From an uncultured bacterium (GTDB lineage: Bacteria; Bacillota_I; Bacilli_A; RFN20; CAG-826): a stretch of 64,000 bases of DNA. The DNA is taken from NCBI GenBank assembly GCA_949283025.1, contig CASDRB010000005.1, positions 87,588 through 151,587 of the forward strand, in the 5' to 3' direction. Position numbers and translations under genes: made by a program. Positions 1-64,000 of the stretch are shown in pieces. The notes beneath the pieces were generated by a model. That model was not told where the DNA came from. It saw nothing but the letters and a program-made list of their open reading frames with translations, and made no database searches. Positions within the stretch are counted from its first letter, which is position 1, and every line of letters starts with the position of its first letter.

Positions 1-236
1 TCAATGACATTAGGATTATTGGCGTTTCCTCCCATAGCTAATTTAACGCGCTCGCTCACTATTGCTTTTTCTTTATAAATACAACAACGTGTAGTCGGCG
101 TTTTACCGGGAACAATAATATTTGGTATATTTAAAATATTTTCTAATAATTTGCCTTTCCAAGCAAAGCGTGCCACCTCACGAAGAACACGATATTTAAG
201 ATCTTGAACTTGTGTATCAAAGTTTTTTGTTTTCAT
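1..236 (-). CDS. [FeFe]-hydrogenase, group B type, N-terminal part (cut by left edge)
   Basis: Only the first 78 codons are present; the rest lies beyond base 1. The reading starts at the ATG at 236-234 and begins MKTKNFDTQVQDLKYRVLRE. It then has the stretch RCCIYKEKAIVSERVKLAMG. From memory, this resembles the amino end of clostridial group B [FeFe]-hydrogenases, in which ferredoxin-type clusters and the H-cluster domain follow further on; those parts are not visible here. A good ribosome site (TAAGGAG, then six A) lies directly before the ATG and overlaps the stop codon of the upstream phosphatase gene, so it is the last visible gene of the rex-adhE-hydrogenase operon. The likely role is H2 production or uptake with ferredoxin. 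The catalytic cysteines cannot be checked from this window. Confidence 0.68.
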   Translation of the reverse strand, partial: MKTKNFDTQVQDLKYRVLREVARFAWKGKLLENILNIPNIIVPGKTPTTRCCIYKEKAIVSERVKLAMGGNANNPNVI

Positions 237-246
237 TTTTTTCTCC

Positions 247-1407
247 TTAATCGTAATTTAAAACAACATTTTTCCCCATCAATTTTAAATTGTACGCTAG
301 CGATTCGACAAGTTTTAATTTCATCGTTATATCAATTGGCAATCCTTGATGAGCAGAATTGATAGACTGCCCAACAAAAAATTCAACATCGCTAGCTTGA
401 ATAAATAACATATCCGCCAATTGATTGGCACCATCTTTTTGTACAAAAATTTTTGGTTTAAGATCTTTTGTATCCAAATACATATTAGATAATTCTAATA
501 AACGGCGCAAGGTTAAAACACCTTCGGTAACTAAATCGACTCCATCAATTTTAGCCATAGGCGGAACATCAGCATCTAAATAAGTCAAATCAACTTCAAT
601 TGGTTTTTTTAAATATCGAGCAACTATTGTTGAACTTGTTCCACCACAAACACATGTTTTGTCAGTATTAGACAAAAATTTAGAAACATAATAATCATCT
701 TTTTCCTTTTCAACCGGTGGTCCAACCATGATGTTAACTTTTAATTTTTTACGAATCTTAATGCAAGCAATCGTCGTATCATCGCCTGGTTTAGATAAAT
801 ATAAATCATTGCATGAACTTGCTAAATTACAAGCCAATGTTCTAGCTGACATATCAGGCTTAACAGTCCGATTTAAATAATCCATGATGTCTTTTCTTTC
901 CCATCCAAAGTTTAATGTGGCACCAATGCCAGCATGTATAGCCCCATCGCTCATAGTAACGATAAAATCGTTATTTTCTAATTTAATATCAGATTTATAA
1001 ACAACTTTGTTACTAATTATCATTTCTTGGCGATCAAAATCTTTACAAATTCCGTTGTGAATATATATCGCTTGTGGATTATCAAATTCAAAAATGAATC
1101 CTTGACCTTCATGATTAAGGTGCACGACCGTAAATGTCGAATAGGCAACCCCTCTTTCTTTGCAAACTGGCAAAGAAGAAATAAGAGTTTCTATGCATTC
1201 AACAATTGAAACATTGTTAGATACCATCGTACAAAGTATTTTAGATGTCAATGTCGATAAAATATTAGCTTTAACACCACTACCAAGTCCATCAGCTAAA
1301 ACTAAAGTAATAAAATCGCCATTTTGGGCGTACTCAACTTTATCGCCGCAAAGTTCTTCGCCGACATGATTTAAAGATGTATAACCATAATCGATAAAAA
1401 GAGCCAT
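247..1407 (-). CDS. SpoIIE/PP2C-type protein phosphatase linked to the sensory hydrogenase
   Basis: 386 aa. Residues about 1-220 form a SpoIIE-like PP2C serine/threonine phosphatase domain. Metal-binding aspartates are visible in VLADGLGSG, TMSDGAIHAG and PGDDTTIACI, so it looks active. Residues about 225-386 are a second domain that I do not recognise (it contains CVCGGTSSTIVARYLKK). The start overlaps the stop of the sensory hydrogenase gene (TAATG), and GAGGATAA serves as the ribosome site, so the two are translationally coupled. In many Clostridia a phosphatase of this kind sits next to a PAS-containing [FeFe]-hydrogenase and is thought to relay its signal; that role is inference here. 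The protein is probably cytoplasmic, with no signal peptide or membrane segment. Its target is unknown. Confidence 0.8.
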   Translation of the reverse strand: MALFIDYGYTSLNHVGEELCGDKVEYAQNGDFITLVLADGLGSGVKANILSTLTSKILCTMVSNNVSIVECIETLISSLPVCKERGVAYSTFTVVHLNHEGQGFIFEFDNPQAIYIHNGICKDFDRQEMIISNKVVYKSDIKLENNDFIVTMSDGAIHAGIGATLNFGWERKDIMDYLNRTVKPDMSARTLACNLASSCNDLYLSKPGDDTTIACIKIRKKLKVNIMVGPPVEKEKDDYYVSKFLSNTDKTCVCGGTSSTIVARYLKKPIEVDLTYLDADVPPMAKIDGVDLVTEGVLTLRRLLELSNMYLDTKDLKPKIFVQKDGANQLADMLFIQASDVEFFVGQSINSAHQGLPIDITMKLKLVESLAYNLKLMGKNVVLNYD

Positions 1408-3122
1408 TATTTATCCTCGTGCTCGTCTTTGTTTTCTTCAACTAGACTTTTTTTCAAATTTAATATTGCAACCTTGGTTTCAGCAACTGTTTCGCCTAAT
1501 ACAGAGGCGATTTCTTGTGCAACGCGCATTTGCTTGTTGATGACTTCGTTAGTGATATCAATTGTATTTTGACGCAATTGATCATATTTTTCTTGGGCTT
1601 TTGTCTTTTCGGTAATATCTTTTAAAACCGCAAAAGCAGAATGTTCATCTTTTAATGCGATAACGCTTATTTCAACGATAGTGTTAGTCTTATCAATCAA
1701 TATTTTTTGATGATATGTATTTTTCTTTTTCTCAATTGCTAAAATAAATGGAGTAGAATCAATTACTTCGTAAATATACATATCTTTTGCTTCTTTTGGA
1801 GAAACTAAAAGCATAGAAGAAGCGTTAGAATTAATTTCCTTAATTTTATAATTAGAATCGATAACTATTATACCATTAGGCATATTTTGAATAATTTCGT
1901 ATGACATTGATTCTGCTTTTTTACGCATATACGGCACGCACATTTCAATATCAGCATATCCGTTAGCGACGGCCCAAGCTTTTTTACGGCAAGTATCATA
2001 TCCGCACGCCCCACAATTTAATTCATCATCAGTCGTAAATTTTCCAGTTTTAGCTAAAATAGCTTTAATTTCATCTTCGCTAGGCTGTCTTTCAATCGGA
2101 TTAATTGGGTTAAACACGCATGAAAAATCAATCCCAGCAGGAATTTTGATTTCATCTATTCCACCATTTTCTAAATCGCGGTGAACGTATCGTCTAATCA
2201 TTTGATTGGCGTTGATTGCAGTTCCTTTTTTAATTAAAGAACACGGACCATTAACGCAAGCGTGTTCACATGAGTTCAATTCTAAAAACATATGAGCAAA
2301 ATCATTGATATTTTCTAATGCTTCTTGACATTTATTGATTCCATCAATTGCTACATATTCATACTCGCTTTCTTGATTATTCAACGATTTGATAATGCCA
2401 CGCGAAATTGGATAATATTTAGCCTTATTAATCTTTCCTGTTTGACTAGGTTTATTTAATGAGGAATCAAGTTTTATTCCGCGCTCATCAAATAAAATTT
2501 TTAATTCCTCAAAAGTTAGAACTCCGTCGATGATTTTGCTTTCATAAGCTTCTTGTTTTTTTGCAATACAAGGACCAATAAACACAATTTTGGCATCTGG
2601 ATAACGAACTTTCAATATTTTGGCATGCGCAACCATCGGTGAAACCACTGGCGCTAAATATTTCAATGCATCATGATAATACAATTGAATCATTTTGTTG
2701 ATGGCTGGACATGCCGAAGTAATGAAATTTTTGTATGTCTTTTTGGCTAACAATTTTTCATATTCGCGAGTTACGGCATATGCACCAATTGCCGTTTCTT
2801 CGCCATTTTCAAACCCTAATTGTTTTAAAGCCAATAGCATCGAATCAAAACTCTTGAGTTCAAACGAGGAAATAAAAGATGGCGCCACAGAAGCAATGAC
2901 ATGTTTATTATTCGCTAATAAATCCTTAATTTCTTGAATAGAATTATGAACTTTTTTAGCATTTTGTGGGCACACCATTGTACAGGTGCCACACAAAACA
3001 CATCGCGATGCAATAATTTGCGCTTGATGGTCGATTACTTCAATGGCAGTAACAGGACAATGTTTTAAACATTTGTAACAATCTTTACATTTCGCAGGTT
3101 TGAACTCTAAGAAATTGATCAT
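1407..3122 (-). CDS. Putative sensory [FeFe]-hydrogenase with C-terminal PAS domain (group C, HydS-like)
   Basis: 571 aa. Two [4Fe-4S] ferredoxin motifs lie at C12-C22 and C41-C51. An H-cluster domain follows, with Cys138 in TSACPAIN, Cys185 in FIGPCIAKK, and Cys285 and Cys289 in SCEHACVNGP, so all four H-cluster cysteines are present. Next is an RnfB-like Fe-S motif CGACGYDTC (C370, C373, C378, plus C395), then a PAS domain (about 405-510) and a short helical tail. PAS-bearing [FeFe]-hydrogenases are regarded as H2 sensors rather than bulk catalysts (group C). The gene has a strong ribosome site (AGGAGA), follows the (2Fe-2S) protein gene by 26 nt and is coupled to the phosphatase gene after it. 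The sensing function is inferred from domain order. Confidence 0.85.
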   Translation of the reverse strand: MINFLEFKPAKCKDCYKCLKHCPVTAIEVIDHQAQIIASRCVLCGTCTMVCPQNAKKVHNSIQEIKDLLANNKHVIASVAPSFISSFELKSFDSMLLALKQLGFENGEETAIGAYAVTREYEKLLAKKTYKNFITSACPAINKMIQLYYHDALKYLAPVVSPMVAHAKILKVRYPDAKIVFIGPCIAKKQEAYESKIIDGVLTFEELKILFDERGIKLDSSLNKPSQTGKINKAKYYPISRGIIKSLNNQESEYEYVAIDGINKCQEALENINDFAHMFLELNSCEHACVNGPCSLIKKGTAINANQMIRRYVHRDLENGGIDEIKIPAGIDFSCVFNPINPIERQPSEDEIKAILAKTGKFTTDDELNCGACGYDTCRKKAWAVANGYADIEMCVPYMRKKAESMSYEIIQNMPNGIIVIDSNYKIKEINSNASSMLLVSPKEAKDMYIYEVIDSTPFILAIEKKKNTYHQKILIDKTNTIVEISVIALKDEHSAFAVLKDITEKTKAQEKYDQLRQNTIDITNEVINKQMRVAQEIASVLGETVAETKVAILNLKKSLVEENKDEHEDK

Positions 3123-3148
3123 ATTTTCTCTCCTAATATAGGATTAAA

Positions 3149-3397
3149 CTATTTGATTTTCGATTTAATTTCTTTTTCAAAGAAATCTTTAACGTCTTTA
3201 GGTTCGACAGAATAATGGACGCCGTCAACATTGACATTGACGCCTTTTTCATTGCATTTTCCCATGCAAAATGCTCCACCAAGATTAACGCTGTCTTGCA
3301 AATTATTTTCTTTTATTAAATATTGCAATTCTTCCACTACTTGTCTTGAACCTTTTAAATGGCAAGAACTTCCAATACAAACAGTAACTTTAATCAT
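3149..3397 (-). CDS. (2Fe-2S) thioredoxin-like ferredoxin (NuoE/HydC-type)
   Basis: 82 aa, a stand-alone thioredoxin-fold [2Fe-2S] protein. The four ligands are visible as C7, C12, C44 and C48 (VCIGSSCHLKG and FCMGKCNEKG), the usual spacing of NuoE/HoxE-type ferredoxins. It is much shorter than NuoE and lacks its helical N-terminal part. The position between the kinase-like gene and the sensory hydrogenase gene (12 and 26 nt gaps, same strand) suggests it carries electrons to or from one of the operon's hydrogenases. The ribosome site AAGGAG lies before the ATG. Cytoplasmic. Confidence 0.8.
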   Translation of the reverse strand: MIKVTVCIGSSCHLKGSRQVVEELQYLIKENNLQDSVNLGGAFCMGKCNEKGVNVNVDGVHYSVEPKDVKDFFEKEIKSKIK

Positions 3398-3409
3398 AAT
3401 TTTTCTCCT

Positions 3410-4162
3410 TTATTCATGATCATAAATGTTTAAGGCGTGTTTTAAAAACTCAGCTTGTTCTTTTTTAGCAGTTGGCAATTGTGATGCAGCCACCAAAGGA
3501 ATCCAGCGTTGAACATAAGTTTTTGCAGTTCCAGTTTTTGATACGTAAGCATCCAAATATTTTTCAGCTAAATCTAAATTGCCAGTCAATTGGAACTCAA
3601 GATAAGTCATAGCAGCGTCATAAGATGAGTTGCCTTGTGCAGCGTGTGCCCAGTCTAAAATATATGGTTTATGATCTTCATCGCTAATAACGATGTTAGA
3701 TGGATTGAAATCGCCATGCAACACATGTTCATGAGTTGGCATAGAGGATAATCTAGTATGCAATTCGTAACGAACGGTTGCGTCTAAATCACACATCGCA
3801 ATTTTTTGCATGACTTTATCTTTAATTTTATTTAAATGTGGCAAACTTTTTGAGTGAATTTCTAATTGCAAATCTAAAAATAATTTCAAATATTCATCCA
3901 TTTTTTCTGGATGTTCGTTCATCAATTGCTCTAAAGTTTTACCTTTAATATATTGATAGACAATCGCCCATTTACCATCGATGGTTGTAACTTCATATAA
4001 AGTTGGGATATTTAATCCTGTCTCCTCAACGCGAGCATGATTCAATGCTTCGTTTAAAATGTTGGATTTAGAATAATTTTCGTCAAAGACTTTGTAAATT
4101 TTACCATCTTGACGATAGACGGTTTTGCTAGTTCTAACAGCAACGATTCTTTTTTCTGACAT
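3410..4162 (-). CDS. APH/choline-kinase-fold phosphotransferase
   Basis: 250 aa. The kinase-fold signatures of the aminoglycoside phosphotransferase/choline kinase superfamily are present: the catalytic loop HGDFNPSNIVI and the metal-binding aspartate in YILDWAHA. The N-terminal lobe is short. The substrate cannot be read from sequence; members act on small molecules (antibiotics, choline, fructosamines, sugars) and a few on proteins. The gene sits 2 nt after adhE and 12 nt before the (2Fe-2S) gene in the redox operon, which argues against a simple antibiotic-resistance role. A weak ribosome site (GCAGG) and the tight spacing suggest coupling to adhE translation. Confidence 0.75.
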   Translation of the reverse strand: MSEKRIVAVRTSKTVYRQDGKIYKVFDENYSKSNILNEALNHARVEETGLNIPTLYEVTTIDGKWAIVYQYIKGKTLEQLMNEHPEKMDEYLKLFLDLQLEIHSKSLPHLNKIKDKVMQKIAMCDLDATVRYELHTRLSSMPTHEHVLHGDFNPSNIVISDEDHKPYILDWAHAAQGNSSYDAAMTYLEFQLTGNLDLAEKYLDAYVSKTGTAKTYVQRWIPLVAASQLPTAKKEQAEFLKHALNIYDHE

Positions 4163-4164
4163 AT

Positions 4165-6780
4165 TTATTTACCTGCCTTTTTACCATAGTAAGCATTTAA
4201 ATACATTTGTTTAATTTCAGACATCAAAGGATATCTTGGATTAGCACCTGTGCATTGATCATCAAAAGCTTGTTCGACCATATCATCTAAACGATTTAAG
4301 AAGTCAGCTTCATCAATGCCATAATCTTTAATGGTAGGTTTAATGCCAATTTTAGCCTTCAATTCATTAACAGCATCAATTAAAGACTCAACTTTTTCAT
4401 CATCAGTTTTGCCTTTCAATCCTAAAGATTGAGCCACCATCGCATATTTTTCTTTGGTGTGAGGATGATCGTATTGTGGGAATGTTCCCATTTTAGATGG
4501 CACATCGCTAGCATTGAAGCGAATCACTTCTTCTAACATTAAAGCATTTGCAACGCCATGTGGCAAGTGATGGAAAGCACCTAATTTATGAGCCATTGAG
4601 TGACAAACGCCCAAGAAAGCATTAGCAAACGCCATACCAGCCATGGTGGCGGCATTAGCCATTTTTTCACGAGCTTCAACATCGGTTTGACCATCGTTAT
4701 AAGCCCGAGGCAAGTATTCAAAAATCATTTTTAATGATTGAATAGCAAGCCCATCCGTATAATCAGTAGCCATCATAGAGGCTAATGCCTCTAAATCATG
4801 AGAAACTGCATCGATACCGGAAGCGGATGTCAATCCTTTTGGACCACTCATCATCAAATCGCAATCAACAATAGCCATATTAGGCATTAATTCATAATCA
4901 GCCAATGGATATTTAGTGCCAGTTGATTCATCAGTGATGACTGCAAAAGGGGTTACTTCAGAACCTGTACCAGCGGATGTAGGAACAGCGATGAAGAAAG
5001 CCTTCTCACCCATTTTTGGGAATTGATAAACTCTTTTACGAATATCGCAAAAACGCATTGCCATATCTTGGAAATCAACTTCTGGATGCTCATATAATAC
5101 CCACATAATTTTTCCAGCATCCATTGCTGAACCGCCACCGACAGCGATAATTACATCAGGTTGGAATCTAGTCATAATGACCGCACCTTCTTTTGCACAT
5201 CTTAATGTTGGATCTGGTTCAACATCAAAGAATGTTTCATGTTCAATGCCCATATCATTTAGACGATTTTCGATTATTTTAGTAAATCCTGATTTATATA
5301 AAAATGAATCGGTAACAATAAATGCTCTTTTTTTGCCATAAACATCTTTTAATTCGTTTAAAGCAACAGGCAAGCAACCTTTTTTAATATATACTTTGCT
5401 GGGCGTTCTAAACCACAACATATTTTCTCTCCTTTCAGCAACCGTTTTAATATTCAAAAGATGTTTAATTCCAACATTTTCAGAAACTGAGTTTCCGCCC
5501 CAGGAACCACATCCTAAAGTTAAAGATGGCATTAATTTGAAATTGTACAAATCGCCGATTCCGCCTTGAGAAGATGGCGTATTAATCAATATACGACATG
5601 TTTTCATTGCTTCTTGGAAAATGGCGATTTTTTCTTGTCCAACCTTAACATTTAAATATAAAGATGAGGTGTGTCCATATCCACCATCCGCTATTAAATG
5701 TTCAGCTTTAGCAACGGCATCATCAAAATCTTTAGCGCGATACATCGCTAAAACTGGAGATAATTTTTCATGAGCAAACTCTTCGGAAATATCAACCGAT
5801 TCAACTTCACCAATTAAGATTTTAGTTGTTTCTGGAACTTCCACACCCGCTAATTCGGCAATACGATGCGCTTTTTGACCAACAATTCTAGCATTCAAAG
5901 CGCCATTTATAATGATAGTTTTTCTAACTTTTTCTGTTTCTTCAGGATTTAAAAAATAGCAACCGCGCTTAATAAATTCAGATTTGACAGCATCATAAAC
6001 TTTATCCAATACAATCACGCTTTGTTCAGAAGCACAAATCATACCATTATCAAATGTTTTGGAGTGCACTATCGAGTTGACAGCTAAGATTATATCGGCA
6101 GTATCATCAATGATGGCAGGCGTATTTCCAGCACCAACACCTAATGCAGGTTTGCCAGAACTATAAGCTGATTTAACCATTCCAGGACCACCTGTTGCTA
6201 AAATAATATCAGCTTCTTTCATCAATAATGTAGTCATGTCCAATGATGGAACATCAATCCAAGAAATTATTCCTTCAGGAGCTCCAGCTTTTACTGCTGC
6301 ATCTAAAACGATTTTTGCGGCGGCAATGGTTGATTGTTTTGCTCTTGGGTGAGGAGAAATAATAATACCATTTCTTGTTTTTAAAGCTATTAATGTTTTA
6401 AAAATGGCTGTTGAAGTTGGGTTGGTAGTTGGAATAACCGCTCCAATAACTCCGATTGGTTCGTAAAGTTTTTTGATTCCATACTCTTTATCTTCTTCAA
6501 AAACACCACAAGTTTGCGTATGACGATATGCATTATAAATATATTCGGAAGCAAAGTGATTTTTAATAACTTTGTCTTCAACGATTCCCATGCCTGTTTC
6601 ACTCACAGCCAGCTTAGCAAGTGGGATACGTGCTTGATTGGCGGCAATGGCAGCTGCCTTAAAAATAGCATCGACTTGTTCTTGAGTATAAGTAGAAAAT
6701 TTTACTTGTGCTTCTCTAACTTTTTTTAATTCAAGTTCAAGCGATTCAACACTATCTACAATTTTTCTTTCCATAAGCAT
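4165..6780 (-). CDS. adhE: Bifunctional acetaldehyde-CoA/alcohol dehydrogenase AdhE
   Basis: 871 aa, full family length. The N-terminal half is a CoA-acylating aldehyde dehydrogenase with the active cysteine in FDNGMICASEQS (near residue 250). The C-terminal half is an iron-dependent alcohol dehydrogenase with GGGSAMDAGK and the metal-binding histidines of HSMAHKLGAFHHLPHG. It reduces acetyl-CoA to ethanol with two NADH, a main way to recycle NAD+ in fermentation. It is encoded directly after rex: its first ATG overlaps the rex stop (TAATG). A second in-frame ATG (start base 6774, MERKIV) has better spacing (9 nt) from AAGGA and may be the real start. Linkage to rex predicts control by the NADH/NAD+ ratio. 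Confidence 0.97.
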   Translation of the reverse strand: MLMERKIVDSVESLELELKKVREAQVKFSTYTQEQVDAIFKAAAIAANQARIPLAKLAVSETGMGIVEDKVIKNHFASEYIYNAYRHTQTCGVFEEDKEYGIKKLYEPIGVIGAVIPTTNPTSTAIFKTLIALKTRNGIIISPHPRAKQSTIAAAKIVLDAAVKAGAPEGIISWIDVPSLDMTTLLMKEADIILATGGPGMVKSAYSSGKPALGVGAGNTPAIIDDTADIILAVNSIVHSKTFDNGMICASEQSVIVLDKVYDAVKSEFIKRGCYFLNPEETEKVRKTIIINGALNARIVGQKAHRIAELAGVEVPETTKILIGEVESVDISEEFAHEKLSPVLAMYRAKDFDDAVAKAEHLIADGGYGHTSSLYLNVKVGQEKIAIFQEAMKTCRILINTPSSQGGIGDLYNFKLMPSLTLGCGSWGGNSVSENVGIKHLLNIKTVAERRENMLWFRTPSKVYIKKGCLPVALNELKDVYGKKRAFIVTDSFLYKSGFTKIIENRLNDMGIEHETFFDVEPDPTLRCAKEGAVIMTRFQPDVIIAVGGGSAMDAGKIMWVLYEHPEVDFQDMAMRFCDIRKRVYQFPKMGEKAFFIAVPTSAGTGSEVTPFAVITDESTGTKYPLADYELMPNMAIVDCDLMMSGPKGLTSASGIDAVSHDLEALASMMATDYTDGLAIQSLKMIFEYLPRAYNDGQTDVEAREKMANAATMAGMAFANAFLGVCHSMAHKLGAFHHLPHGVANALMLEEVIRFNASDVPSKMGTFPQYDHPHTKEKYAMVAQSLGLKGKTDDEKVESLIDAVNELKAKIGIKPTIKDYGIDEADFLNRLDDMVEQAFDDQCTGANPRYPLMSEIKQMYLNAYYGKKAGK

Positions 6781-7430
6781 TATTCCTTTTCTAAAATTTC
6801 CTTCATTTTATTAGTTAGAACGGCTAATGAAGAAGCAATATCTTCATTCTTCACTGCTATATGAGGCTCGACCTTCAGTTGCGTCGGCGCCCAATTCCAT
6901 ATGGCTCTAATCTGCGTCTTTGACAAGCGGTTGGCAATTTCTTGTGCAACTTGTTTAGGAACAGTTAGAATAGCTATATGAATATGGAGACGATCAATTA
7001 AATCTTCTAGTTTTGACATTGGCATAATAGTTACACCATTGATTACAGATCCAACGATGTTGCTATCAATATCAAAGCCAAGACAAATGTTAATCCCATA
7101 ATTGGAAAAGCCTGGATATGACAATAATGCTTGTCCTAAATTTCCACATCCAATTATTACAGCATCTTTAGTATTATCATAACCTAAAAAAGCTTCAATG
7201 TCCTTAATTAATGCAGAAACTTTATAGCCCAATTTTGGTTTGCCTTCAACTGTAGTAAGAATTGACAAATCCTTTTTGACTAAAATAGGATTTAAATTCA
7301 TCTTTTTTCCGATAGCCGTCGATGAAACATATTCGATACCTTCTTGCTGCAATTCTTTTAAATATCGCAAATACGATGGAATTCTTTGAACTGCCGCTAG
7401 CGAAAATGAAGCGAGATTTTTGCTTTCCAT
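6780..7430 (-). CDS. rex: Redox-sensing transcriptional repressor Rex
   Basis: 216 aa, the normal Rex length. An N-terminal winged helix (about 10-80, with LNPILVKKDLSIL) precedes a Rossmann domain with the NAD(H) motif VIIGCGNLGQAL. Rex senses the NADH/NAD+ ratio and usually represses fermentation and hydrogenase genes until NADH rises. Here it leads the operon with adhE and the hydrogenase genes, so autoregulation and control of the whole unit are likely. It has a strong ribosome site (AGGAGG, 4 nt before the ATG). The promoter upstream carries two palindromes (see the 7446-7503 entry). Confidence 0.95.
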   Translation of the reverse strand: MESKNLASFSLAAVQRIPSYLRYLKELQQEGIEYVSSTAIGKKMNLNPILVKKDLSILTTVEGKPKLGYKVSALIKDIEAFLGYDNTKDAVIIGCGNLGQALLSYPGFSNYGINICLGFDIDSNIVGSVINGVTIMPMSKLEDLIDRLHIHIAILTVPKQVAQEIANRLSKTQIRAIWNWAPTQLKVEPHIAVKNEDIASSLAVLTNKMKEILEKE

Positions 7431-7445
7431 TTACCCTCCTTTCTA

Positions 7446-7503
7446 ATCGATACTTTTTGTATCGATATTATTATATCTATTATATATATTGTTTGCAATA
7501 TAT
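7446..7503 (-). promoter_or_regulatory. rex operon promoter with two palindromes
   Basis: On the minus strand a -35 TTGCAA (7498-7493), a 17-nt spacer and a -10 TATAAT (7475-7470) make a good housekeeping promoter, giving a start near 7463. A perfect inverted repeat (arms ATCGATAC and GTATCGAT, 5-nt spacer, 7446-7466) lies at about +1 to +18. It could be an operator or a 5'-terminal mRNA hairpin. A second inverted repeat (8-bp arms ATATATTG/CAATATAT, 4-nt spacer, 7484-7503) covers the -35 box. Neither matches the usual Rex consensus (TTGTTAA-N4-TTAACAA), so assignment to Rex is only positional. Confidence 0.6.
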
Positions 7504-7515
7504 TTATAGACATAT

Positions 7516-9522
7516 TCAAAAAATAAAAGAAATTGTCGATTCAATATCTGTTCTTCTTATGCGAATATCATAAGCTTTTAATATAGCTAGTACACTATCG
7601 CTTGGATGTCCATAATTGTTGTGTTTGCCAACCGAAATGATGGCCTGTTTTGGACGAACACAATCAATGAAATATTCACAAGTAGATGTATTTGATCCAT
7701 GATGACCAATCTTTAATATGTCACAATTAAGCTGTGGATTATCTTTAATTATTTTGCTTTCAACCCATTTAGGGGCGTCGCCCATTAGTAAAAAGCTCGT
7801 ATTTTTTATTGCAAAATATAAGACTAAAGATTTATCGTTATCGTCCATTTCATCACTACTAGCGTATATATTAAGATTTTTTATAATGAAATCATCGTTA
7901 ATAATCAAGGGAAATTCTTTTTTGTGATCTATATATTTTTTGACAACAAAATTTTCATTTAACGACGCAAATGCTCCATTATGATCATAATCATCGTGCG
8001 TGACAATGACATAATCTAAAGAATAAATTCTTTTCTTTTTTAAAAATGGTATGAGTGTCTTTTTAGCGATATCTTGATATAAACTGCCTCCAGTATCAAT
8101 TAAAATTGTCTGTTTTTGATGAATGATTAATGTTGAATCTCCTTGACCTACATTAATAAAATGAATTTGACTTCCAAAAGTTTTTTCAAAAGGAAAAAAA
8201 TACATGCATAGACAAAAAATGGGAACAAAACTTAATTTAAATATCGGCCTAAATTTAATAGCTAAAATATATAAGCATGACAATAAAATCATTTCATAAA
8301 AAAATCCAAGTGGAATACTCATCGGTGGACAATGGACGTTCATAGGTATTGTGTCAAATATATCTATTAAAAACTTAAAACAATTAATTGTTGAATTTAC
8401 AAAACCAAATAATGGCACAAAATAAAAGCAAAGCGTTAATAAAAATGAAATAAAAATAATTGCTGGCGACAAAATAATTTGAATAAGAGGACCAAGCAAA
8501 GATATTTCATGATAATAATTAGTTTCAAAAGGAATAAAAAATAACCAAATAGAAACATACATCAATATTTTTTTATGCTTGGATTTTAAAAAAGAAAACG
8601 AGTTATTTAAACAATGTGTATATAATGACATTAAATATCCTAATACAAAACCATCTTGGTAGGCTAAAAATCGATTTATCATTAATAAAATCAAGCCTGA
8701 TATAGATAAAATAGAAAGATAATCAAATTTCTTTTTTAATACATATTTATTAATCCATTTTAATATAAACAAATAGCATATTCTAAATATTGAGAATTTA
8801 AAAATTGCAAAAATTAAATAAGGCGACAAACTTAAAAACGCCAAAAGCTCTGCTGTCTTATTTTTAAATTTTATAGAATATAATTTAATTAAAACATTTA
8901 AAATAAAATAAACATACAATCCGCTAACTGTCGAAAATCGATAAAGATGCAAATTAGATAATGTTTGGTTAAATTCTCCTTTTATTGTCGAACCAAAAAA
9001 TAACGAATTGATAAAATCAACATTATTCGAATCAAATTTATCAAGAAAATTATTCTTATGTTTTTTAAATCTGATTAGCGATTTGAATATTTCTGTCTTG
9101 TTTTTGATTAACAATTGATATTTGACACCTTTATCAGTTAAATATTCATTAAAATCAAAGTTGCTTTCTAAAACCTCAAAGTCAATTATTTGCTTTTCTC
9201 CACTTATTTTTAAAACATCCCCTACTTCGCAATCATTATTTTTTTCATAAATATAAAATTTTTCTAACCCGCAGGAAAACAAATAATAATTATCTTTGCT
9301 TTCGATTACAATGCCATGATAAGTTTGCTGATTTAAATCAAATTGAATAAAAGTCATTCCAACACCAATTAAAAAGAAACCACTAAATAAAATAACTTTT
9401 TTCCATTTGAATCGATATACGATATATAAAGCAAATAAAATCGATAAAATAAAAAAGAATATAGGCGATTTATAAGTCCAAAGTCCAACCCATATTCCTA
9501 AAAAAGCAATTAAAAATATCAT
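7516..9522 (-). CDS. comEC: ComEC/Rec2 DNA-uptake channel
   Basis: 668 aa. Hydrophobic segments at the N-terminus, an OB-like region at about 70-150, a multi-spanning competence domain (about 200-440) and a C-terminal metallo-beta-lactamase domain with NVGQGDSTLI, THDDYDHNGA and KIGHHGSNTS. ComEC is the inner-membrane channel that passes single-stranded DNA into the cell during natural transformation; the C-terminal domain is thought to degrade the non-transported strand. It overlaps comEA by 4 nt (ATGA) and so is translationally coupled. Very AT-rich and rich in Ile/Leu/Phe, as usual for this family. Confidence 0.93.
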   Translation of the reverse strand: MIFLIAFLGIWVGLWTYKSPIFFFILSILFALYIVYRFKWKKVILFSGFFLIGVGMTFIQFDLNQQTYHGIVIESKDNYYLFSCGLEKFYIYEKNNDCEVGDVLKISGEKQIIDFEVLESNFDFNEYLTDKGVKYQLLIKNKTEIFKSLIRFKKHKNNFLDKFDSNNVDFINSLFFGSTIKGEFNQTLSNLHLYRFSTVSGLYVYFILNVLIKLYSIKFKNKTAELLAFLSLSPYLIFAIFKFSIFRICYLFILKWINKYVLKKKFDYLSILSISGLILLMINRFLAYQDGFVLGYLMSLYTHCLNNSFSFLKSKHKKILMYVSIWLFFIPFETNYYHEISLLGPLIQIILSPAIIFISFLLTLCFYFVPLFGFVNSTINCFKFLIDIFDTIPMNVHCPPMSIPLGFFYEMILLSCLYILAIKFRPIFKLSFVPIFCLCMYFFPFEKTFGSQIHFINVGQGDSTLIIHQKQTILIDTGGSLYQDIAKKTLIPFLKKKRIYSLDYVIVTHDDYDHNGAFASLNENFVVKKYIDHKKEFPLIINDDFIIKNLNIYASSDEMDDNDKSLVLYFAIKNTSFLLMGDAPKWVESKIIKDNPQLNCDILKIGHHGSNTSTCEYFIDCVRPKQAIISVGKHNNYGHPSDSVLAILKAYDIRIRRTDIESTISFIF

Positions 9523-10052
9523 TCGTGGAGAATCACATAATCTCTAACTTTTTTATATGTGGCTGGTCCGATACCATAGACATCTTCTAATTGCTCAATA
9601 GTTTTAAATTCACCATTTTCATTGCGATGAGAAACAATCGATGTCGCAATAGAAGAAGTAAATCCATTTATGGTCATCAATGTTTCAGCACTATCAACAT
9701 TGATATTTACCTTCACGATAGCATCGGTAGCACAAATATCAGTTTTATCGTATAAAGGTGGAATGTAATAAGACATTCCTTTTGTCAAAACTGCTGTTTC
9801 AAAAAAACCTCTTGCATCCGCATTGGAAGTCAATCCCCCTGCCGTTTCTATTAAATCGGACATAATTGCTCCTTCTTGCAAAACATATGTGCCAGGCTTT
9901 TCTATTTCGCCTTCTATTGATAATGAATAAACATTATCTGGTTCAGTCAAATTAGTTCCTGGAATGTTGTTATTTAAATTAGGATCGATAGCCATAAAAC
10001 CAATAATGACTATAAAAGCGGCAATTACAACGCCAATAAGTAATTTTACCAT
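9519..10052 (-). CDS. comEA: ComEA DNA receptor for competence
   Basis: 177 aa. An N-terminal membrane anchor (about 3-24), a SLBB beta-grasp domain (about 45-110, YSLSIEGEIEKPGTYVLQEG) and a C-terminal helix-hairpin-helix domain (about 118-177, VNINVDSAETLMTINGF and GIGPATYKKV). ComEA binds double-stranded DNA outside the membrane and hands it to ComEC, which is encoded next. Its ribosome site (AGGAGG, 7 nt before the ATG) lies in the 3' arm of the greA terminator-like hairpin, so its translation may be linked to folding of that hairpin. Confidence 0.93.
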   Translation of the reverse strand: MVKLLIGVVIAAFIVIIGFMAIDPNLNNNIPGTNLTEPDNVYSLSIEGEIEKPGTYVLQEGAIMSDLIETAGGLTSNADARGFFETAVLTKGMSYYIPPLYDKTDICATDAIVKVNINVDSAETLMTINGFTSSIATSIVSHRNENGEFKTIEQLEDVYGIGPATYKKVRDYVILHE

Positions 10053-10081
10053 TAAAAAACCTCCTACTATCTATAGGAGGT
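10053..10081 (-). terminator. greA terminator-like hairpin that contains the comEA ribosome site
   Basis: On the minus strand the arms ACCTCCTA (10081-10074) and TAGGAGGT (10066-10059) pair perfectly (8 bp, 7-nt loop), followed by a run of T (10059-10054), the form of an intrinsic terminator 24 nt after the greA stop. The 3' arm supplies AGGAGG of comEA, whose ATG begins at 10052. Confidence 0.7.
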
Positions 10082-10104
10082 ATTTATTGTTTTTTTCAAT
10101 AAAT

Positions 10105-10584
10105 TTATTTGTTATTTACGTTTGCGGATAAAATTTCAACTTGGTATTCTTTTTTAACCTTAACAGTAATTACTTTCCCTTTTTCTTGGTCAATCAAAGC
10201 TCTTCCCAATGGACACTCATTAGAAATTTTGCCTTCGCTTGGGTTCGCTTCGCTCGTTCCGGTTATAGTATAAAAATATTCTTTGTTATCTCTTAAATCT
10301 TTGATATGGACCGTTGATCCTAATCCAACTTTTCGAGTATTTTTCTTGACTTCGTCAATGATAATTGCGTTATGAAGAATATTTTCTAATTCGATAATTC
10401 TGCCTTCAACTTCTGCTTGACGAGCACGAGCAGCATCATAATCAGCATTTTCACTCAAGTCGCCTTGTGCTCTGGCTTCAATTAATTGACGTTTTACCTC
10501 TTCGCGAGTAACATCGATTAATTGACGTAATTCTTTTTGGAAATTTTCATATCCTTCTTTTGTTAATTGGATTTTTTCTGCCAT
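10105..10584 (-). CDS. greA: Transcription elongation factor GreA
   Basis: 159 aa, normal GreA length. An N-terminal coiled coil (about 1-75, with the acidic tip DLSENADYDAARARQAEVE) and a C-terminal FKBP-like domain (GLGSTVHIKDLRDNKEYFYTI, IGRALI-type end seen as PLGRALIDQEKGK). GreA enters the RNA polymerase secondary channel and stimulates cleavage of backtracked transcripts. It has its own ribosome site (CGAGGT) and is followed by a terminator-like hairpin before comEA. Confidence 0.97.
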   Translation of the reverse strand: MAEKIQLTKEGYENFQKELRQLIDVTREEVKRQLIEARAQGDLSENADYDAARARQAEVEGRIIELENILHNAIIIDEVKKNTRKVGLGSTVHIKDLRDNKEYFYTITGTSEANPSEGKISNECPLGRALIDQEKGKVITVKVKKEYQVEILSANVNNK

Positions 10585-10661
10585 AGTATCTACCTCGAAT
10601 CATTCGATATTATAGCAACTTAATTTTATAATTTCCATATTTTATTTTATGAAAATATGTT

Positions 10662-10667
10662 TATAAT
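10662..10667 (+). promoter_or_regulatory. -10 box (TATAAT) directly before the first CHR gene
   Basis: A perfect TATAAT ends 3 nt before the ATG at 10671, and there is no Shine-Dalgarno sequence. A transcript from this box would start at or inside the first codons, so translation may begin on a leaderless mRNA, perhaps at the second in-frame ATG (10677). Confidence 0.55.
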
Positions 10668-10670
10668 AGA

Positions 10671-11267
10671 ATGGCTATGAAAGAGAAGTTAAAAAATATT
10701 TTAGTTTTGTTTTATACCTTCTTCAAAATTGGATTATTCACTTTTGGAGGTGGCTATGCAATGGTTGGCATCATTCAAAATAATATTGTTGAAAAAAAGA
10801 AATGGATAAAACAAGATGAGTTTTTTGAGATATTAGTAATTGCTGAATCAACTCCCGGACCAATATCGGTCAATGTTGCAACATATGTTGGCTATAAAGT
10901 TGCTGGAATAGTCGGCTCAATTTTTTCTACTTTTGGTCTAGTTTTACCATCACTTTTAATTATTTATGTGATATCGTTATTTTTTGACGAGTTTTTAGCC
11001 TTAGAAATAGTCAACAAAGCTTTTAAAGGCATAAAAGTAGGTGTCATGGTTTTATTGATTACAACGATAATAAAATTAGCAAAACAAATGAAACGAGACG
11101 CATATTTTTATATTGTCATGTCGATTGCTTTAATAATCATGATTACATTTAGTATCTTTATTCCTGATTTTACTTGGATTTCATTAATTTTAATTGGCAT
11201 TGGATTGGCGTTAGGAATTATTAATACCGCTATTGCTAATCATCATCAAAAGGAGAAAATTAAATGA
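10671..11267 (+). CDS. CHR-family (ChrA-like) transporter, first half-size subunit
   Basis: 198 aa, several membrane segments, with the CHR-family signature FKIGLFTFGGGYAMVG near the start and STPGPISVNVATYVGYK further on. Half-size CHR proteins are encoded as adjacent pairs and probably work as a heterodimer; some export chromate, but in anaerobic gut-type bacteria the real substrate is often unknown. The next gene is the partner and overlaps by 4 nt. No Shine-Dalgarno sequence is seen before this first gene; the start may be the first or the second ATG (MAMKEK). Confidence 0.85.
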   Translation: MAMKEKLKNILVLFYTFFKIGLFTFGGGYAMVGIIQNNIVEKKKWIKQDEFFEILVIAESTPGPISVNVATYVGYKVAGIVGSIFSTFGLVLPSLLIIYVISLFFDEFLALEIVNKAFKGIKVGVMVLLITTIIKLAKQMKRDAYFYIVMSIALIIMITFSIFIPDFTWISLILIGIGLALGIINTAIANHHQKEKIK

Positions 11268-11833
11268 TTTTTTTAGAATTATTTGGTGTTTTCTTTTTGA
11301 TTGGTTTATTCACTTTTGGTGGCGGTTATGCCATGATTCCATTAATTGAGGCTCAAGTTGTTTCTCGCGGTTGGATGGAAGTCAGCCAACTTTACGATTT
11401 TATTGCTGTCAGCGAAGTAACTCCAGGTCCATTTGCCATTAATATCGCTACTTTTATCGGATCATCACAAGCAGGATTTTTTGGTGCTTTTTGCGCTACT
11501 CTTGGCGTTGTTTTGCCAGCATTTATTGTCATTATATTATTGGCCAGTGTCCTAGCTAAATTTTCAAATTCTAAATATATCAAAGGTGCCGTTAACGGCG
11601 TTAAGCCAATCATCATTGCTTTAATTAGTTCAACGGTCATATTGTTAATGGTTAAATCATTCTTTTTTGGTGGCAATTCATTAACTTCTCCTTTTATTAT
11701 TGATCGGACAACAATTGCTTTATTTGTCATAATTTTTATCTTTACATTGATATATAAAAAAGTGACAAAAAAGAATTTCAATACAATATTATTGTTGATA
11801 TTATCTGGCATTTTTGGAATGATTGTTTTTTAA
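11264..11833 (+). CDS. CHR-family (ChrA-like) transporter, second half-size subunit
   Basis: 189 aa, the paralogous partner of the gene before it: FLIGLFTFGGGYAMIPLIE and SEVTPGPFAINIATFIGS match the same signatures. About six hydrophobic segments. The start overlaps the previous stop by 4 nt and has its own ribosome site (AAGGAG). It converges on glmS with a gap of only 6 nt, with no obvious terminator between them. Confidence 0.85.
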   Translation: MIFLELFGVFFLIGLFTFGGGYAMIPLIEAQVVSRGWMEVSQLYDFIAVSEVTPGPFAINIATFIGSSQAGFFGAFCATLGVVLPAFIVIILLASVLAKFSNSKYIKGAVNGVKPIIIALISSTVILLMVKSFFFGGNSLTSPFIIDRTTIALFVIIFIFTLIYKKVTKKNFNTILLLILSGIFGMIVF

Positions 11834-11839
11834 TTGATT

Positions 11840-13615
11840 TTATTCGACAGTAACGGCTTTTGCTAAATTGCGTGGTTTATCAACATTTAACCCTTTTTCT
11901 AATGAAACAAAATACGCTAAATAAAAAGCAAATATAGATTTCAATAATGGCGACAAATAAATTGGTGTATCATCAACGACAAAGGCATCTCCTTCATGTT
12001 TTAACGATCTTGAAGATATAATAAACGTTTTTGCTCCTCTACTTTCGACTTCTTTGATATTGCCACGCATTGATAATGCGACAATTTTATCAGAAATAAA
12101 AACGATAACTGGAACATTTTTATCAATCAATGCAATCGGGCCATGTTTTAATTCTCCGCCTGGAACGCCTTCTGAATGAATATAAGAAATTTCTTTTAAT
12201 TTCAGTGATGCTTCTAAAGACATTTCATAATCATACCCTCTTCCTAAAAAGAAAACATCGGGAGAATTTTTAATTTGTCTAGCAATTTGAAGAATTTGTT
12301 CTTTTTGAAAATATATCTTACGAATTGATTTGCACACATTATTTAAATCATCTATGACATCAATATTGTTTTTGCAAGCCTCACAAAGTAAAGCCAAAGT
12401 CGTAATCATTGCTGAATAAGCTTTTGTTGAGGCTACTGCCACTTCTAAACCTGCATACAATAAAAGTGAATATGTAGCATTTCTTTCCATTGTCGATCCT
12501 TTAGTATTGGTTACCACTAAAATAGGAGCACCTAATTTAGATAGCATTTGCATGCATCTTATTGAATCTGCAGTTTCTCCAGATTGAGATAACATAATAT
12601 ATAAAGTTTTATTGCCTAAAAATTTAGGATAATAGGCCCATTCAGAAGCAATAAAAACACTTGTGTTTTTCTCAAGACTTTCAAAGTATCTAGCACCTAT
12701 CAACGAGGCGTGATAAGATGTTCCGCAAGCAATGAAAGTGACATGATCGCATTCATTGATTGCTTCTATTAATTTAGAATCAAAATGAAACTTATCCTCA
12801 TAGAAATAGTGATTCATAATCCGTTTGATGACAATATCAATTTCTTCAATTTCCTTTAACATAAAATGCGGATAACCATTTAAGTCTTTGACCAAAAGTT
12901 CAGGTTCCTTATTTGAATAAACGATATCAATTGGCCTTCCATTACAAAATAAAAATTGATTTGTGCTAGTTAAATATCCATATTGCCCGTCTTCTAAATC
13001 AATAAATTTTTTAGTCAATTTAATCATAGGAGCAGCGTCGCTTGCTAAAAGATTAAAATCATTGCTCACTCCGATTAAAAGCGGAGATGCTTGTTTATAA
13101 AAATATAATTTATCAGGTTCGCTTTCATGTAATAAAGCGATGGCAAAAGAACCCTTTAGTTTTTGACCTATTAAAAATAACGATTTCAAAACATCATTAT
13201 TTTGCAAATAGTAATATTCGATTAAATTAACAATTGCTTCACTGTCAGTTTCGCTTTTAAATTCAAATCCTTGCTGAATTAATTCATCTTTGATGTCTTT
13301 ATAATTTTCAATAACACCATTATGAACAATAGCGAAATGTTGATGAAAACTCAAATGTGGATGCGCGTTAGTATCATTTGGAACACCATGAGTTGCCCAT
13401 CTTGTATGCCCAATTCCAATATCAGAATCGATGTGATTAGGAATTTTAGATTCTAAATTTTCAACAGTCCCCTTAAATTTATAAACATTAATTTTTTCTT
13501 TTAAAATAAATGCAATACCGGCAGAATCATAACCGCGATAATCCAAATCTTTTAATCCGTTTATTAAATATTTTCTTAAATCCATATTGCCTTTACAGCC
13601 AACAATACCACACAT
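11840..13615 (-). CDS. glmS: Glutamine-fructose-6-phosphate aminotransferase GlmS
   Basis: 591 aa. The N-terminal glutamine amidotransferase domain begins MCGIVGCKG (Cys2 is the nucleophile) with GIGHTRWATHG. Two SIS sugar-isomerase domains follow (FIACGTSYHASLIG, LSQSGETADS) and the typical C-terminus DKPRNLAKAVTVE. It makes glucosamine-6-phosphate from fructose-6-phosphate and glutamine, the first step to UDP-GlcNAc. The ribosome site is GAGGTAG. I saw no glmS ribozyme in the 220-nt region upstream. Confidence 0.97.
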   Translation of the reverse strand: MCGIVGCKGNMDLRKYLINGLKDLDYRGYDSAGIAFILKEKINVYKFKGTVENLESKIPNHIDSDIGIGHTRWATHGVPNDTNAHPHLSFHQHFAIVHNGVIENYKDIKDELIQQGFEFKSETDSEAIVNLIEYYYLQNNDVLKSLFLIGQKLKGSFAIALLHESEPDKLYFYKQASPLLIGVSNDFNLLASDAAPMIKLTKKFIDLEDGQYGYLTSTNQFLFCNGRPIDIVYSNKEPELLVKDLNGYPHFMLKEIEEIDIVIKRIMNHYFYEDKFHFDSKLIEAINECDHVTFIACGTSYHASLIGARYFESLEKNTSVFIASEWAYYPKFLGNKTLYIMLSQSGETADSIRCMQMLSKLGAPILVVTNTKGSTMERNATYSLLLYAGLEVAVASTKAYSAMITTLALLCEACKNNIDVIDDLNNVCKSIRKIYFQKEQILQIARQIKNSPDVFFLGRGYDYEMSLEASLKLKEISYIHSEGVPGGELKHGPIALIDKNVPVIVFISDKIVALSMRGNIKEVESRGAKTFIISSRSLKHEGDAFVVDDTPIYLSPLLKSIFAFYLAYFVSLEKGLNVDKPRNLAKAVTVE

Positions 13616-13835
13616 AGAACTACCTCAAACACGATTATTTTATCATAGCATATGATATTTTAATATATAAATGCAAAAATAAGATTAAATTTGCAAATTT
13701 GTTTTTAAAAGCATCGTTTTATTTACAAAAACGCTTAATTTTTTTCTAGTTCAGTTCTTTGTTTTTTATTTTATAGTAGTAATTTGTTTGAAAAAAACAA
13801 TTTTTATATATAAAATCACTGTTGAGGACAAGAAA

Positions 13836-15176
13836 ATGGCAAAATATACTAAACAACAGATTATAAAGATGGCAAAAGATAATGATGTCAGATACATAAG
13901 GCTGCAATTTTCTGATATGCTTGGAACGATTAAAGCAGTCGAAATTCCTATTTCAAAATTAAAAGATGCACTCGACGATAAAATTATGTTTGATGGTTCT
14001 TCGATAGAAGGATTTGTTCGAATCAAAGAAGCTGATATGTATTTAAGACCAGATTTAAATACTTGGTTAATCTTAGGATTTGAGGATTTGAATTATGGGA
14101 AAGTCGCTTCGCTCACTTGCGATGTATATACGACCAAAGGACGACCATTTAATGGCGATCCTCGCTATATTTTAAAACGGGCACTGCGAAAAATGCGCGA
14201 ATTAGGTATCGATAGTCTTAAAATTGGATTTGAACCTGAATTTTATCTTTTTAAACTCGATGAAAACGGATTGCCGATTGTCAATACTAGAATCGACAGT
14301 GCAAGTTATTTTGATTTAGCGCCAATTGATGGTGCGGAATATGTGAGAAGAGATATTTGTTTAGAATTAGAAAAATTAGGATTTTCCATTCAAACTTCTC
14401 ACCATGAAGTTGGTCCTGGTCAAAATGAAATAAATTTTAAATACGATGACGCATTAACAATTTGCGATAAGGTTCAAATTTTTAAACAAGTTGTTAAAGT
14501 AGTGGCCAGAAAACACGGATTCCACGCTTCTTTTATGCCAAAACCAGTCAAAGGTTTAGCAGGAAGTGGAATGCACACTAATTGCTCTTTGCAAGATAAA
14601 GATGGCAATAATCTATTTTATGATGAAAAAGACAAAAGTGGCCTTTCGTTATTATGCCGAAAATGGATTAGCGGCATTATTAAACATACAAGATCTTTAA
14701 CATTTATCACTAACCCTACTGTCAATTCATATAAACGACTAGTGTCTGGTTATGAAGCACCGATATATGCATGTTGGAGTGAATCTAATCGATCAAGTCT
14801 AATCCGAATTCCTGCTTCAAGAGGTCAAGGAACAAGAACAGAAATCCGCAACGTTGATCCAACTAGCAATCCTTATTTAGCAGTTGCGTGCATTTTAATG
14901 AGCGGTTTAGATGGAATCGAAAATATCGATGAAAAGCATTTGATTCCCCCTGTCAGCGACAATTTATTTGAATTAAGCGATGATGAGATTTCCCAACGTG
15001 GTATTGAACGAATACCTTCGAATTTATACAACGCCATTAAAGCATTTAAAAAAGACAAACTTTTAAAAGAAACATTAGGTGAACACACTTGGTCAAAATT
15101 ATTGACCGCAAAAGAATATGTATGGGATCAATATTCTTTAGAAATAAGCGATTTTGAATTAAAGCATTATTTATAA
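13836..15176 (+). CDS. glnA: Glutamine synthetase type I
   Basis: 446 aa from the ATG at 13836 (MAKYTKQQI), chosen because GAGGA lies 7 nt before it; longer readings have no such site. Signatures include FDGSSIEGFVR, HHEVGPGQNEINFKY, GSGMHTNCSL and NPTVNSYKRL. The length fits the short Firmicute I-alpha form, which is not adenylylated. It makes glutamine from glutamate, ammonia and ATP. No clear GlnR/TnrA site was recognised in the 220 nt before it, which also holds the divergent glmS promoter. Confidence 0.96.
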   Translation: MAKYTKQQIIKMAKDNDVRYIRLQFSDMLGTIKAVEIPISKLKDALDDKIMFDGSSIEGFVRIKEADMYLRPDLNTWLILGFEDLNYGKVASLTCDVYTTKGRPFNGDPRYILKRALRKMRELGIDSLKIGFEPEFYLFKLDENGLPIVNTRIDSASYFDLAPIDGAEYVRRDICLELEKLGFSIQTSHHEVGPGQNEINFKYDDALTICDKVQIFKQVVKVVARKHGFHASFMPKPVKGLAGSGMHTNCSLQDKDGNNLFYDEKDKSGLSLLCRKWISGIIKHTRSLTFITNPTVNSYKRLVSGYEAPIYACWSESNRSSLIRIPASRGQGTRTEIRNVDPTSNPYLAVACILMSGLDGIENIDEKHLIPPVSDNLFELSDDEISQRGIERIPSNLYNAIKAFKKDKLLKETLGEHTWSKLLTAKEYVWDQYSLEISDFELKHYL

Positions 15177-15180
15177 AATA

Positions 15181-15205
15181 AACGAGGATCACTCCTCGTT
15201 TTTTT
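15181..15205. terminator. Bidirectional terminator between glnA and the DUF1292 gene
   Basis: Arms AACGAGGA (15181-15188) and TCCTCGTT (15193-15200) with a TCAC loop, followed on the plus strand by a T run. On the minus strand the hairpin is followed by TTATTTT, so it can also end the alaS-ruvX-DUF1292 transcript. It overlaps the last codons of the DUF1292 gene. Confidence 0.85.
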
Positions 15206-15449
15206 CATCATCTTGGAAGGCGTTAAATACTTCTAACACCTCGTCAAATTCCTCGTCATCATCTATTTCGATTAATTCGCCCTCGTCTGTATATTTCATT
15301 GCCATAACTTCATCAGGATTATCTAATTCAAAAAATAAAACGTATTTAGTGTTTCTTTGTTTATTTTCATATTCAAATAAAATTTCCACTAAATGTTCTT
15401 TTTGATTAGAATCAATTATTACCATTTGATTTTCGTTTGGTGTGATCAT
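15189..15449 (-). CDS. DUF1292 family protein (YrzB-like)
   Basis: 86 aa, very acidic, with a C-terminal run rich in Asp and Glu (EIDDDEEFDEV). It matches the DUF1292/YrzB family in length, composition and place: in Bacillus yrzB follows alaS and yrrK(ruvX), as here. The function is unknown. It overlaps ruvX by 4 nt, so it is made together with the alanyl-tRNA synthetase and RuvX. Confidence 0.85.
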   Translation of the reverse strand: MITPNENQMVIIDSNQKEHLVEILFEYENKQRNTKYVLFFELDNPDEVMAMKYTDEGELIEIDDDEEFDEVLEVFNAFQDDEKNEE

Positions 15450-15874
15450 TGTTTTGCCCTCTTTCTTAAATATACATCAAGTATTTCTTGAGCAGCAACA
15501 ATATCGACAATATCTTTTTGCTTTTTTGCATTAATATTCATCATAGTTAAACTTTTATGGGCGCTGACACTAGTCATTCTTTCGTCGATCATTTCAACTA
15601 TAATATTTGGCTTATTGGCTAAAATCATTTCTTTAAATTCAAGACATTTTTTTGACATCTCGCTTTGTTCTCCACTTAAATGAAGAGGCAAACCTAAAGC
15701 AATTTCATCTATTTGATTTTTTTCCAATAATTCCAATACCTTTTTTAATGGGACATTAAAATCATTAGCTTTAAATCTTACTAATTCCAATCCGTGTGAA
15801 ATGCCTAAAGAATCGCTTATGGCAATGCCTAATGTTTTTGTTCCCAAATCTAAACCAATTGCTTTTTTCATCAT
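15446..15874 (-). CDS. ruvX: Holliday junction resolvase-like / pre-16S rRNA nuclease RuvX (YqgF)
   Basis: 142 aa, the normal size. RNase H-like fold with the catalytic aspartate in AIGLDLGTKTLGIAISD, GLPLHLSGEQSEMS, and ERMTS near the C-terminus. In bacteria this protein finishes the 5' end of 16S rRNA. It overlaps alaS and the DUF1292 gene by 4 nt each, giving a coupled three-gene unit. IreB (YrzL), usual between alaS and ruvX in Bacillus, is absent. Confidence 0.95.
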   Translation of the reverse strand: MMKKAIGLDLGTKTLGIAISDSLGISHGLELVRFKANDFNVPLKKVLELLEKNQIDEIALGLPLHLSGEQSEMSKKCLEFKEMILANKPNIIVEMIDERMTSVSAHKSLTMMNINAKKQKDIVDIVAAQEILDVYLRKRAKQ

Positions 15875-18483
15875 TTGCTCAAAATACCTTTAACTAAATC
15901 TAAAGCATCGTTAATCTTTGAATTATCTTTACCAGCTCCCATTGCAAAATCTAAGCGACCACCGCCAGAACCATTTAAAACTTTGCATGCTTCGCTGACA
16001 ATTTGTCCTGCTTTTAAACCATCTTTAATTGCTTCTTTTCCTAATGCAACACAAACAGGTATAGATTTTCCATCATTAGCAATTAAAACAATAGCATAGT
16101 CTTCATAACATGTTTTTAAATTATCGACAATATGAAGTAGTATATCTTTAGATATATTTCCTAAATATGAACAAACAATATAATGTCCATTAACCATTGA
16201 GAATTGTTCTTTTAAAGATTCGCTCATCACATTAGCGATTTTCTTATTTAAAGCATCATTTTGTTTTTTAAGTTCATCTTTTTCAGCAATAATAGAATTT
16301 AGACGATCTCCAATTTCTTTATATGATTTCGCATTAATTTTTTCTTTTGCTTGATTTAAAATATTTTCACGACGCTTAATTTCTTCATATGCTCCATAAG
16401 ACGTTGCAAATTGAATGCGACGAACACCAGAAGCAATTGAAGATTCGGAAATGATATAAAATACACCAATATCAGAAGTATTTTTTACATGCGTTCCACC
16501 ACAAAATTCTTTTGATATGTCACCAAAACATACAACCCGAACCATATCACCATACTTTTCGTCAAATAAAGCTTTTGCTCCTATTTTTTTTGCTTGATCG
16601 ATAGGTAAAACGTCGGTATGTGAAGGAATAGCTTGACATATCCATAAATTAACTTGTTTTTCAATCAGGTATAATTCTTCATCGCTGATTTTTCCATCAT
16701 AATTAAAATCAAAATGAACGTAATCTTCATTGACCTGGCTACCGGCTTGATTGATTTCACTATTTAAAATGATATCTAAAGCAGCTTGCAAAAGGTGGGT
16801 CGCTGAGTGATTCCTCATAATTTTATAACGTCTAGTTTGTTCAATTGATAAATTAAATTTATCACCGACTTTAACTTCACCATACAAAACTTCAACGCTA
16901 TGGAGATGTTGTTTATTAGGCGCTTTTATGACATTGTTAACTTTTAAAGAACATGAATCGTTACTTATTGTGCCTATATCAGCAATTTGTCCACCGCTTT
17001 CTGCATAAAAATTAGTGGCATCAAAAATAACTTCGCCTTTATCTTTAATTGAATCGACTTTTTCACCATTGATAAACAATCCAATTACTGTTCCTTGAAT
17101 CGGCTCGTCTCCATAAGTAAAATTAGATTCACACTTAAAATCAAGCAAATCTTTTGATTGACGATTCATGCTTTCTAAACCATTTCTTGCCTGACGAGCT
17201 TGTTGTTTTTGTTTTTCCATTTCTTTTTCAAAGCCATCAATGTCAATTTGAACACCATGCTCCTGACAAATTTCTTTAGTTAAATCGATAGGAAAACCAA
17301 AAGTATCATATAATTTAAATGCATCTTTTCCTAAAAGAAGATTAGAATGTTCAATCAATTTAAGCAAAATTTGTTCACCGTTTTGCAAGGTTTTCAAAAA
17401 TTTTTCCTCTTCGGCTTTAATTGTTTTTTCAATTCGAGTTTGATTTGCTACCAATTCAGGATAATATGACTTCATCACATCGATAACTGTCGAAACTAAT
17501 TTATACATAAATGGCTCATTAATACCAATTTTTTGTCCGTAACGCATCGCTCTTCTAATCAATCGTCTCAGCACATATCCACGACCTTCATTAGAAAAAT
17601 TTTCACCATCGCTTAAAGCAAATGTGCATGCCCTTATATGATCAGCAATAACTCGGTATGATGCTTTATATTCACCTTCGTATTTATGTAAAGCCAACTT
17701 TTCAGTTTTATGGATGATAGGCAAAAATAAATCTGTATCGAAATTAGTATCGGCTTCTTGCATGATGCAACAAATTCTTTCTAAACCAGATCCAGTATCA
17801 ATGTTTCTTGATGGAAGTTCCTTATAATTTTTACGATCAACACCATTTATTGCGTTATATTGGCTAAAAACAATACCCCATATTTCTATATAGCGGTCAT
17901 TTTCCATGTCTTGTTGAAGCATTTTAATTCCAAGATGATTAGGATCGTATTTCTCGCCACGATCATAAAATACTTCTGTATTAGGGCCGCATGGTCCTTC
18001 TCCTATTTGCCAGAAATTGCCTTCTAGAGGAATGAGATGATTTTCATCTAAACCTTGTTCAATCCACAATTTCTTGGTTTCTAAATCGCTTGGATAATAA
18101 GTGACATAGATTTTATCTTTATCAAAATCAAACCACTGAGGACTCATCAAAATTTCATATGCCCATGCAATGACTTCTTTTCTAAAATAATCGCCAATTG
18201 AAAAATTCCCTAGCATTTCAAAAAATGTATGATGTCTTGCAGTATGACCGACATTTTCTATATCATTCGTGCGAATAGATTTTTGAACATTAGTAATTCT
18301 TCTTGACGGTGGTATTTCACTTCCATCAAAATATTTTTTCAAAGCTGCGACACCGGAATTTATCCAAAGTAACGTTGGATCATTATGAGGAATTAAAGAG
18401 GCTCCTTTTTCAACTTTATGGCCTTTTCCTTTAAAAAAATCCAACCACATATTGCGAATTTCGTTCGAGGTTAAATGTTTCAT
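15871..18483 (-). CDS. alaS: Alanyl-tRNA synthetase
   Basis: 870 aa from ATG 18483 (MKHLTSNEIR), chosen because AGGAG lies 6 nt before it; a longer reading from a TTG has no such site. The catalytic core is at the N-terminus (HHTFFEMLGNFSIGDYF). The editing-domain zinc motifs HSATHLLQAALD and FCGGTHVKN are present, as is a C-terminal C-Ala domain with GGGRLDFAMGAG. It charges tRNA-Ala and removes wrongly attached Ser and Gly. A T-box leader precedes it. Confidence 0.98.
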   Translation of the reverse strand: MKHLTSNEIRNMWLDFFKGKGHKVEKGASLIPHNDPTLLWINSGVAALKKYFDGSEIPPSRRITNVQKSIRTNDIENVGHTARHHTFFEMLGNFSIGDYFRKEVIAWAYEILMSPQWFDFDKDKIYVTYYPSDLETKKLWIEQGLDENHLIPLEGNFWQIGEGPCGPNTEVFYDRGEKYDPNHLGIKMLQQDMENDRYIEIWGIVFSQYNAINGVDRKNYKELPSRNIDTGSGLERICCIMQEADTNFDTDLFLPIIHKTEKLALHKYEGEYKASYRVIADHIRACTFALSDGENFSNEGRGYVLRRLIRRAMRYGQKIGINEPFMYKLVSTVIDVMKSYYPELVANQTRIEKTIKAEEEKFLKTLQNGEQILLKLIEHSNLLLGKDAFKLYDTFGFPIDLTKEICQEHGVQIDIDGFEKEMEKQKQQARQARNGLESMNRQSKDLLDFKCESNFTYGDEPIQGTVIGLFINGEKVDSIKDKGEVIFDATNFYAESGGQIADIGTISNDSCSLKVNNVIKAPNKQHLHSVEVLYGEVKVGDKFNLSIEQTRRYKIMRNHSATHLLQAALDIILNSEINQAGSQVNEDYVHFDFNYDGKISDEELYLIEKQVNLWICQAIPSHTDVLPIDQAKKIGAKALFDEKYGDMVRVVCFGDISKEFCGGTHVKNTSDIGVFYIISESSIASGVRRIQFATSYGAYEEIKRRENILNQAKEKINAKSYKEIGDRLNSIIAEKDELKKQNDALNKKIANVMSESLKEQFSMVNGHYIVCSYLGNISKDILLHIVDNLKTCYEDYAIVLIANDGKSIPVCVALGKEAIKDGLKAGQIVSEACKVLNGSGGGRLDFAMGAGKDNSKINDALDLVKGILSK

Positions 18484-18494
18484 ATTAAGCTCCT

Positions 18495-18712
18495 TTGACA
18501 ATAAAAAAGTTCCCTAAGGAACGATTTAACGCGGTACCATCCTTATTCATCTATTTAGATGCACTTAATTGTATCCTTAACGGGGATTGCGTCTGTGATT
18601 AGCAGAATCAAGGAAGTGGCCCACTTATCTATTTAATCCGCCTTTCCAGCAACTAGCGTTTCCTATATTAAACACTGATAAGATTTGTTTCCTTATTGAC
18701 GGATGTATTCTA
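18495..18712 (-). promoter_or_regulatory. T-box riboswitch before alaS
   Basis: On the minus strand the T-box core AAGGATGGTACCGCG lies near 18546-18532, followed by a terminator hairpin (GTTCC / GGAAC, then six T, near 18522-18507). The AAGGA of the core can pair with the later TTCCTT to form the antiterminator. Stem I precedes it, and a -10-like TAGAAT near 18713 would start the RNA. The N of TGGN is T, fitting the A73 discriminator of tRNA-Ala. I could not fix the specifier codon with certainty. Uncharged tRNA-Ala should allow read-through into alaS. Confidence 0.9.
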
Positions 18713-18803
18713 ACATATTGATTTTAAAAGATAAATATCTTTTTATTGTTTATGATTAAAACGATATTAAATACCTTTTGCAAGTATATAGCAAAATTCA
18801 AAA

Positions 18804-19306
18804 TTATAATTTGCATTCCATTAAATAACGCATTTTAATAGTGCCATTGCTCATGTTATCTTGAATAGAGTCAATAACTTCAAACCCACATTTTCGATAA
18901 CATTTTTGGGCATTAAAATTATCACAGTCAGTGAAAAGCCTACAATATAAAAAGCCTTCCTTTTGCAATCGTTTAAGTAATCGATTTAAAACCATTGTTC
19001 CAATTCCTTGCATTTGATAATTTGGAAGTAAAACAGCTATTTTTAAAAAACAATCTTATCATTTGATAATAAATTATTAAAGGCAAACCAACCGATTTTA
19101 ATATTGTCTTTATAAATGATAAATCCATTTTCATCTTCATCGTTTTTCCATATATTTATAAAATTAGACCAATCATCTTTGGTTGTTAGAACCTCGTTAA
19201 GCCTTTCCAATATGAAAGAGTTGTTCATTAAAGCAAATAAAAAATGGACATCTTTTGAGGTTATTTTTTTAATTTTTATCTGTGAACAACTCGTTAATTC
19301 CATCAC
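18804..19306 (-). pseudogene. GNAT acetyltransferase gene with one frameshift in a T6 run
   Basis: Two adjacent pieces together make one GNAT protein of about 167 aa. The first (19306-19043) has the N-terminal part and ends LSNDKIVF. The second (from 19013) has the acetyl-CoA loop QGIGTMVLNRLLKRL and the C-terminal CYRKCGFEV. Adding one T to the T6 run (bases 19045-19050 as A6 on the plus strand) joins them as NDKIVFLKIAVLLPNYQMQG. It follows mnmA by 15 nt on the same strand. It may be a real pseudogene, a sequencing error or a slippage site. The substrate is unknown. Confidence 0.8.
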
Positions 19307-19321
19307 ATTAATATAAGCAAA

Positions 19322-20464
19322 TTAAATATCTATCCTTTTGCCATTAAAATACACTTCTTCAATCAAACCACCACCAAGGCAGATGTCTTTATCATAAAAA
19401 ACGCAGGCTTGTCCAGCGGTAATGGCTTTATACGGCTTATCAAATAATACTAAAATAGTGTCGCTATCAACAACTTTTATTTTAACTGGCAAATCTTTTT
19501 GACGGTATCTAAACTTAGCCATTAAATATTCATCATTCACAAAAGGTCTTGTGATATAATTAATTGTTTTCAAAAGGCAAGAATCACTATATAAATATTC
19601 GTTTTCGCTACCTGATGCCACGTATAAAATATTGTGCTTTGCATCTTTTTTTACAACGAACCAACCATGAGCATCTTCCCCATGTATTCCACCAATATTT
19701 AATCCTTTTCTTTGTCCGATTGTGTAATACATCACTCCATCATGTCTACCTAAGACACGATTAGTTTTTATATCGACAATATTACCAGGCTGAGCAGGAA
19801 TATAATTCTGTAAGAATTGTTTAAAATTTCTTTCGCCTATAAAGCAAACTCCAGTCGAATCTTTTTTGTCCATGACCGATGATAAATCTAATAGATGCGC
19901 AATCTTTCTAACTTCAGTCTTATCAATATCTCCTAAAGGGAATAAACACGATGATAATTGCTGCTGGGAAATCTGCGACAAAAAGTAAGTCTGATCTTTA
20001 TTTTTATCAAAAGATTTAAGAAGATATGAAACACCATCTTTATCAATTCTTTTAGCGTAATGTCCCATCGCTATTAAATTAAATCCTTTGCTTTTAGCAA
20101 ATTTTAAAAAAGCGTCAAATTTAATATATTTATTACAAAAGATATCTGGATTTGGCGTTCTAGCTTTTTGATATTCGTTTAAAAAATATGTAAATACTTC
20201 ATCCCAATATTCTTTTATAAAATCAATTCTTAAAATAGGGATTTGCAATATTTTTGCCACAGCACAAGCATCATCCCAATCCTTTTCTTGTGGGCATTGT
20301 TCGTTATTAATTGTTGGATTTCCTAAATAATCATTATTAGCTAACGCATCCCAATTGCGCATAAAACAACCAGTTACATCGTAACCTTGTTTTTTTAATA
20401 AATATGCCGCGACAGCACTATCAACGCCACCGCTTAAACCAACTAATACTTTTATTTTGGCCAT
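19322..20464 (-). CDS. mnmA: tRNA-specific 2-thiouridylase MnmA
   Basis: 380 aa. An N-terminal PP-loop ATPase (GLSGGVDSAVAAYLL) and the catalytic cysteine pair in PNPDIFCNKYIKF and TGVCFIGERNFKQFL, then the C-terminal beta-barrel. It adds sulfur to C2 of U34 in tRNA-Lys, -Glu and -Gln. The start overlaps the end of dtd by 13 nt. Confidence 0.97.
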   Translation of the reverse strand: MAKIKVLVGLSGGVDSAVAAYLLKKQGYDVTGCFMRNWDALANNDYLGNPTINNEQCPQEKDWDDACAVAKILQIPILRIDFIKEYWDEVFTYFLNEYQKARTPNPDIFCNKYIKFDAFLKFAKSKGFNLIAMGHYAKRIDKDGVSYLLKSFDKNKDQTYFLSQISQQQLSSCLFPLGDIDKTEVRKIAHLLDLSSVMDKKDSTGVCFIGERNFKQFLQNYIPAQPGNIVDIKTNRVLGRHDGVMYYTIGQRKGLNIGGIHGEDAHGWFVVKKDAKHNILYVASGSENEYLYSDSCLLKTINYITRPFVNDEYLMAKFRYRQKDLPVKIKVVDSDTILVLFDKPYKAITAGQACVFYDKDICLGGGLIEEVYFNGKRIDI

Positions 20465-20907
20465 AACTCGCTTGAATCCAATATCAATGTAAAAGGTCCT
20501 TCGTTAATTGAATTAACATCCATAAATGCACCAAAAATACCAGTCGAAGGCATTTTGTATAATAATTCTAATCTTGCATTAAAATATTCATATAAATTCA
20601 AAGCATCACGTGGATTTAAAGCATCAATAAATGATGGGCGTCGTCCTTTGGATGTGTTGGCATATAAAGTAAATTGACTGACTGATAAAATATCTCCACC
20701 AACATCACTTATAGACAAATTTATTTGTCTATTTTCATCACAAAAAACTCTTAATTTTAAGATTTTGTCAACCATTAAATCGACTGTGTCTTGATTGTCG
20801 CCATCACAAAAACCAACCAATAATAGCATTCCTTTTTGAATGGACGCAATCTTTTTTTGATCAATAGAAACAGAGGCTTGTTTGACAGTTGTTAAAATTA
20901 CTTTCAT
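20452..20907 (-). CDS. dtd: D-aminoacyl-tRNA deacylase Dtd
   Basis: 151 aa, the normal size. It has the signature stretch SVSQFTLYANTSKGRRPSF and the C-terminal NEGPFTLILDS with the Gly-Pro pair that screens chirality (usually GPVT; Phe here replaces Val). It hydrolyses D-amino acids, and glycine, from tRNA. The ribosome site is AAGAGGAA. It is divergent from rarA across 58 nt and coupled to mnmA. Confidence 0.95.
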   Translation of the reverse strand: MKVILTTVKQASVSIDQKKIASIQKGMLLLVGFCDGDNQDTVDLMVDKILKLRVFCDENRQINLSISDVGGDILSVSQFTLYANTSKGRRPSFIDALNPRDALNLYEYFNARLELLYKMPSTGIFGAFMDVNSINEGPFTLILDSSELWPK

Positions 20908-20947
20908 AAATTCCTCTTATATTATAGAGAAAATTGAATAAAATTGA

Positions 20948-20953
20948 TATAAT
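20948..20953 (+). promoter_or_regulatory. Extended -10 promoter of rarA
   Basis: TGA-TATAAT (20945-20953) is an extended -10 element. It ends 12 nt before the rarA ATG, leaving a predicted leader of about 6 nt and no Shine-Dalgarno sequence. Confidence 0.6.
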
Positions 20954-20965
20954 CAAATAGAAATT

Positions 20966-22231
20966 ATGAATCATTTAACTCCTTTAGCGTTTAAAATGCG
21001 ACCACAAACACTTGACGATGTCATTGGTCAAGATCATTTGGTTGGTTCAAATGGCTTTTTAAGACAGTCAATTAAAACAAAAACAATGTTTTCAATTATC
21101 TTTTTTGGTCCACCAGGATGTGGAAAAACAACTATTGCTGAAGCGTATGCTCGTTCAATGGATGTTAAATTTATTAAATTAAATGCTGTCACTTCTAATA
21201 AAAAAGATTTAGAACAAGCAATCGAAGAATGCCGAATGTTTGAAAAAGCATTTATCATAATGGATGAAGTTCATCGCCTCAATAAGGACAAGCAAGATAT
21301 TCTTTTGCCATATGTTGAAGATGGAACAATATATTTATTAGGTGCTACAACTGCTAACCCCTACATTTCTATTAATCCTGCCATACGTTCAAGAGTCCAT
21401 CTTTTAGAAGTAAAAAAATTAAGCATAGCTGATGTGAAAAAAGGTTTAAAAAAAGCAATAGAATCTCCGTTTGGATTAAACAATAAAATAACGATGGATG
21501 ATGATGCAATCGATTATATAAGCCAAATTTCAGGAGGCGATTTGAGGTTTGGTTTAAATTATTTAGAAGTCTTATCGATGAGCCATGATCATACCATTAG
21601 TCTAAATGATGTAAAGCAAACAATTAAAGTTCCTAATTACTCTTTGGATAAAAACGATGATGAACATTATAATGCTGTGTCAGCCTTGCAAAAATCTATT
21701 CGAGGTTCCGATGTCGATGCAGCTTTATACTATCTTGCCAAATTGTGTGTGGCTCAAGATTTAGAATCTATTCAAAGAAGATTATTGGTTACTGCTTATG
21801 AAGATGTTGGTTTAGCTAATCCTCAAGCGGTAGATCGCACATATCACGCTTGCCAAGTTGCTAATATGGTCGGATTCCCTGAAGCAATTATTCCTTTAGG
21901 TTTTGCCGTGTGTGATTTAGCGTTGTCTCCAAAATCAAAAGCTAGCCAAAAAGCGATTTCAAATGCCTTTGAATTTGTTAAAAAGAAACCTTTAGATGTT
22001 TTAGATTATTTAAAATTAACTCGCGTCAATGTGTCTGAGGAAGATTCCTATCCTTATAATCGACCAGATTTATGGGAAAAAATTCAATATTTGCCAGAAA
22101 TGATAAAAAATATCAGTTTTTATGAGCCGACAGGCACAAGCAAATATGAACAAGCCTTAAACGCTAATTATCATCGCCTTAAATCCATAAAAAGAACGAC
22201 TAATTTGAGAAAATTAAAAGAAAAAAAGTAG
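20966..22231 (+). CDS. rarA: Replication-associated recombination protein RarA (MgsA)
   Basis: 421 aa, an AAA+ ATPase with Walker A FFGPPGCGKTTIAE, Walker B FIIMDEVHRLNKDKQD and a sensor stretch LLGATTANPYISINPA. The C-terminal part (about 260-420) has the MgsA-type tetramerisation region (AYEDVGLANPQAV). Related to clamp-loader subunits and RuvB, it acts at stalled replication forks. The start lacks a Shine-Dalgarno sequence; a -10 box lies just upstream. An intrinsic terminator overlaps its stop codon. Confidence 0.95.
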   Translation: MNHLTPLAFKMRPQTLDDVIGQDHLVGSNGFLRQSIKTKTMFSIIFFGPPGCGKTTIAEAYARSMDVKFIKLNAVTSNKKDLEQAIEECRMFEKAFIIMDEVHRLNKDKQDILLPYVEDGTIYLLGATTANPYISINPAIRSRVHLLEVKKLSIADVKKGLKKAIESPFGLNNKITMDDDAIDYISQISGGDLRFGLNYLEVLSMSHDHTISLNDVKQTIKVPNYSLDKNDDEHYNAVSALQKSIRGSDVDAALYYLAKLCVAQDLESIQRRLLVTAYEDVGLANPQAVDRTYHACQVANMVGFPEAIIPLGFAVCDLALSPKSKASQKAISNAFEFVKKKPLDVLDYLKLTRVNVSEEDSYPYNRPDLWEKIQYLPEMIKNISFYEPTGTSKYEQALNANYHRLKSIKRTTNLRKLKEKK

Positions 22232-22246
22232 CATAGCTACTTTTTA
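22223..22246 (+). terminator. rarA terminator
   Basis: Arms AAAAAGTAGC and GCTACTTTTT with an ATA loop. The stop codon of rarA lies in the 5' arm. A and T runs on both sides mean it can also serve the convergent nucleoside phosphorylase gene. Confidence 0.85.
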
Positions 22247-22267
22247 TTTATAATTATTTTCTATAAA

Positions 22268-23569
22268 TTACTTTATATAGTCGTGAACAATAGGAGCAAC
22301 ATCTATTTTATTAGTAGTAATTTTAAATGAATCGTGAATATCTTTTAAAATTGATTCGTTTTCCTTCACATTTGTATAAATTTTGCAAAGAACTTCGCCT
22401 TTTTGAACAAAATCACCGACTTTTTTATTTAAAACGATGCCTGCGCTCATATCAATAACATCATCCATAGTAGCGCGTCCTGCACCAAGGCGCATTGCGC
22501 TTTCACCAATTTCTAAACAATTAATTTCGCTGACGTATCCTTCTTTTTCGGAAACAACGTCTTTTATAATGGATGATATTTCAAATTTTTCAGGATGTCT
22601 AATGTAACTGACATCTCCACCTTGAGCCTCAACAAATTGACATAGCTTTTCAAATGCTTCACCGCTGTCGATTTTTTGTTGTAAAAGCTTTCTAGCTTCG
22701 CCTTCGTTTTTGCATATTTTTGCTTGCTCTAACATAATAGATCCGGCTCTTAGACATAACTCAACAAAATCTTTTGGACCATTTCCATGCAATGTATTGA
22801 TTGCTTCTTTAACTTCTAAATTATTTCCAATTGCTAAACCTAATGGCTGGGTCATATCGGTGATGATTGCTCTAGTATCTCGATGTAAGCCGTCACCTAT
22901 TTCAACCATTGTTTTAGCTAACGATTTTGCATCGTCGATATTTTTCATAAATGCACCGCTACCAAATTTTACATCTAGTAAAATTGTGTCGCTCCCAGAT
23001 GCTAATTTTTTAGACATGATTGATGAAGCAATAAGCGGTATTGATTCTACTGTACCTGTCACATCTCTTAACGCATACATTTTTTTATCGGCAGGAACTA
23101 AATTTGCTGTTTGACCAACAATTGCCATTCCCACTTCTTGAACTTGCTTTATAAAGCGTTCACCGCTAATAGCGACGCTCATGCCAGGAATCGACTCCAA
23201 CTTATCTAATGTCCCACCGGTGTGTCCTAAACCACGACCAGACATCTTAGCTAATTTGGCACCACAACTAGCAACAAGCGGTCCTAAAACTAAAGATGTT
23301 TTATCACCCACACCTCCTGTTGAATGTTTATCGACTTTTACACCTTTAATTTGGCTTAAGTCAATCGTATCGCCGCTGTGTTCCATTGCGTCTGTTAAAA
23401 CACATATTTCTTCTTTGTTCATTCCTTTGAACACAATGGCCATATTTAAAGCAGAAATTTGATAATCAGGTATCTCGCCTTTTACATATCCATTCACATA
23501 AAATCTAATTTCTTCTTCACTTAATTGCTTTCCATCACGTTTTTTTGTGATAATATCAACCATTCGCAT
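22268..23569 (-). CDS. pdp: Pyrimidine-nucleoside phosphorylase
   Basis: 433 aa from ATG 23569 (MRMVDIITKKRDGK), chosen because GAGG lies 9 nt before it. The family signature SGRGLGHTGGTLDKLESIPG and the phosphate site KHSTGGVGDKTSL are present. It cleaves uridine, deoxyuridine and thymidine with phosphate to the base and (deoxy)ribose-1-phosphate. The C-terminal biotinyl-like domain includes GDFVQKGEVLCKIYT. It stands alone on the minus strand between two plus-strand genes. Confidence 0.95.
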   Translation of the reverse strand: MRMVDIITKKRDGKQLSEEEIRFYVNGYVKGEIPDYQISALNMAIVFKGMNKEEICVLTDAMEHSGDTIDLSQIKGVKVDKHSTGGVGDKTSLVLGPLVASCGAKLAKMSGRGLGHTGGTLDKLESIPGMSVAISGERFIKQVQEVGMAIVGQTANLVPADKKMYALRDVTGTVESIPLIASSIMSKKLASGSDTILLDVKFGSGAFMKNIDDAKSLAKTMVEIGDGLHRDTRAIITDMTQPLGLAIGNNLEVKEAINTLHGNGPKDFVELCLRAGSIMLEQAKICKNEGEARKLLQQKIDSGEAFEKLCQFVEAQGGDVSYIRHPEKFEISSIIKDVVSEKEGYVSEINCLEIGESAMRLGAGRATMDDVIDMSAGIVLNKKVGDFVQKGEVLCKIYTNVKENESILKDIHDSFKITTNKIDVAPIVHDYIK

Positions 23570-23641
23570 ATTAAAATACCTCGCCAATATATTTTAGCAT
23601 AATTTTATTTAATTAAATCAAAAATGATGTAAATTATTATT

Positions 23642-24904
23642 ATGGATTTTCAAACTCATCTAAAATCATATTTAAATAATGAAGAAATAGAATTATTGAT
23701 GGATAGTTTAAAAAAACCTGCTGCTCATGGCCTACTTTTAAATATTGATAAGATGGATGAAAAGATTTTTTTAAAAAAATTCCCCAATATTATCAGACAT
23801 CCTATCGTAAAAAATGGTTACATTTTTGATAAAAGTATTTATCCTTTTGGCCAATATTTTTATCATGAAATGGGTGTTTATTATTTGCAAGAACCATCTG
23901 CGATGATTGTATCTTATTTGCTTAACCCTCAAAATGATGAAACGATTTTAGATATGTGCGCTGCTCCAGGAGGCAAAACAATCCAATGTTCTTTATTGAT
24001 GAAACAAACTGGCGTTGTTTACGCCAATGATATTTCTTATTCAAGATGTTTGACACTTCTTGAGAATGTGGAAAGAATGGGATTAGGAAATATTTTAATC
24101 ACTAACAATGATTGGTCTAAAATATATCAAAAATATCTCAATTACTTTGATAAAATAATTTTGGATGCTCCTTGTTCTGGAAGTGGAATGTTTCGAAAAG
24201 ATAATAAATTTGTATCTGATTGGACATATTCTAAAGTATTAAAATATGCTGATGAGCAAAAACGATTGATTAATATCGCCTATCAAATGTTAAAACCAGG
24301 CGGTGAATTAATATATTCAACATGTTCTTTTTCAATGGAAGAAGATGAGGAAGTAGTTTTATCGTTGCTAAATGATTTTGATGATGCTCAAATAATTGAC
24401 ATTTCTAATCAAAGTCCTCTTTTTTATGTAAATAAGAAAAAGCCAATCGGTGTTCATCTATTCCCTTATATTTTTGATGGTGAAGGCCATTATATATGCA
24501 AAATAAAAAAATCCTCGTCAATAGCAAATAATCCTAAAATCAGTCAATTAGAAGAAAGGTGGTTTGGAAATTTTTTGTTTACATTACCTAAAAAAATTAA
24601 AATTGATCAATTGAATATTATAAGATTTGGACTAAAAAAATATGAAAAAAGAGGACAAGATTTAATTCCTTGTTACCATTTCAGCCATCATCAGTCAGCA
24701 AAATCATTTATTCCAAACTGCATTGATATAAATATAATTGATACGCGCGCGTATGTAAAAGGAGAAACTGTTGCCACCAATATTGAGCCAGGATGGTATT
24801 TGCTTTCATATGAAAATATTCCATTTTCCTTTGCAAAATCAGACGGTAAATTATTAAAAAACCATTACCCTAAATATCTAAGGCAAAAGAAATTCATAAT
24901 ATAA
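23642..24904 (+). CDS. 16S rRNA m5C methyltransferase, RsmF/NOL1-NOP2-Sun family
   Basis: 420 aa. The SAM-binding motif LDMCAAPGGKT (about 105) and the two cysteines of the m5C mechanism in LDAPCSGSGMFRKD (about 175) and YSTCSFSMEEDEE (about 225). The C-terminal part (about 300-420) fits the RsmF-type PUA-like tail. It methylates cytosine C5 in rRNA; the exact site cannot be told from sequence. There is no Shine-Dalgarno sequence, and a weak -10-like TAAATT lies just before the ATG. Confidence 0.9.
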   Translation: MDFQTHLKSYLNNEEIELLMDSLKKPAAHGLLLNIDKMDEKIFLKKFPNIIRHPIVKNGYIFDKSIYPFGQYFYHEMGVYYLQEPSAMIVSYLLNPQNDETILDMCAAPGGKTIQCSLLMKQTGVVYANDISYSRCLTLLENVERMGLGNILITNNDWSKIYQKYLNYFDKIILDAPCSGSGMFRKDNKFVSDWTYSKVLKYADEQKRLINIAYQMLKPGGELIYSTCSFSMEEDEEVVLSLLNDFDDAQIIDISNQSPLFYVNKKKPIGVHLFPYIFDGEGHYICKIKKSSSIANNPKISQLEERWFGNFLFTLPKKIKIDQLNIIRFGLKKYEKRGQDLIPCYHFSHHQSAKSFIPNCIDINIIDTRAYVKGETVATNIEPGWYLLSYENIPFSFAKSDGKLLKNHYPKYLRQKKFII

Positions 24905-24909
24905 AACGC

Positions 24910-24937
24910 TTGTAATTTATTACAAATAGTATAAAAT
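24910..24937 (+). promoter_or_regulatory. Promoter with a palindromic operator-like element before the lipoprotein gene
   Basis: A perfect inverted repeat TTGTAAT-TT-ATTACAA (24910-24925) covers a -35 TTGTAA, with TAAAAT (24932-24937) as -10 at 16 nt. The repeat resembles Fur/PerR/Zur-type boxes in form, but the 2-nt spacer differs from their usual 1 nt, so the regulator is not assigned. Confidence 0.55.
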
Positions 24938-24970
24938 AGGGAATAAACTTTATTCGAAAGGAGAAAAAGT

Positions 24971-26740
24971 ATGAAGAAAAGTTACTTAGTTGGATTTACA
25001 TGCTTACTTCTTGCTGGTATTACTTTAGCAGGATGTAATCCATCCAATCCAACTACTACAACATCATCCTCTGACACTACCACAACTAGTCCAAGTGGTC
25101 CTGTTGCTAAAAAGATGACTGTTGGTCAACTAACGGAAATTGATTTAGAAACTAGAAAATCAGTTTACGATGGCGAATTAGTCTATATTGAAGACGTGGT
25201 TGTTTCTACAATTATTGAAAATTCTTTTATCGTCCAAGAACAAGTTCTTACCGATCAAGCTAATCCTCTTCGCCATATGGAAATTTTAGGTTCTGATACC
25301 GTAGTTAATCATATGGACGTTGTCAAAGTCGAAGGTATTGTTTCAATGAATTTAGGACATGTTTGCATCAGCGATGCAACCGTCACTATTACCGAATCAT
25401 ATGAGACGACTGATAAAGGCGTTTATAACTTTATCAACTTTGGACGCACATTCTTTAACAATTATGCATCTATTCCAAATTCTGGCATGATTGTTAATGG
25501 TATTGTTCAACCTTGCGGTGAATTGACAACATTAGAAAACGGCAAAGGTGGTACTTTTAAAGTTGTTTTCCCAGGTGAAGACACCAACACCGAAAACCCA
25601 GATAATCCATATTTAATTGATTTAGTAGTTCCAGCTAATGTTTCTGCAGACGCAGTCAAACGTTGGAATGAAGAAATTGTTCCTCAAGTTAATAAATTAG
25701 GCGGATTATCAATTTTTGCTTCAGTTTATTATAACGAAGGTTATTTTGAATTAATTTGTGATGAATTTGGTATTTTAGCAGGATCAATGGATAGCGCTGG
25801 CAATTTCTCATATGCTACCTATGCTGTTGAAATTACAGATGTTTATAAAGATTGGGCAAGCGCTTCTGCAGCACTTTCTCCAAGTTATATTTTGCCTTCT
25901 GATTTTGCCACATTCCCATCATTAGCTAATGAAGATGTCTTCTCATTTGTGGTCAATACCGATGATTATTTCTATGATTTTGATTCATTCGGTGGCTTAA
26001 TTACAATTACTTGTAATTCCTATAATGTTGCTAAAGTCCTTGAAGACTATACTAATGCTTTGCTTGAAAGTGGTTGGGTTTTAGCAGCCGAACAAGATGG
26101 ATACACCGTTTATCAAAATGAAATTGGTACAGTTTTATTCTTCTTATCATCCACTTTAAATAGTGTTGATATTGAAATTCACAACTACAATCCTGCCATG
26201 TACACTGCTGAAGGTGCTTCTAGTGCTTCTAGCATGATTGAAACATACACAAGTTATGTTCAAGCTTATGAAGCTTCTAAGATTTTAAACTTTGGTAAAT
26301 TGGATGAAACTGGTTCTGAACCTGTTTCTAAATGGACAACTGCTCTTGTTGATCCAAGCAATGCAATTACAAGTGCTAAATCACAAGTTTATTTGACAAC
26401 ATTCTTTAGATCGTATGAAGAAGATTTAATTGAAGCCAAACAACTTAATGAATACATTCAAGTTATCTATCAAGTTTCTGGTGAAAGCACTCAAGAAATT
26501 AATACTAACGCTAATGCCGTATACACCAACTATGTTGATGATTTACTTGAAGCTGGATTCGTCTTATCTGTTTTTAAAACCGATGATGAAGGCAATGAAA
26601 CATTAGGTTATTGGAATGCCGAATCTCGCGAAATGGTTTTGGTTAAAAATGTTTATACTGGCTCTGGATATTTCTTTGCACTAGCATTGGATGTCTATGT
26701 TTATGACACCTCTCTTCCAGCCCCTGCTCCAAAAGCTTAA
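24971..26740 (+). CDS. Large surface lipoprotein of unknown function
   Basis: 589 aa. A lipoprotein signal peptide ends in the lipobox LAGC (Cys22), then a Thr/Ser-rich linker. Residues about 50-140 look like an OB-type beta-barrel (YIEDVVVSTIIENSFIVQEQ); the rest is a mix of repeated beta-rich segments with aromatic residues, and I do not recognise it. It is anchored outside the membrane. Codon use is richer in G+C than in neighbouring genes, which suggests high expression. Strong ribosome site (AAAGGAG), own promoter with an operator-like palindrome and own terminator. Confidence 0.85.
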   Translation: MKKSYLVGFTCLLLAGITLAGCNPSNPTTTTSSSDTTTTSPSGPVAKKMTVGQLTEIDLETRKSVYDGELVYIEDVVVSTIIENSFIVQEQVLTDQANPLRHMEILGSDTVVNHMDVVKVEGIVSMNLGHVCISDATVTITESYETTDKGVYNFINFGRTFFNNYASIPNSGMIVNGIVQPCGELTTLENGKGGTFKVVFPGEDTNTENPDNPYLIDLVVPANVSADAVKRWNEEIVPQVNKLGGLSIFASVYYNEGYFELICDEFGILAGSMDSAGNFSYATYAVEITDVYKDWASASAALSPSYILPSDFATFPSLANEDVFSFVVNTDDYFYDFDSFGGLITITCNSYNVAKVLEDYTNALLESGWVLAAEQDGYTVYQNEIGTVLFFLSSTLNSVDIEIHNYNPAMYTAEGASSASSMIETYTSYVQAYEASKILNFGKLDETGSEPVSKWTTALVDPSNAITSAKSQVYLTTFFRSYEEDLIEAKQLNEYIQVIYQVSGESTQEINTNANAVYTNYVDDLLEAGFVLSVFKTDDEGNETLGYWNAESREMVLVKNVYTGSGYFFALALDVYVYDTSLPAPAPKA

Positions 26741-26765
26741 TCAAAAGATTTAAAATCAAAAAAAC

Positions 26766-26791
26766 AAAAGGACACATATGTGTCCTTTTTT
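26766..26791. terminator. Strong bidirectional terminator after the lipoprotein gene
   Basis: A palindrome with 11-bp arms AAAAGGACACA / TGTGTCCTTTT and flanking A and T runs. It can end both the lipoprotein transcript (plus) and the rnjB-ftsK-acpS-pulA-plsC transcript (minus). Confidence 0.9.
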
Positions 26792-26810
26792 ATATACTTT
26801 TATTTTTTTA

Positions 26811-27599
26811 TTATAACAATTTATATTTTTTAGGCTCTTTAGCAAGCATGTAATTATGGTCTTTAATTCTAAGGTCGAAACTTATTGTCTTTTGAATCAT
26901 TTTTTGACAATACCCCGCTACTTGTTCGGTTGTCTTATCAGCATAATCTTGATATGTTAATGGTTTTAAAAATTTAATGTGTATCGGATAACGTTTATAG
27001 TTTGGCGAACCTTTAAAAACACGATTAGTGCCAATAATGGCAAATGGGCAAATTGCGATTTTGGCTTTCATCGGTGTTCGAAAAGTACCATGATGAAATT
27101 CTTCAACTAATCTTCGATCATCTTTTCGACGAGTTCCTTCAGGAAAAATTGCCCAATTCTTCTTTTTAGAAGTCATTGAATCGTAAACCTTACGCATGAC
27201 TTTTAAAGATTGTTTTAAATCGTTTCGATCAATAAAATCGCCACCCAAAGCTTTTAACGCTGTTGAAATTAATGGATATTTTAAAATTTCAATTTTACCA
27301 ATTAATGCAAGTGGCTGTTCAAAAATGCCTAAAAGGGCGATTCCATCATAATCACCTAAATGATTGCCAATAAAACATAAGTTTTGATCTAAAGGTAATT
27401 GTTCCAAGCCTTCCACTATCATATCTATATTTAATGATTTTTCTAATTTTTTGACGAGTCGATGTATTTTTTTATATCTTTTTTGCAAAGGATATTTACT
27501 CGGATTCATCGAATATCTTTTTAACCACGCTAAATATGCCCACATAATTTGAGGGACGATTGTAAATAAAGGTTTAGCGTAACGTCTAATTAATCCCAT
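26811..27599 (-). CDS. plsC: 1-acyl-sn-glycerol-3-phosphate acyltransferase (PlsC family)
   Basis: 262 aa. The acyltransferase motifs are NHLGDYDG (H-x4-D type) and FPEGTRRKDD, with a conserved proline-containing stretch near the end. A basic N-terminus precedes a hydrophobic patch. It adds the second acyl chain in phosphatidic acid synthesis, at the cytoplasmic face of the membrane. It is the last gene of the tight operon from rnjB and follows pulA by 4 nt. Confidence 0.9.
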   Translation of the reverse strand: MGLIRRYAKPLFTIVPQIMWAYLAWLKRYSMNPSKYPLQKRYKKIHRLVKKLEKSLNIDMIVEGLEQLPLDQNLCFIGNHLGDYDGIALLGIFEQPLALIGKIEILKYPLISTALKALGGDFIDRNDLKQSLKVMRKVYDSMTSKKKNWAIFPEGTRRKDDRRLVEEFHHGTFRTPMKAKIAICPFAIIGTNRVFKGSPNYKRYPIHIKFLKPLTYQDYADKTTEQVAGYCQKMIQKTISFDLRIKDHNYMLAKEPKKYKLL

Positions 27600-27603
27600 A
27601 GTT

Positions 27604-29742
27604 TTACCTTTTAATTAACCAAATAATAGAAAATGGGGATTGAGTCACATGTTTACAATACATTTCATGAGGTGATTTACCACCTTTTGAAAAAACAACA
27701 TCATAATAATCATCCAATTCAAAATAAATCGTTTGGTTGCTCGGATTGATACAAATCATTCCATTTTTTTCGCCATTTTCAGTGTGAATATGATGCACTT
27801 TTATGCGCATCCCTCCATTATCAACTTTGTTCAACTCGTGAAAAATATCGCATATTTCGTCTTGTTTTATTGATTTAAAAACACCGACTTTTTGTCGAAA
27901 AGCAATCAAATCTTTAAAATATAACGCCATTTCAAAACGCTTGTCTAACACTTTATAATCCATCATGTTATATCTGTCGCCCATATTGTAAGTATTGTCT
28001 TCTAAATGCTTTGATAAGCCAATTTCTTGCCCCATGTGATAAAAAGGTGCGCCAAAAGAAAAAGCAATCATCGTATTAGCAAATTTAACTCTTTGCAAAC
28101 GAACATCATCCTCTTCATCTGGCAACGAATGAACTAATTTATCATACAATGTGCTATTATCGTGGCATTCAATATAATTAATGCTTTGTCCAGCGTTTAA
28201 AAATCTTCGATTAAAAGTATAATCAACACAACTTCCTAACATAGCAAAATAGGCACCATCTACATATGAATAGTCACCATTTATATATCCTTTAGCCGCT
28301 AAATCAAAGCACGATCCTTTTAAAATATCGCGATATGAATCGTTAAAAAATCCAACTCCATCCATTTTAAAAGCATTGGGAATAGATGCTTGATGATTGG
28401 ACGGGATGCCGGTTGGGATGTGCCAACCTTCACCATAGATAAAGAAATTTTTCTTTTTATGATTGGCAGCGTTTTGAATTGCCTTTATGGTTTCAATGTC
28501 TAAAAGACCCATTAAGTCAAAACGTAAACCATCGATATCAAACATATCAATTAAATAACATACAGAATCGATGATTAATTTTCTAACCATAGATTTTTCA
28601 CTTGCTAAATCATTTCCACATCCTGATCCATTAGTGATTCTACCTTCATTATTTTTTCTAAAATAATAACCAGGGACAACTTTTTCAAAAAGAGATGATT
28701 CATAAGAAAAAACATGATTATAAACAACATCAATGATGACGCCTATTTTATTTTTATGAAGTTCACTTACTACTTTCCTAAATTCTAAAATTCTCTCACC
28801 AGCAATTTCAGGATGCAAAGAATACGAACCTTCAAGGGCAAAAAAATGAGTGACGTCATAACCCCAATTATATGTTTTATCAGTGTTGGCATCATCAACA
28901 TTAGCAAAATCTAAAATCGGAAGCAATTGAACATGAGAAATACCTAAAAATTTTAAATAATCTAAGCCAGCCGGATGTCCGCCTTTGGTTTTTCGACCAG
29001 ATTCAATTAAACCTAAATATTTGCCTTTATTAACTATATCGCTAGATTTATCGATTGTAAAATCACGTATATTCAACTCATAAATACACGATTCAGATAA
29101 CGTTTTATTTAAATCGGAGTTATTGAATTTAATTTTTCTTTTAATTTCATTAAGGTCGACGACAACACTATATTTTGAATTTAATGAAATGCCTTTCCCG
29201 TATGGATCATTAACGACTCTAGCCACTTCAGAATTGGTGATGATATATTGATACGGAATATTTTTTAAATCGCCTTTAACATCTAAACGATATACGCCTT
29301 TATCGCTTCGTTTCATTTTATAATTTGTTTCACCATTAGAATAATAAAGGGTTAAATAAACATCGCTAGCAAGTGGCGCCCAAATAGCAAAGTTAGTATG
29401 ATTAGGATAATATGTGGAACCTAAATCATCACCATCGTAATAAAACATCTTGTCAAAATCTTCAAAATAAATAATTTGAGACACATCCAAAGGAATTGCA
29501 CCAAAATTAGGAATAAATACTTCATAATGATGTCCGTATTCATATGGCTGTTTTAATTTTATTTCCACAAAGCGAACATTATTCATCGAAGTTGATTTTG
29601 ATGGTGTGCATCTTTCGATAATTTTAAAATCTTTTACGATGAAAAAATAAATATCATCACTAGTTCTTTGCATGGACGTAAAAACCATGACATTAATAGT
29701 GTTTAACGATAATAATTTAGCGTGATAAAATGATGCGTTCAT
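27604..29742 (-). CDS. pulA: Type I pullulanase (GH13)
   Basis: 712 aa with no signal peptide, so intracellular. A CBM48-like domain at about 90-190 and a GH13 barrel with the type I pullulanase motif YNWGYD, IDVVYNHVF, the nucleophile in GLRFDLMGLLD, the acid/base Glu in FIYGEGWHIPTG, and YIECHDNSTLYDKL. It cuts alpha-1,6 branch points of glycogen or imported malto-dextrins. It sits 3 nt after acpS in an operon otherwise devoted to RNA, cell division and lipids. Confidence 0.93.
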   Translation of the reverse strand: MNASFYHAKLLSLNTINVMVFTSMQRTSDDIYFFIVKDFKIIERCTPSKSTSMNNVRFVEIKLKQPYEYGHHYEVFIPNFGAIPLDVSQIIYFEDFDKMFYYDGDDLGSTYYPNHTNFAIWAPLASDVYLTLYYSNGETNYKMKRSDKGVYRLDVKGDLKNIPYQYIITNSEVARVVNDPYGKGISLNSKYSVVVDLNEIKRKIKFNNSDLNKTLSESCIYELNIRDFTIDKSSDIVNKGKYLGLIESGRKTKGGHPAGLDYLKFLGISHVQLLPILDFANVDDANTDKTYNWGYDVTHFFALEGSYSLHPEIAGERILEFRKVVSELHKNKIGVIIDVVYNHVFSYESSLFEKVVPGYYFRKNNEGRITNGSGCGNDLASEKSMVRKLIIDSVCYLIDMFDIDGLRFDLMGLLDIETIKAIQNAANHKKKNFFIYGEGWHIPTGIPSNHQASIPNAFKMDGVGFFNDSYRDILKGSCFDLAAKGYINGDYSYVDGAYFAMLGSCVDYTFNRRFLNAGQSINYIECHDNSTLYDKLVHSLPDEEDDVRLQRVKFANTMIAFSFGAPFYHMGQEIGLSKHLEDNTYNMGDRYNMMDYKVLDKRFEMALYFKDLIAFRQKVGVFKSIKQDEICDIFHELNKVDNGGMRIKVHHIHTENGEKNGMICINPSNQTIYFELDDYYDVVFSKGGKSPHEMYCKHVTQSPFSIIWLIKR

Positions 29743-29745
29743 ATT

Positions 29746-30063
29746 TTAAATAATTGCAATTGCTATTGCATACTCCTTTTCGTGCGAAATAGAAATATTT
29801 TCAAAAATTTGGTCTCCATGCACTATAATAGGACACCCTTTATTATTATAAAGGACTTTGATATCTTTTAAAGCAATTTTTCCTAATCCTGCACCATTGG
29901 CTTTTAAAAAAGCTTCCTTTGCAGCAAAACGACCAGCAACGAATTCTTGCTTGTTCGTCTTGTTTTTTAATATTTCTAATTCTTCATTACATAAAACAAA
30001 GTTTAAGAAGCGGGAATTCAATTTGATTCTACTAATTTTGACAATATCAATTCCTACACCCAT
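29746..30063 (-). CDS. acpS: Holo-[acyl-carrier-protein] synthase AcpS
   Basis: 105 aa, slightly short but complete. The two family motifs are GVGIDIVKISRIKL at the start and FAGRFAAKEAFLKANG in the middle; both metal-binding acidic residues are present. It transfers 4'-phosphopantetheine from CoA to apo-ACP for fatty acid synthesis. It is spaced 2 nt from ftsK and 3 nt from pulA. Confidence 0.95.
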   Translation of the reverse strand: MGVGIDIVKISRIKLNSRFLNFVLCNEELEILKNKTNKQEFVAGRFAAKEAFLKANGAGLGKIALKDIKVLYNNKGCPIIVHGDQIFENISISHEKEYAIAIAII

Positions 30064-30065
30064 CT

Positions 30066-32792
30066 TTAATATCCGCCATCTTTATTATTAGAATTTTCAA
30101 CATATTCATTTAAAGATTCAACTGAGCTGACTTCATCGCTTCCTACTCCGCCTTCAATATCGTATCCAGAATCATGTATTAATACTTTGCAACCTTTTGC
30201 TGTGCCTTTAGCTTCGACAATTCCTTCAGATTGCAAACGAGCAAAAATACGTCCTGCTCTTGTAAATCCAAAGCCGAATTCTCGTTGTATTTTAGAAATA
30301 GAGGCATATTCTTGACTCATGACCATCTCTTTAACATCTTCATATTTTTCATCGACATGCTCACCGCGAGCCTCGTCAGGATTAAATCCTGCAAAAGGTG
30401 TTTGCACATCTTTGCTATGATCTTTTAAATCTAAGAAATCTGGATGATAATCAGTCGTCATCGTCGATTTTAAAAATTCCACTACTTTTAATATTTCTGA
30501 ATTTTGTACAAAGCATCCTTGCAATCGGACGCAACCAACTTTTGAAACCGCGGCTGATTGTACTAACATATCACCCTTGCCCAACAATTTTTCAGCTCCA
30601 CCCTCGCCGATAATCGTAATAGAGTCAACACTTGATGCAGTCATTAAAGCAACGTGGGTCGGCAAATTACCTTTGATTAAACCAGTGATGACATTTGTTG
30701 AAGGTCTTTGCGTACAAATAATTAAATGAATACCAGCACTTCTTGCTTTTTGTGCCAAAGAAATAATTGGTCGTTGTATATCTTTAACTCGATCGACCAA
30801 ATCTGAATATTCATCTAAAATTGCCACATAATAAGGCATTTTGTCTAATGTTGGATCTTCATCGCACAACTCATTATATTGCTGAATATCAGATACACAT
30901 TTTTCTTCTAACAGCGAATATCTTCTTTCCATTTCATCCACTAATTTGTTCATGCAAACCAAAGCTTCTTCTGGCTCAACAATGTTAGGACATAACAAAT
31001 GCGGCATTTCTTTATATTTAGACATTTCAACACGTTTAGGGTCAATTAGAACTAGTCTTAAATCATCAGGATTGTTGCGCATGATTAAAGTCATGATTAT
31101 CGAATGAACAAAAATAGATTTACCTGAACCAGTAGTACCGGCAATTAACATATGCGGCATTTTATATAAATCTGTCCAAACCACTTCACCTGAAATGTTT
31201 TTACCAAAAGCGACAGCCATCGGATTTTTTTCACGTGGCGGCAACTTTTCTAATATCTCTTTAAAGCCAACAGTAGTGACCATGGCGTTAGGTACTTCTA
31301 AACCAGAATAAGTTTGTCCAGGAACAATCGATTCAAAGCGAGATGAAACGCCGCCTAAACGAATGGAAATATCGTTAGTTAAATTATTGACAGTTTTAAA
31401 CATAGCTGTTTCAAAATATTCAATATTGTATCTTGTGACCGATGGCCCAATAACATATCCACAACACTGCGCCTTAACTGAAAATGTTTTGAATATTCCA
31501 TTGATGACTTCCATTCTTTGAATGGCGGTTTGAGTATTCTTTTCAGTCGCAGCCGAATTTTCATATTCATTAAGAAGACTAATATCAGGTGGAATAAACT
31601 TATGAGTAATTTTAATTGGTTTATTTTCAATAATTTCTTTAGGTGTATTATCTATTTTAATAGATTGAGATGAAACATTTTGCTTTTTAACAACGACCGG
31701 ATCAGAAAACTCAGGACTAATTGCCACTAAATCATCTTTTTTAGCAACTGCATCTTCTGAAAAATCCAATTGTATTTGTTCTGGTTTGATTTCTTTTTTG
31801 GGTTCTATTGCCGGCGTTGTTTTATTGACAGGCGTTTGATTAACCACAGTAAAATCATTATTTTGTAAAGATGATGGAATCTCTTTGTTTTGTGAGACTG
31901 TATCAACATGAGGAGGCGCAAAATCTGGTCCTACTTCTTTTTTATAAACAGCTTTTGTTAAACCACCTGGTTTTTGAACAATCATGCTAGGATAAATTGA
32001 TGAAGACATAGCAATATTTGTTCGTTGAGTCTCAAACTGATTACTTGCGGGTTCTTTTACTTTCTCCGGTTCATTAAAAACGGGTTCATTTCTTAAGCCA
32101 GCACTTTTAATAGCATCACTAGATTTATCTTTTATTTCAAAAACGAAATTTGGATTAGCCGCACCATAATCTTCAATTTGTTGTTTGATAATTGCTTTTT
32201 GTTTTTTGTTTTTATTAAACTTTCTTTGCAAGGCATCAACAATAAATGGAATTGCCCCTACGATAAGTCCAATGACAATTACAAAACTAGAGATTAAATA
32301 TGATGGAAAAGTGTTATTAAAAATACTGTTTAACGAAGCAGATAAAAAATATCCGATGTATCCACCACCTATGCTTTGATTGCCACTTTGAAAAAGGAAT
32401 GGTAATTTAATTTCGCTATAATAATTTGCAAAATGGCTAGCATAAATTGAACTAAAGTTATCAATATAGTAAATAGTCTTATAACTAGTTAAAGAAATTA
32501 ACGACGATATTCCTACCATCATGACAACTATTCCAGAAATAATCCAAGCCATATGCTTAAATTTAATTCGACGATTAGCAAATACCAAACTTATTCCTTT
32601 AATAATTAATAACAACAAAAATAAATATGTCCCAAAACCAAATAAAAAATTAGGAATAAAAGTTAGCGTTCTTGCCACATAACCAACATCCATTATTAAA
32701 ATAAATGCAAAAATGCAAAGGCATAAGCCAGAAAAAAGCATAAAGTTTTTTTCGTTGACTGGTTTGATTGGTTTTTCGTTTTTTTGTCCCAT
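30066..32792 (-). CDS. ftsK: DNA translocase FtsK/SpoIIIE
   Basis: 908 aa. About four membrane segments in the first 190 residues, a long polar linker (about 200-410), the RecA-like motor with Walker A AGTTGSGKSIFVH (about 560) and Walker B YYVAILDEYSDLV, and a C-terminal gamma winged-helix domain (about 825-885, FGFGFTRAGRIFARLQ) that reads KOPS/SRS sequences. It pumps chromosomal DNA through the division septum. It follows rnjB by 15 nt, the same neighbourhood as rnjB-spoIIIE in Bacillus. Confidence 0.96.
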   Translation of the reverse strand: MGQKNEKPIKPVNEKNFMLFSGLCLCIFAFILIMDVGYVARTLTFIPNFLFGFGTYLFLLLLIIKGISLVFANRRIKFKHMAWIISGIVVMMVGISSLISLTSYKTIYYIDNFSSIYASHFANYYSEIKLPFLFQSGNQSIGGGYIGYFLSASLNSIFNNTFPSYLISSFVIVIGLIVGAIPFIVDALQRKFNKNKKQKAIIKQQIEDYGAANPNFVFEIKDKSSDAIKSAGLRNEPVFNEPEKVKEPASNQFETQRTNIAMSSSIYPSMIVQKPGGLTKAVYKKEVGPDFAPPHVDTVSQNKEIPSSLQNNDFTVVNQTPVNKTTPAIEPKKEIKPEQIQLDFSEDAVAKKDDLVAISPEFSDPVVVKKQNVSSQSIKIDNTPKEIIENKPIKITHKFIPPDISLLNEYENSAATEKNTQTAIQRMEVINGIFKTFSVKAQCCGYVIGPSVTRYNIEYFETAMFKTVNNLTNDISIRLGGVSSRFESIVPGQTYSGLEVPNAMVTTVGFKEILEKLPPREKNPMAVAFGKNISGEVVWTDLYKMPHMLIAGTTGSGKSIFVHSIIMTLIMRNNPDDLRLVLIDPKRVEMSKYKEMPHLLCPNIVEPEEALVCMNKLVDEMERRYSLLEEKCVSDIQQYNELCDEDPTLDKMPYYVAILDEYSDLVDRVKDIQRPIISLAQKARSAGIHLIICTQRPSTNVITGLIKGNLPTHVALMTASSVDSITIIGEGGAEKLLGKGDMLVQSAAVSKVGCVRLQGCFVQNSEILKVVEFLKSTMTTDYHPDFLDLKDHSKDVQTPFAGFNPDEARGEHVDEKYEDVKEMVMSQEYASISKIQREFGFGFTRAGRIFARLQSEGIVEAKGTAKGCKVLIHDSGYDIEGGVGSDEVSSVESLNEYVENSNNKDGGY

Positions 32793-32807
32793 ATTAATTC
32801 CCCTTTA

Positions 32808-34493
32808 TCAATCAATTTCAATGATGACGGGAACAATCATTGGATCGCGCTTTAAATTATGGCGAATTGATTTAGTGATTTTATCTTTAATTTCGTCGCA
32901 CACTTTTGCATTATCAAACCCTCCAGCTTTATTTAATGCATCTGCGATTTCATTAATATAAATATTTGTGATTTGTTTTAATATTGGCTCGGCATCTTTA
33001 ACAAAGACAAAACCTCTCATTTGGCAATCGGGTTTTGTAATCATTTGTCGCTTTGTTTTAGAAATAGTTGAAGAAATAACTACGACCCCTCCATATCCTA
33101 ATTTATTTCTTTCATCTAAAATTCCACTTGATACATCGCCAACGCCCAATCCGTCTATTAAAATTTCACTAATGTCAATATCTTTATCTGGCTTTGCGAT
33201 TGGACGGTTGACACCATCAAAAGTAATCTTAAAGCCATTGTCTAATATAAATACATTTGTATAATTCAAACCTATTCCCATTGAAACTGCTAATTTAGCA
33301 TTAGCTAACATTTGTGAATAAGAACCATTAACTGGTAAATAATATTTTGGTTTTAATAAAGATAAAACCATTTTTAAATCATCGGCACGAGCATGCATTG
33401 CAGCCACGTCTTTCTTTTTTAAATAGACGACTTTAGCTTGCGTTTTAAATAATTCATCGACAGTGGCCGAAAAATGATCTTCTAAGTTATCACCAGGAGG
33501 AGCGCACAACAAAAATGTATCCTCGGGTGTTAAAAATATTCTCTTATCCTCGTTTTTCCTTAAACATAATTCTTGAACTTTATTAAAAATAGTATCGCCA
33601 TGACCTAGCATTAAAAATACCAATTCGTTTTCTGGATATCGTAAAACATCTTGATAATCAATCAAATTTGCCTCAGGTAAAATTATTGCCCCACATCGTT
33701 TAAAACCTAAAACAATTTCTTTTGTTGCCATATCATAAAAAACAATTTTTTTATGATTTTCCACCGCCAAATTTATAATTTCAACTAGACTATATGAATT
33801 TGGCCAAAAAGCAGCCACAAAAATTCTTCCTTTTGCATCATTAAAATAAGGTTTGATTATATTTGTAAATTTATGATGTGGAGAACAATACCCATCCAAA
33901 TTTGCACCTAATGACTCTGTCATTAAAAGCAATGTTGGCGACTCGCTAATTTTGCCAAGAGCAGGCAAATCAAATTTAAAATTAGCTGATCTTGTATCAT
34001 AATCTACAATAAATTCTGAAGTATAAACCACAAATCCTTGATCGGTCCAAATCGCAACTCCAAAACTATCTACTGAATTGTGAAATGTTTGGAAAAAACA
34101 AACTTTTCGGTTGGCGATAATATGATTGGATGTAGCATTCACAATATGGAAATCATATTTTAATCTTCTATTTTTAAATATTGAACGATTATCAATCACC
34201 ACTCTAGTTGCTTCTGTACAATATACTGGCGCTGGTGCAAGTTTATAAAAAAAGGCAATAGCGCCAATTTGCTCATCGTGAGCATGAGTAATAATATATG
34301 CTTTAACACGATTCTTATTTTTTTCGATGTAAGATGTGTTTGGAATCAAAAAATCAATACCTGGAGTGGTTTTATTTGGAAACTTTAATCCGCAATCTAA
34401 AACAAAAATATCATTGTTTATTTCAACGACGGTCAAGCACTTTCCGCGCTCATCTAAACCACCAAGAGCAAATACATTTACAATATCGCCCAT
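32808..34493 (-). CDS. rnjB: RNase J family protein with lost catalytic ligands (RNase J2-like)
   Basis: 561 aa from ATG 34493 (MGDIVNVFALGG), chosen because AGGAG lies 5 nt before it. It has full RNase J length with beta-lactamase, beta-CASP and C-terminal domains. The metal site is degenerate: HxHxDH reads HAHDEQ (70-75), the TGDF aspartate is Glu (TSEF), and PVHGE is PVNGS. Only some histidines remain, so strong nuclease activity is unlikely. In Bacillus the partner RNase J2, also weakened, is encoded near spoIIIE, as here, so this is probably the J2-type subunit of an RNase J complex. It leads a five-gene operon. Confidence 0.88.
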   Translation of the reverse strand: MGDIVNVFALGGLDERGKCLTVVEINNDIFVLDCGLKFPNKTTPGIDFLIPNTSYIEKNKNRVKAYIITHAHDEQIGAIAFFYKLAPAPVYCTEATRVVIDNRSIFKNRRLKYDFHIVNATSNHIIANRKVCFFQTFHNSVDSFGVAIWTDQGFVVYTSEFIVDYDTRSANFKFDLPALGKISESPTLLLMTESLGANLDGYCSPHHKFTNIIKPYFNDAKGRIFVAAFWPNSYSLVEIINLAVENHKKIVFYDMATKEIVLGFKRCGAIILPEANLIDYQDVLRYPENELVFLMLGHGDTIFNKVQELCLRKNEDKRIFLTPEDTFLLCAPPGDNLEDHFSATVDELFKTQAKVVYLKKKDVAAMHARADDLKMVLSLLKPKYYLPVNGSYSQMLANAKLAVSMGIGLNYTNVFILDNGFKITFDGVNRPIAKPDKDIDISEILIDGLGVGDVSSGILDERNKLGYGGVVVISSTISKTKRQMITKPDCQMRGFVFVKDAEPILKQITNIYINEIADALNKAGGFDNAKVCDEIKDKITKSIRHNLKRDPMIVPVIIEID

Positions 34494-34533
34494 AAAAACT
34501 CCTTTCATTATAAGAAACTACAATCTTTTTTAT

Positions 34534-34562
34534 ATTATAAAAAATAATCTGATTTAAGTAAA
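34534..34562 (-). promoter_or_regulatory. Promoter of the rnjB-ftsK-acpS-pulA-plsC operon
   Basis: On the minus strand -35 TTTACT (34562-34557), a 17-nt spacer and -10 TATAAT (34539-34534), 40 nt before the chosen rnjB start. Confidence 0.7.
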
Positions 34563-34565
34563 TAA

Positions 34566-34907
34566 TTATTCGATATTTTGGCAAACAATAATATCGCTGT
34601 TTAAATTTAAAACATTTTTGATTACTATTTGACCAATATGACAAGGTGCATTGATTTTAACTTTATTAATTTCGTTCATTACGGCGAATATTTTATCTTT
34701 TGGTATTTCAGGAACCGTTTTAACAGCGACGACACAATCAAGACGATTACAAACTCGAACAGTCGAAGTAATAGTTCGCATTGGATGCGTTAATTCATTG
34801 ATAGCGTATTGTTTTCCTCGCATACAAAAATTGCCAGTTACATTAAGTTGATCATCAATTTTTAATCTGCATCCTCTAGGACATATAATACACGTCAATT
34901 CCTTCAT
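34566..34907 (-). CDS. DUF1667 iron-sulfur protein, third member of the glycerol-3-phosphate set
   Basis: 113 aa. Four cysteines at positions 6, 9, 13 and 28 (CIICPRGC and FCMRGKQYA) suggest an Fe-S cluster. DUF1667 proteins are regularly encoded after a GlpA-like dehydrogenase and an FAD/NAD oxidoreductase in Firmicutes, as here. Starts 1 nt after the upstream gene ends. It probably helps electron transfer in glycerol-3-phosphate oxidation; no direct activity is known to me. Confidence 0.88.
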   Translation of the reverse strand: MKELTCIICPRGCRLKIDDQLNVTGNFCMRGKQYAINELTHPMRTITSTVRVCNRLDCVVAVKTVPEIPKDKIFAVMNEINKVKINAPCHIGQIVIKNVLNLNSDIIVCQNIE

Positions 34908-34908
34908 A

Positions 34909-36162
34909 TCATTTCTCCTGAATTTCTACTAAAATATCACTATTATTGATTAAATTTATATCGTTTACATTAATTTTAATTATTTCCATTTCACTAGGAA
35001 TTAAAGCAGTTTTAATCAATTTTTTGATGACATTGTCGTCTTGTTTAACGATGACATTAACGTTTTTACATGGTTTTTTTACTCTGAATTTCAATTCAAC
35101 TGGTTCAGTATTTTCAACTTTGATATATTGGGGTATCACATATGAAATGTTATGTCCATTTTTTACAATAATTGTTTGTGAATGTTTGCTCAAACCTTTA
35201 ATATATAGCGCCGCCCCATGGCCAGCTGTTCTTCCTTCTTGTGTGACAAAGTCGACCAAATCATGCACATGAAGGCAATTGCCACAACAAAATAGACCAG
35301 GAGTTTGAGTTTCCATATGTTCATTAACATATGGTCCTTTTGTTGAAGATATGGAACAAGTCGTGTTATTTAAAAGACCAACATTAGGAATTAGGCCAAC
35401 TGACAATAGTAATGTGTCACATTCAAATTCTATTTCTGTGTTTGGAATAAACTGCAAATTTTCATCAACTCTTGAAACAATAATTTTTTCTAAACGTTCT
35501 TTACCAATTACTTTAGAAACAGAATGGCTTAGATACAATGGGATATCATAGTCATTTAAACATTGTGCAATATTGCGATTCAAACCATTGCTATACGGCA
35601 TTATTTCTAAAACCGCTAATACTTTTGCGCCTTCTAGAGTCATTCTTCTAGCCATGATCAAACCAATATCACCACTTCCTAATATCACTACTTTTTTTCC
35701 AACTAAATATCCTTGTAAATTAAGATATTTTTGAGCTGTACCTGCGGTAATTATACCGCTAGGTCGATCTCCAGCTAATAAAATTGCTCCAGCGTTTCGC
35801 TCATAACATCCGGTTGCAAGCACGACCGCTTTTGCTTTTATTATTGATAATCCATCTTGACAATTTGAATAAACAACTTTTAAATCTTTAGTTAATTCAA
35901 TAACTGTTGAACTTAATTTATATTCTATATGCAGTTCATTAATTTGTTGGACAAATCTGGATAAATATTCAGGTCCAGTCAATTCTTCTTTAAATTCTGT
36001 TAGGCCAAATCCATTATGAATGCATTGATTTAAAATGCCACCTAATTTATCATCTTTTTCTAAAATTAAAATATCTTTTATACCTTCATTATATGCTTGA
36101 ATAGCTGCAGCCATTCCGGCGCTTCCACCACCAATAACAACTAATTCTTTTTCAATCATCAT
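34909..36162 (-). CDS. FAD/NAD(P)-dependent oxidoreductase of the glycerol-3-phosphate set
   Basis: 417 aa from ATG 36162 (MMIEKELVV); an earlier ATG at 36174 overlaps the ribosome site and seems less likely. Two Rossmann motifs, VVIGGGSAGMAAAIQA at the start and KKVVILGSGDIGLIMA in the middle, as in NAD(P)H-dependent flavoproteins, plus FCCGNCLHVHDLVDFVTQEG near the FAD-binding end. It is encoded between the GlpA-like and DUF1667 proteins and probably passes electrons from glycerol-3-phosphate oxidation to NAD+ or another carrier; this role comes from gene context. Confidence 0.87.
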   Translation of the reverse strand: MMIEKELVVIGGGSAGMAAAIQAYNEGIKDILILEKDDKLGGILNQCIHNGFGLTEFKEELTGPEYLSRFVQQINELHIEYKLSSTVIELTKDLKVVYSNCQDGLSIIKAKAVVLATGCYERNAGAILLAGDRPSGIITAGTAQKYLNLQGYLVGKKVVILGSGDIGLIMARRMTLEGAKVLAVLEIMPYSNGLNRNIAQCLNDYDIPLYLSHSVSKVIGKERLEKIIVSRVDENLQFIPNTEIEFECDTLLLSVGLIPNVGLLNNTTCSISSTKGPYVNEHMETQTPGLFCCGNCLHVHDLVDFVTQEGRTAGHGAALYIKGLSKHSQTIIVKNGHNISYVIPQYIKVENTEPVELKFRVKKPCKNVNVIVKQDDNVIKKLIKTALIPSEMEIIKINVNDINLINNSDILVEIQEK

Positions 36163-36163
36163 A

Positions 36164-37600
36164 TTATTTTCCATCCTTTAAACGGCAAACAAGAATATTG
36201 GAATGGTTTTTATCATATAAAACATCCAAAGGAGAAATATGATATTCTTTAGCTAAAATTGAAACAATGGATGGTTGACAAAATCCACCTTGGCATTTTC
36301 CAAATCCAGCTCTTATTCTTTTTTTAATAGCTTTAACTGTATAAGGAGGAACGCTGCGTTTAAAAAGATCTTTAATTTCGCCAAGACTAATTTTTTCGCA
36401 TCCACATATGATTGTTCCGTATTCAGGATTTTGTTTAATCAATTCATTTCTTTTTTCATTGCTCAACGATTTTAAATTAATATATGGCTTAATTTTAGGA
36501 TTAAAGTCGTCTTTAGGTGTAAGATTGATTAGTTTTGATACAAATTCTTCTACAACATATTTTGCAATAGCTGGAGACGAAGCTAATCCTGGTGATTCGA
36601 TTCCACCTACTACAATAAAATTTTTAGAACTTTTAGCGCTTTCTATAACAAAATCATGCCTAGTAGATGTGGCTCTTAAACCAGAAAAACATCTTATGAC
36701 GTGCTGAAATGGAATATTTGGTATCATTTCCAAAGCTGATTTTTTAACATTTGCTAGCGTCAAAGAATCAGTCGAAAAATCTTCATTATCATCGATAAAT
36801 TCGCTTGACGGACCAACTAAATAATTTCCTGAAGTCGTCAGCGTTATTAAAATTCCTTTTCCTTTGTTGGTAGGGATAGGAAAAATAACATGATTAACTA
36901 AACCAGGCGCATAGTGATCTAAAACATAATATTCGCCTTTTCGAGGTGTTATTTTCCAATCGCATGGTTCGATAAAATTTAAAATTTTATCGCTATTTAA
37001 TCCAGCAGCGTCAATCACAATTTTGCTTTGATAAGTTTGATGATTGGTTTTAATTTCAAAATAGGAATTGCAATTGACAATATTTAAGACTTCTTCATTT
37101 AAATGAAGCTCAACACCATTATCGCATGCACATTCCATAGCGTGAGCACACAAATTAAAAGGATCTACAATTCCACATGTCGGTGCTAAAAGTCCCATTT
37201 TTAAATTAGGATTGATATTAGGCTCTATTTTAATAATTTCTTCAGCACTAAGAAGTTGAACATTCACTCCGTTTTCTTTAGCGCGTTTAGCTAAATCGTG
37301 TAAAATCAAAACCTGTTCATCAGATAAAGCAATTGTTAAAGATCCAATTTGTCCGTAGTTAACATCTAAATCTTGACATAGTTGTTTAAACATTTTATTA
37401 CCAAGCACATTTAATTTGGCTTTTAATGAATTAGGTTCAGGATCATAACCAGAATGAACAATGGCAGAATTAGCCATACTCGTTACATTGCCGACATCAT
37501 TTTCTTTATCAACGATTAAAACATCTAGATGATATTTTGATAATTCTCTAGCAATGAGTGAGCCTACAACACCAGCACCAATGACAATAACATCTCTCAT
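36164..37600 (-). CDS. GlpA-like FAD glycerol-3-phosphate dehydrogenase with BFD-type [2Fe-2S] domain
   Basis: 478 aa. N-terminal FAD site VIVIGAGVVGSLIARELSKY with a DAO fold (about 1-360). A C-terminal [2Fe-2S] BFD-like domain has cysteines in IICGCEKIS and GKCQGGFCQP. This is the anaerobic GlpA type rather than the aerobic GlpD. It oxidises glycerol-3-phosphate to dihydroxyacetone phosphate. First gene of a three-gene operon. No Shine-Dalgarno sequence; an extended -10 (TGG-TATAGT, hexamer 37611-37606) ends 5 nt before the ATG, so the mRNA may be leaderless. Confidence 0.88.
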   Translation of the reverse strand: MRDVIVIGAGVVGSLIARELSKYHLDVLIVDKENDVGNVTSMANSAIVHSGYDPEPNSLKAKLNVLGNKMFKQLCQDLDVNYGQIGSLTIALSDEQVLILHDLAKRAKENGVNVQLLSAEEIIKIEPNINPNLKMGLLAPTCGIVDPFNLCAHAMECACDNGVELHLNEEVLNIVNCNSYFEIKTNHQTYQSKIVIDAAGLNSDKILNFIEPCDWKITPRKGEYYVLDHYAPGLVNHVIFPIPTNKGKGILITLTTSGNYLVGPSSEFIDDNEDFSTDSLTLANVKKSALEMIPNIPFQHVIRCFSGLRATSTRHDFVIESAKSSKNFIVVGGIESPGLASSPAIAKYVVEEFVSKLINLTPKDDFNPKIKPYINLKSLSNEKRNELIKQNPEYGTIICGCEKISLGEIKDLFKRSVPPYTVKAIKKRIRAGFGKCQGGFCQPSIVSILAKEYHISPLDVLYDKNHSNILVCRLKDGK

Positions 37601-37651
37601 ATGTTACTATACCAATTTTATACTAATTTATTACTAAAAAGATTATTATTA

Positions 37652-38527
37652 CTATTTTAGTAATATTTCTTTGAGATGATTTAAGACTTTTTCTTTCATG
37701 TCGTCTCGTTTTAAAGCAAAATCAATTGTTGCTTCGACATAGCCATATTTATCTCCAACATCGTAGCGTCTACCAATAAAATCATAAACGATAACGTCTT
37801 GTCTTTTTGCCAAAACTTTAATAGCGTCTGTCAATTGAATTTCTCCACCTTTGCCTGGTTTGGCATCTTTTAAAATATCAAATATTTCAGGCGTTAACAA
37901 ATACCTTCCTAAACATGCTAAACGAGAAGGAGCTTTATCGATATCTGGTTTTTCAACCATATCTTTTAATAAAGCGATTCTATTTTCCATTGGTGCTTTT
38001 AAAGACATAATGCCATATTTATTGACATTTTCTAATGCTACATTTTGACATCCTATTATTGAATTATGATATATATTATATATATCAATCATTTGTTTGG
38101 AGACATTATCGCCATGTGCATTAATAATTAAATCATCTCCTAAAATAATGACAAATGGTTCATTTCCAACTGCTTCTTTGCAACATAAAATTGCATGTCC
38201 TAAACCTTTCATTTCATGTTGATAGACATAACTAATTTTGGCCATTGTGGCAATTTGTTTAATGGCTTCTGCTTCTTTTTGTTTGCCGTTAGAAATTAAA
38301 TAATTTTCATATGCTTCATTTCTTTTAAAATGTTCAATAATATCTTTTTTAGCATCAGAAATAATCAAAATAACTTCTTCAATACCTGCATCAACTGCCT
38401 CTTTGATTTGATATTGTAAAGTAGGAATATCAACAATCGGCAACATCTCTTTGGCTAACGCCTTTGTCGCGGGAAGAAATCTAGTCCCTAAACCAGCGGC
38501 AGGAATAACTGCTTTTTTAACTTGCAT
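37652..38527 (-). CDS. galU: UTP-glucose-1-phosphate uridylyltransferase GalU
   Basis: 291 aa, the normal length. Nucleotidyltransferase motif VIPAAGLGTRFLPATKALAKEM, with FVIILGDDLI and a typical VEKP stretch (DMVEKPDIDKAPS). It makes UDP-glucose for glycolipids, polysaccharides and teichoic acid-type polymers. It stands as a single gene between the pnp terminator and the glycerol-3-phosphate operon, whose promoter region overlaps its end. Confidence 0.95.
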   Translation of the reverse strand: MQVKKAVIPAAGLGTRFLPATKALAKEMLPIVDIPTLQYQIKEAVDAGIEEVILIISDAKKDIIEHFKRNEAYENYLISNGKQKEAEAIKQIATMAKISYVYQHEMKGLGHAILCCKEAVGNEPFVIILGDDLIINAHGDNVSKQMIDIYNIYHNSIIGCQNVALENVNKYGIMSLKAPMENRIALLKDMVEKPDIDKAPSRLACLGRYLLTPEIFDILKDAKPGKGGEIQLTDAIKVLAKRQDVIVYDFIGRRYDVGDKYGYVEATIDFALKRDDMKEKVLNHLKEILLK

Positions 38528-38627
38528 AACAATTTCCTTTCTTGATTTTACATCACTACTAATATAATTGATAATTCAATTATAAAGTATAGGTGCGATA
38601 AAAACAATAAAACTAGCAATGACAAAT

Positions 38628-38648
38628 AAAAAGGATGCATTCGCATCC
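38628..38648 (-). terminator. pnp terminator
   Basis: On the minus strand GGATGC (38648-38643), loop GAAT, GCATCC (38638-38633), then five T. It lies 11 nt after the pnp stop. Confidence 0.9.
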
Positions 38649-38658
38649 ATTTTATGAT

Positions 38659-40854
38659 TTATTTTTTAAATTTTCTTGGACCTTTGATAAAATTATCAAT
38701 TTTCTTTTTGGTCGATTCAGGTTTTTCTTCAAAATTTTCAGGTTTTTCTTCAAATTCTTTATGAGAAACTTTAACTTTACCATGATCATCGATTTCGATT
38801 ACTTTAACTTTTAAAGTATCGCCAATATTGACTACATCGCTGGCTTTATCAATAAATCCCCATCCTAAACGTGAAACATGGCACAATCCTTCGCAGCTTC
38901 CAAACAATTTAACAAAGGCGCCATAATCCTCAACTCTAGTGACGATTCCTTCATAAATTTCACCGACTTTGGCTTCTTTAACAATATCGTCAATCATTTG
39001 TTTAGCGCGATTAATCACATCACGATTCATATGATAAATGGTAATTTGTCCACTATCCTCAATATCGATTTTGCAATTATCGCATTTTGCAATAATATCA
39101 TTGATAACTTTGCCACCTGTGCCGATAACTTCTCTAATTTTATCAGCATCAATAAAGAATGTTGTCATCTTAGGAGCATATTTTCCAACATCGCTTCTTG
39201 GTTTATCAATTGCTTTTGCCATTACTTCGCGGATTTGTGCTCTAGCGACGTGAGCTTGATCTAAAGCTTCTTTTAATACTTCTCTTGTCACGCCTTTAAT
39301 CTTAATGTCCATTTGCAATGCGGTAATACCTTTTTCAGTACCAGCAACTTTAAAGTCCATATCGCCAAAATGATCTTCTAAACCTTGAATATCAGTTAAA
39401 ATTGTATATGGATGCTTTCCATCTAATGGACCAGAAGATATTAAGCCCATGGCAATGCCAGAAACCATTGCTTTGATTGGAACACCGGCTGCCATTAAAG
39501 ACATGCAAGATGCGCAAATGCTCGCTTGCGAAGACGAACCATTAGATTCGACAACTTCAGCAACAGTACGGATAGTGTATGGGAATTCTTCTTCGCTTGG
39601 AATCACATAACTTAAAGCTCTTTCTCCTAAAGCACCATGACCAATTTCTCTTCTTCCTGGAGATCCCATTCGACCAACTTCGCCAACAGAATATGGTGGG
39701 AAATTATAATGATGCATCCAGCGTTTGCTATCTTCTTCAGTCAAATTATCTAATAATTGCTCATCAGATTTAGCACCTAAAGTTGTGATAGAAATAACTT
39801 GAGTTTGCCCACGAGTAAACATTGCTGAACCATGAGTTCTTGGAAGCAAATCGACTTGAGCATCTAATGGACGAATCTCGTCTACTTTTCTTCCATCTGG
39901 TCTAATTTTTTCTTCGGTAATTAATCTTCTAACTTCGTTAGCGACCAATCCTTCTAAAACTTGTGAAACCATCGACATGGTTTTTTGATGAGTTTTTTCA
40001 TCAGGATACAAACGAGTATCATAATCATCTAAGATTTCATTTTCAATTGCATCAATCGCGTCTTGTCTTTCTAACTTATCAAAAATAGAAATGGCTTTGC
40101 ATAAGCGTTCTTTGCTTCTGTCGGTCACATCTTTTTCGATAGTTTCATCAATTTTATAAAGTTCGACAACACGTTTTTCTTTGCCGATTTCTTTTGCAAT
40201 TTCAACTTGCCAATCGCATAAGCGCTTAATGGCTTCATGGCCAAACATTAAAGCATCCAACACTTCATCTTCTGGAACTTGATTAGCTCCAGCTTCAACC
40301 ATATTAATTGCATCTTTTGTTCCAGCAACCGTAATTTTAATATCGGACTTGCTCCATTGTTCAACAGTTGGATTAATAATAAATTTGCCATCGACGCGTC
40401 CCACATAAACACCAGCGATAGGTCCATCAAAAGGAATATCGGAGATGCACAATGCTAAAGACGAGCCTAACATCGCTGCCATTTCAGGCGTCGCATCAGG
40501 ATCGACAGACATGACAGTGTTAACTATTTGCACTTCATTTCTAAATCCATCCGCAAACATAGGACGAATCGGACGATCAATCAATCTTGCAGTTAAAGTG
40601 GCGTGTTCGCCAGCACGACCTTCTCTTCTTAAAAATGAGCCAGGAATCTTACCAATAGCGTATAGTTTTTCTTCATATTGAACAGTCAACGGGAAGAAAT
40701 CGCCTTCTTTTGGAAGATCAGAGGCACATACTGTGGAAAGAACTGCTGTTTCATCATATCTAACTAAAACGGCACCATCAGCTTGCTTAGCGATTTCGCC
40801 AGTTTCAACAACGAACTTCTTTCCTTCGAATTCTAATTCGAATACTCTTTTCAT
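38659..40854 (-). CDS. pnp: Polyribonucleotide nucleotidyltransferase (PNPase)
   Basis: 731 aa. Two RNase PH domains (about 10-140 and 320-550), a KH domain (about 560-615, [19 protein letters not shown]) and an S1 domain (about 625-695, [20 protein letters not shown]), then a Lys/Glu-rich tail with two similar EEKPE stretches. It is a 3'-to-5' phosphorolytic exoribonuclease. Own promoter with an extended -10 (TGT-TATAAT, hexamer 40895-40890). It follows the rpsO terminator, the order seen in Bacillus. Confidence 0.97.
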
Positions 40855-40927
40855 TTCTTTTTCTCTCTTTCTTAATATATACGCAAGTGATTATAACATA
40901 ATCAAAATTAAAATAACATCTATAATT

Positions 40928-40950
40928 AAAAAAGACCGCCGAAGCGGTCT
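40928..40950 (-). terminator. rpsO terminator with UUCG tetraloop
   Basis: On the minus strand AGACCGC, loop TTCG, GCGGTCT (arms 40950-40944 and 40939-40933), followed by a run of T. A very stable intrinsic terminator between rpsO and pnp. Confidence 0.95.
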
Positions 40951-40966
40951 AAATGAATTACATATT

Positions 40967-41236
40967 TTATTTTCTTAAACCTAATCTTGCAATTAAGGTC
41001 AAATATGTTTCGCGATCAGTACGAGCTAAATAATCTAATAAAGCACGTCTTTGGCCAACAAGAATTAACAACGAACGTCTTGATGCGTGGTCTTTATCAT
41101 GAACTTTTAAGTGAGCGGTTAAACGATTGATTTGTTTTGTTAAAATCGCTACTTGAACTTCGGTTGAACCAGTATCTTTTGGATTTTTACCATATTCATT
41201 GACAATTTCTTGAATTTCAGTTTTGCTCAATGCCAT
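40967..41236 (-). CDS. rpsO: 30S ribosomal protein S15
   Basis: 89 aa, the usual length. It begins [18 protein letters not shown] and carries the S15 signature [32 protein letters not shown]15 binds the 16S rRNA three-way junction early in 30S assembly. Strong ribosome site (AGGAGG). A folded leader upstream may bind S15 for autoregulation. Confidence 0.98.
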
Positions 41237-41264
41237 TTGTTTTTCCTCCTATTTTAATTCTTAG

Positions 41265-41309
41265 CTTAATCATCGGATAGCGTCGGAGTGTCGCTATTCA
41301 GCGATTAAG
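41265..41309 (-). promoter_or_regulatory. Candidate S15-binding leader of rpsO
   Basis: On the minus strand a two-tier hairpin: outer 7-bp stem CTTAATC/GATTAAG, a 5 x 5 internal loop (GCTGA against CCGAT), an inner 6-bp stem ATAGCG/CGCTAT and a 9-nt loop. It sits about 14-28 nt before the AGGAGG of rpsO. Many bacteria control rpsO through such leaders bound by S15; this particular structure is inferred from base pairing only. Confidence 0.65.
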
Positions 41310-41332
41310 TTGCGCATGTATTAATATACATA

Positions 41333-42247
41333 TTAAATCTTTATTTGTAAAGTCTTATTTTTTAATTGTTTTTTTGCTTCATCAATATCAGATAGCACTT
41401 GTTTTTTTAATTCCTCAATATTGCTGAATTTTTGTTCTGAACGAATAAATTTAATAAAATCGCATTTAACTTCAAAGCCATATACTTCATTATCAAAATC
41501 AAAAATATTAACTTCGACGATAGGTTTGTCCAATTCATTGATTGTTGGATGGACACCGACATTAGCTAGCCCATAATATTCTTGATGATTGACACATACT
41601 TTACATAAATAAACACCATATTTGGGCATGACATAATCATCATTAATTTCAATGTTAATAGTATTAAATCCTAAATGTCTTCCTTTTCCAAATCCGTGTT
41701 TGACAACTCCGTTTATACTATAAGGACGATTCAATAGTTTATTGGCGTGTTCAATTTGGCCATCTTTAATCATTTTCCTAATCGAAGATGATGAAATTTT
41801 TTGGTTGTTTTCAAATCTTATGTTGATTAAATCAACATTAAAGTATTTTTTTAATAGGTCTGGTGTTCCTTTTCCTTGATATCCAAATGTAAAATCTTGT
41901 CCGCAAATCAAAATTTGTGGATTGATGATTTTTAACACTTTAAAAATAAAATCATCCGGCGATGTTTTAAGCATTCGTTCATCAACTTTTAACAATAACA
42001 AATATTCAACGCCCATTTTTTCAAATAGACTTTTTTTAAATTCTAGTGGCGTTATTTCCTCGTTTTTTAAATCGATGTTTTTAGGTGAAGATTCAAAACT
42101 TAAAACACCAATTGCATAAGAATATCGCCTTGCATGTTCAATCAATTTAGCATGACCAATATGAACACCATCAAAAAAACCCAAGCATAAGCTGATTGGC
42201 TCATCAATTTTTATTGGATGATCAATATCAAAACTATAAATCTTCAT
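41333..42247 (-). CDS. ribF: Bifunctional riboflavin kinase/FMN adenylyltransferase RibF
   Basis: 304 aa. The N-terminal adenylyltransferase has LCLGFFDGVHIGHAKLI and a later SSSIRKMI stretch. The C-terminal flavokinase has GKGRHLGFNTINIEI and AVVNVG-like ANVGVHPTI. It makes FMN and FAD from riboflavin, which the flavoenzymes in this window need. It overlaps truB by 14 nt. Confidence 0.95.
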   Translation of the reverse strand: MKIYSFDIDHPIKIDEPISLCLGFFDGVHIGHAKLIEHARRYSYAIGVLSFESSPKNIDLKNEEITPLEFKKSLFEKMGVEYLLLLKVDERMLKTSPDDFIFKVLKIINPQILICGQDFTFGYQGKGTPDLLKKYFNVDLINIRFENNQKISSSSIRKMIKDGQIEHANKLLNRPYSINGVVKHGFGKGRHLGFNTINIEINDDYVMPKYGVYLCKVCVNHQEYYGLANVGVHPTINELDKPIVEVNIFDFDNEVYGFEVKCDFIKFIRSEQKFSNIEELKKQVLSDIDEAKKQLKNKTLQIKI

Positions 42248-43091
42248 TAAAAAAACCTCTTAACGATTTGTATAAACCATCGCTAACTTTTTCATAAATT
42301 GCGAGCAATTTATCATTTTTATTAAAAATAGCAATTCTTTCATCGCTTTCATTTAAAAATAAACGTTTTCCATTTTTTATATCTTTTTCAATATGCTCAT
42401 TGACCACCACATGTTTAAAAAAGTTTAAACATCGATTAAAAGGAATAATAGAATCAGGGCATACAGTTTCAAAATTACTAGCCTGATTTAACAAATAATG
42501 CCCCACTTTTGTTCTTTGTAAATTTAATAAATGTCCGACACAATTTAATTGTTCAGCGATAGTTTCACCTAATGTGCGTATATATGTACCTTTAGATACA
42601 TGAGCTAAAAAAGTAATTGTTTGACCATCAAAATCAATCAATCTTAAATCAAAAATTTCAATGTCTTTTTCTTTTCTTTTGACTTGTTTTCCTTCTCTAG
42701 CATATTGATACAAAGGTTTGCCTTCAACTTTAATTGCCGAATACATCGGTGGCAATTGCTTTTGTTTTCCGATTAAACGATTAAAAGTCGATAATATATC
42801 TTGCTTAGTTAAATTAGGAATAGGCGTAGTTTGAATAACTTTGCCATCAACATCTGCAGAATCAGTTTTTTCACCAAGTTTTAATCTTGCAATATATGTC
42901 TTATCAAAAGATTCAATAAATTGACCAATTTTAGTGCCGTTATTAACTAAAATAATCAATAGACCAGTCGCAAACGGATCTAAAGTTCCACAATGCCCAA
43001 TCTTTTTTAAATTTAAAAGATGTTTTAACTTCGTGCATACGTCTTGCGAGGTCCAGCCTTGTGGCTTATCAAACAAAATAATTCCATCCAT
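42234..43091 (-). CDS. truB: tRNA pseudouridine-55 synthase TruB
   Basis: 285 aa. The start [17 protein letters not shown] and the catalytic aspartate in [16 protein letters not shown] are typical. It makes pseudouridine 55 in the T loop of tRNAs. It is divergent from the PP-loop/GNAT gene across 40 nt. No clear Shine-Dalgarno sequence. Confidence 0.96.
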
Positions 43092-43116
43092 ACTTTATTT
43101 AACTTCATTAAAATAA

Positions 43117-43122
43117 TATAAT
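43117..43122 (+). promoter_or_regulatory. -10 box of the PP-loop/GNAT fusion gene
   Basis: TATAAT ends 9 nt before the ATG at 43132, leaving a predicted leader of about 3 nt; no Shine-Dalgarno sequence. The 40-nt divergent spacer also has to hold the truB promoter. Confidence 0.6.
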
Positions 43123-43131
43123 TATTTCATT

Positions 43132-44325
43132 ATGAAAGCAATTAGAACCATTTTAGCTTGCATGCGCAAAGCCGACCAAACATTTAATCTAATTAATCAT
43201 GGCGATAAAATTGTCGTTGGATTATCTGGTGGTAAAGATAGTGTTGCTTTATTATATTGTTTGAATTTATATCAAAAATTTTCACATAAAAATTTTATCG
43301 TTCAACCAGTGTATTTAGATTTAGGATTTCCTAATTCTAATAGCGAGCCATTAAAACAATTTTGCCATTCATTAGGATATGATTTACACATCGAAAATTG
43401 TCAAGATGTGTATAAAATTTTAACCATCCAACAAGAAAAGCAACATTTAAATCATTTGCCATGCTCGATATGTTCTAAAATGAAAAAAGCGGCAATCAAT
43501 AAAGTAGCAAATAATATCAAATTTAATAAAGTTTCGTTTGCCCACCATGTCGATGACGCAATTGAAACGCTATTTATGAATATGATTTATGGTGGTCGTT
43601 TTGCAACTTTTTCACCTATGATGGAACTACAAAGAGCTAACATTACATTTATTCGCCCTTTTATTAAAGTGCATGAAAAAGATATTATCCGATTAATTAA
43701 AGAAGAAAATTTGCCTGTTTTTGCTTCAGGATGCCCAGCTGATAAAACGACAAGTCGTCAAGATATCAAAAATATTTTAAATGATTTTAAAAAGAAATAC
43801 CCCACTAGCGAAGATAATTTCTTAAATGCTTTAACTAATTATCATCAATTAGATTTATGGGGTGATGAAATTTATTATCAAGTCAACCAAAAAGGTTTAA
43901 CCATCAAACCAGTAGTGACTTCTATTGATAAATATCATGAACTCAAAATTCGTCAAAAAGTATTTGAAAAAGAACAAAGTGTCTCGTTTTTAAAAGAATA
44001 TGTTGATGATCAAGAACTTATTAGTGAATCTTTTTTAATTTGTTTTAAAAATAAAATAATAGGTTGTGTAAGATACATTAATCAAAATCGCCAAATCATT
44101 ATTCAACGACTAGCGATTTTAAAGCCTTATCGCCACAAAGGATATGGATATCAAGTAATGATGTTTTTAAACGATTTTTTAAAAAGCAAATACACACCCG
44201 CTACTATTACTATTCACGCTCAATATTATCTCAAAGATTTTTATTTAAAACTTGGATATAGCATCCAAGGAAAGCCGTTTTATGAAGCTAAAATCAAACA
44301 TATTACCATGGTGAAAAATATATAG
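43132..44325 (+). CDS. TtcA-like PP-loop tRNA thiolation enzyme fused to a GNAT domain
   Basis: 397 aa. Residues about 1-240 are a TtcA/TilS-type PP-loop ATPase (SGGKDS 32-37) with the three cysteines of the TtcA [4Fe-4S] site: C111 and C114 in PCSICSKM and C201 in SGCPADKTTSRQ. TtcA makes 2-thiocytidine 32 in tRNA. Residues about 245-397 are a complete GNAT acetyltransferase domain (RQKVFEKEQSVSFLKEYVDD, RLAILKPYRHKGYGYQVM, FYLKLGYSIQGKPFYEA). I do not know this fusion as a standard architecture. The gene runs against its neighbours and has a close -10 box with no Shine-Dalgarno sequence. Confidence 0.85.
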   Translation: MKAIRTILACMRKADQTFNLINHGDKIVVGLSGGKDSVALLYCLNLYQKFSHKNFIVQPVYLDLGFPNSNSEPLKQFCHSLGYDLHIENCQDVYKILTIQQEKQHLNHLPCSICSKMKKAAINKVANNIKFNKVSFAHHVDDAIETLFMNMIYGGRFATFSPMMELQRANITFIRPFIKVHEKDIIRLIKEENLPVFASGCPADKTTSRQDIKNILNDFKKKYPTSEDNFLNALTNYHQLDLWGDEIYYQVNQKGLTIKPVVTSIDKYHELKIRQKVFEKEQSVSFLKEYVDDQELISESFLICFKNKIIGCVRYINQNRQIIIQRLAILKPYRHKGYGYQVMMFLNDFLKSKYTPATITIHAQYYLKDFYLKLGYSIQGKPFYEAKIKHITMVKNI

Positions 44326-44763
44326 TTATTTTAATTTATCTGGTACTGGTAAATCTAATTGATTAAATAAATATACGTAAGTTTTTTTCTTATTTAAATC
44401 ATATTCGTATGCATTTTCTATGTCTTGATAAGTTGCAGGATAAGAAACAATAATTACATGGACATAATCTAGGTTATCTAAATTCGCGTATTCATGAATT
44501 ATCTCTTTCATTTTATAAATTGGACATGGGAGTTCATATTGCATCCATTTAATTTTGTTGATGTTTATGCTATTTGATGGACTAGCTTCTATGCCGCTTT
44601 CCCAAGCTGAATGATATTGCCAGCAATAAATATTAAAATCTTTATCAAAATTTCTTTGATATGGAACATAAGAATACTGTGAATAATCTCTAGCTGAACA
44701 ACTTGTCAAACAACAAGTTAACAAAATAAGACCGACATTAACATTAAACAATATCTTTTTCAT
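44326..44763 (-). CDS. Small lipoprotein, intact member of a local family
   Basis: 145 aa from ATG 44763 (MKKILFNVNV); a GTG 12 nt further up is less likely. The signal peptide ends in a lipobox TSCS-type (CCLTSCSARD). The C-terminal part (YCWQ, YELPCPIYKMKEIIHEY, DYVHVIIVSYPAT, KKKTYVYLFNQLDLP) resembles the 45094-45378 remnant closely enough to call them paralogues. Function unknown; probably anchored outside the membrane. Its stop abuts that of the convergent fusion gene. Confidence 0.75.
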   Translation of the reverse strand: MKKILFNVNVGLILLTCCLTSCSARDYSQYSYVPYQRNFDKDFNIYCWQYHSAWESGIEASPSNSININKIKWMQYELPCPIYKMKEIIHEYANLDNLDYVHVIIVSYPATYQDIENAYEYDLNKKKTYVYLFNQLDLPVPDKLK

Positions 44764-44794
44764 AGCATCATCCACTCATCAAGATAAGTTTTAT

Positions 44795-45074
44795 TTAAAG
44801 AGATATTAAAAAAGGTAGTTCGTAATAAGTTCCATCGTCTAAAATTATTTTTCTACTTCATAAATAACATCATAACGATTTTTATAAATTAAATTATAAG
44901 CAGCAAGATTTTTTGTTTATTTAATGCACTGTTATCATTAATATGAACTACTTCATTTTCTTTAATAGCAAAATTAAAATACGAATTAGAATATTCACTG
45001 ACAAATGGTAAAGTATTAACACACGAACATAGTGTTAATAAGAAAACAAAGATAAATAAGAATTTACTTTTCAT
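44795..45074 (-). pseudogene. Lipoprotein gene with two frameshifts in A runs
   Basis: Starts MKSKFLFIFVFLLTLCSC, a lipoprotein signal peptide, and reads openly to ALNKQK. Adding one A in the A6 run (plus-strand T 44909-44914) continues as NLAAYNLIYKNRYDVIYEVE, and one A in the A5 run (44848-44852) continues as IILDDGTYYELPFLISL, then stop. The restored protein would be about 93 aa. Without the additions it ends after 61 codons. I do not recognise it; it is not clearly related to the flanking paralogue pair. Confidence 0.65.
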
Positions 45075-45093
45075 AGACCATCAATAAAGAAAA

Positions 45094-45378
45094 CTAGGAA
45101 TATCTAAAAAAATTATATACATAAATGTATTCGTCTTTATTTAAAAGTTTTTGTTGCTCATTTATGAGTAATTCTTCTTTTAATAAAGGATTGCTTACAA
45201 TGATAATATCGATTTTATCTAATTCTTCTTCAAACGCAAAAGTATGAATTAAAGTTCTCATATGCTTTAAAGGGCAAGGCAAATATTGCTGTGTCCACAA
45301 AGCATATTCAACATCTTCTAAACTATAATAAGTAACAGAACTTTGCCATTGTTGGCCTTTATCTTTCCAACATAACAC
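45094..45378 (-). pseudogene. 5'-truncated lipoprotein paralogue
   Basis: About 94 codons matching the C-terminal part of the intact gene at 44326-44763: LCWKDKGQQW, QQYLPCPLKHMRTLIHTF, DKIDIIIVSNPLL and DEYIYVYNFF align in order. No signal peptide or ribosome site is present; the open frame runs upstream only into the rbfA terminator (about 12 codons, then stops). It looks like a copy whose 5' end was lost. Confidence 0.65.
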
Positions 45379-45389
45379 ATGACCATTAG

Positions 45390-45430
45390 AAAAATGATAA
45401 CAAGGATATTATAGTTACTCTTGTTATCAT
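45390..45430 (-). terminator. rbfA terminator (end of the rimP-nusA-infB operon)
   Basis: On the minus strand 11-bp arms ATGATAACAAG and CTTGTTATCAT (45430-45420 and 45404-45394) with a 15-nt loop, then five T. It begins 9 nt after the rbfA stop. Confidence 0.85.
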
Positions 45431-45438
45431 TTATTTTT

Positions 45439-45780
45439 TTATTTATTGATTTTGCCGATTAATTCATCTAACTTTTGTACTTTTTGATAAGTATCATCGT
45501 AAACAAATGTCAATTCAGGAACTCTTCTTGTATCCATCCGCTTAGCGAGTTGTGAACGAATGTACCCTTTTGATTTTTCTAAAACATCCATCCCGCTTTC
45601 CACTTGATTTTGATCAAAAAACGAGACATACACTTTAGCATGAGACAAATCGTTGGTCACCTTAACTTCAGGAATGGATACGAAACCTAGATGTGGATTT
45701 TTTAATTCAAATTGAATGATTTCCGAAAGATTTCTAGTAATGAGCGCTTGCAATCTTTGAATTTTATTATTGGTATTCAT
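45439..45780 (-). CDS. rbfA: Ribosome-binding factor A
   Basis: 113 aa, normal length. It has the KH-like fold signatures LGFVSIPEVKVTNDLSHAKV and the C-terminal RRVPELTFVYDDTYQKVQKL. It helps mature the 30S subunit and the 16S 5' end. Start overlaps the infB stop (TAATG). Last gene before a terminator. Confidence 0.96.
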   Translation of the reverse strand: MNTNNKIQRLQALITRNLSEIIQFELKNPHLGFVSIPEVKVTNDLSHAKVYVSFFDQNQVESGMDVLEKSKGYIRSQLAKRMDTRRVPELTFVYDDTYQKVQKLDELIGKINK

Positions 45781-47609
45781 TACTTAGATTCCTCCACCAT
45801 CTCATATCCTTCGATGATGTCATATTCTTTTATATCATTGAAATTTTCAATTAAAATGCCACATTCAAAGCCAAATTTAACTTCTTTGGCTTGGTCTTTT
45901 CCTCTTTGTAATGAAGCAATTTTTCCTTCATAGATGACAACGCCTTCACGCATGACGCGGATTAATGAATTATTTTTAATGACTCCTTCAGTCACCATGC
46001 ATCCCGCGATAGTGCCCAAACGAGAAACCTTAAACAACTGTCTTATTTCAGCTTGACCAGTTACTTTTTCCACCATCACTGGTTTTAATAAACCTTTAGC
46101 AGCCGCTTCAATTTCTTCAAGTAAAGCATAGATGATACGGTGTAATCTAATTTCTACTTTTTCTTCTAAAGCTTTGGCTCTTGTTTTAGCATCAGGACGA
46201 ACATTAAAGCCATAAATAATTGCCTTTGAAGCCGACGCTAATAAGACGTCAGATTCAGTGATAGCACCAGAAGTAGCACGAATTACATTAATTCTAACAT
46301 TAGGGACATTAATTTTACCTAAAGACGCTTTAACTGCTTCAGCAGAACCAGTCGAATCGGCTTTCAAAACGATATTAATCGTTTGAATTTCGCCCTCTTT
46401 TTTAAGATTAAATAAATCTTCTAAAGTAGCCGCTGAGGTCGCTTTTTTCTCTTTAGCATCTTTTAATTGTCTTCTTCTTAAAGCAATTTCTCTTGCTTCT
46501 TTTTCGCTTTCAAAAGCCATAAAATGATCGCCAGCTTGAGGCACTTCACTCAAACCTATAACGCTTACTGGCGTAGCTGGAGCGGCAGTTTGCAAGACTT
46601 TTTTATGTTCATTAGTCATTCTTCTAACTTTACCATAACAAGTGCCAACAACTAAATGGTCCCCAGTTTTTAAAGTGCCATTTTGAATCAATAAAGTAGC
46701 TTTTGGACCTTCTTGTTTATCTAATTCGGCTTCTAAAACAATGCCTAATGCATAACGATTAGGATTGGCTTTTAATTCTTTTAATTCTGCTACTAAAATG
46801 ATTGCTTCTAACAATTTATCAATATTAATTTTCTTTTTAGCTGATATTTCCACGCAGACCGCATCGCCACCAAATTCTTCAACGACGATATTTTGCGCCA
46901 TCAATTCGTTTTTAACTCGGCTAGAATCAGCGCCAGGTTTATCAATTTTATTGATAGCAACAATAATTGGAACGCCGGCTGCATTAGCGTGGTCAATCGC
47001 TTCAATTGTTTGTGGCATGACACCATCATCGGCCGCAACTACTAAGACAACAATATCTGTAACAGATGCACCGCGACTTCTCATCGCTGTAAATGCTTCA
47101 TGTCCAGGAGTATCAATAAATGTAATTTTATGGCCGTTAATTTCTTTTTGATATGCACCAATTTCTTGAGATATGCCACCAACTTCATAATCGACTAAAT
47201 TCGAATCTCTAATCGCATCAATTAAAGTAGTTTTACCATGGTCGACATGACCCATAATAGTGACAACTGGCGCTCTTTCTTTTAAATCATTTGGATCGTC
47301 TTTAATTTCTAATTCTTCAAAATTTTCAGCTTCAACTAAAACCTTTTTTTGAAAATCATATCCAAATTCTAAACAGATAGTTCCAATCATTTCATCATTT
47401 AATAATGTGTTGATTGTCATCATTTGCCCTTTTAAGAAAAAGTATTTAATAATATCGCTTGCTAAGATATCTAAACTTTTTGCTAATTCACCAACACTAA
47501 TAGCGCCAGTATACACAAACACTCCATTATTAACTTTAGAACTAGATTGTTTAGAACTAACTTTAGTTGATACATTAACTTTTCGATCAAATGTGGGTTT
47601 TTTTGCCAT
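45780..47609 (-). CDS. infB: Translation initiation factor IF-2
   Basis: 609 aa, short because the N-terminal extension is small; only one IF2_N-type domain remains (about 30-85). G-domain motifs: GHVDHGKTTLIDAIR, DTPGHEAF, NKID and SAKK; then domains II-IV (to about 609). It brings initiator tRNA to the 30S subunit. Ribosome site AAGGTGATG region. 23 nt after ylxR. Confidence 0.98.
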   Translation of the reverse strand: MAKKPTFDRKVNVSTKVSSKQSSSKVNNGVFVYTGAISVGELAKSLDILASDIIKYFFLKGQMMTINTLLNDEMIGTICLEFGYDFQKKVLVEAENFEELEIKDDPNDLKERAPVVTIMGHVDHGKTTLIDAIRDSNLVDYEVGGISQEIGAYQKEINGHKITFIDTPGHEAFTAMRSRGASVTDIVVLVVAADDGVMPQTIEAIDHANAAGVPIIVAINKIDKPGADSSRVKNELMAQNIVVEEFGGDAVCVEISAKKKINIDKLLEAIILVAELKELKANPNRYALGIVLEAELDKQEGPKATLLIQNGTLKTGDHLVVGTCYGKVRRMTNEHKKVLQTAAPATPVSVIGLSEVPQAGDHFMAFESEKEAREIALRRRQLKDAKEKKATSAATLEDLFNLKKEGEIQTINIVLKADSTGSAEAVKASLGKINVPNVRINVIRATSGAITESDVLLASASKAIIYGFNVRPDAKTRAKALEEKVEIRLHRIIYALLEEIEAAAKGLLKPVMVEKVTGQAEIRQLFKVSRLGTIAGCMVTEGVIKNNSLIRVMREGVVIYEGKIASLQRGKDQAKEVKFGFECGILIENFNDIKEYDIIEGYEMVEESK

Positions 47610-47632
47610 AACATCACCTTCTTTCTTTAAAT

Positions 47633-47896
47633 TTATTTAATTAAGAGTTGATAGATTTGCTCATATATTAAATCATCAACATCACATTTTAATGCTTTCT
47701 TAAGCATTTTCTTTTTTTTAATAAGGTTAAATAAAGATAAATCTTTTTTAACATAAGCACCGCGACCAGCTATATTTTGATTTAAATCAATAACAACTGT
47801 TCCATCTGGGATTTTACAAACTCTTATTAATTCAGTTTTTTTTAATAAACCATCATATGCTAATGGCTTTCTTAATATTTCTTTTTTGCTATTCAT
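47633..47896 (-). CDS. ylxR: YlxR family RNA-binding protein (RnpM)
   Basis: 87 aa. Family features: RKP near the start, TELIRVCKIPDGTVVIDL and NIAGRGAYVKKD. The short segment that usually follows the first Arg-Lys (xxTGE/Cys part) differs here (LAYDGLLKK). YlxR of Bacillus binds RNase P RNA and modulates it. Overlaps nusA (TAATG). The usual YlxQ (L7Ae-like) gene between ylxR and infB is missing. Confidence 0.9.
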   Translation of the reverse strand: MNSKKEILRKPLAYDGLLKKTELIRVCKIPDGTVVIDLNQNIAGRGAYVKKDLSLFNLIKKKKMLKKALKCDVDDLIYEQIYQLLIK

Positions 47897-49563
47897 TATT
47901 TATCATCGTCATCATAATAATCGTCATATTCATCATAATCGACATCTTCGTCGTCGTATTCATCACCATCAAATTCGTCTTCTTCTTCAAATTGACGCAA
48001 TTCTTCTTCGGTATAAATAGACATTCTTTGCGATGGATCAACGCTAGTGACGATACCAGTTTCGTGCTCTTCGCTATCCTTTTTCTTTTTCTTAAATTTA
48101 GTTTGATTGGCTTTAGATTTTTTAGCTTCGTCAGCCAATTCTTTTTCTAAATCTTGCAAAGTAGTCGTCGTTTTAACTTCCATAGTTGGAACGACAGGCT
48201 CGACTACTTTTTCTTGTTTGGCTGGCTCTGGTGTGACTTCGACTTTTTCTTCGATGACTTCTTGATGAACTTGTGGTTGTTCTAAAACCTCATCTAAACG
48301 ATCAGCTTCTTCTTCTAAAGTTTCAATTTCTTCTTCACTCAACTCTTCATCATAATGTCTTTGATCAGGAGCAACATAACCACTTTGTGCCAATTCTTTG
48401 GCTTGTTCGGCTTTTTGTTGAGCCTCATAAGCAGCTATAGCTGCTTTTTGTCTTTCTTCGACATCCATTCTTTCTAATTCTTCATAAGTTTGATAAGTGT
48501 CGCCATCTTGAAGAGCTTGATCTAATTCTTTAATGGTAATGTTATATCCAGTTAAACGAGACGCTAAACGAACATTGACCCATTTGCGACCTAACGCTAA
48601 TGAAAGGGTCTCGTTATTGACCACCGCTAAAGCAGTCTTGTGTTCTTTATCAACATTAACACCGACAACTTGAGCTGGTTTTAAAGCCTCGATAATAAAT
48701 AATCCAGCATTTTCACTATAGCCGATGACATCGACTTTTTCTTTATTTGATGAGTTGCCTAATTGAGCGACCACTTTTTGAATTCTTGTCCCGTTAGGAC
48801 CAATGCAAGCACCGGCAGGATCAACATTTGGATCATTACTATAAACAGCGACTTTGCTTCTTTCACCAGCTTCACGAGCGATTCCTTTAATAATAATTGT
48901 GCCATCATAAACTTCGTGAATCTCTTCTTCAAAGACACGTTTTAAATACCCTTCATTAGCACGAGATACGACGATTCGCGCCCCTTTTGGTCCGCTAGCT
49001 ACATCGCTGACATACAATTTAATAATATCTTTAGCGCGAAACTTTTCGTCGCCAATTAATTCTTTTTTAGGCACAAAAATAGTGGCCCTAGAAATATTGA
49101 CAGAAAGACCATTTTCTTCAACTTTTTCCACTACACCGGTAATCATTTCGCCGATTTTATCTTTATATACAGTGTATAAAGCTTCTTTTTCAGCTTCGCT
49201 GATTTTTTGTTTTAATACAGATTTAATAGATAAAGCGGTCGATTTAACAATCTCTTCTGGCTTACATGGAATACGATAATAATCTCCAACTTTATAATTT
49301 TTGTTTTCTTTTTGAGCGTCCGCTAATGAGATTTCTAAAAAGTCATCTTCGACTTCATCGACGACAGTTTTAAGTTGAGCCATATCAATCGTACCTTTTT
49401 CAGCATCGATATTAACTTCAACCAAAGCATCATCGCCCCCTAATTGTTTTTTTAAGCCTTTTGTCATCGCTTCTTTTAAAGCGGTTAAAATGCTTTCTTT
49501 AGAAATACCTTTCGCACTTTCTAATTCGTTTAATGCATCTAAAAATTGCTTGGCATCAATCAT
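47896..49563 (-). CDS. nusA: Transcription factor NusA with a long acidic C-terminal extension
   Basis: 555 aa. NusA-N domain (about 1-130), S1 (about 135-200, GEMITGVVEKVEENGLSVNI), two KH domains (about 205-345, ACIGPNGTRIQKV). From about 360 to 555 there is an extension absent from the roughly 370-residue Bacillus protein: Glu/Ala/Gln-rich helices, a Val/Pro/Lys/Glu stretch, a Lys-rich patch (KKSKANQTKFKKKKKD) and an Asp/Tyr tail. NusA promotes pausing and termination. SD AAGGAG lies 9 nt before the ATG. Confidence 0.96.
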   Translation of the reverse strand: MIDAKQFLDALNELESAKGISKESILTALKEAMTKGLKKQLGGDDALVEVNIDAEKGTIDMAQLKTVVDEVEDDFLEISLADAQKENKNYKVGDYYRIPCKPEEIVKSTALSIKSVLKQKISEAEKEALYTVYKDKIGEMITGVVEKVEENGLSVNISRATIFVPKKELIGDEKFRAKDIIKLYVSDVASGPKGARIVVSRANEGYLKRVFEEEIHEVYDGTIIIKGIAREAGERSKVAVYSNDPNVDPAGACIGPNGTRIQKVVAQLGNSSNKEKVDVIGYSENAGLFIIEALKPAQVVGVNVDKEHKTALAVVNNETLSLALGRKWVNVRLASRLTGYNITIKELDQALQDGDTYQTYEELERMDVEERQKAAIAAYEAQQKAEQAKELAQSGYVAPDQRHYDEELSEEEIETLEEEADRLDEVLEQPQVHQEVIEEKVEVTPEPAKQEKVVEPVVPTMEVKTTTTLQDLEKELADEAKKSKANQTKFKKKKKDSEEHETGIVTSVDPSQRMSIYTEEELRQFEEEDEFDGDEYDDEDVDYDEYDDYYDDDDK

Positions 49564-49577
49564 TTTTGTTTACTCCT

Positions 49578-50036
49578 TTAAAATTTAATAGCCAATCGCG
49601 CTTTAGCGATATTTTTTAATGTTAATTCTGCGTTAAATTCACGCGTTTTGATTTTATAATTTAATACAAGTTTTTCATCATCACAGTAAACGATGCTGCC
49701 TTGCATGATGTTTTCACCCTTATAAGGATTGATGAGGTGAAGTTGTACGTAACGCCCGACATAATCTTTTAATTTATCAATAGAAATCGGTTTTTCAGCC
49801 CCTAGTGAGGAAACATCAAGCATATATGATTCATCACCAGTATCTAATGTATCTAAATATTCTGATAGTTTCTGGCTGATTTCGCATATCGCATTCATAT
49901 CAATCGGCTCTATTCTGTCGACGACAATTGATAAAATTAAATCACCTTTTTCTTTTTTGGATGTTAAAGAAATTAAGTCGTATCCTAATTCTTTTACCTT
50001 ATCATTTAAAGCGTCTTTTAATAAATTTACGTTCAC
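49578..50036 (-). CDS. rimP: Ribosome maturation factor RimP
   Basis: 152 aa from a GTG at 50036; AGGAGG lies 5 nt before it. Family features: LKDALNDKVKELGYDLISL, LDVSSLGAEKPI (usual LEVSSPG with Leu here) and the C-terminal SH3-like domain. It acts in 30S maturation. First gene of the rimP-nusA-ylxR-infB-rbfA operon, with a folded leader. Confidence 0.95.
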   Translation of the reverse strand: MNVNLLKDALNDKVKELGYDLISLTSKKEKGDLILSIVVDRIEPIDMNAICEISQKLSEYLDTLDTGDESYMLDVSSLGAEKPISIDKLKDYVGRYVQLHLINPYKGENIMQGSIVYCDDEKLVLNYKIKTREFNAELTLKNIAKARLAIKF

Positions 50037-50150
50037 TTGAACCTCCTTTTAAATATAAAGAGTGGCCCGAGAGCCACTCTTATTAAAATTAAGAGTTATC
50101 GATAGTTTCCTACCGCCTTTAATCATATATGAGTCGATAAGAAGAGTCAA
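50037..50150 (-). promoter_or_regulatory. Promoter and structured leader of the rimP-nusA-infB operon
   Basis: On the minus strand -35 TTGACT (50150-50145), 17 nt, -10 TATGAT (50127-50122). The RNA would begin near 50115 with a hairpin CGGTAG-GAAA-CTATCG (50115-50100). Then ACTCTTA (50096-90 arm as read TAAGAGT on the plus strand) can pair with TAAGAGT, or AAGAGTGGC (50081-50073) can pair with GCCACTCTT (50066-50058). The two share the same middle strand. The second is followed by TATATTT and then the AGGAGG of rimP. It looks like a weak terminator or attenuator. In Bacillus the nusA operon is, as I recall, controlled by a NusA-dependent leader terminator. Confidence 0.7.
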
Positions 50151-50163
50151 TAATAATTTAACT

Positions 50164-51177
50164 TTAGTTAATTTTAAAAACAAAGGGAATATTTGCTTCT
50201 TCCATATCTTTTGCAACATTTATTTCATCACCAGAAAGAATTTTAAAGTATTCTTCATACAAAATTCTATCTTCAGGATTTTCTACTCTTGTAGTGTAAT
50301 TTGTTTTTTCATTAGGACTAGTGTTAGGAACTCCAACTAGGGTCGTATTGTTTATATATTTAATATCTTCTCCATTTATTGCTTTATATGTTGCATATAT
50401 TTGAAAAGAAGAATTATCGTTTCTATATTTCCCAACCTGTTGCGAAACAACTTCAAAACTATATCCTTGTTGTCTTAATTCTTCCATTTGTCCAACATAT
50501 GAGTTTGATTTAAGTAAACTTTCTGCCGAATTATAATTTGCTATGTCATAGTAATCAATAATTTCTGTACCAACATTATTTGTGTATATTGCATCGTAAA
50601 TAGAATCTATATTGTCATTATATCCTGTTCGCAGTTCATATACTTTTAGTTCACTATTTCTTTCAAAAACTGCATTGGTCAACAACTCATTATCTTCAAT
50701 GCTAATGTTTACAAGTTTAACTAATTTACAATTTGAAGGCATCATAGTTGAAACGAATGCGTTAACAGATGCATAAGACACTTCATTCTCTGGAATTGTG
50801 TATGTTAAAGTTTCAGACCAATCTGATTTATATAAACTAGTTGACCCATCTTCATTTTCTATTTCTGCAAGAGCTTGAACTTTAAATGTCGTGATGGAAT
50901 CTTTTACGACATAAAAATAAGAGTTTTCACTCGTTTCAAAATAATCATCGTCGTCGTTAATAGAAATATAGTAACTATCAGCTTCTTCCACTGCATCCCA
51001 TGAAAGAATATAATTCTTGTCGTCATATTGTAAATTTTTAGCTTTATCTGGTTTATTTTGATTAGAGGTTTCAAATACTCCCAACATATTAAGGATTAAA
51101 AATCCTCCTAATCCAACACCTACTAAAGCGATTGCACCAACTAAAACATTAATTACAACTTTTGCTGTTTTTTTCAT
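50164..51177 (-). CDS. Membrane-anchored protein with an FN3-like domain, unknown function
   Basis: 337 aa. One N-terminal membrane segment (about 10-34, glycine/valine-rich) and then an extracellular part. Residues about 42-132 fit a fibronectin type III-like fold (KAKNLQYDDKNYILSWDAVEEADSYYISI). The remainder (135-337) is a Tyr/Asn-rich domain that I do not recognise. Ribosome site AAGGTG. Single gene between the rimP operon and the CNNM genes. Confidence 0.75.
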   Translation of the reverse strand: MKKTAKVVINVLVGAIALVGVGLGGFLILNMLGVFETSNQNKPDKAKNLQYDDKNYILSWDAVEEADSYYISINDDDDYFETSENSYFYVVKDSITTFKVQALAEIENEDGSTSLYKSDWSETLTYTIPENEVSYASVNAFVSTMMPSNCKLVKLVNISIEDNELLTNAVFERNSELKVYELRTGYNDNIDSIYDAIYTNNVGTEIIDYYDIANYNSAESLLKSNSYVGQMEELRQQGYSFEVVSQQVGKYRNDNSSFQIYATYKAINGEDIKYINNTTLVGVPNTSPNEKTNYTTRVENPEDRILYEEYFKILSGDEINVAKDMEEANIPFVFKIN

Positions 51178-51244
51178 ATGTAATTCACCTTGATAAATAT
51201 AGGAATATTTTATTGTAAAATATTTGCCATATCAACATAATTAA

Positions 51245-52543
51245 TTATTGTTTATCTATTATCCTTACTAAAATCTTTTTAACTGTGTGATGTTTTCCTA
51301 AAGCAATTACTTTTAAAATTAGATTTTTATATTCAACCGTATCATTAATATTTGCAAAACGATCATCTAAAAGTTCAATAATAAAACCACCTATTGTTAC
51401 ATATTCAGTATCAATACTATTAAAATCTAAATCAAAATGTTGACAAAAATCTTCTAAATTTAAGCCACCATCGACGATAAAATCACCATTAGAAGTTTTA
51501 TCAATAATCGTGTTTAAATGGTCATTTTCATCCCAAATCTCACCCACTATTTCTTCAATGATGTCTTCTTTTGTAATCATGCCTTCTGTTCCACCATATT
51601 CATCTAAAACGATGGCGATATCGGTTTTATTGGTGTTAAAAAATTGATAGACATCATTAATTTCAGTTGTCTTTGGAAAAAAAGATATAGAATGGACAAT
51701 ATCTTTAATTGATTTTGTCTTTTTTTCTAATTTTAATTTAATTAATTCTTTACTGGTTACATATCCGATGATGTTATCGATATTACCATCAAAAATAATA
51801 ATCTTAGAATAATTAAATGTATGATAGTTATTGCAAATTGTGTCAATATCAGTTTTTATATCAAAACCAAATATTTTTGTGCGAGGAGTCATAATTTGAA
51901 AAATTTCTGTAGATGCATAATCAATTGTATCTCTTAATAATTCTGCTTTATCCTCATCAATTAGACCTTGTTTTTCCCCTTCATCAATCATTTCATGAAG
52001 TTCGTCTTCTTTAATTTGCACTTTTTTTACTTTTTTATTGATAGGATAGCAAATTATGGCTCCAAAGCCGCCGACAATAAAAGTAATTGGCAAAGTTATA
52101 TAATAACAAACGCTGATTGCAAAAGAATACCATCTAGTCAATTTATAATTATAAATTTTTCCTAATGATTTAGCGATGATTTCACCAAAAGTAATCTTTA
52201 AAACTAGCATGCACATCGAAGCAATTAAACCGATTGATTCTTGTATTTTAGGATCGCTGATAGTTAAAATTTGGATGGCGATGGTAATACCCAATAAAGT
52301 TGAAATAGTATCTAAAGCAACATTGATTGTGTCGTTTAATAACAATATTGTCGAGATAGTTTTATCATAATTTTTACTTAATTTTAATGCGCGATTCACA
52401 CTTTTGTTTTTCGGGTTAGATTTTAATGAATGTTCCAATTTTTTAATAGATACGCTTCCATATGCCATGTCAGCGCTAGAAAAAAAGATACTTAAAACCA
52501 TTAATATCGCTAAAAGAATGCTATACACAATTATTAAAATCAT
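51245..52543 (-). CDS. CNNM/CBS membrane protein with CorC_HlyC domain (hemolysin C/CorB-like)
   Basis: 432 aa. A CNNM transmembrane domain (about 1-180, SADMAYGSVSIKKLEHSL), a pair of CBS domains (about 200-340, QIMTPRTKIFGFDI and DIAIVLDEYGGTEGMITKEDI) and a C-terminal CorC_HlyC domain (about 350-432, DGGLNLEDFCQHFDL). Members are linked to Mg2+ or cobalt transport and membrane integrity. It overlaps its paralogue by 4 nt (ATGA), suggesting the two form a heteromeric complex. Confidence 0.9.
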   Translation of the reverse strand: MILIIVYSILLAILMVLSIFFSSADMAYGSVSIKKLEHSLKSNPKNKSVNRALKLSKNYDKTISTILLLNDTINVALDTISTLLGITIAIQILTISDPKIQESIGLIASMCMLVLKITFGEIIAKSLGKIYNYKLTRWYSFAISVCYYITLPITFIVGGFGAIICYPINKKVKKVQIKEDELHEMIDEGEKQGLIDEDKAELLRDTIDYASTEIFQIMTPRTKIFGFDIKTDIDTICNNYHTFNYSKIIIFDGNIDNIIGYVTSKELIKLKLEKKTKSIKDIVHSISFFPKTTEINDVYQFFNTNKTDIAIVLDEYGGTEGMITKEDIIEEIVGEIWDENDHLNTIIDKTSNGDFIVDGGLNLEDFCQHFDLDFNSIDTEYVTIGGFIIELLDDRFANINDTVEYKNLILKVIALGKHHTVKKILVRIIDKQ

Positions 52544-53655
52544 TGTTTTGCCTCCTTTTTAATAGGAAGTAAATTAGGATTTTGACCAACTAATTGATTT
52601 AAAATATCTTCCATCGTAACCATTCCGATTACTTCTTCTTGATGGTTTTTGACTAAAGCAAGATGGATTCTAGTTTTATTTAATTCATTAAAAATATCAT
52701 CAACTTTATCATCTAAATAAGCAAAGACAGGTTCTAAAACAACACTTCTTATATCTAAATGACGGTCTTTAGCGTATTCTTTAAAATAACGGTTGATAGA
52801 AAAAATACCTACAAATTCATTTTTTTCTAAATCAAATACGGGAAATCTAGAAAATGAACTATTCAAAATTATTTGATTGATTTTTTCAATAGTTAAATCT
52901 TTGTTAGTTATATAAACCATTTGATTTAATGGGGTAAAAACAGATTCAATGCTGATTGAATCAAAACTGAATGCTTTTTTTAAAATTTCCATTTCATTGG
53001 GCTCTAATAATTTTTCATCAGGATTGACGATGTTTTCATCGCTGATAGCTTCATCAGCTGCCATGACAAAATCTTCTTTAGATAGCATATTAGTCTCTTT
53101 GATTTTAAATATTTTATGAACTAATTTTAAAACTAATCTAAAAAATAAAATAATTGGATAAAAAATAATTCCAACAATAAAATCTGGCCATGCTAGGACA
53201 TAAACCATCTTATCAGGAATTGATTTGGACAAAATTTTAGGAATAGTATCTGCCACTATATATAACAAACTAGCCATTACAATCGTCGATAAAACAGCTT
53301 CCACTGAATCTCCTAAACCATAAGCATTGCATAAATTATAAAATAAGACCGCTGAAATAAATGACATGATGGTTTGAGCGATATTGTTTCCTACTAATAC
53401 ACTTACAAGTGTATCTTCAAATTTTTCACTCAATCGCACAATAATTTTTGCTGTTATTTTTCCTTGCGAAGCTAGCACTTTGAAATGATACTTATTACAA
53501 TTAGAAAAAGCATTTTCAGATGCTGAAAAAATAGCAGAACAAATCAATAATAAAGCGATGATTATCCAACATAGCCAATCTGGCATGCCAAAAACCGTGG
53601 CACTAGGGCCAGGGTCATCAACAGCAGATAAAACTAGTGAACCAGTTATATTCAT
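52540..53655 (-). CDS. CNNM/CBS membrane protein, shorter paralogue without CorC_HlyC domain
   Basis: 371 aa. CNNM domain (about 25-200, FSASENAFSNCNKYHFKVL) and two CBS domains (about 230-365, ESVFTPLNQMVYI and HLALVKNHQEEVIGMVTMEDIL), ending soon after. The regulatory C-terminal domain of its neighbour is missing. No Shine-Dalgarno sequence; TATAGT (53664-53659) ends 3 nt before the ATG. First of the coupled pair. Confidence 0.88.
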   Translation of the reverse strand: MNITGSLVLSAVDDPGPSATVFGMPDWLCWIIIALLLICSAIFSASENAFSNCNKYHFKVLASQGKITAKIIVRLSEKFEDTLVSVLVGNNIAQTIMSFISAVLFYNLCNAYGLGDSVEAVLSTIVMASLLYIVADTIPKILSKSIPDKMVYVLAWPDFIVGIIFYPIILFFRLVLKLVHKIFKIKETNMLSKEDFVMAADEAISDENIVNPDEKLLEPNEMEILKKAFSFDSISIESVFTPLNQMVYITNKDLTIEKINQIILNSSFSRFPVFDLEKNEFVGIFSINRYFKEYAKDRHLDIRSVVLEPVFAYLDDKVDDIFNELNKTRIHLALVKNHQEEVIGMVTMEDILNQLVGQNPNLLPIKKEAKQ

Positions 53656-53694
53656 ATTACTATATATTTAAACAAAAAATATTTATTATTACAA

Positions 53695-54390
53695 TTATAA
53701 TTTTAATGAACGATTTTTTAAAATTGTGATAAATAAGGCTAAATCAATTTCATTTGTTATTTTAAAATTATCGCGATCGCCGCTAACTAAATATAGTTTT
53801 TGTTGATTATTTAAAACAAGTTGACAATCATCACTTGCATCTAAAATATTATATTTAATAGCATTTTGATGAGCATTATAAATAATGTCAAATCTAAATG
53901 ATGAAGGCGTTTGTTCTTGATAGGTGACACTGCGGATTGGTATATCATCAACACACACGCAATCATTAGTATGCACAATAGTGTCAATCGCCTTAATCGC
54001 GGTTAAGCAAGCATGATGTTTTTTACAAGTATCGATATTGTCATATATGATTTTTTTGCTGACTAAAGGTCTAGCGCTATCATGAATGACAATTATTTCA
54101 TCATCATCAACCCATGGTTTTAAATAAGTAAGGGCTAAAAAGACGCTTTCTTGGCGAGTTTTTCCACCTTCAATAATGATAACTTTATCATTTTTATAAG
54201 TCTTTTTTAATAATTCAATCTTTTCGTTTGGAACAACTAAAATAATTTTTTGAATTTCTTCAACGCTTAAAAACGTATGAAGTGAATACATAAAAAGAGG
54301 TTGACCATCAACCTCAATAAAACCTTTAGGAATATTATGCGATTCCATTCTAGATCCAGAACCAGCAGCAAGTAAAATTCCAATTGCCAT
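53695..54390 (-). CDS. ispD: 2-C-methyl-D-erythritol 4-phosphate cytidylyltransferase IspD
   Basis: 231 aa, normal length. LLAAGSGSRMESHNIPKGFIEV (nucleotide site; here not longer than the family loop), VIIEGGKTRQESVFLAL and IVIHDSARPLVSK. It makes CDP-methylerythritol in the MEP isoprenoid pathway. Alternatively a TarI/IspD-type ribitol-5-phosphate cytidylyltransferase, which shares this fold; no tar genes are nearby. Starts 2 nt after the zinc-ribbon gene. Confidence 0.88.
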   Translation of the reverse strand: MAIGILLAAGSGSRMESHNIPKGFIEVDGQPLFMYSLHTFLSVEEIQKIILVVPNEKIELLKKTYKNDKVIIIEGGKTRQESVFLALTYLKPWVDDDEIIVIHDSARPLVSKKIIYDNIDTCKKHHACLTAIKAIDTIVHTNDCVCVDDIPIRSVTYQEQTPSSFRFDIIYNAHQNAIKYNILDASDDCQLVLNNQQKLYLVSGDRDNFKITNEIDLALFITILKNRSLKL

Positions 54391-54392
54391 AA

Positions 54393-54521
54393 TTATTCTT
54401 TTTTATAGCCACAAACTGGGCAAATGTCTAAATCATCATCGACTTCAGCCCCGCATAATGGACAAACCCATGTTGATTTGTTTTGATTTTCGCTAGTGGC
54501 AAATTCAATTTTTTCTTCCAT
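54393..54521 (-). CDS. Zinc-ribbon microprotein
   Basis: 42 aa from ATG 54521 (MEEKIEFATSENQ); AAGAGG lies 6 nt before it, and longer readings lack a site. Four cysteines in two CxxC pairs (WVCPLCGAEVDDDLDICPVCGYKKE) make a rubredoxin-like zinc ribbon. Cytoplasmic; function unknown. Encoded between the leucine-rich membrane protein and ispD with 16- and 2-nt gaps. Confidence 0.75.
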   Translation of the reverse strand: MEEKIEFATSENQNKSTWVCPLCGAEVDDDLDICPVCGYKKE

Positions 54522-54537
54522 AATTAACCTCTTAATA

Positions 54538-55743
54538 TTAATGATAAGGATTAACGGTAATAGATCCATCAACGCAGACGACAATCGTCGTTCCTGCACT
54601 TGCTAACCAGTTAGAACCCCTCGTTATATTTTTCCAATCTGATTTTCTTCCACCATAATTAATTCTTGCCAAACGTTTGCAACCAAAGAAAGCATTATAA
54701 CCAATTCTAGTGACGCTCAATGGTATTGAAACAACTTTTAAATTAGGGCAATTAGAAAAAGCAGAAGGTCCAATTTCGCTAATTCCTAAAGGAATAATAG
54801 CGATTTCCAAATTTTCATTTTGTGAGAAAGCATGTCCACCAATTGAAGACAATTTTTCAGGCAAGCCCTTACCTGGAGCATACTTCACTTGAGTGATTAC
54901 GGTAGGATTAGTAGATGGTTGAGCAACATTAGATTCATTGGGTTTATTTTGCATTCCAGGAGTTTGAATAACAATTGGTGCTACTCCACCCATCGACATT
55001 GGATAACCATTATTTTGCATTTGCTGTGCCATCATCTCTTGTCGAGCTTTTTGTGCTTCTAAAATTCGTAAAGCTTCTTTAATATAAATTCTATTTTTAA
55101 ATGCAGCAGCATAAATAATTGTTAAAATAATTGCAACAATAAATACTCCGCCTAGACAAAATAATGAGTATTGAATATCAATAGAAGTTGCATTTATGAC
55201 CCCATAATCTGGTAAATTTTTGCCAACAAATAATTTTAAAATAACAAAATGCATTGTAACCACAATAGCGCTCAATATTACCTGGAAAGCAAATATGGCC
55301 CAAAACAAACCTTTTGGAACTTTCCAAGGAATGACGCCAGCAAGCAATCCAACCAAAGCAAAAATGACAGCAAACAAACCTAATAATGCAATAATAACCA
55401 ATACCCCAAAAACAACATAATTAAATACTTGCGTGAATATATTTGCATATTGAGCAGGGAGCATATTGGCTATGTAATTGTCAGTAAAATAATTAAAAGC
55501 CGCGCTCGGTTTAATATCCTTTAAAAAATTATTTAAAACAAATTTAGCATAATCAATAGCGTAAACATCGTGAAAAGTGTATTTGCCTCCCGCAATTGAA
55601 TCGCCAAATTTAAAAAGTGGAACATACCATAAAACGGCAGCTAATCCACCAATACCTAAAAGTAAAAAAATCGATGAAAAGATGGTTCCCGCAGACCAGC
55701 GCTTAACCACTTTCATCCCATTAATTCTATTAATCGTGTTCAT
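54538..55743 (-). CDS. Multi-spanning membrane protein with C-terminal BspA-type leucine-rich repeats
   Basis: 401 aa. Four or five membrane segments in residues 18-230, a Gln/Met-rich helix (about 232-255), a Pro/Asn-rich linker, then about three LRR_5/BspA-like repeats (about 300-375: FSQNENLEIAIIPLGISEI, FSNCPNLKVVSIPLSVTRI, FFGCKRLARINY). LRR_5 repeats are usually found on secreted adhesins; here they follow a membrane domain. No Shine-Dalgarno sequence; TATAAT (55757-55752) ends 8 nt before the ATG. Leads the gene pair to ispD. Confidence 0.8.
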   Translation of the reverse strand: MNTINRINGMKVVKRWSAGTIFSSIFLLLGIGGLAAVLWYVPLFKFGDSIAGGKYTFHDVYAIDYAKFVLNNFLKDIKPSAAFNYFTDNYIANMLPAQYANIFTQVFNYVVFGVLVIIALLGLFAVIFALVGLLAGVIPWKVPKGLFWAIFAFQVILSAIVVTMHFVILKLFVGKNLPDYGVINATSIDIQYSLFCLGGVFIVAIILTIIYAAAFKNRIYIKEALRILEAQKARQEMMAQQMQNNGYPMSMGGVAPIVIQTPGMQNKPNESNVAQPSTNPTVITQVKYAPGKGLPEKLSSIGGHAFSQNENLEIAIIPLGISEIGPSAFSNCPNLKVVSIPLSVTRIGYNAFFGCKRLARINYGGRKSDWKNITRGSNWLASAGTTIVVCVDGSITVNPYH

Positions 55744-55828
55744 ACATTATTATTATATACAAAATGTTATTTTATTTAACACTAAAAAATGCTTTTTTTC
55801 ATTATTTTATATTTAGTTATTTGTGCAA

Positions 55829-55857
55829 TTGACAATAACGAGTCAATCAATTATATT
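55829..55857 (+). promoter_or_regulatory. Promoter of the Ig-like lipoprotein leader
   Basis: TTGACA (55829-55834), 17 nt, TATATT (55852-55857). Predicted start near 55864, one base before the first strand of the folded RNA described next. Confidence 0.75.
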
Positions 55858-55863
55858 AAAGTT

Positions 55864-55990
55864 AGAATAGGTTTGAGACACCCCCCGGTTTCCACTCCTC
55901 AATAGGAAAACTAGTCTTATAAAAACACGTTAAATCTATTCATGTTTTTTGACACCAATGAGGAGGTAAAAGCTAGGGATTTTTTATTTT
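55864..55990 (+). ncRNA. Candidate structured leader or small RNA with a pseudoknot
   Basis: Helix 1: GAATAGGTTT (55865-55874) pairs with AAATCTATTC (55932-55941), ten pairs including one G-U. It encloses a hairpin with TTTCC (55889-55893) and GGAAA (55905-55909) whose 11-nt loop holds CTCCTCA (55895-55901). That loop pairs perfectly with TGAGGAG (55959-55965) downstream, giving a possible pseudoknot. A T run (55980-55985) follows. No open reading frame of note and no match to a riboswitch class I know. It fills most of the 310-nt gap before the lipoprotein gene. Confidence 0.5.
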
Positions 55991-56053
55991 GTTTGTTTGA
56001 GAATATCTTTTATTTAGAACTAAATTTTTAAGTGCAAGAAAGGAGCACATATA

Positions 56054-58135
56054 ATGAAAAAACTGTTCTATGTTCTGATTGTTCCGTTACTTCTATTAGC
56101 AGGGTGTACAACCACAAACACTTCCAGCAGTGAAACAACAAGCGAAGTGCCTACTACATCAGAAGTAAAACCAACATCGATTGAGATTACATCTCCATCA
56201 TCCCAAACAACCATCTTAGTCGGTGAAACATTGCAATTAAACGCTGCAGTTTCACCATCAGGAGCTTCACAAAGTGTTACCTGGTCTTCATCATCAGATG
56301 CATTAGCCACTGTCTCAAATAATGGTTTAGTTACCGCGGTTGCACCTGGAAACGTCATTATCACTGCTAAATCAGTCATCGATACAAATATTAGCGGTGA
56401 ATACGCCCTCATTGTTGAAGAGGCACCTGTCGTAGAAGTACCTCCAACATCTATCACTGTCACAGGTGAAACAACTGTTAAAGTTGGTGAAACAATTTCT
56501 TTAAGTATTAGTGTTTTACCAGAAAATGCGGTTGACACTGTGACTTGGGCAACATCAAATGAAGAAATTGCTAGTGTTTCCAATCGTGGCGTAGTAAAAG
56601 GTATGGCAGAAGGAAGCGTTACTATCACTGCTACCTCAACTTTAGATACTAACGTCAAAGGAACATTAAACGTTTCTGTTGAAGAAGCCGATATTCCTGA
56701 TCCAACCATCGATTGGGAAACAGTCGAATACACAACTCATGACGAATTCGTCAACATGGAAGCTGATGCACCAGTAAAAGTCAAAGGTGTCGTCACTGCA
56801 GTTTCTAATGTTAAAGATAATCAAATCAATTACTATATTCAAAATGGTACCGAAGGTTTTTATGTCTATGCTCAAAATGCGACATATTATCCAGTAGAAG
56901 TCGGTAAATCATATGAAATCGGCGGATTTTATAAATACTATTTCACAGGCACTCACGAAGTTGTTGATGTTGAATATTTTAAAGTATTAGAAGAAGATAT
57001 CGTTGCCGAAATTAATGATTTAAGCGAAGTAAACATCGCTGCATTAGATGAAACTACTCCATTATATGGATCTTTAGTTAAAGGTGAAAAATTTGTTGTC
57101 ACATCCGTACCAAGCAAAGTTACTTCATCATTTAATTTAGGTGTAACTTTAAATGGAAATTCTCATACGATGCGCATTGATTCAACATTGATGTCTGATC
57201 AAGAATTTGAAGCTATTGGCGAAAGAGTTTCCGCCTTGCAAGTCGGTCAAACCTTTGATTTAACAAAAGGAATTATGTCGGCTTATGGTTATGGAACACC
57301 AAAACCACAAATTTTAGTTTTAAGTGCTGATGATATCGTTGAATCTCAACTTACCCCACAACAAAAAGTAGATTCTGTTAAAAATGCATTACATGTTAGA
57401 GAAAGCCTTGATAATACTGTAACACAAATCAGTTTGCCAACTACATTTGACGGGTTTGATGGTGTTACTATCTCTTGGCAAACATCAAATGATGCATTAA
57501 TTACAACTGCTGGTGTTGTCACTCATCCAGAACGTGATACGCTCGTTAAATTAACCGCCACCATCGCTTGCGAAGATGTCAGCGAAGTTGTCGAATACAA
57601 TGTCAATGTTTTAGCCAGCGACGATTCTTATTATTCAGTCGTCCACACCTTAGATTTAGAAGATGCTTTGCCAGCTGAACAATATGCTACATCCCCTTCT
57701 AAATCCGGATACGCTGAAGGCAATATCGATTTAGGAACACCTAACGCTACATGGATGTTAAGAAATGCCTTAATCGGTCAAGATACAGGTGATGTTAGAA
57801 ATGGCGAATGGTCAATTCGTATTCAATCTTATCCTGATTCAACCTTAGACGATACTGGCCGCGTCGAATTAAAAGAAGATTTAAGCTTTAACACTGTTGA
57901 ACTTCGAGTTTCTGCCTATGGTTCAGATCCATATGGAACTTATATCAATATTGCTTATTCTACAAATTCGGGCGAAACATTTGTTGATGTAATTAAAATC
58001 AAAATAGCTGAAAAAGCGTTGAATTTATATCGTGTTTCTTTACCTGAAACCGCCAATCGTGTATCTATTTATCAAACTGGTGCTACAGCAAGAACACGTG
58101 CCAATATCGACGATATTCGTTTGCTCAATGCATAA
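56054..58135 (+). CDS. Surface lipoprotein with two Big2 Ig-like domains and an OB-like domain
   Basis: 693 aa. Lipobox LLAGC, a Thr/Ser-rich linker, two Big2 domains (about 35-120 and 130-205; both have VTW(S/A)(S/T)S and the (G)VV/(G)LVxG turn), then an OB-type domain (about 225-315, VKVKGVVTAVSNVKDNQINY), an Ig-like segment with ISWQTSNDALITTAGVVTHP (about 470-520) and a C-terminal beta-sandwich-like part (about 535-693). Ribosome site AAAGGAG 8 nt before the ATG, with a long structured leader. Function unknown; adhesion or polymer binding is a guess. GC-richer codon use suggests high expression. Confidence 0.85.
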   Translation: MKKLFYVLIVPLLLLAGCTTTNTSSSETTSEVPTTSEVKPTSIEITSPSSQTTILVGETLQLNAAVSPSGASQSVTWSSSSDALATVSNNGLVTAVAPGNVIITAKSVIDTNISGEYALIVEEAPVVEVPPTSITVTGETTVKVGETISLSISVLPENAVDTVTWATSNEEIASVSNRGVVKGMAEGSVTITATSTLDTNVKGTLNVSVEEADIPDPTIDWETVEYTTHDEFVNMEADAPVKVKGVVTAVSNVKDNQINYYIQNGTEGFYVYAQNATYYPVEVGKSYEIGGFYKYYFTGTHEVVDVEYFKVLEEDIVAEINDLSEVNIAALDETTPLYGSLVKGEKFVVTSVPSKVTSSFNLGVTLNGNSHTMRIDSTLMSDQEFEAIGERVSALQVGQTFDLTKGIMSAYGYGTPKPQILVLSADDIVESQLTPQQKVDSVKNALHVRESLDNTVTQISLPTTFDGFDGVTISWQTSNDALITTAGVVTHPERDTLVKLTATIACEDVSEVVEYNVNVLASDDSYYSVVHTLDLEDALPAEQYATSPSKSGYAEGNIDLGTPNATWMLRNALIGQDTGDVRNGEWSIRIQSYPDSTLDDTGRVELKEDLSFNTVELRVSAYGSDPYGTYINIAYSTNSGETFVDVIKIKIAEKALNLYRVSLPETANRVSIYQTGATARTRANIDDIRLLNA

Positions 58136-58147
58136 TAGGTTTTAAAA

Positions 58148-59635
58148 ATGAAAAAGATTAAAAAAATTGTAGCGATTTTACTCTTTGCTAATTTATTAGC
58201 GCTTGGAGCATGCACAACCACACCATCTTCCTCAAATACAAATGATGATATATCAACATCTTCTTCTACAATTGATGCTAGTGGATTAAGCATACAATTA
58301 GATGGACAAGATGTAAATGAAGCATCAGTTTATGTGGGTGAAAATATTACTTTAAAAGCCGTTGTTAATCCTTCAACGGCTTCTCAAAAAGTAACATGGA
58401 CAACTTCAAGCGATGCTATTGCCATAGTAAATGATGGTGTTGTGACTGGCGTTTCTGATGGAACAGCCATCATCAAGGCTACCACTGAAAATAACATATC
58501 TAAAAATGTCTTTGTCAAGGTTTCTACTAAACCAGGGCAAACTGGTGTTGGAAGCGGTTTATCACCCGATGATCCTATTTATATAGGCAATGAAGGAGAA
58601 GATGAACCTTTAGAAATTTATTTCATTGAAACAATGCGCATTTATTCTGATGCTATCTTTATTAAAAAAGGCAATGTCGAAATTTTAATTGACGCTGGAT
58701 ATGAAGAAGATGGCACTTATATTTCTTCTTTTATCGATGAACATTGTGAAGATGGAACATTGGATGCTTTGATGTTATCTCACTCAGATGGCGATCATAT
58801 TGATGGTCTAACCAATGCTTTACAAAATGTTGAAAACATTTCTTTGATGGTTGACTATGGTGGAATGAACAATGGTAAAGTTGGTCAAATTCGCACCAAA
58901 TACATCGAAAATGGGATGCAATATCATTCAGCCTATGATTCGGTTAACTTCCTTAATGGTGGATCAAATTATTATTATTTGACGGATGATTTTTACTTCC
59001 AAGTTTTGGATACTAAAAACTATATTACCTCCACCGATACTAATGCCTCTAATCCTTCCTCTTTAGCTGTTATTTTCTATTATAAAGACTTTACATTCTT
59101 TACTGGTGGAGATTTAACAACAGCAAGTGAAGGTGATTTAATGAATAGTGAGATTCTTCCAGAAGTCACCTTATTTAAAGCCCATCATCATGGCTCACAC
59201 GGATCTAATAGTCAATCATTTTTAAACGAAATTAATCCAAAATTTGTAGCGATTTCTGCTAGTCGTGCCAGCGGATATGGTAGACCTTGGACTGGTCCAA
59301 GTCAAAGCGATACTTATAATTTAGATGCTACGACTGGTCATCCAGCCGATGAAGCAGTTGAACGAATCTTTAAAGCGCCAAGAATTAGTGAAAATCACAA
59401 CGTTTATTGGAACGCTATCAATGGAACTATGAAATTTACTACTTATGGCGAAGATGATTGCACTTTTGAAGGTTCTCCAACTCGCAAAGGATATTATGAT
59501 TTGACCTTAACTGATGGAATCCCTGTTTGGAACAGCGAATTAAATGATTGGGAAAACAAGGTTACTGGCGAGGAAAATCTTAAATTCTGCGACACTAAAG
59601 CCTTTAAATTTAGAGGCTACGAATCATTTATCTAA
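58148..59635 (+). CDS. Secreted lipoprotein with Big2 domain and ComEC-like metallo-beta-lactamase domain
   Basis: 495 aa. Lipobox LGAC, Ser/Thr linker, one Big2 domain (about 45-125, QKVTWTTSSDAIAIV), then a metallo-beta-lactamase domain (about 150-410) with metal motifs LSHSDGDHIDGL, FFTGGDLTT and FKAHHHGSHGSN. This is the ComEC/Rec2-type hydrolase family, but placed outside the cell on a lipid anchor. Substrate unknown; nucleic acids or phosphodiesters are possible. It follows the Big2/OB lipoprotein gene by 12 nt and ends at a terminator, so the two form an operon. Confidence 0.87.
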   Translation: MKKIKKIVAILLFANLLALGACTTTPSSSNTNDDISTSSSTIDASGLSIQLDGQDVNEASVYVGENITLKAVVNPSTASQKVTWTTSSDAIAIVNDGVVTGVSDGTAIIKATTENNISKNVFVKVSTKPGQTGVGSGLSPDDPIYIGNEGEDEPLEIYFIETMRIYSDAIFIKKGNVEILIDAGYEEDGTYISSFIDEHCEDGTLDALMLSHSDGDHIDGLTNALQNVENISLMVDYGGMNNGKVGQIRTKYIENGMQYHSAYDSVNFLNGGSNYYYLTDDFYFQVLDTKNYITSTDTNASNPSSLAVIFYYKDFTFFTGGDLTTASEGDLMNSEILPEVTLFKAHHHGSHGSNSQSFLNEINPKFVAISASRASGYGRPWTGPSQSDTYNLDATTGHPADEAVERIFKAPRISENHNVYWNAINGTMKFTTYGEDDCTFEGSPTRKGYYDLTLTDGIPVWNSELNDWENKVTGEENLKFCDTKAFKFRGYESFI

Positions 59636-59656
59636 TCCTTTGATTATATAATAAAC

Positions 59657-59690
59657 AAAGACTGCATTACCGATGATGCAGTCTTTTTTA
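59657..59690. terminator. Terminator after the secreted hydrolase gene
   Basis: 11-bp arms AAAGACTGCAT / ATGCAGTCTTT with an 8-nt loop and a following T run. The A-rich 5' side allows it to work for the convergent ABC gene too. Confidence 0.9.
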
Positions 59691-59709
59691 TAATTATAAA
59701 AATAATTAA

Positions 59710-61749
59710 TTATCTTGCAATATTATTAGCGTTTTTAACATTTATTTTTGTTGCTGACAAAGTGGCGAATAACGAAATAATAAGGGACAATAATATCAAC
59801 GGCAATAAAATTATTACAAACAACTGCCAATTAAAATAATTTAAAGGGGCGACAACTAGCATCAAATCGCTCATTAAATATATATTTAAATTATATATGC
59901 ATATTAGATAGGGAATCATGGCAGTCAAAAAACAAATTAGCGAGATAAATACTGTTTGTATTGAATTAACCAAAAATAACTCTGTTTTAGATAAACCAAG
60001 CAATTGTAATATTCTAATTTCATTAGCACTTTTATCCATAATTGTTTTTATTAATGCAATAAATGAAATGATAGTAATTCCTAAAAAAACCAAAGAAATA
60101 TATTCTAATAAAACACCTAAAGAGTTTTCAAATTCCTTCATGTTTCTTATCGAAGGGTCAACACGATGATATGATACGTATTCGTCGCCCATTTTGGCTA
60201 ATTTAGTATTAAAATCATTAGTGTGTTTTACTAAAACACCACAATATTCGACATCCATTTTTTGACCAAACGCATCATAAGAGCACAATTCAATAAAATC
60301 AGTTTGATAAAAAAAGATATCATTATGCATTTCATATGTATCAATATAATATGTCATTTGTTTATGATCTAATCTATTTTCGTTTTTACTACCTAGAATA
60401 GGATAATTCGTATCATAAATTCCGACAATTTTTAAATCTATTTTCCTTTGGATAGTCATATAGCCCAAAGTAACATTTAATGTTTTATTATCAATAATAT
60501 TTTGCAATTCTTCGCTAGAAAAATTATATTCATCTTCAATCCAGCCCAATTGAGCGCATAAATGCACAGTTAATATCACTTCGTAAGTGTTATAAAATAA
60601 AGAATCTTTTGGAGTAGTTCCAAACAATGGATAATTTATCCATGTCATATATTTTTCAGAAAATGGCAATCCATAACTAATCGATGGTTTGTTAGGATTT
60701 CCATCCTCAGCTACAGTGTGAAGCGCTTCATCGTTGCCTAAAGGAATCACGTTTTCATCACCGAAAACATCGCCGATAGCATTTAAATCATCATCATTTA
60801 ATAATTGCACATCAAAATCAACAGTTTTCTTCCCAACTCCATAATAATTAGCGCCGGAATTTATGACACACCTATTTTTTAAATCAATTTCATCATATGA
60901 AAGAATAGATGATGAAGTCATTGCAACCCCCACTGTTAAAAAAGTAGATATCATTAAAAAAATCAATTTGCCAACACCGCTTTTTAAAAACGAAAATGCA
61001 ATCTTTATACTTCTAATCAATGGAAAACGATATGTTGACGCACTATCATCATTTACTGTTAGTTTATCAAATGCATCATTGATAGTATTATCTTGAGTTA
61101 TATTGCCGTTTTTAATAAAAATAATACGGTCAGCATATGATTCCATCAATCTTTTATCGTGGCTAGCAACAACTACCAATCTTGATTTAGAAATATCTTT
61201 TAATAAATTAGCAATTTGAGTAGCGTTGTTTTCATCTAAATTGCCGGTAGGTTCATCGCACACAATTATTTTAGAATGTTTAATTAAGGCTCTAGCAATT
61301 GCGATTCTTTGTTGTTCACCACCGCTTAATTCGCAAACTTTGCGTTCTAAAAACGACTCATCCAAACCGACTTCTTTTAATATTTTAATAGCGTTGTCCA
61401 AATCAAATTTACTACCTTGTATTTCAATAGCGATTGCTAAATTATCTTTAACGGTATAAGTATTGATTAAATTGAAATCTTGATCGACAATACCAAAAAC
61501 ATGTTTTCTAAAATTTAAAACATCCTTGTCTTTGAATGTAGTTGTATCTTCATCATTAATAAACAATTTGCCTTGAGAAGGTTTTAATTGCAAAGAAAGT
61601 AATTTAATAAACGTTGATTTTCCCGAACCAGATGATCCTTCCAATAAAACAAAACCGCTGTCAGGCAATGTTAAAGAAACATCATTTAAAGCTATAACAT
61701 GACGTTTTTTAATCTTATAAATTTTAGAAATATGTTTAAAAGTAATCAT
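59710..61749 (-). CDS. MacB-like ABC transporter, ATPase and FtsX-type permease in one chain
   Basis: 679 aa. N-terminal ATPase (about 1-220) with Walker A EGSSGSGKSTFIKL, signature LSGGEQQRIAIARAL and Walker B IIVCDEPTGNLDE. One membrane segment near 260, a large extracellular domain (about 285-540) and three membrane segments at the C-terminus, i.e. a MacB/FtsX fold. Such proteins work as dimers in export or mechanotransmission. Its ATG follows the stop of the secreted-protein gene directly (TAA-ATG), so the two are coupled. Substrate unknown. Confidence 0.88.
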   Translation of the reverse strand: MITFKHISKIYKIKKRHVIALNDVSLTLPDSGFVLLEGSSGSGKSTFIKLLSLQLKPSQGKLFINDEDTTTFKDKDVLNFRKHVFGIVDQDFNLINTYTVKDNLAIAIEIQGSKFDLDNAIKILKEVGLDESFLERKVCELSGGEQQRIAIARALIKHSKIIVCDEPTGNLDENNATQIANLLKDISKSRLVVVASHDKRLMESYADRIIFIKNGNITQDNTINDAFDKLTVNDDSASTYRFPLIRSIKIAFSFLKSGVGKLIFLMISTFLTVGVAMTSSSILSYDEIDLKNRCVINSGANYYGVGKKTVDFDVQLLNDDDLNAIGDVFGDENVIPLGNDEALHTVAEDGNPNKPSISYGLPFSEKYMTWINYPLFGTTPKDSLFYNTYEVILTVHLCAQLGWIEDEYNFSSEELQNIIDNKTLNVTLGYMTIQRKIDLKIVGIYDTNYPILGSKNENRLDHKQMTYYIDTYEMHNDIFFYQTDFIELCSYDAFGQKMDVEYCGVLVKHTNDFNTKLAKMGDEYVSYHRVDPSIRNMKEFENSLGVLLEYISLVFLGITIISFIALIKTIMDKSANEIRILQLLGLSKTELFLVNSIQTVFISLICFLTAMIPYLICIYNLNIYLMSDLMLVVAPLNYFNWQLFVIILLPLILLSLIISLFATLSATKINVKNANNIAR

Positions 61750-62706
61750 TTATAAAAACCAAATATTGTTCATAAAACCTTTTTCATTTACATCTAGGCC
61801 GTCTTCAGAATAAACGTATGTAGAAATCTCAAAATATGGGCTATCAACAGGAAGAGTAAAAAAAGTTGTTTTAACGCCTGTAAATTTCAAAAAGTCATAT
61901 TCCCAATTTTCATCATACCCCAAACTCCCAGAATTAAATTTTGTACAAGTGTAATTATATTCAAAACATACTGTAAAATAAACTTTAAATTTTTGTCGAA
62001 CACATGGTCTAAATTTTTTTGTTACATTACTATTATTTTCGTAATTGAATTCTCTATTATAATTTAATTCTAAATTCAATGATGTTTCTTGATTTTGCTC
62101 AATAGTTGTTGCTATAGATCCGCCTACTTTCCAAGTTATTGAATTTTCATATTCGGTACCAAAATTAAAAAAATCAAACGAAGTAGCTCGACCTCCGAGC
62201 GTCGTGCCATACGCTTGTGATATTTGCCAATAAAGTTCTGTGCTAATAGAGCTTGCTTCAGCTTTAAATACAGTATAGGAAGTATTTAAATTAATCTCAA
62301 AAGTAATAGAGTTTCCGGGCTCAACTGATTCAGGAAGTAATAAATCATATATGGGAGTGTCAATATAACTATCAAATGTATAAGTATTATATTGGTAAAT
62401 AGGGAACGATTCATAAATTGGATTCTGCCAAGGAGCCCAATTAGATTTATATACAATAAAGTCATCATATTCAATAAAATCAGCATTCTCAACACTCGAA
62501 ATATCTCCTAATTTCAAATCGAAACCATTAGAAAAAGAACGAACATTGTCATTATTCTCATAACCTGATACATCATAATTTGTAATTGGCATTATATAAG
62601 GAGGATTAACGGGGCCAACTACAATACCTGGAGAAATTTGAAAATTTGGAACATTACTGAGCAAAGTTCCGCAAAAGAAAGAAACAAATGCAATATTAAT
62701 AACCAT
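61750..62706 (-). CDS. Secreted or membrane-anchored protein coupled to the MacB-like transporter
   Basis: 318 aa with a hydrophobic N-terminus (MVINIAFVSFFCGTLL) that is probably a signal peptide; a Cys at 12 is not in a clear lipobox. The rest is Tyr/Asn/Phe-rich and beta-strand-like; I do not recognise it. It ends directly at the start of the transporter gene, suggesting it is an external partner or a substrate of that transporter. No clear Shine-Dalgarno sequence before the ATG. Confidence 0.7.
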   Translation of the reverse strand: MVINIAFVSFFCGTLLSNVPNFQISPGIVVGPVNPPYIMPITNYDVSGYENNDNVRSFSNGFDLKLGDISSVENADFIEYDDFIVYKSNWAPWQNPIYESFPIYQYNTYTFDSYIDTPIYDLLLPESVEPGNSITFEINLNTSYTVFKAEASSISTELYWQISQAYGTTLGGRATSFDFFNFGTEYENSITWKVGGSIATTIEQNQETSLNLELNYNREFNYENNSNVTKKFRPCVRQKFKVYFTVCFEYNYTCTKFNSGSLGYDENWEYDFLKFTGVKTTFFTLPVDSPYFEISTYVYSEDGLDVNEKGFMNNIWFL

Positions 62707-62802
62707 AAGAAACTCTTGTTTATTATTTTAATATAAATACACTGATGAGGCAAGATCTCACAAATTAATAACACGAAATAAATACTAAGTATTTATATCT
62801 AT

Positions 62803-62832
62803 AAAAAAGACATCTATTTTAACAAGATGTCT
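62803..62832 (-). terminator. Terminator after tRNA-Thr
   Basis: On the minus strand AGACATCT (62832-62825), 9-nt loop, AGATGTCT (62815-62808), then six T. Confidence 0.92.
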
Positions 62833-62844
62833 CGTAAATTCAGA

Positions 62845-62918
62845 TGGTGCCCCATCGCAGAATCGAACTACGAATAGATCCTTACCATGGATCCGTTATG
62901 CCATTTAACTAATGGGGC
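62845..62918 (-). tRNA. tRNA-Thr (anticodon GGT), CCA encoded
   Basis: On the minus strand a full cloverleaf: acceptor GCCCCAT/ATGGGGC, D stem GTTA/TAAC, anticodon stem GATCC/GGATC with loop ATGGTAA (anticodon GGT), T stem CGTAG/CTGCG with loop TTCGATT, discriminator A and encoded CCA. A -10-like TATAAT lies in the 60-nt gap to rimO, and a terminator follows. Confidence 0.96.
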
Positions 62919-62978
62919 ATCACTTGCTGTTGCAAGCAAAAGTAATTATATAGATATTTAATAATAAATACAATAATT

Positions 62979-64000
62979 TTATTTCTTTTCAATTACTTCT
63001 ATTAATTCACCGCTCAAATCATAAATCAAAGCATTATTAATTTTAACTTTTACATAATCGCCATTTGATAGTTTTTGATGACTCGTAAACATGATTTGAC
63101 CATCGATATCATCAGGGGCATTCCAATAACTTCTTAAAAGATAAAATTCACCTTTTTTCCCTATTACTAAACCATTCATTATCTCGCCGATATGCTTTTT
63201 ATTTTTTTGATAAGAGATGTGGGATTGTGCTTTCATTACTTTATCTAAACGTTCTTTTTTCTTTTTTTCACTTATCTGACCCTTAAAATTATAAGAAGGC
63301 GTATCTTCTTCTTTTGAATAAGAAAAAGCCCCTAAGTGATCAAATTCAACTTCTTGCATAAAATTAATTAATCGATCAACATCATCATTAGTTTCATTTG
63401 GAAAACCGACCATGACAGTTGTCCTTAAAATAGCGTTAGGAACTCTTGATTTTATTTTATTAAATAAATCAAGTAAAAATTGTTTATCGCCGCGTCGATT
63501 CATGTCTTTTAAAATATGAGACTCGCTATGCTGAATAGGGATATCAAAATATGGCGTCAATCGCTCTTCATTTTTAAATAAATCAATTAGTTCATCACTA
63601 ATTTCATCAGGATATAAATACAATAGGCGGATATATTTAAATTCTTTAATTGTCAAAATCTTTTTTAGCAGTTCCTCAATTTTAATTTGATGATATAAAT
63701 CTAAACCGTATTTGGTGGTATCTTGGGCAATCAACACCAATTCTTTTATGCCTATATTTGCTAAATTTAAAGCTTCTTGATAGATATCATCAATTGTTCG
63801 AGAATGCAACGGCCCTCTAATTAAAGGAATAGCGCAATATGTGCAATTATTCGAACACCCTTCCCCAATTTTTAAATAAGCGCTAAAATCAGAAGTACTT
63901 ATTGTCCTTTTTTGATAAGACAATTCTTCGTTTTCATTTGTTAAATTAGGAATAATTGTTTGCACCATTTTTTTAAAATGAGAATAATCATCAATTTTTA
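62979..64000 (-). CDS. rimO: Ribosomal protein S12 methylthiotransferase RimO (5' end beyond the window)
   Basis: The C-terminal 340 codons; the frame is open to the right edge, so the N-terminal UPF0004 domain is not seen. The radical SAM cluster motif CSNNCTYC lies in AYLKIGEGCSNNCTYCAIPL, followed by IRGPLHSR, LVLIAQDTTKYGLDLY (typical of RimO rather than MiaB) and a TRAM domain at the end. It adds a methylthio group to Asp of ribosomal protein S12. tRNA-Thr follows on the same strand. Confidence 0.92.
   Translation of the reverse strand, partial: KIDDYSHFKKMVQTIIPNLTNENEELSYQKRTISTSDFSAYLKIGEGCSNNCTYCAIPLIRGPLHSRTIDDIYQEALNLANIGIKELVLIAQDTTKYGLDLYHQIKIEELLKKILTIKEFKYIRLLYLYPDEISDELIDLFKNEERLTPYFDIPIQHSESHILKDMNRRGDKQFLLDLFNKIKSRVPNAILRTTVMVGFPNETNDDVDRLINFMQEVEFDHLGAFSYSKEEDTPSYNFKGQISEKKKKERLDKVMKAQSHISYQKNKKHIGEIMNGLVIGKKGEFYLLRSYWNAPDDIDGQIMFTSHQKLSNGDYVKVKINNALIYDLSGELIEVIEKK

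Follow-up and report, generated by a model that had tools for sequence, protein, structure and literature searches.

On balance, positions 55864-55990 of the 64,000-nucleotide stretch of DNA analysed here (the window) seem to be the 5′ leader of a two-gene lipoprotein operon and to act as a two-state cis-regulatory RNA, a reading that leans on modelled folds. The leader is probably a real, undescribed RNA of a known general kind, namely a promoter-proximal bistable leader. If it is real, it adds an undescribed cis-regulatory RNA to those of uncultured Bacilli and points to a surface-lipoprotein version of the OB and nuclease domains of ComEC under RNA control. The clue to its signal would also be unusually good: a related genome has the same operon behind a guanine riboswitch, which makes concrete ligand tests possible.

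Locus and Operon

Upstream of the leader is a divergent membrane/LRR gene (54538-55743, minus strand), and downstream of it is the lipoprotein operon on the plus strand. Gene 1 (56054-58135) encodes a lipoprotein with two Big_2 domains, an OB-like region and an aBig_2 domain, and is preceded by AAGGAG (56040-56045) ahead of its ATG at 56054. Besides its Big_2 domains it has a region that can be aligned across orthologs; the assignment of an OB fold is based on the sequence-only reading of this DNA and on a weak OB match in the G488 paralog. Gene 2 (58148-59635, plus strand) encodes a lipoprotein with a Big_2 domain and a ComEC-type metallo-beta-lactamase (MBL) domain, the latter matching TIGR00361 (1.9e-14) and ComEC structures (2.8e-11). 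ComEC contains both an OB and an MBL nuclease domain, and the operon (56054-59635) may carry these modules split over two surface lipoproteins. It is reasonable to infer that the products would take part in the digestion of extracellular DNA or other nucleic acid.

An assignment of the element to the divergent LRR gene was considered and rejected, as the LRR orthologs in the genus do not have it upstream.

Elements of the Leader

The promoter at 55829-55857 consists of TTGACA (55829-55834), a 17-nt spacer and TATATT (55852-55857). It matches the consensus at 11 of 12 positions and places the expected transcription start near 55864; promoter-like sites in general show no excess (3 seen vs. 2.8 in shuffles). 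The first helix, P1, is a 10-bp inverted repeat (I4) of GAAUAGGUUU (= GAATAGGTTT) at 55865-55874 with AAAUCUAUUC (= AAATCTATTC) at 55932-55941. A minor helix, P2, identified by sequence with its pairs checked (55875-55918; GAGAC 55875-55879 with GUCUU 55914-55918), is stacked on P1. The C-run CCCCCC at 55881-55886 is the sole C6 in the window and is common to leaders of orthologous operons. It is followed by the P3 hairpin (55887-55912; GGUUUCC/GGAAAACU with the loop ACUCCUCAAUA), also identified by sequence.

The long-range pairing, X, appears both as inverted repeat I1 and in the minimum free energy (MFE) fold. It joins CCCCCGGUUUCCACUCCUCA (55882-55901) to UGAGGAGGUAAAAGCUAGGG (55959-55978), the latter carrying a purine run that resembles a Shine-Dalgarno (SD) site. 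The 20-nt repeat is 70% complementary in register, and its perfect inner 7 bp are CUCCUCA (55895-55901) and UGAGGAG (55959-55965). A further hairpin, P4 (55921-55949; AAAAACA 55921-55927 with UGUUUUU 55943-55949; inverted repeat I12), holds the P1 3′ strand in its loop; it is compatible with X and in competition with P1. Equivalent hairpins are present, as judged by eye, in G071 and G184.

A run of six T (55980-55985) lies directly 3′ of X and would make X a long-range terminator stem. A scan with loops of 3-8 nt finds no ordinary terminator between the leader and the gene, including at 55980, and X with its T run has an interior of 57 nt, whereas an intrinsic terminator is a GC-rich, short-loop hairpin followed by a T-run. 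No ATG, GTG or TTG stands at ribosome spacing after GAGGAGG. The promoter, the 10-bp helix, the CTCCTCA/TGAGGAG complementarity, the T run and a purine element with no start codon behind it had all been described in the sequence-only reading, and each is present in the window as described.

Two-State Folding and Proposed Mechanism

When the window RNA was folded as a growing transcript, P1 was part of the MFE structure for transcript ends at 55943-55963 (-15 to -16 kcal/mol); with ends from about 55978 onwards, X dominated (-23 kcal/mol). All five leaders folded (the window, G184, G071, G488 and G512) form P1 first and then X. The basis of the exclusion differs between lineages. In G071 and G184, P1 and X cannot coexist, because X uses the P1 5′ strand. 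In the window the two share no base, and P1 competes instead with P4, which sits inside X. A pseudoknot of P1 and X in the window seems sterically possible, as estimated from the 20- and 17-nt loops around the 7-bp core. The X repeat can either replace the folds that compete with P1 or knot with P1, so that the RNA has more than one fold available to it.

The proposed mechanism is as follows. In the computed folds, P1 is favoured in the growing RNA until the purine run at 55959-55978 has been made, after which X is far more stable. A factor holding P1, be it a ligand, a protein, a ribosome or temperature, would delay or prevent X; alternatively, the same factor might lock P1 and X into a pseudoknot. 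The outcome of this choice would set the expression of the operon. In the window, X with UUUUUU would act as a transcription terminator, although a terminator with a 57-nt interior would be unusual and conservation is lacking. In G071 and G184, X would instead bury a perfect SD of a 5-6-codon ORF, and in G488 and G512 neither a terminator-like T-run nor an SD-ORF output applies to X. Since these leaders differ at this point, our reading goes no further than a two-state leader that controls the operon in cis.

Leaders of Orthologous Operons

Orthologs of the gene-1 lipoprotein were found in other genomes; the leaders that share the arrangement start just behind a promoter and stand before orthologous or OB-fold lipoprotein genes. 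The remaining four genomes of the genus have neither the operon nor the leader. Boxes resembling -35 and -10 elements are visible by eye in the leaders of G071, G184, G242, G488, G512 and L115. The arrangement common to the leaders is a C-run soon after the promoter that is able to pair with a downstream purine run, and a C6 occurs at the same post-promoter place in G071, G184, G242 and G488b.

Two leaders from a different genus of the family, those of G071 and G184 (= L114), contain the promoter, (AG)UCG-CCCCCC and a P3 hairpin. Their P1 pairs AGUCGC-A-(A/G)UCG with CGAUGCGAUU, and their purine runs read AAGGAGGUGG or GAGGAGGUGA. In both, the purine run pairs with the C-run and with the P1 strand itself, which makes P1 and the long pairing alternatives; P1 also stands in another register to the C-run than it does in the window. 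In G242, from a sister family, GCCCCCC and AGGAGGGUGGC are followed by an ordinary-looking terminator. In G488 and G512, which belong to a distant family, CCACCCCUUU(U/C)UU occurs with AAGAAAGGG(G), and a second leader copy in G488 (G488b) precedes another OB-fold lipoprotein. The L115 leader, which comes from a Clostridia MAG, shows an 8-bp P1 enclosing CCACCCCC and no X. Such a leader is absent before five orthologs (G236, G254, G259, G282 and G540), and the upstream regions of the G087 and G032 orthologs are cut off by contig ends.

These comparisons bear on two claims of the sequence-only reading. A helix nested with a downstream pairing does recur in the orthologous leaders; the exact CUCCUCA/UGAGGAG pseudoknot is not conserved and was rejected as a conserved part, as the P3 loops of G071 (UUGA) and G184 (AAG) mismatch their own purine runs. 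A cis-regulator of the Big2/OB and MBL lipoproteins holds up insofar as a structured leader belongs to the operon, orthologous leaders being alike; it does not as a single-fold pseudoknot, since P1 and X are alternatives in G071 and G184.

Sequence conservation is limited. The leader has two alignable close homologues, the rest being too diverged to align. The window leader is significantly similar to that of G184 (p 0.001) and not to that of G071 (0.81 local, 0.18 global), and a leave-one-out profile from G071 and G184 fails to find it. Between the two alignable homologues, G184 and G071, one compensatory pair in P4 (A-U to U-A) was seen by eye. In 273 genomes of the order, the leader sequence model (R2) matches only three operon copies, which are its training sequences; the leader therefore belongs to the operon. 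The sequence and covariance models R1 and R2 show no cross-detection between lineages. A search with the leader DNA in the genus and family returned chance matches, the best of them inside coding genes, and viral contigs gave no match. The pattern CCCCCC-N-GGAGG is no commoner over 146 genomes than a reversed control pattern, so the spacing of C-run and purine run is not specific in genomes of the family.

Several further loci were observed during these comparisons. Perfect extended SD sequences with a 5-6-codon ORF (MPNNI, MAKHNL) stand about 90 nt before the lipoprotein gene at L076:990-1020 and L114:4200-4235. A very compact leader before the ortholog at L115:4220-4316 comprises a promoter, an 8-bp helix AAGAGAUG/CGUCUCUU around CCACCCCCAUCAAAAAA, an SD and an ATG. 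The CCCCCC leader at L100:1440-1800 (G090) has AAGGAGG, an ORF of 25 codons and a terminator, and the strand carries no larger gene; this could be a small-protein or toxin-antitoxin locus. A separate candidate leader RNA of about 200 nt occurs in G512 and G488 (L166 reverse, L167 reverse, L186:1490-1700 and L174), with two copies in G488 and no Rfam match. It has two hairpins with complementary 7-nt loops (UUGUACU/AGUACAA), and a weak copy in a third genome, G614, is flanked by genes named by eye as a sugar-binding lipoprotein and a permease.

Significance and Alternative Explanations

The plain MFE energy of the leader is average (z -0.16), and TGAGGAG by itself is unremarkable in frequency (5 copies in the 64 kb vs. 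2.9 expected). A composite test was based on the arrangement: it required P1 from the first 20 nt together with pairing between the C-run region and a position beyond P1, and the controls were dinucleotide shuffles of the part downstream. The window leader scores -33.7 kcal/mol and its shuffles -19.1 +/- 3.9 (p 0.002, z -3.7). The test is roughly calibrated, since among 150 random stretches 3 reach p <= 0.01 and 2 reach z <= -3. Given how freely the reader could choose, the window value on its own would be suggestive only. Among the orthologous leaders, p was 0.0007 for G184, 0.006 for G488b, 0.007 for G488, 0.008 for G512 and 0.017 for G071, and G242 was not significant (p 0.13), which makes six of seven leaders significant with the window included; G238 and L115 were not significant in a smaller run. 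The six represent three independent lines, because G071/G184 and G512/G488/G488b each form one lineage.

These results bear on one alternative, an ordinary unregulated 5′ UTR whose helices are mostly chance and were picked out by a reader of 64 kb. Average folding energy and weak sequence conservation agree with it, and one p value of 0.002 cannot decide the matter after selection over dozens of leaders. Orthologous leaders that were not chosen for P1/X significance nevertheless beat their shuffles in two further lineages, and the C6 that is unique in the window recurs after the promoter in G071, G184, G242 and G488b, which renders this explanation rather unlikely. Sequestration of an SD in the absence of a small-molecule ligand would give the leader a function of another type, either as a thermometer or as an attenuator with a mini-ORF, where X is opened by a ribosome sitting at the AGGAGG site. 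G071 and G184 indeed have AGGAGGUG(G/A)UU-AUG with the ORFs MPNNI and MAKHNL exactly in X, and G488b has AAAGGGAAAGU-AUG with MLISTI; the window, G488 and G512 have no start codon there, however, and the mini-ORF peptides are not conserved, so we regard this as improbable.

About as improbable is a small RNA acting in trans, some 120 nt long and with its end at 55980-55990, whose CCCCCC and CUCCUC would pair with SD sites of other mRNAs. It would account for the element having its own promoter and a T-run near 55985, and for the ordinary-looking terminator behind the element in G242; its C-rich segments also resemble the UCCC motif known from small RNAs of Gram-positive bacteria. But the element is tied to a single operon, and in the window the scan finds no ordinary terminator between it and the gene; the purine run matching the C-run also lies in the same RNA. 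A two-state leader acting in cis is the reading that we prefer to these three.

Candidate Signal

In G258, a purine riboswitch (RF00167) with a terminator lies directly before the orthologous Big2/OB lipoprotein (L156:1434-1534). It scores 57.1 bits against a cut-off of 37, and its J3/1 reads UACUAUGG, with the C that marks guanine-type switches under the known C74 rule. Among the genes behind other purine riboswitches of these genomes are one for a purine permease-like protein and some for substrate-binding lipoproteins similar to nucleoside-transport proteins (names by eye). A search for RF00167 in G000, G071, G087 and G032 gave no match. Owing to the guanine riboswitch of G258 and the contexts of the other purine riboswitches, a purine-linked signal is a first hypothesis and no more; a purine or DNA-related signal is likewise a first guess because the operon likely digests extracellular nucleic acid. 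A purine or DNA-scavenging signal for the leader is thus plausible but unproven. The most specific form of this idea seems quite unlikely: a new riboswitch class for a purine nucleobase, a nucleoside or another DNA breakdown product, which would replace the guanine riboswitch on an operon of extracellular DNA-digesting lipoproteins in small-genome Bacilli and switch between P1 and the C-run/purine-run pairing X.

Comparison with Known Systems

The sequence-only reading knew of no class with this sequence, and the comparison with Rfam 15 bears it out: no match reaches the gathering threshold in the window, and those that turn up when E is relaxed to 10 are chance matches. Among all leaders, Rfam finds only the G258 purine riboswitch, plus an SRP RNA on the other strand in L158. 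No report of such a leader was found in the literature, and a 50-genome RNA survey makes no mention of lipoprotein or competence genes.

The leader of G488 and G512 resembles that of the window in its operon, its promoter-proximal position, its P1 (GUAGC/GCUAC) and its pairing of C-run and purine run. It differs in its length of 200 nt and in an extra pair of hairpins with complementary UUGUACU/AGUACAA loops, and neither leader model recognises the other. In pseudoknotted riboswitches such as preQ1-II or c-di-GMP-II, the inner strand of a helix pairs with a downstream SD-like purine run. The window leader has the same form; it differs from them in that Rfam yields no meaningful match and in that the helices of G071 and G184 share a strand.

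The purine (guanine) riboswitch RF00167 occupies the same position before the orthologous operon of G258, there with a terminator, and is likewise a promoter-proximal leader with two competing folds. The window leader has no resemblance to it in sequence or three-way junction, and neither the window nor G000 gives a match; only the G258 leader has the three-way junction, the conserved J1/2, J2/3 and J3/1, and the loop-loop contact that define membership. In general, what the leader shares with riboswitches, on prediction only, is their overall form, a promoter-proximal cis leader with two mutually exclusive folds, the exclusion operating through a shared strand in G071 and G184 and through P1 vs. 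P4 in the window.
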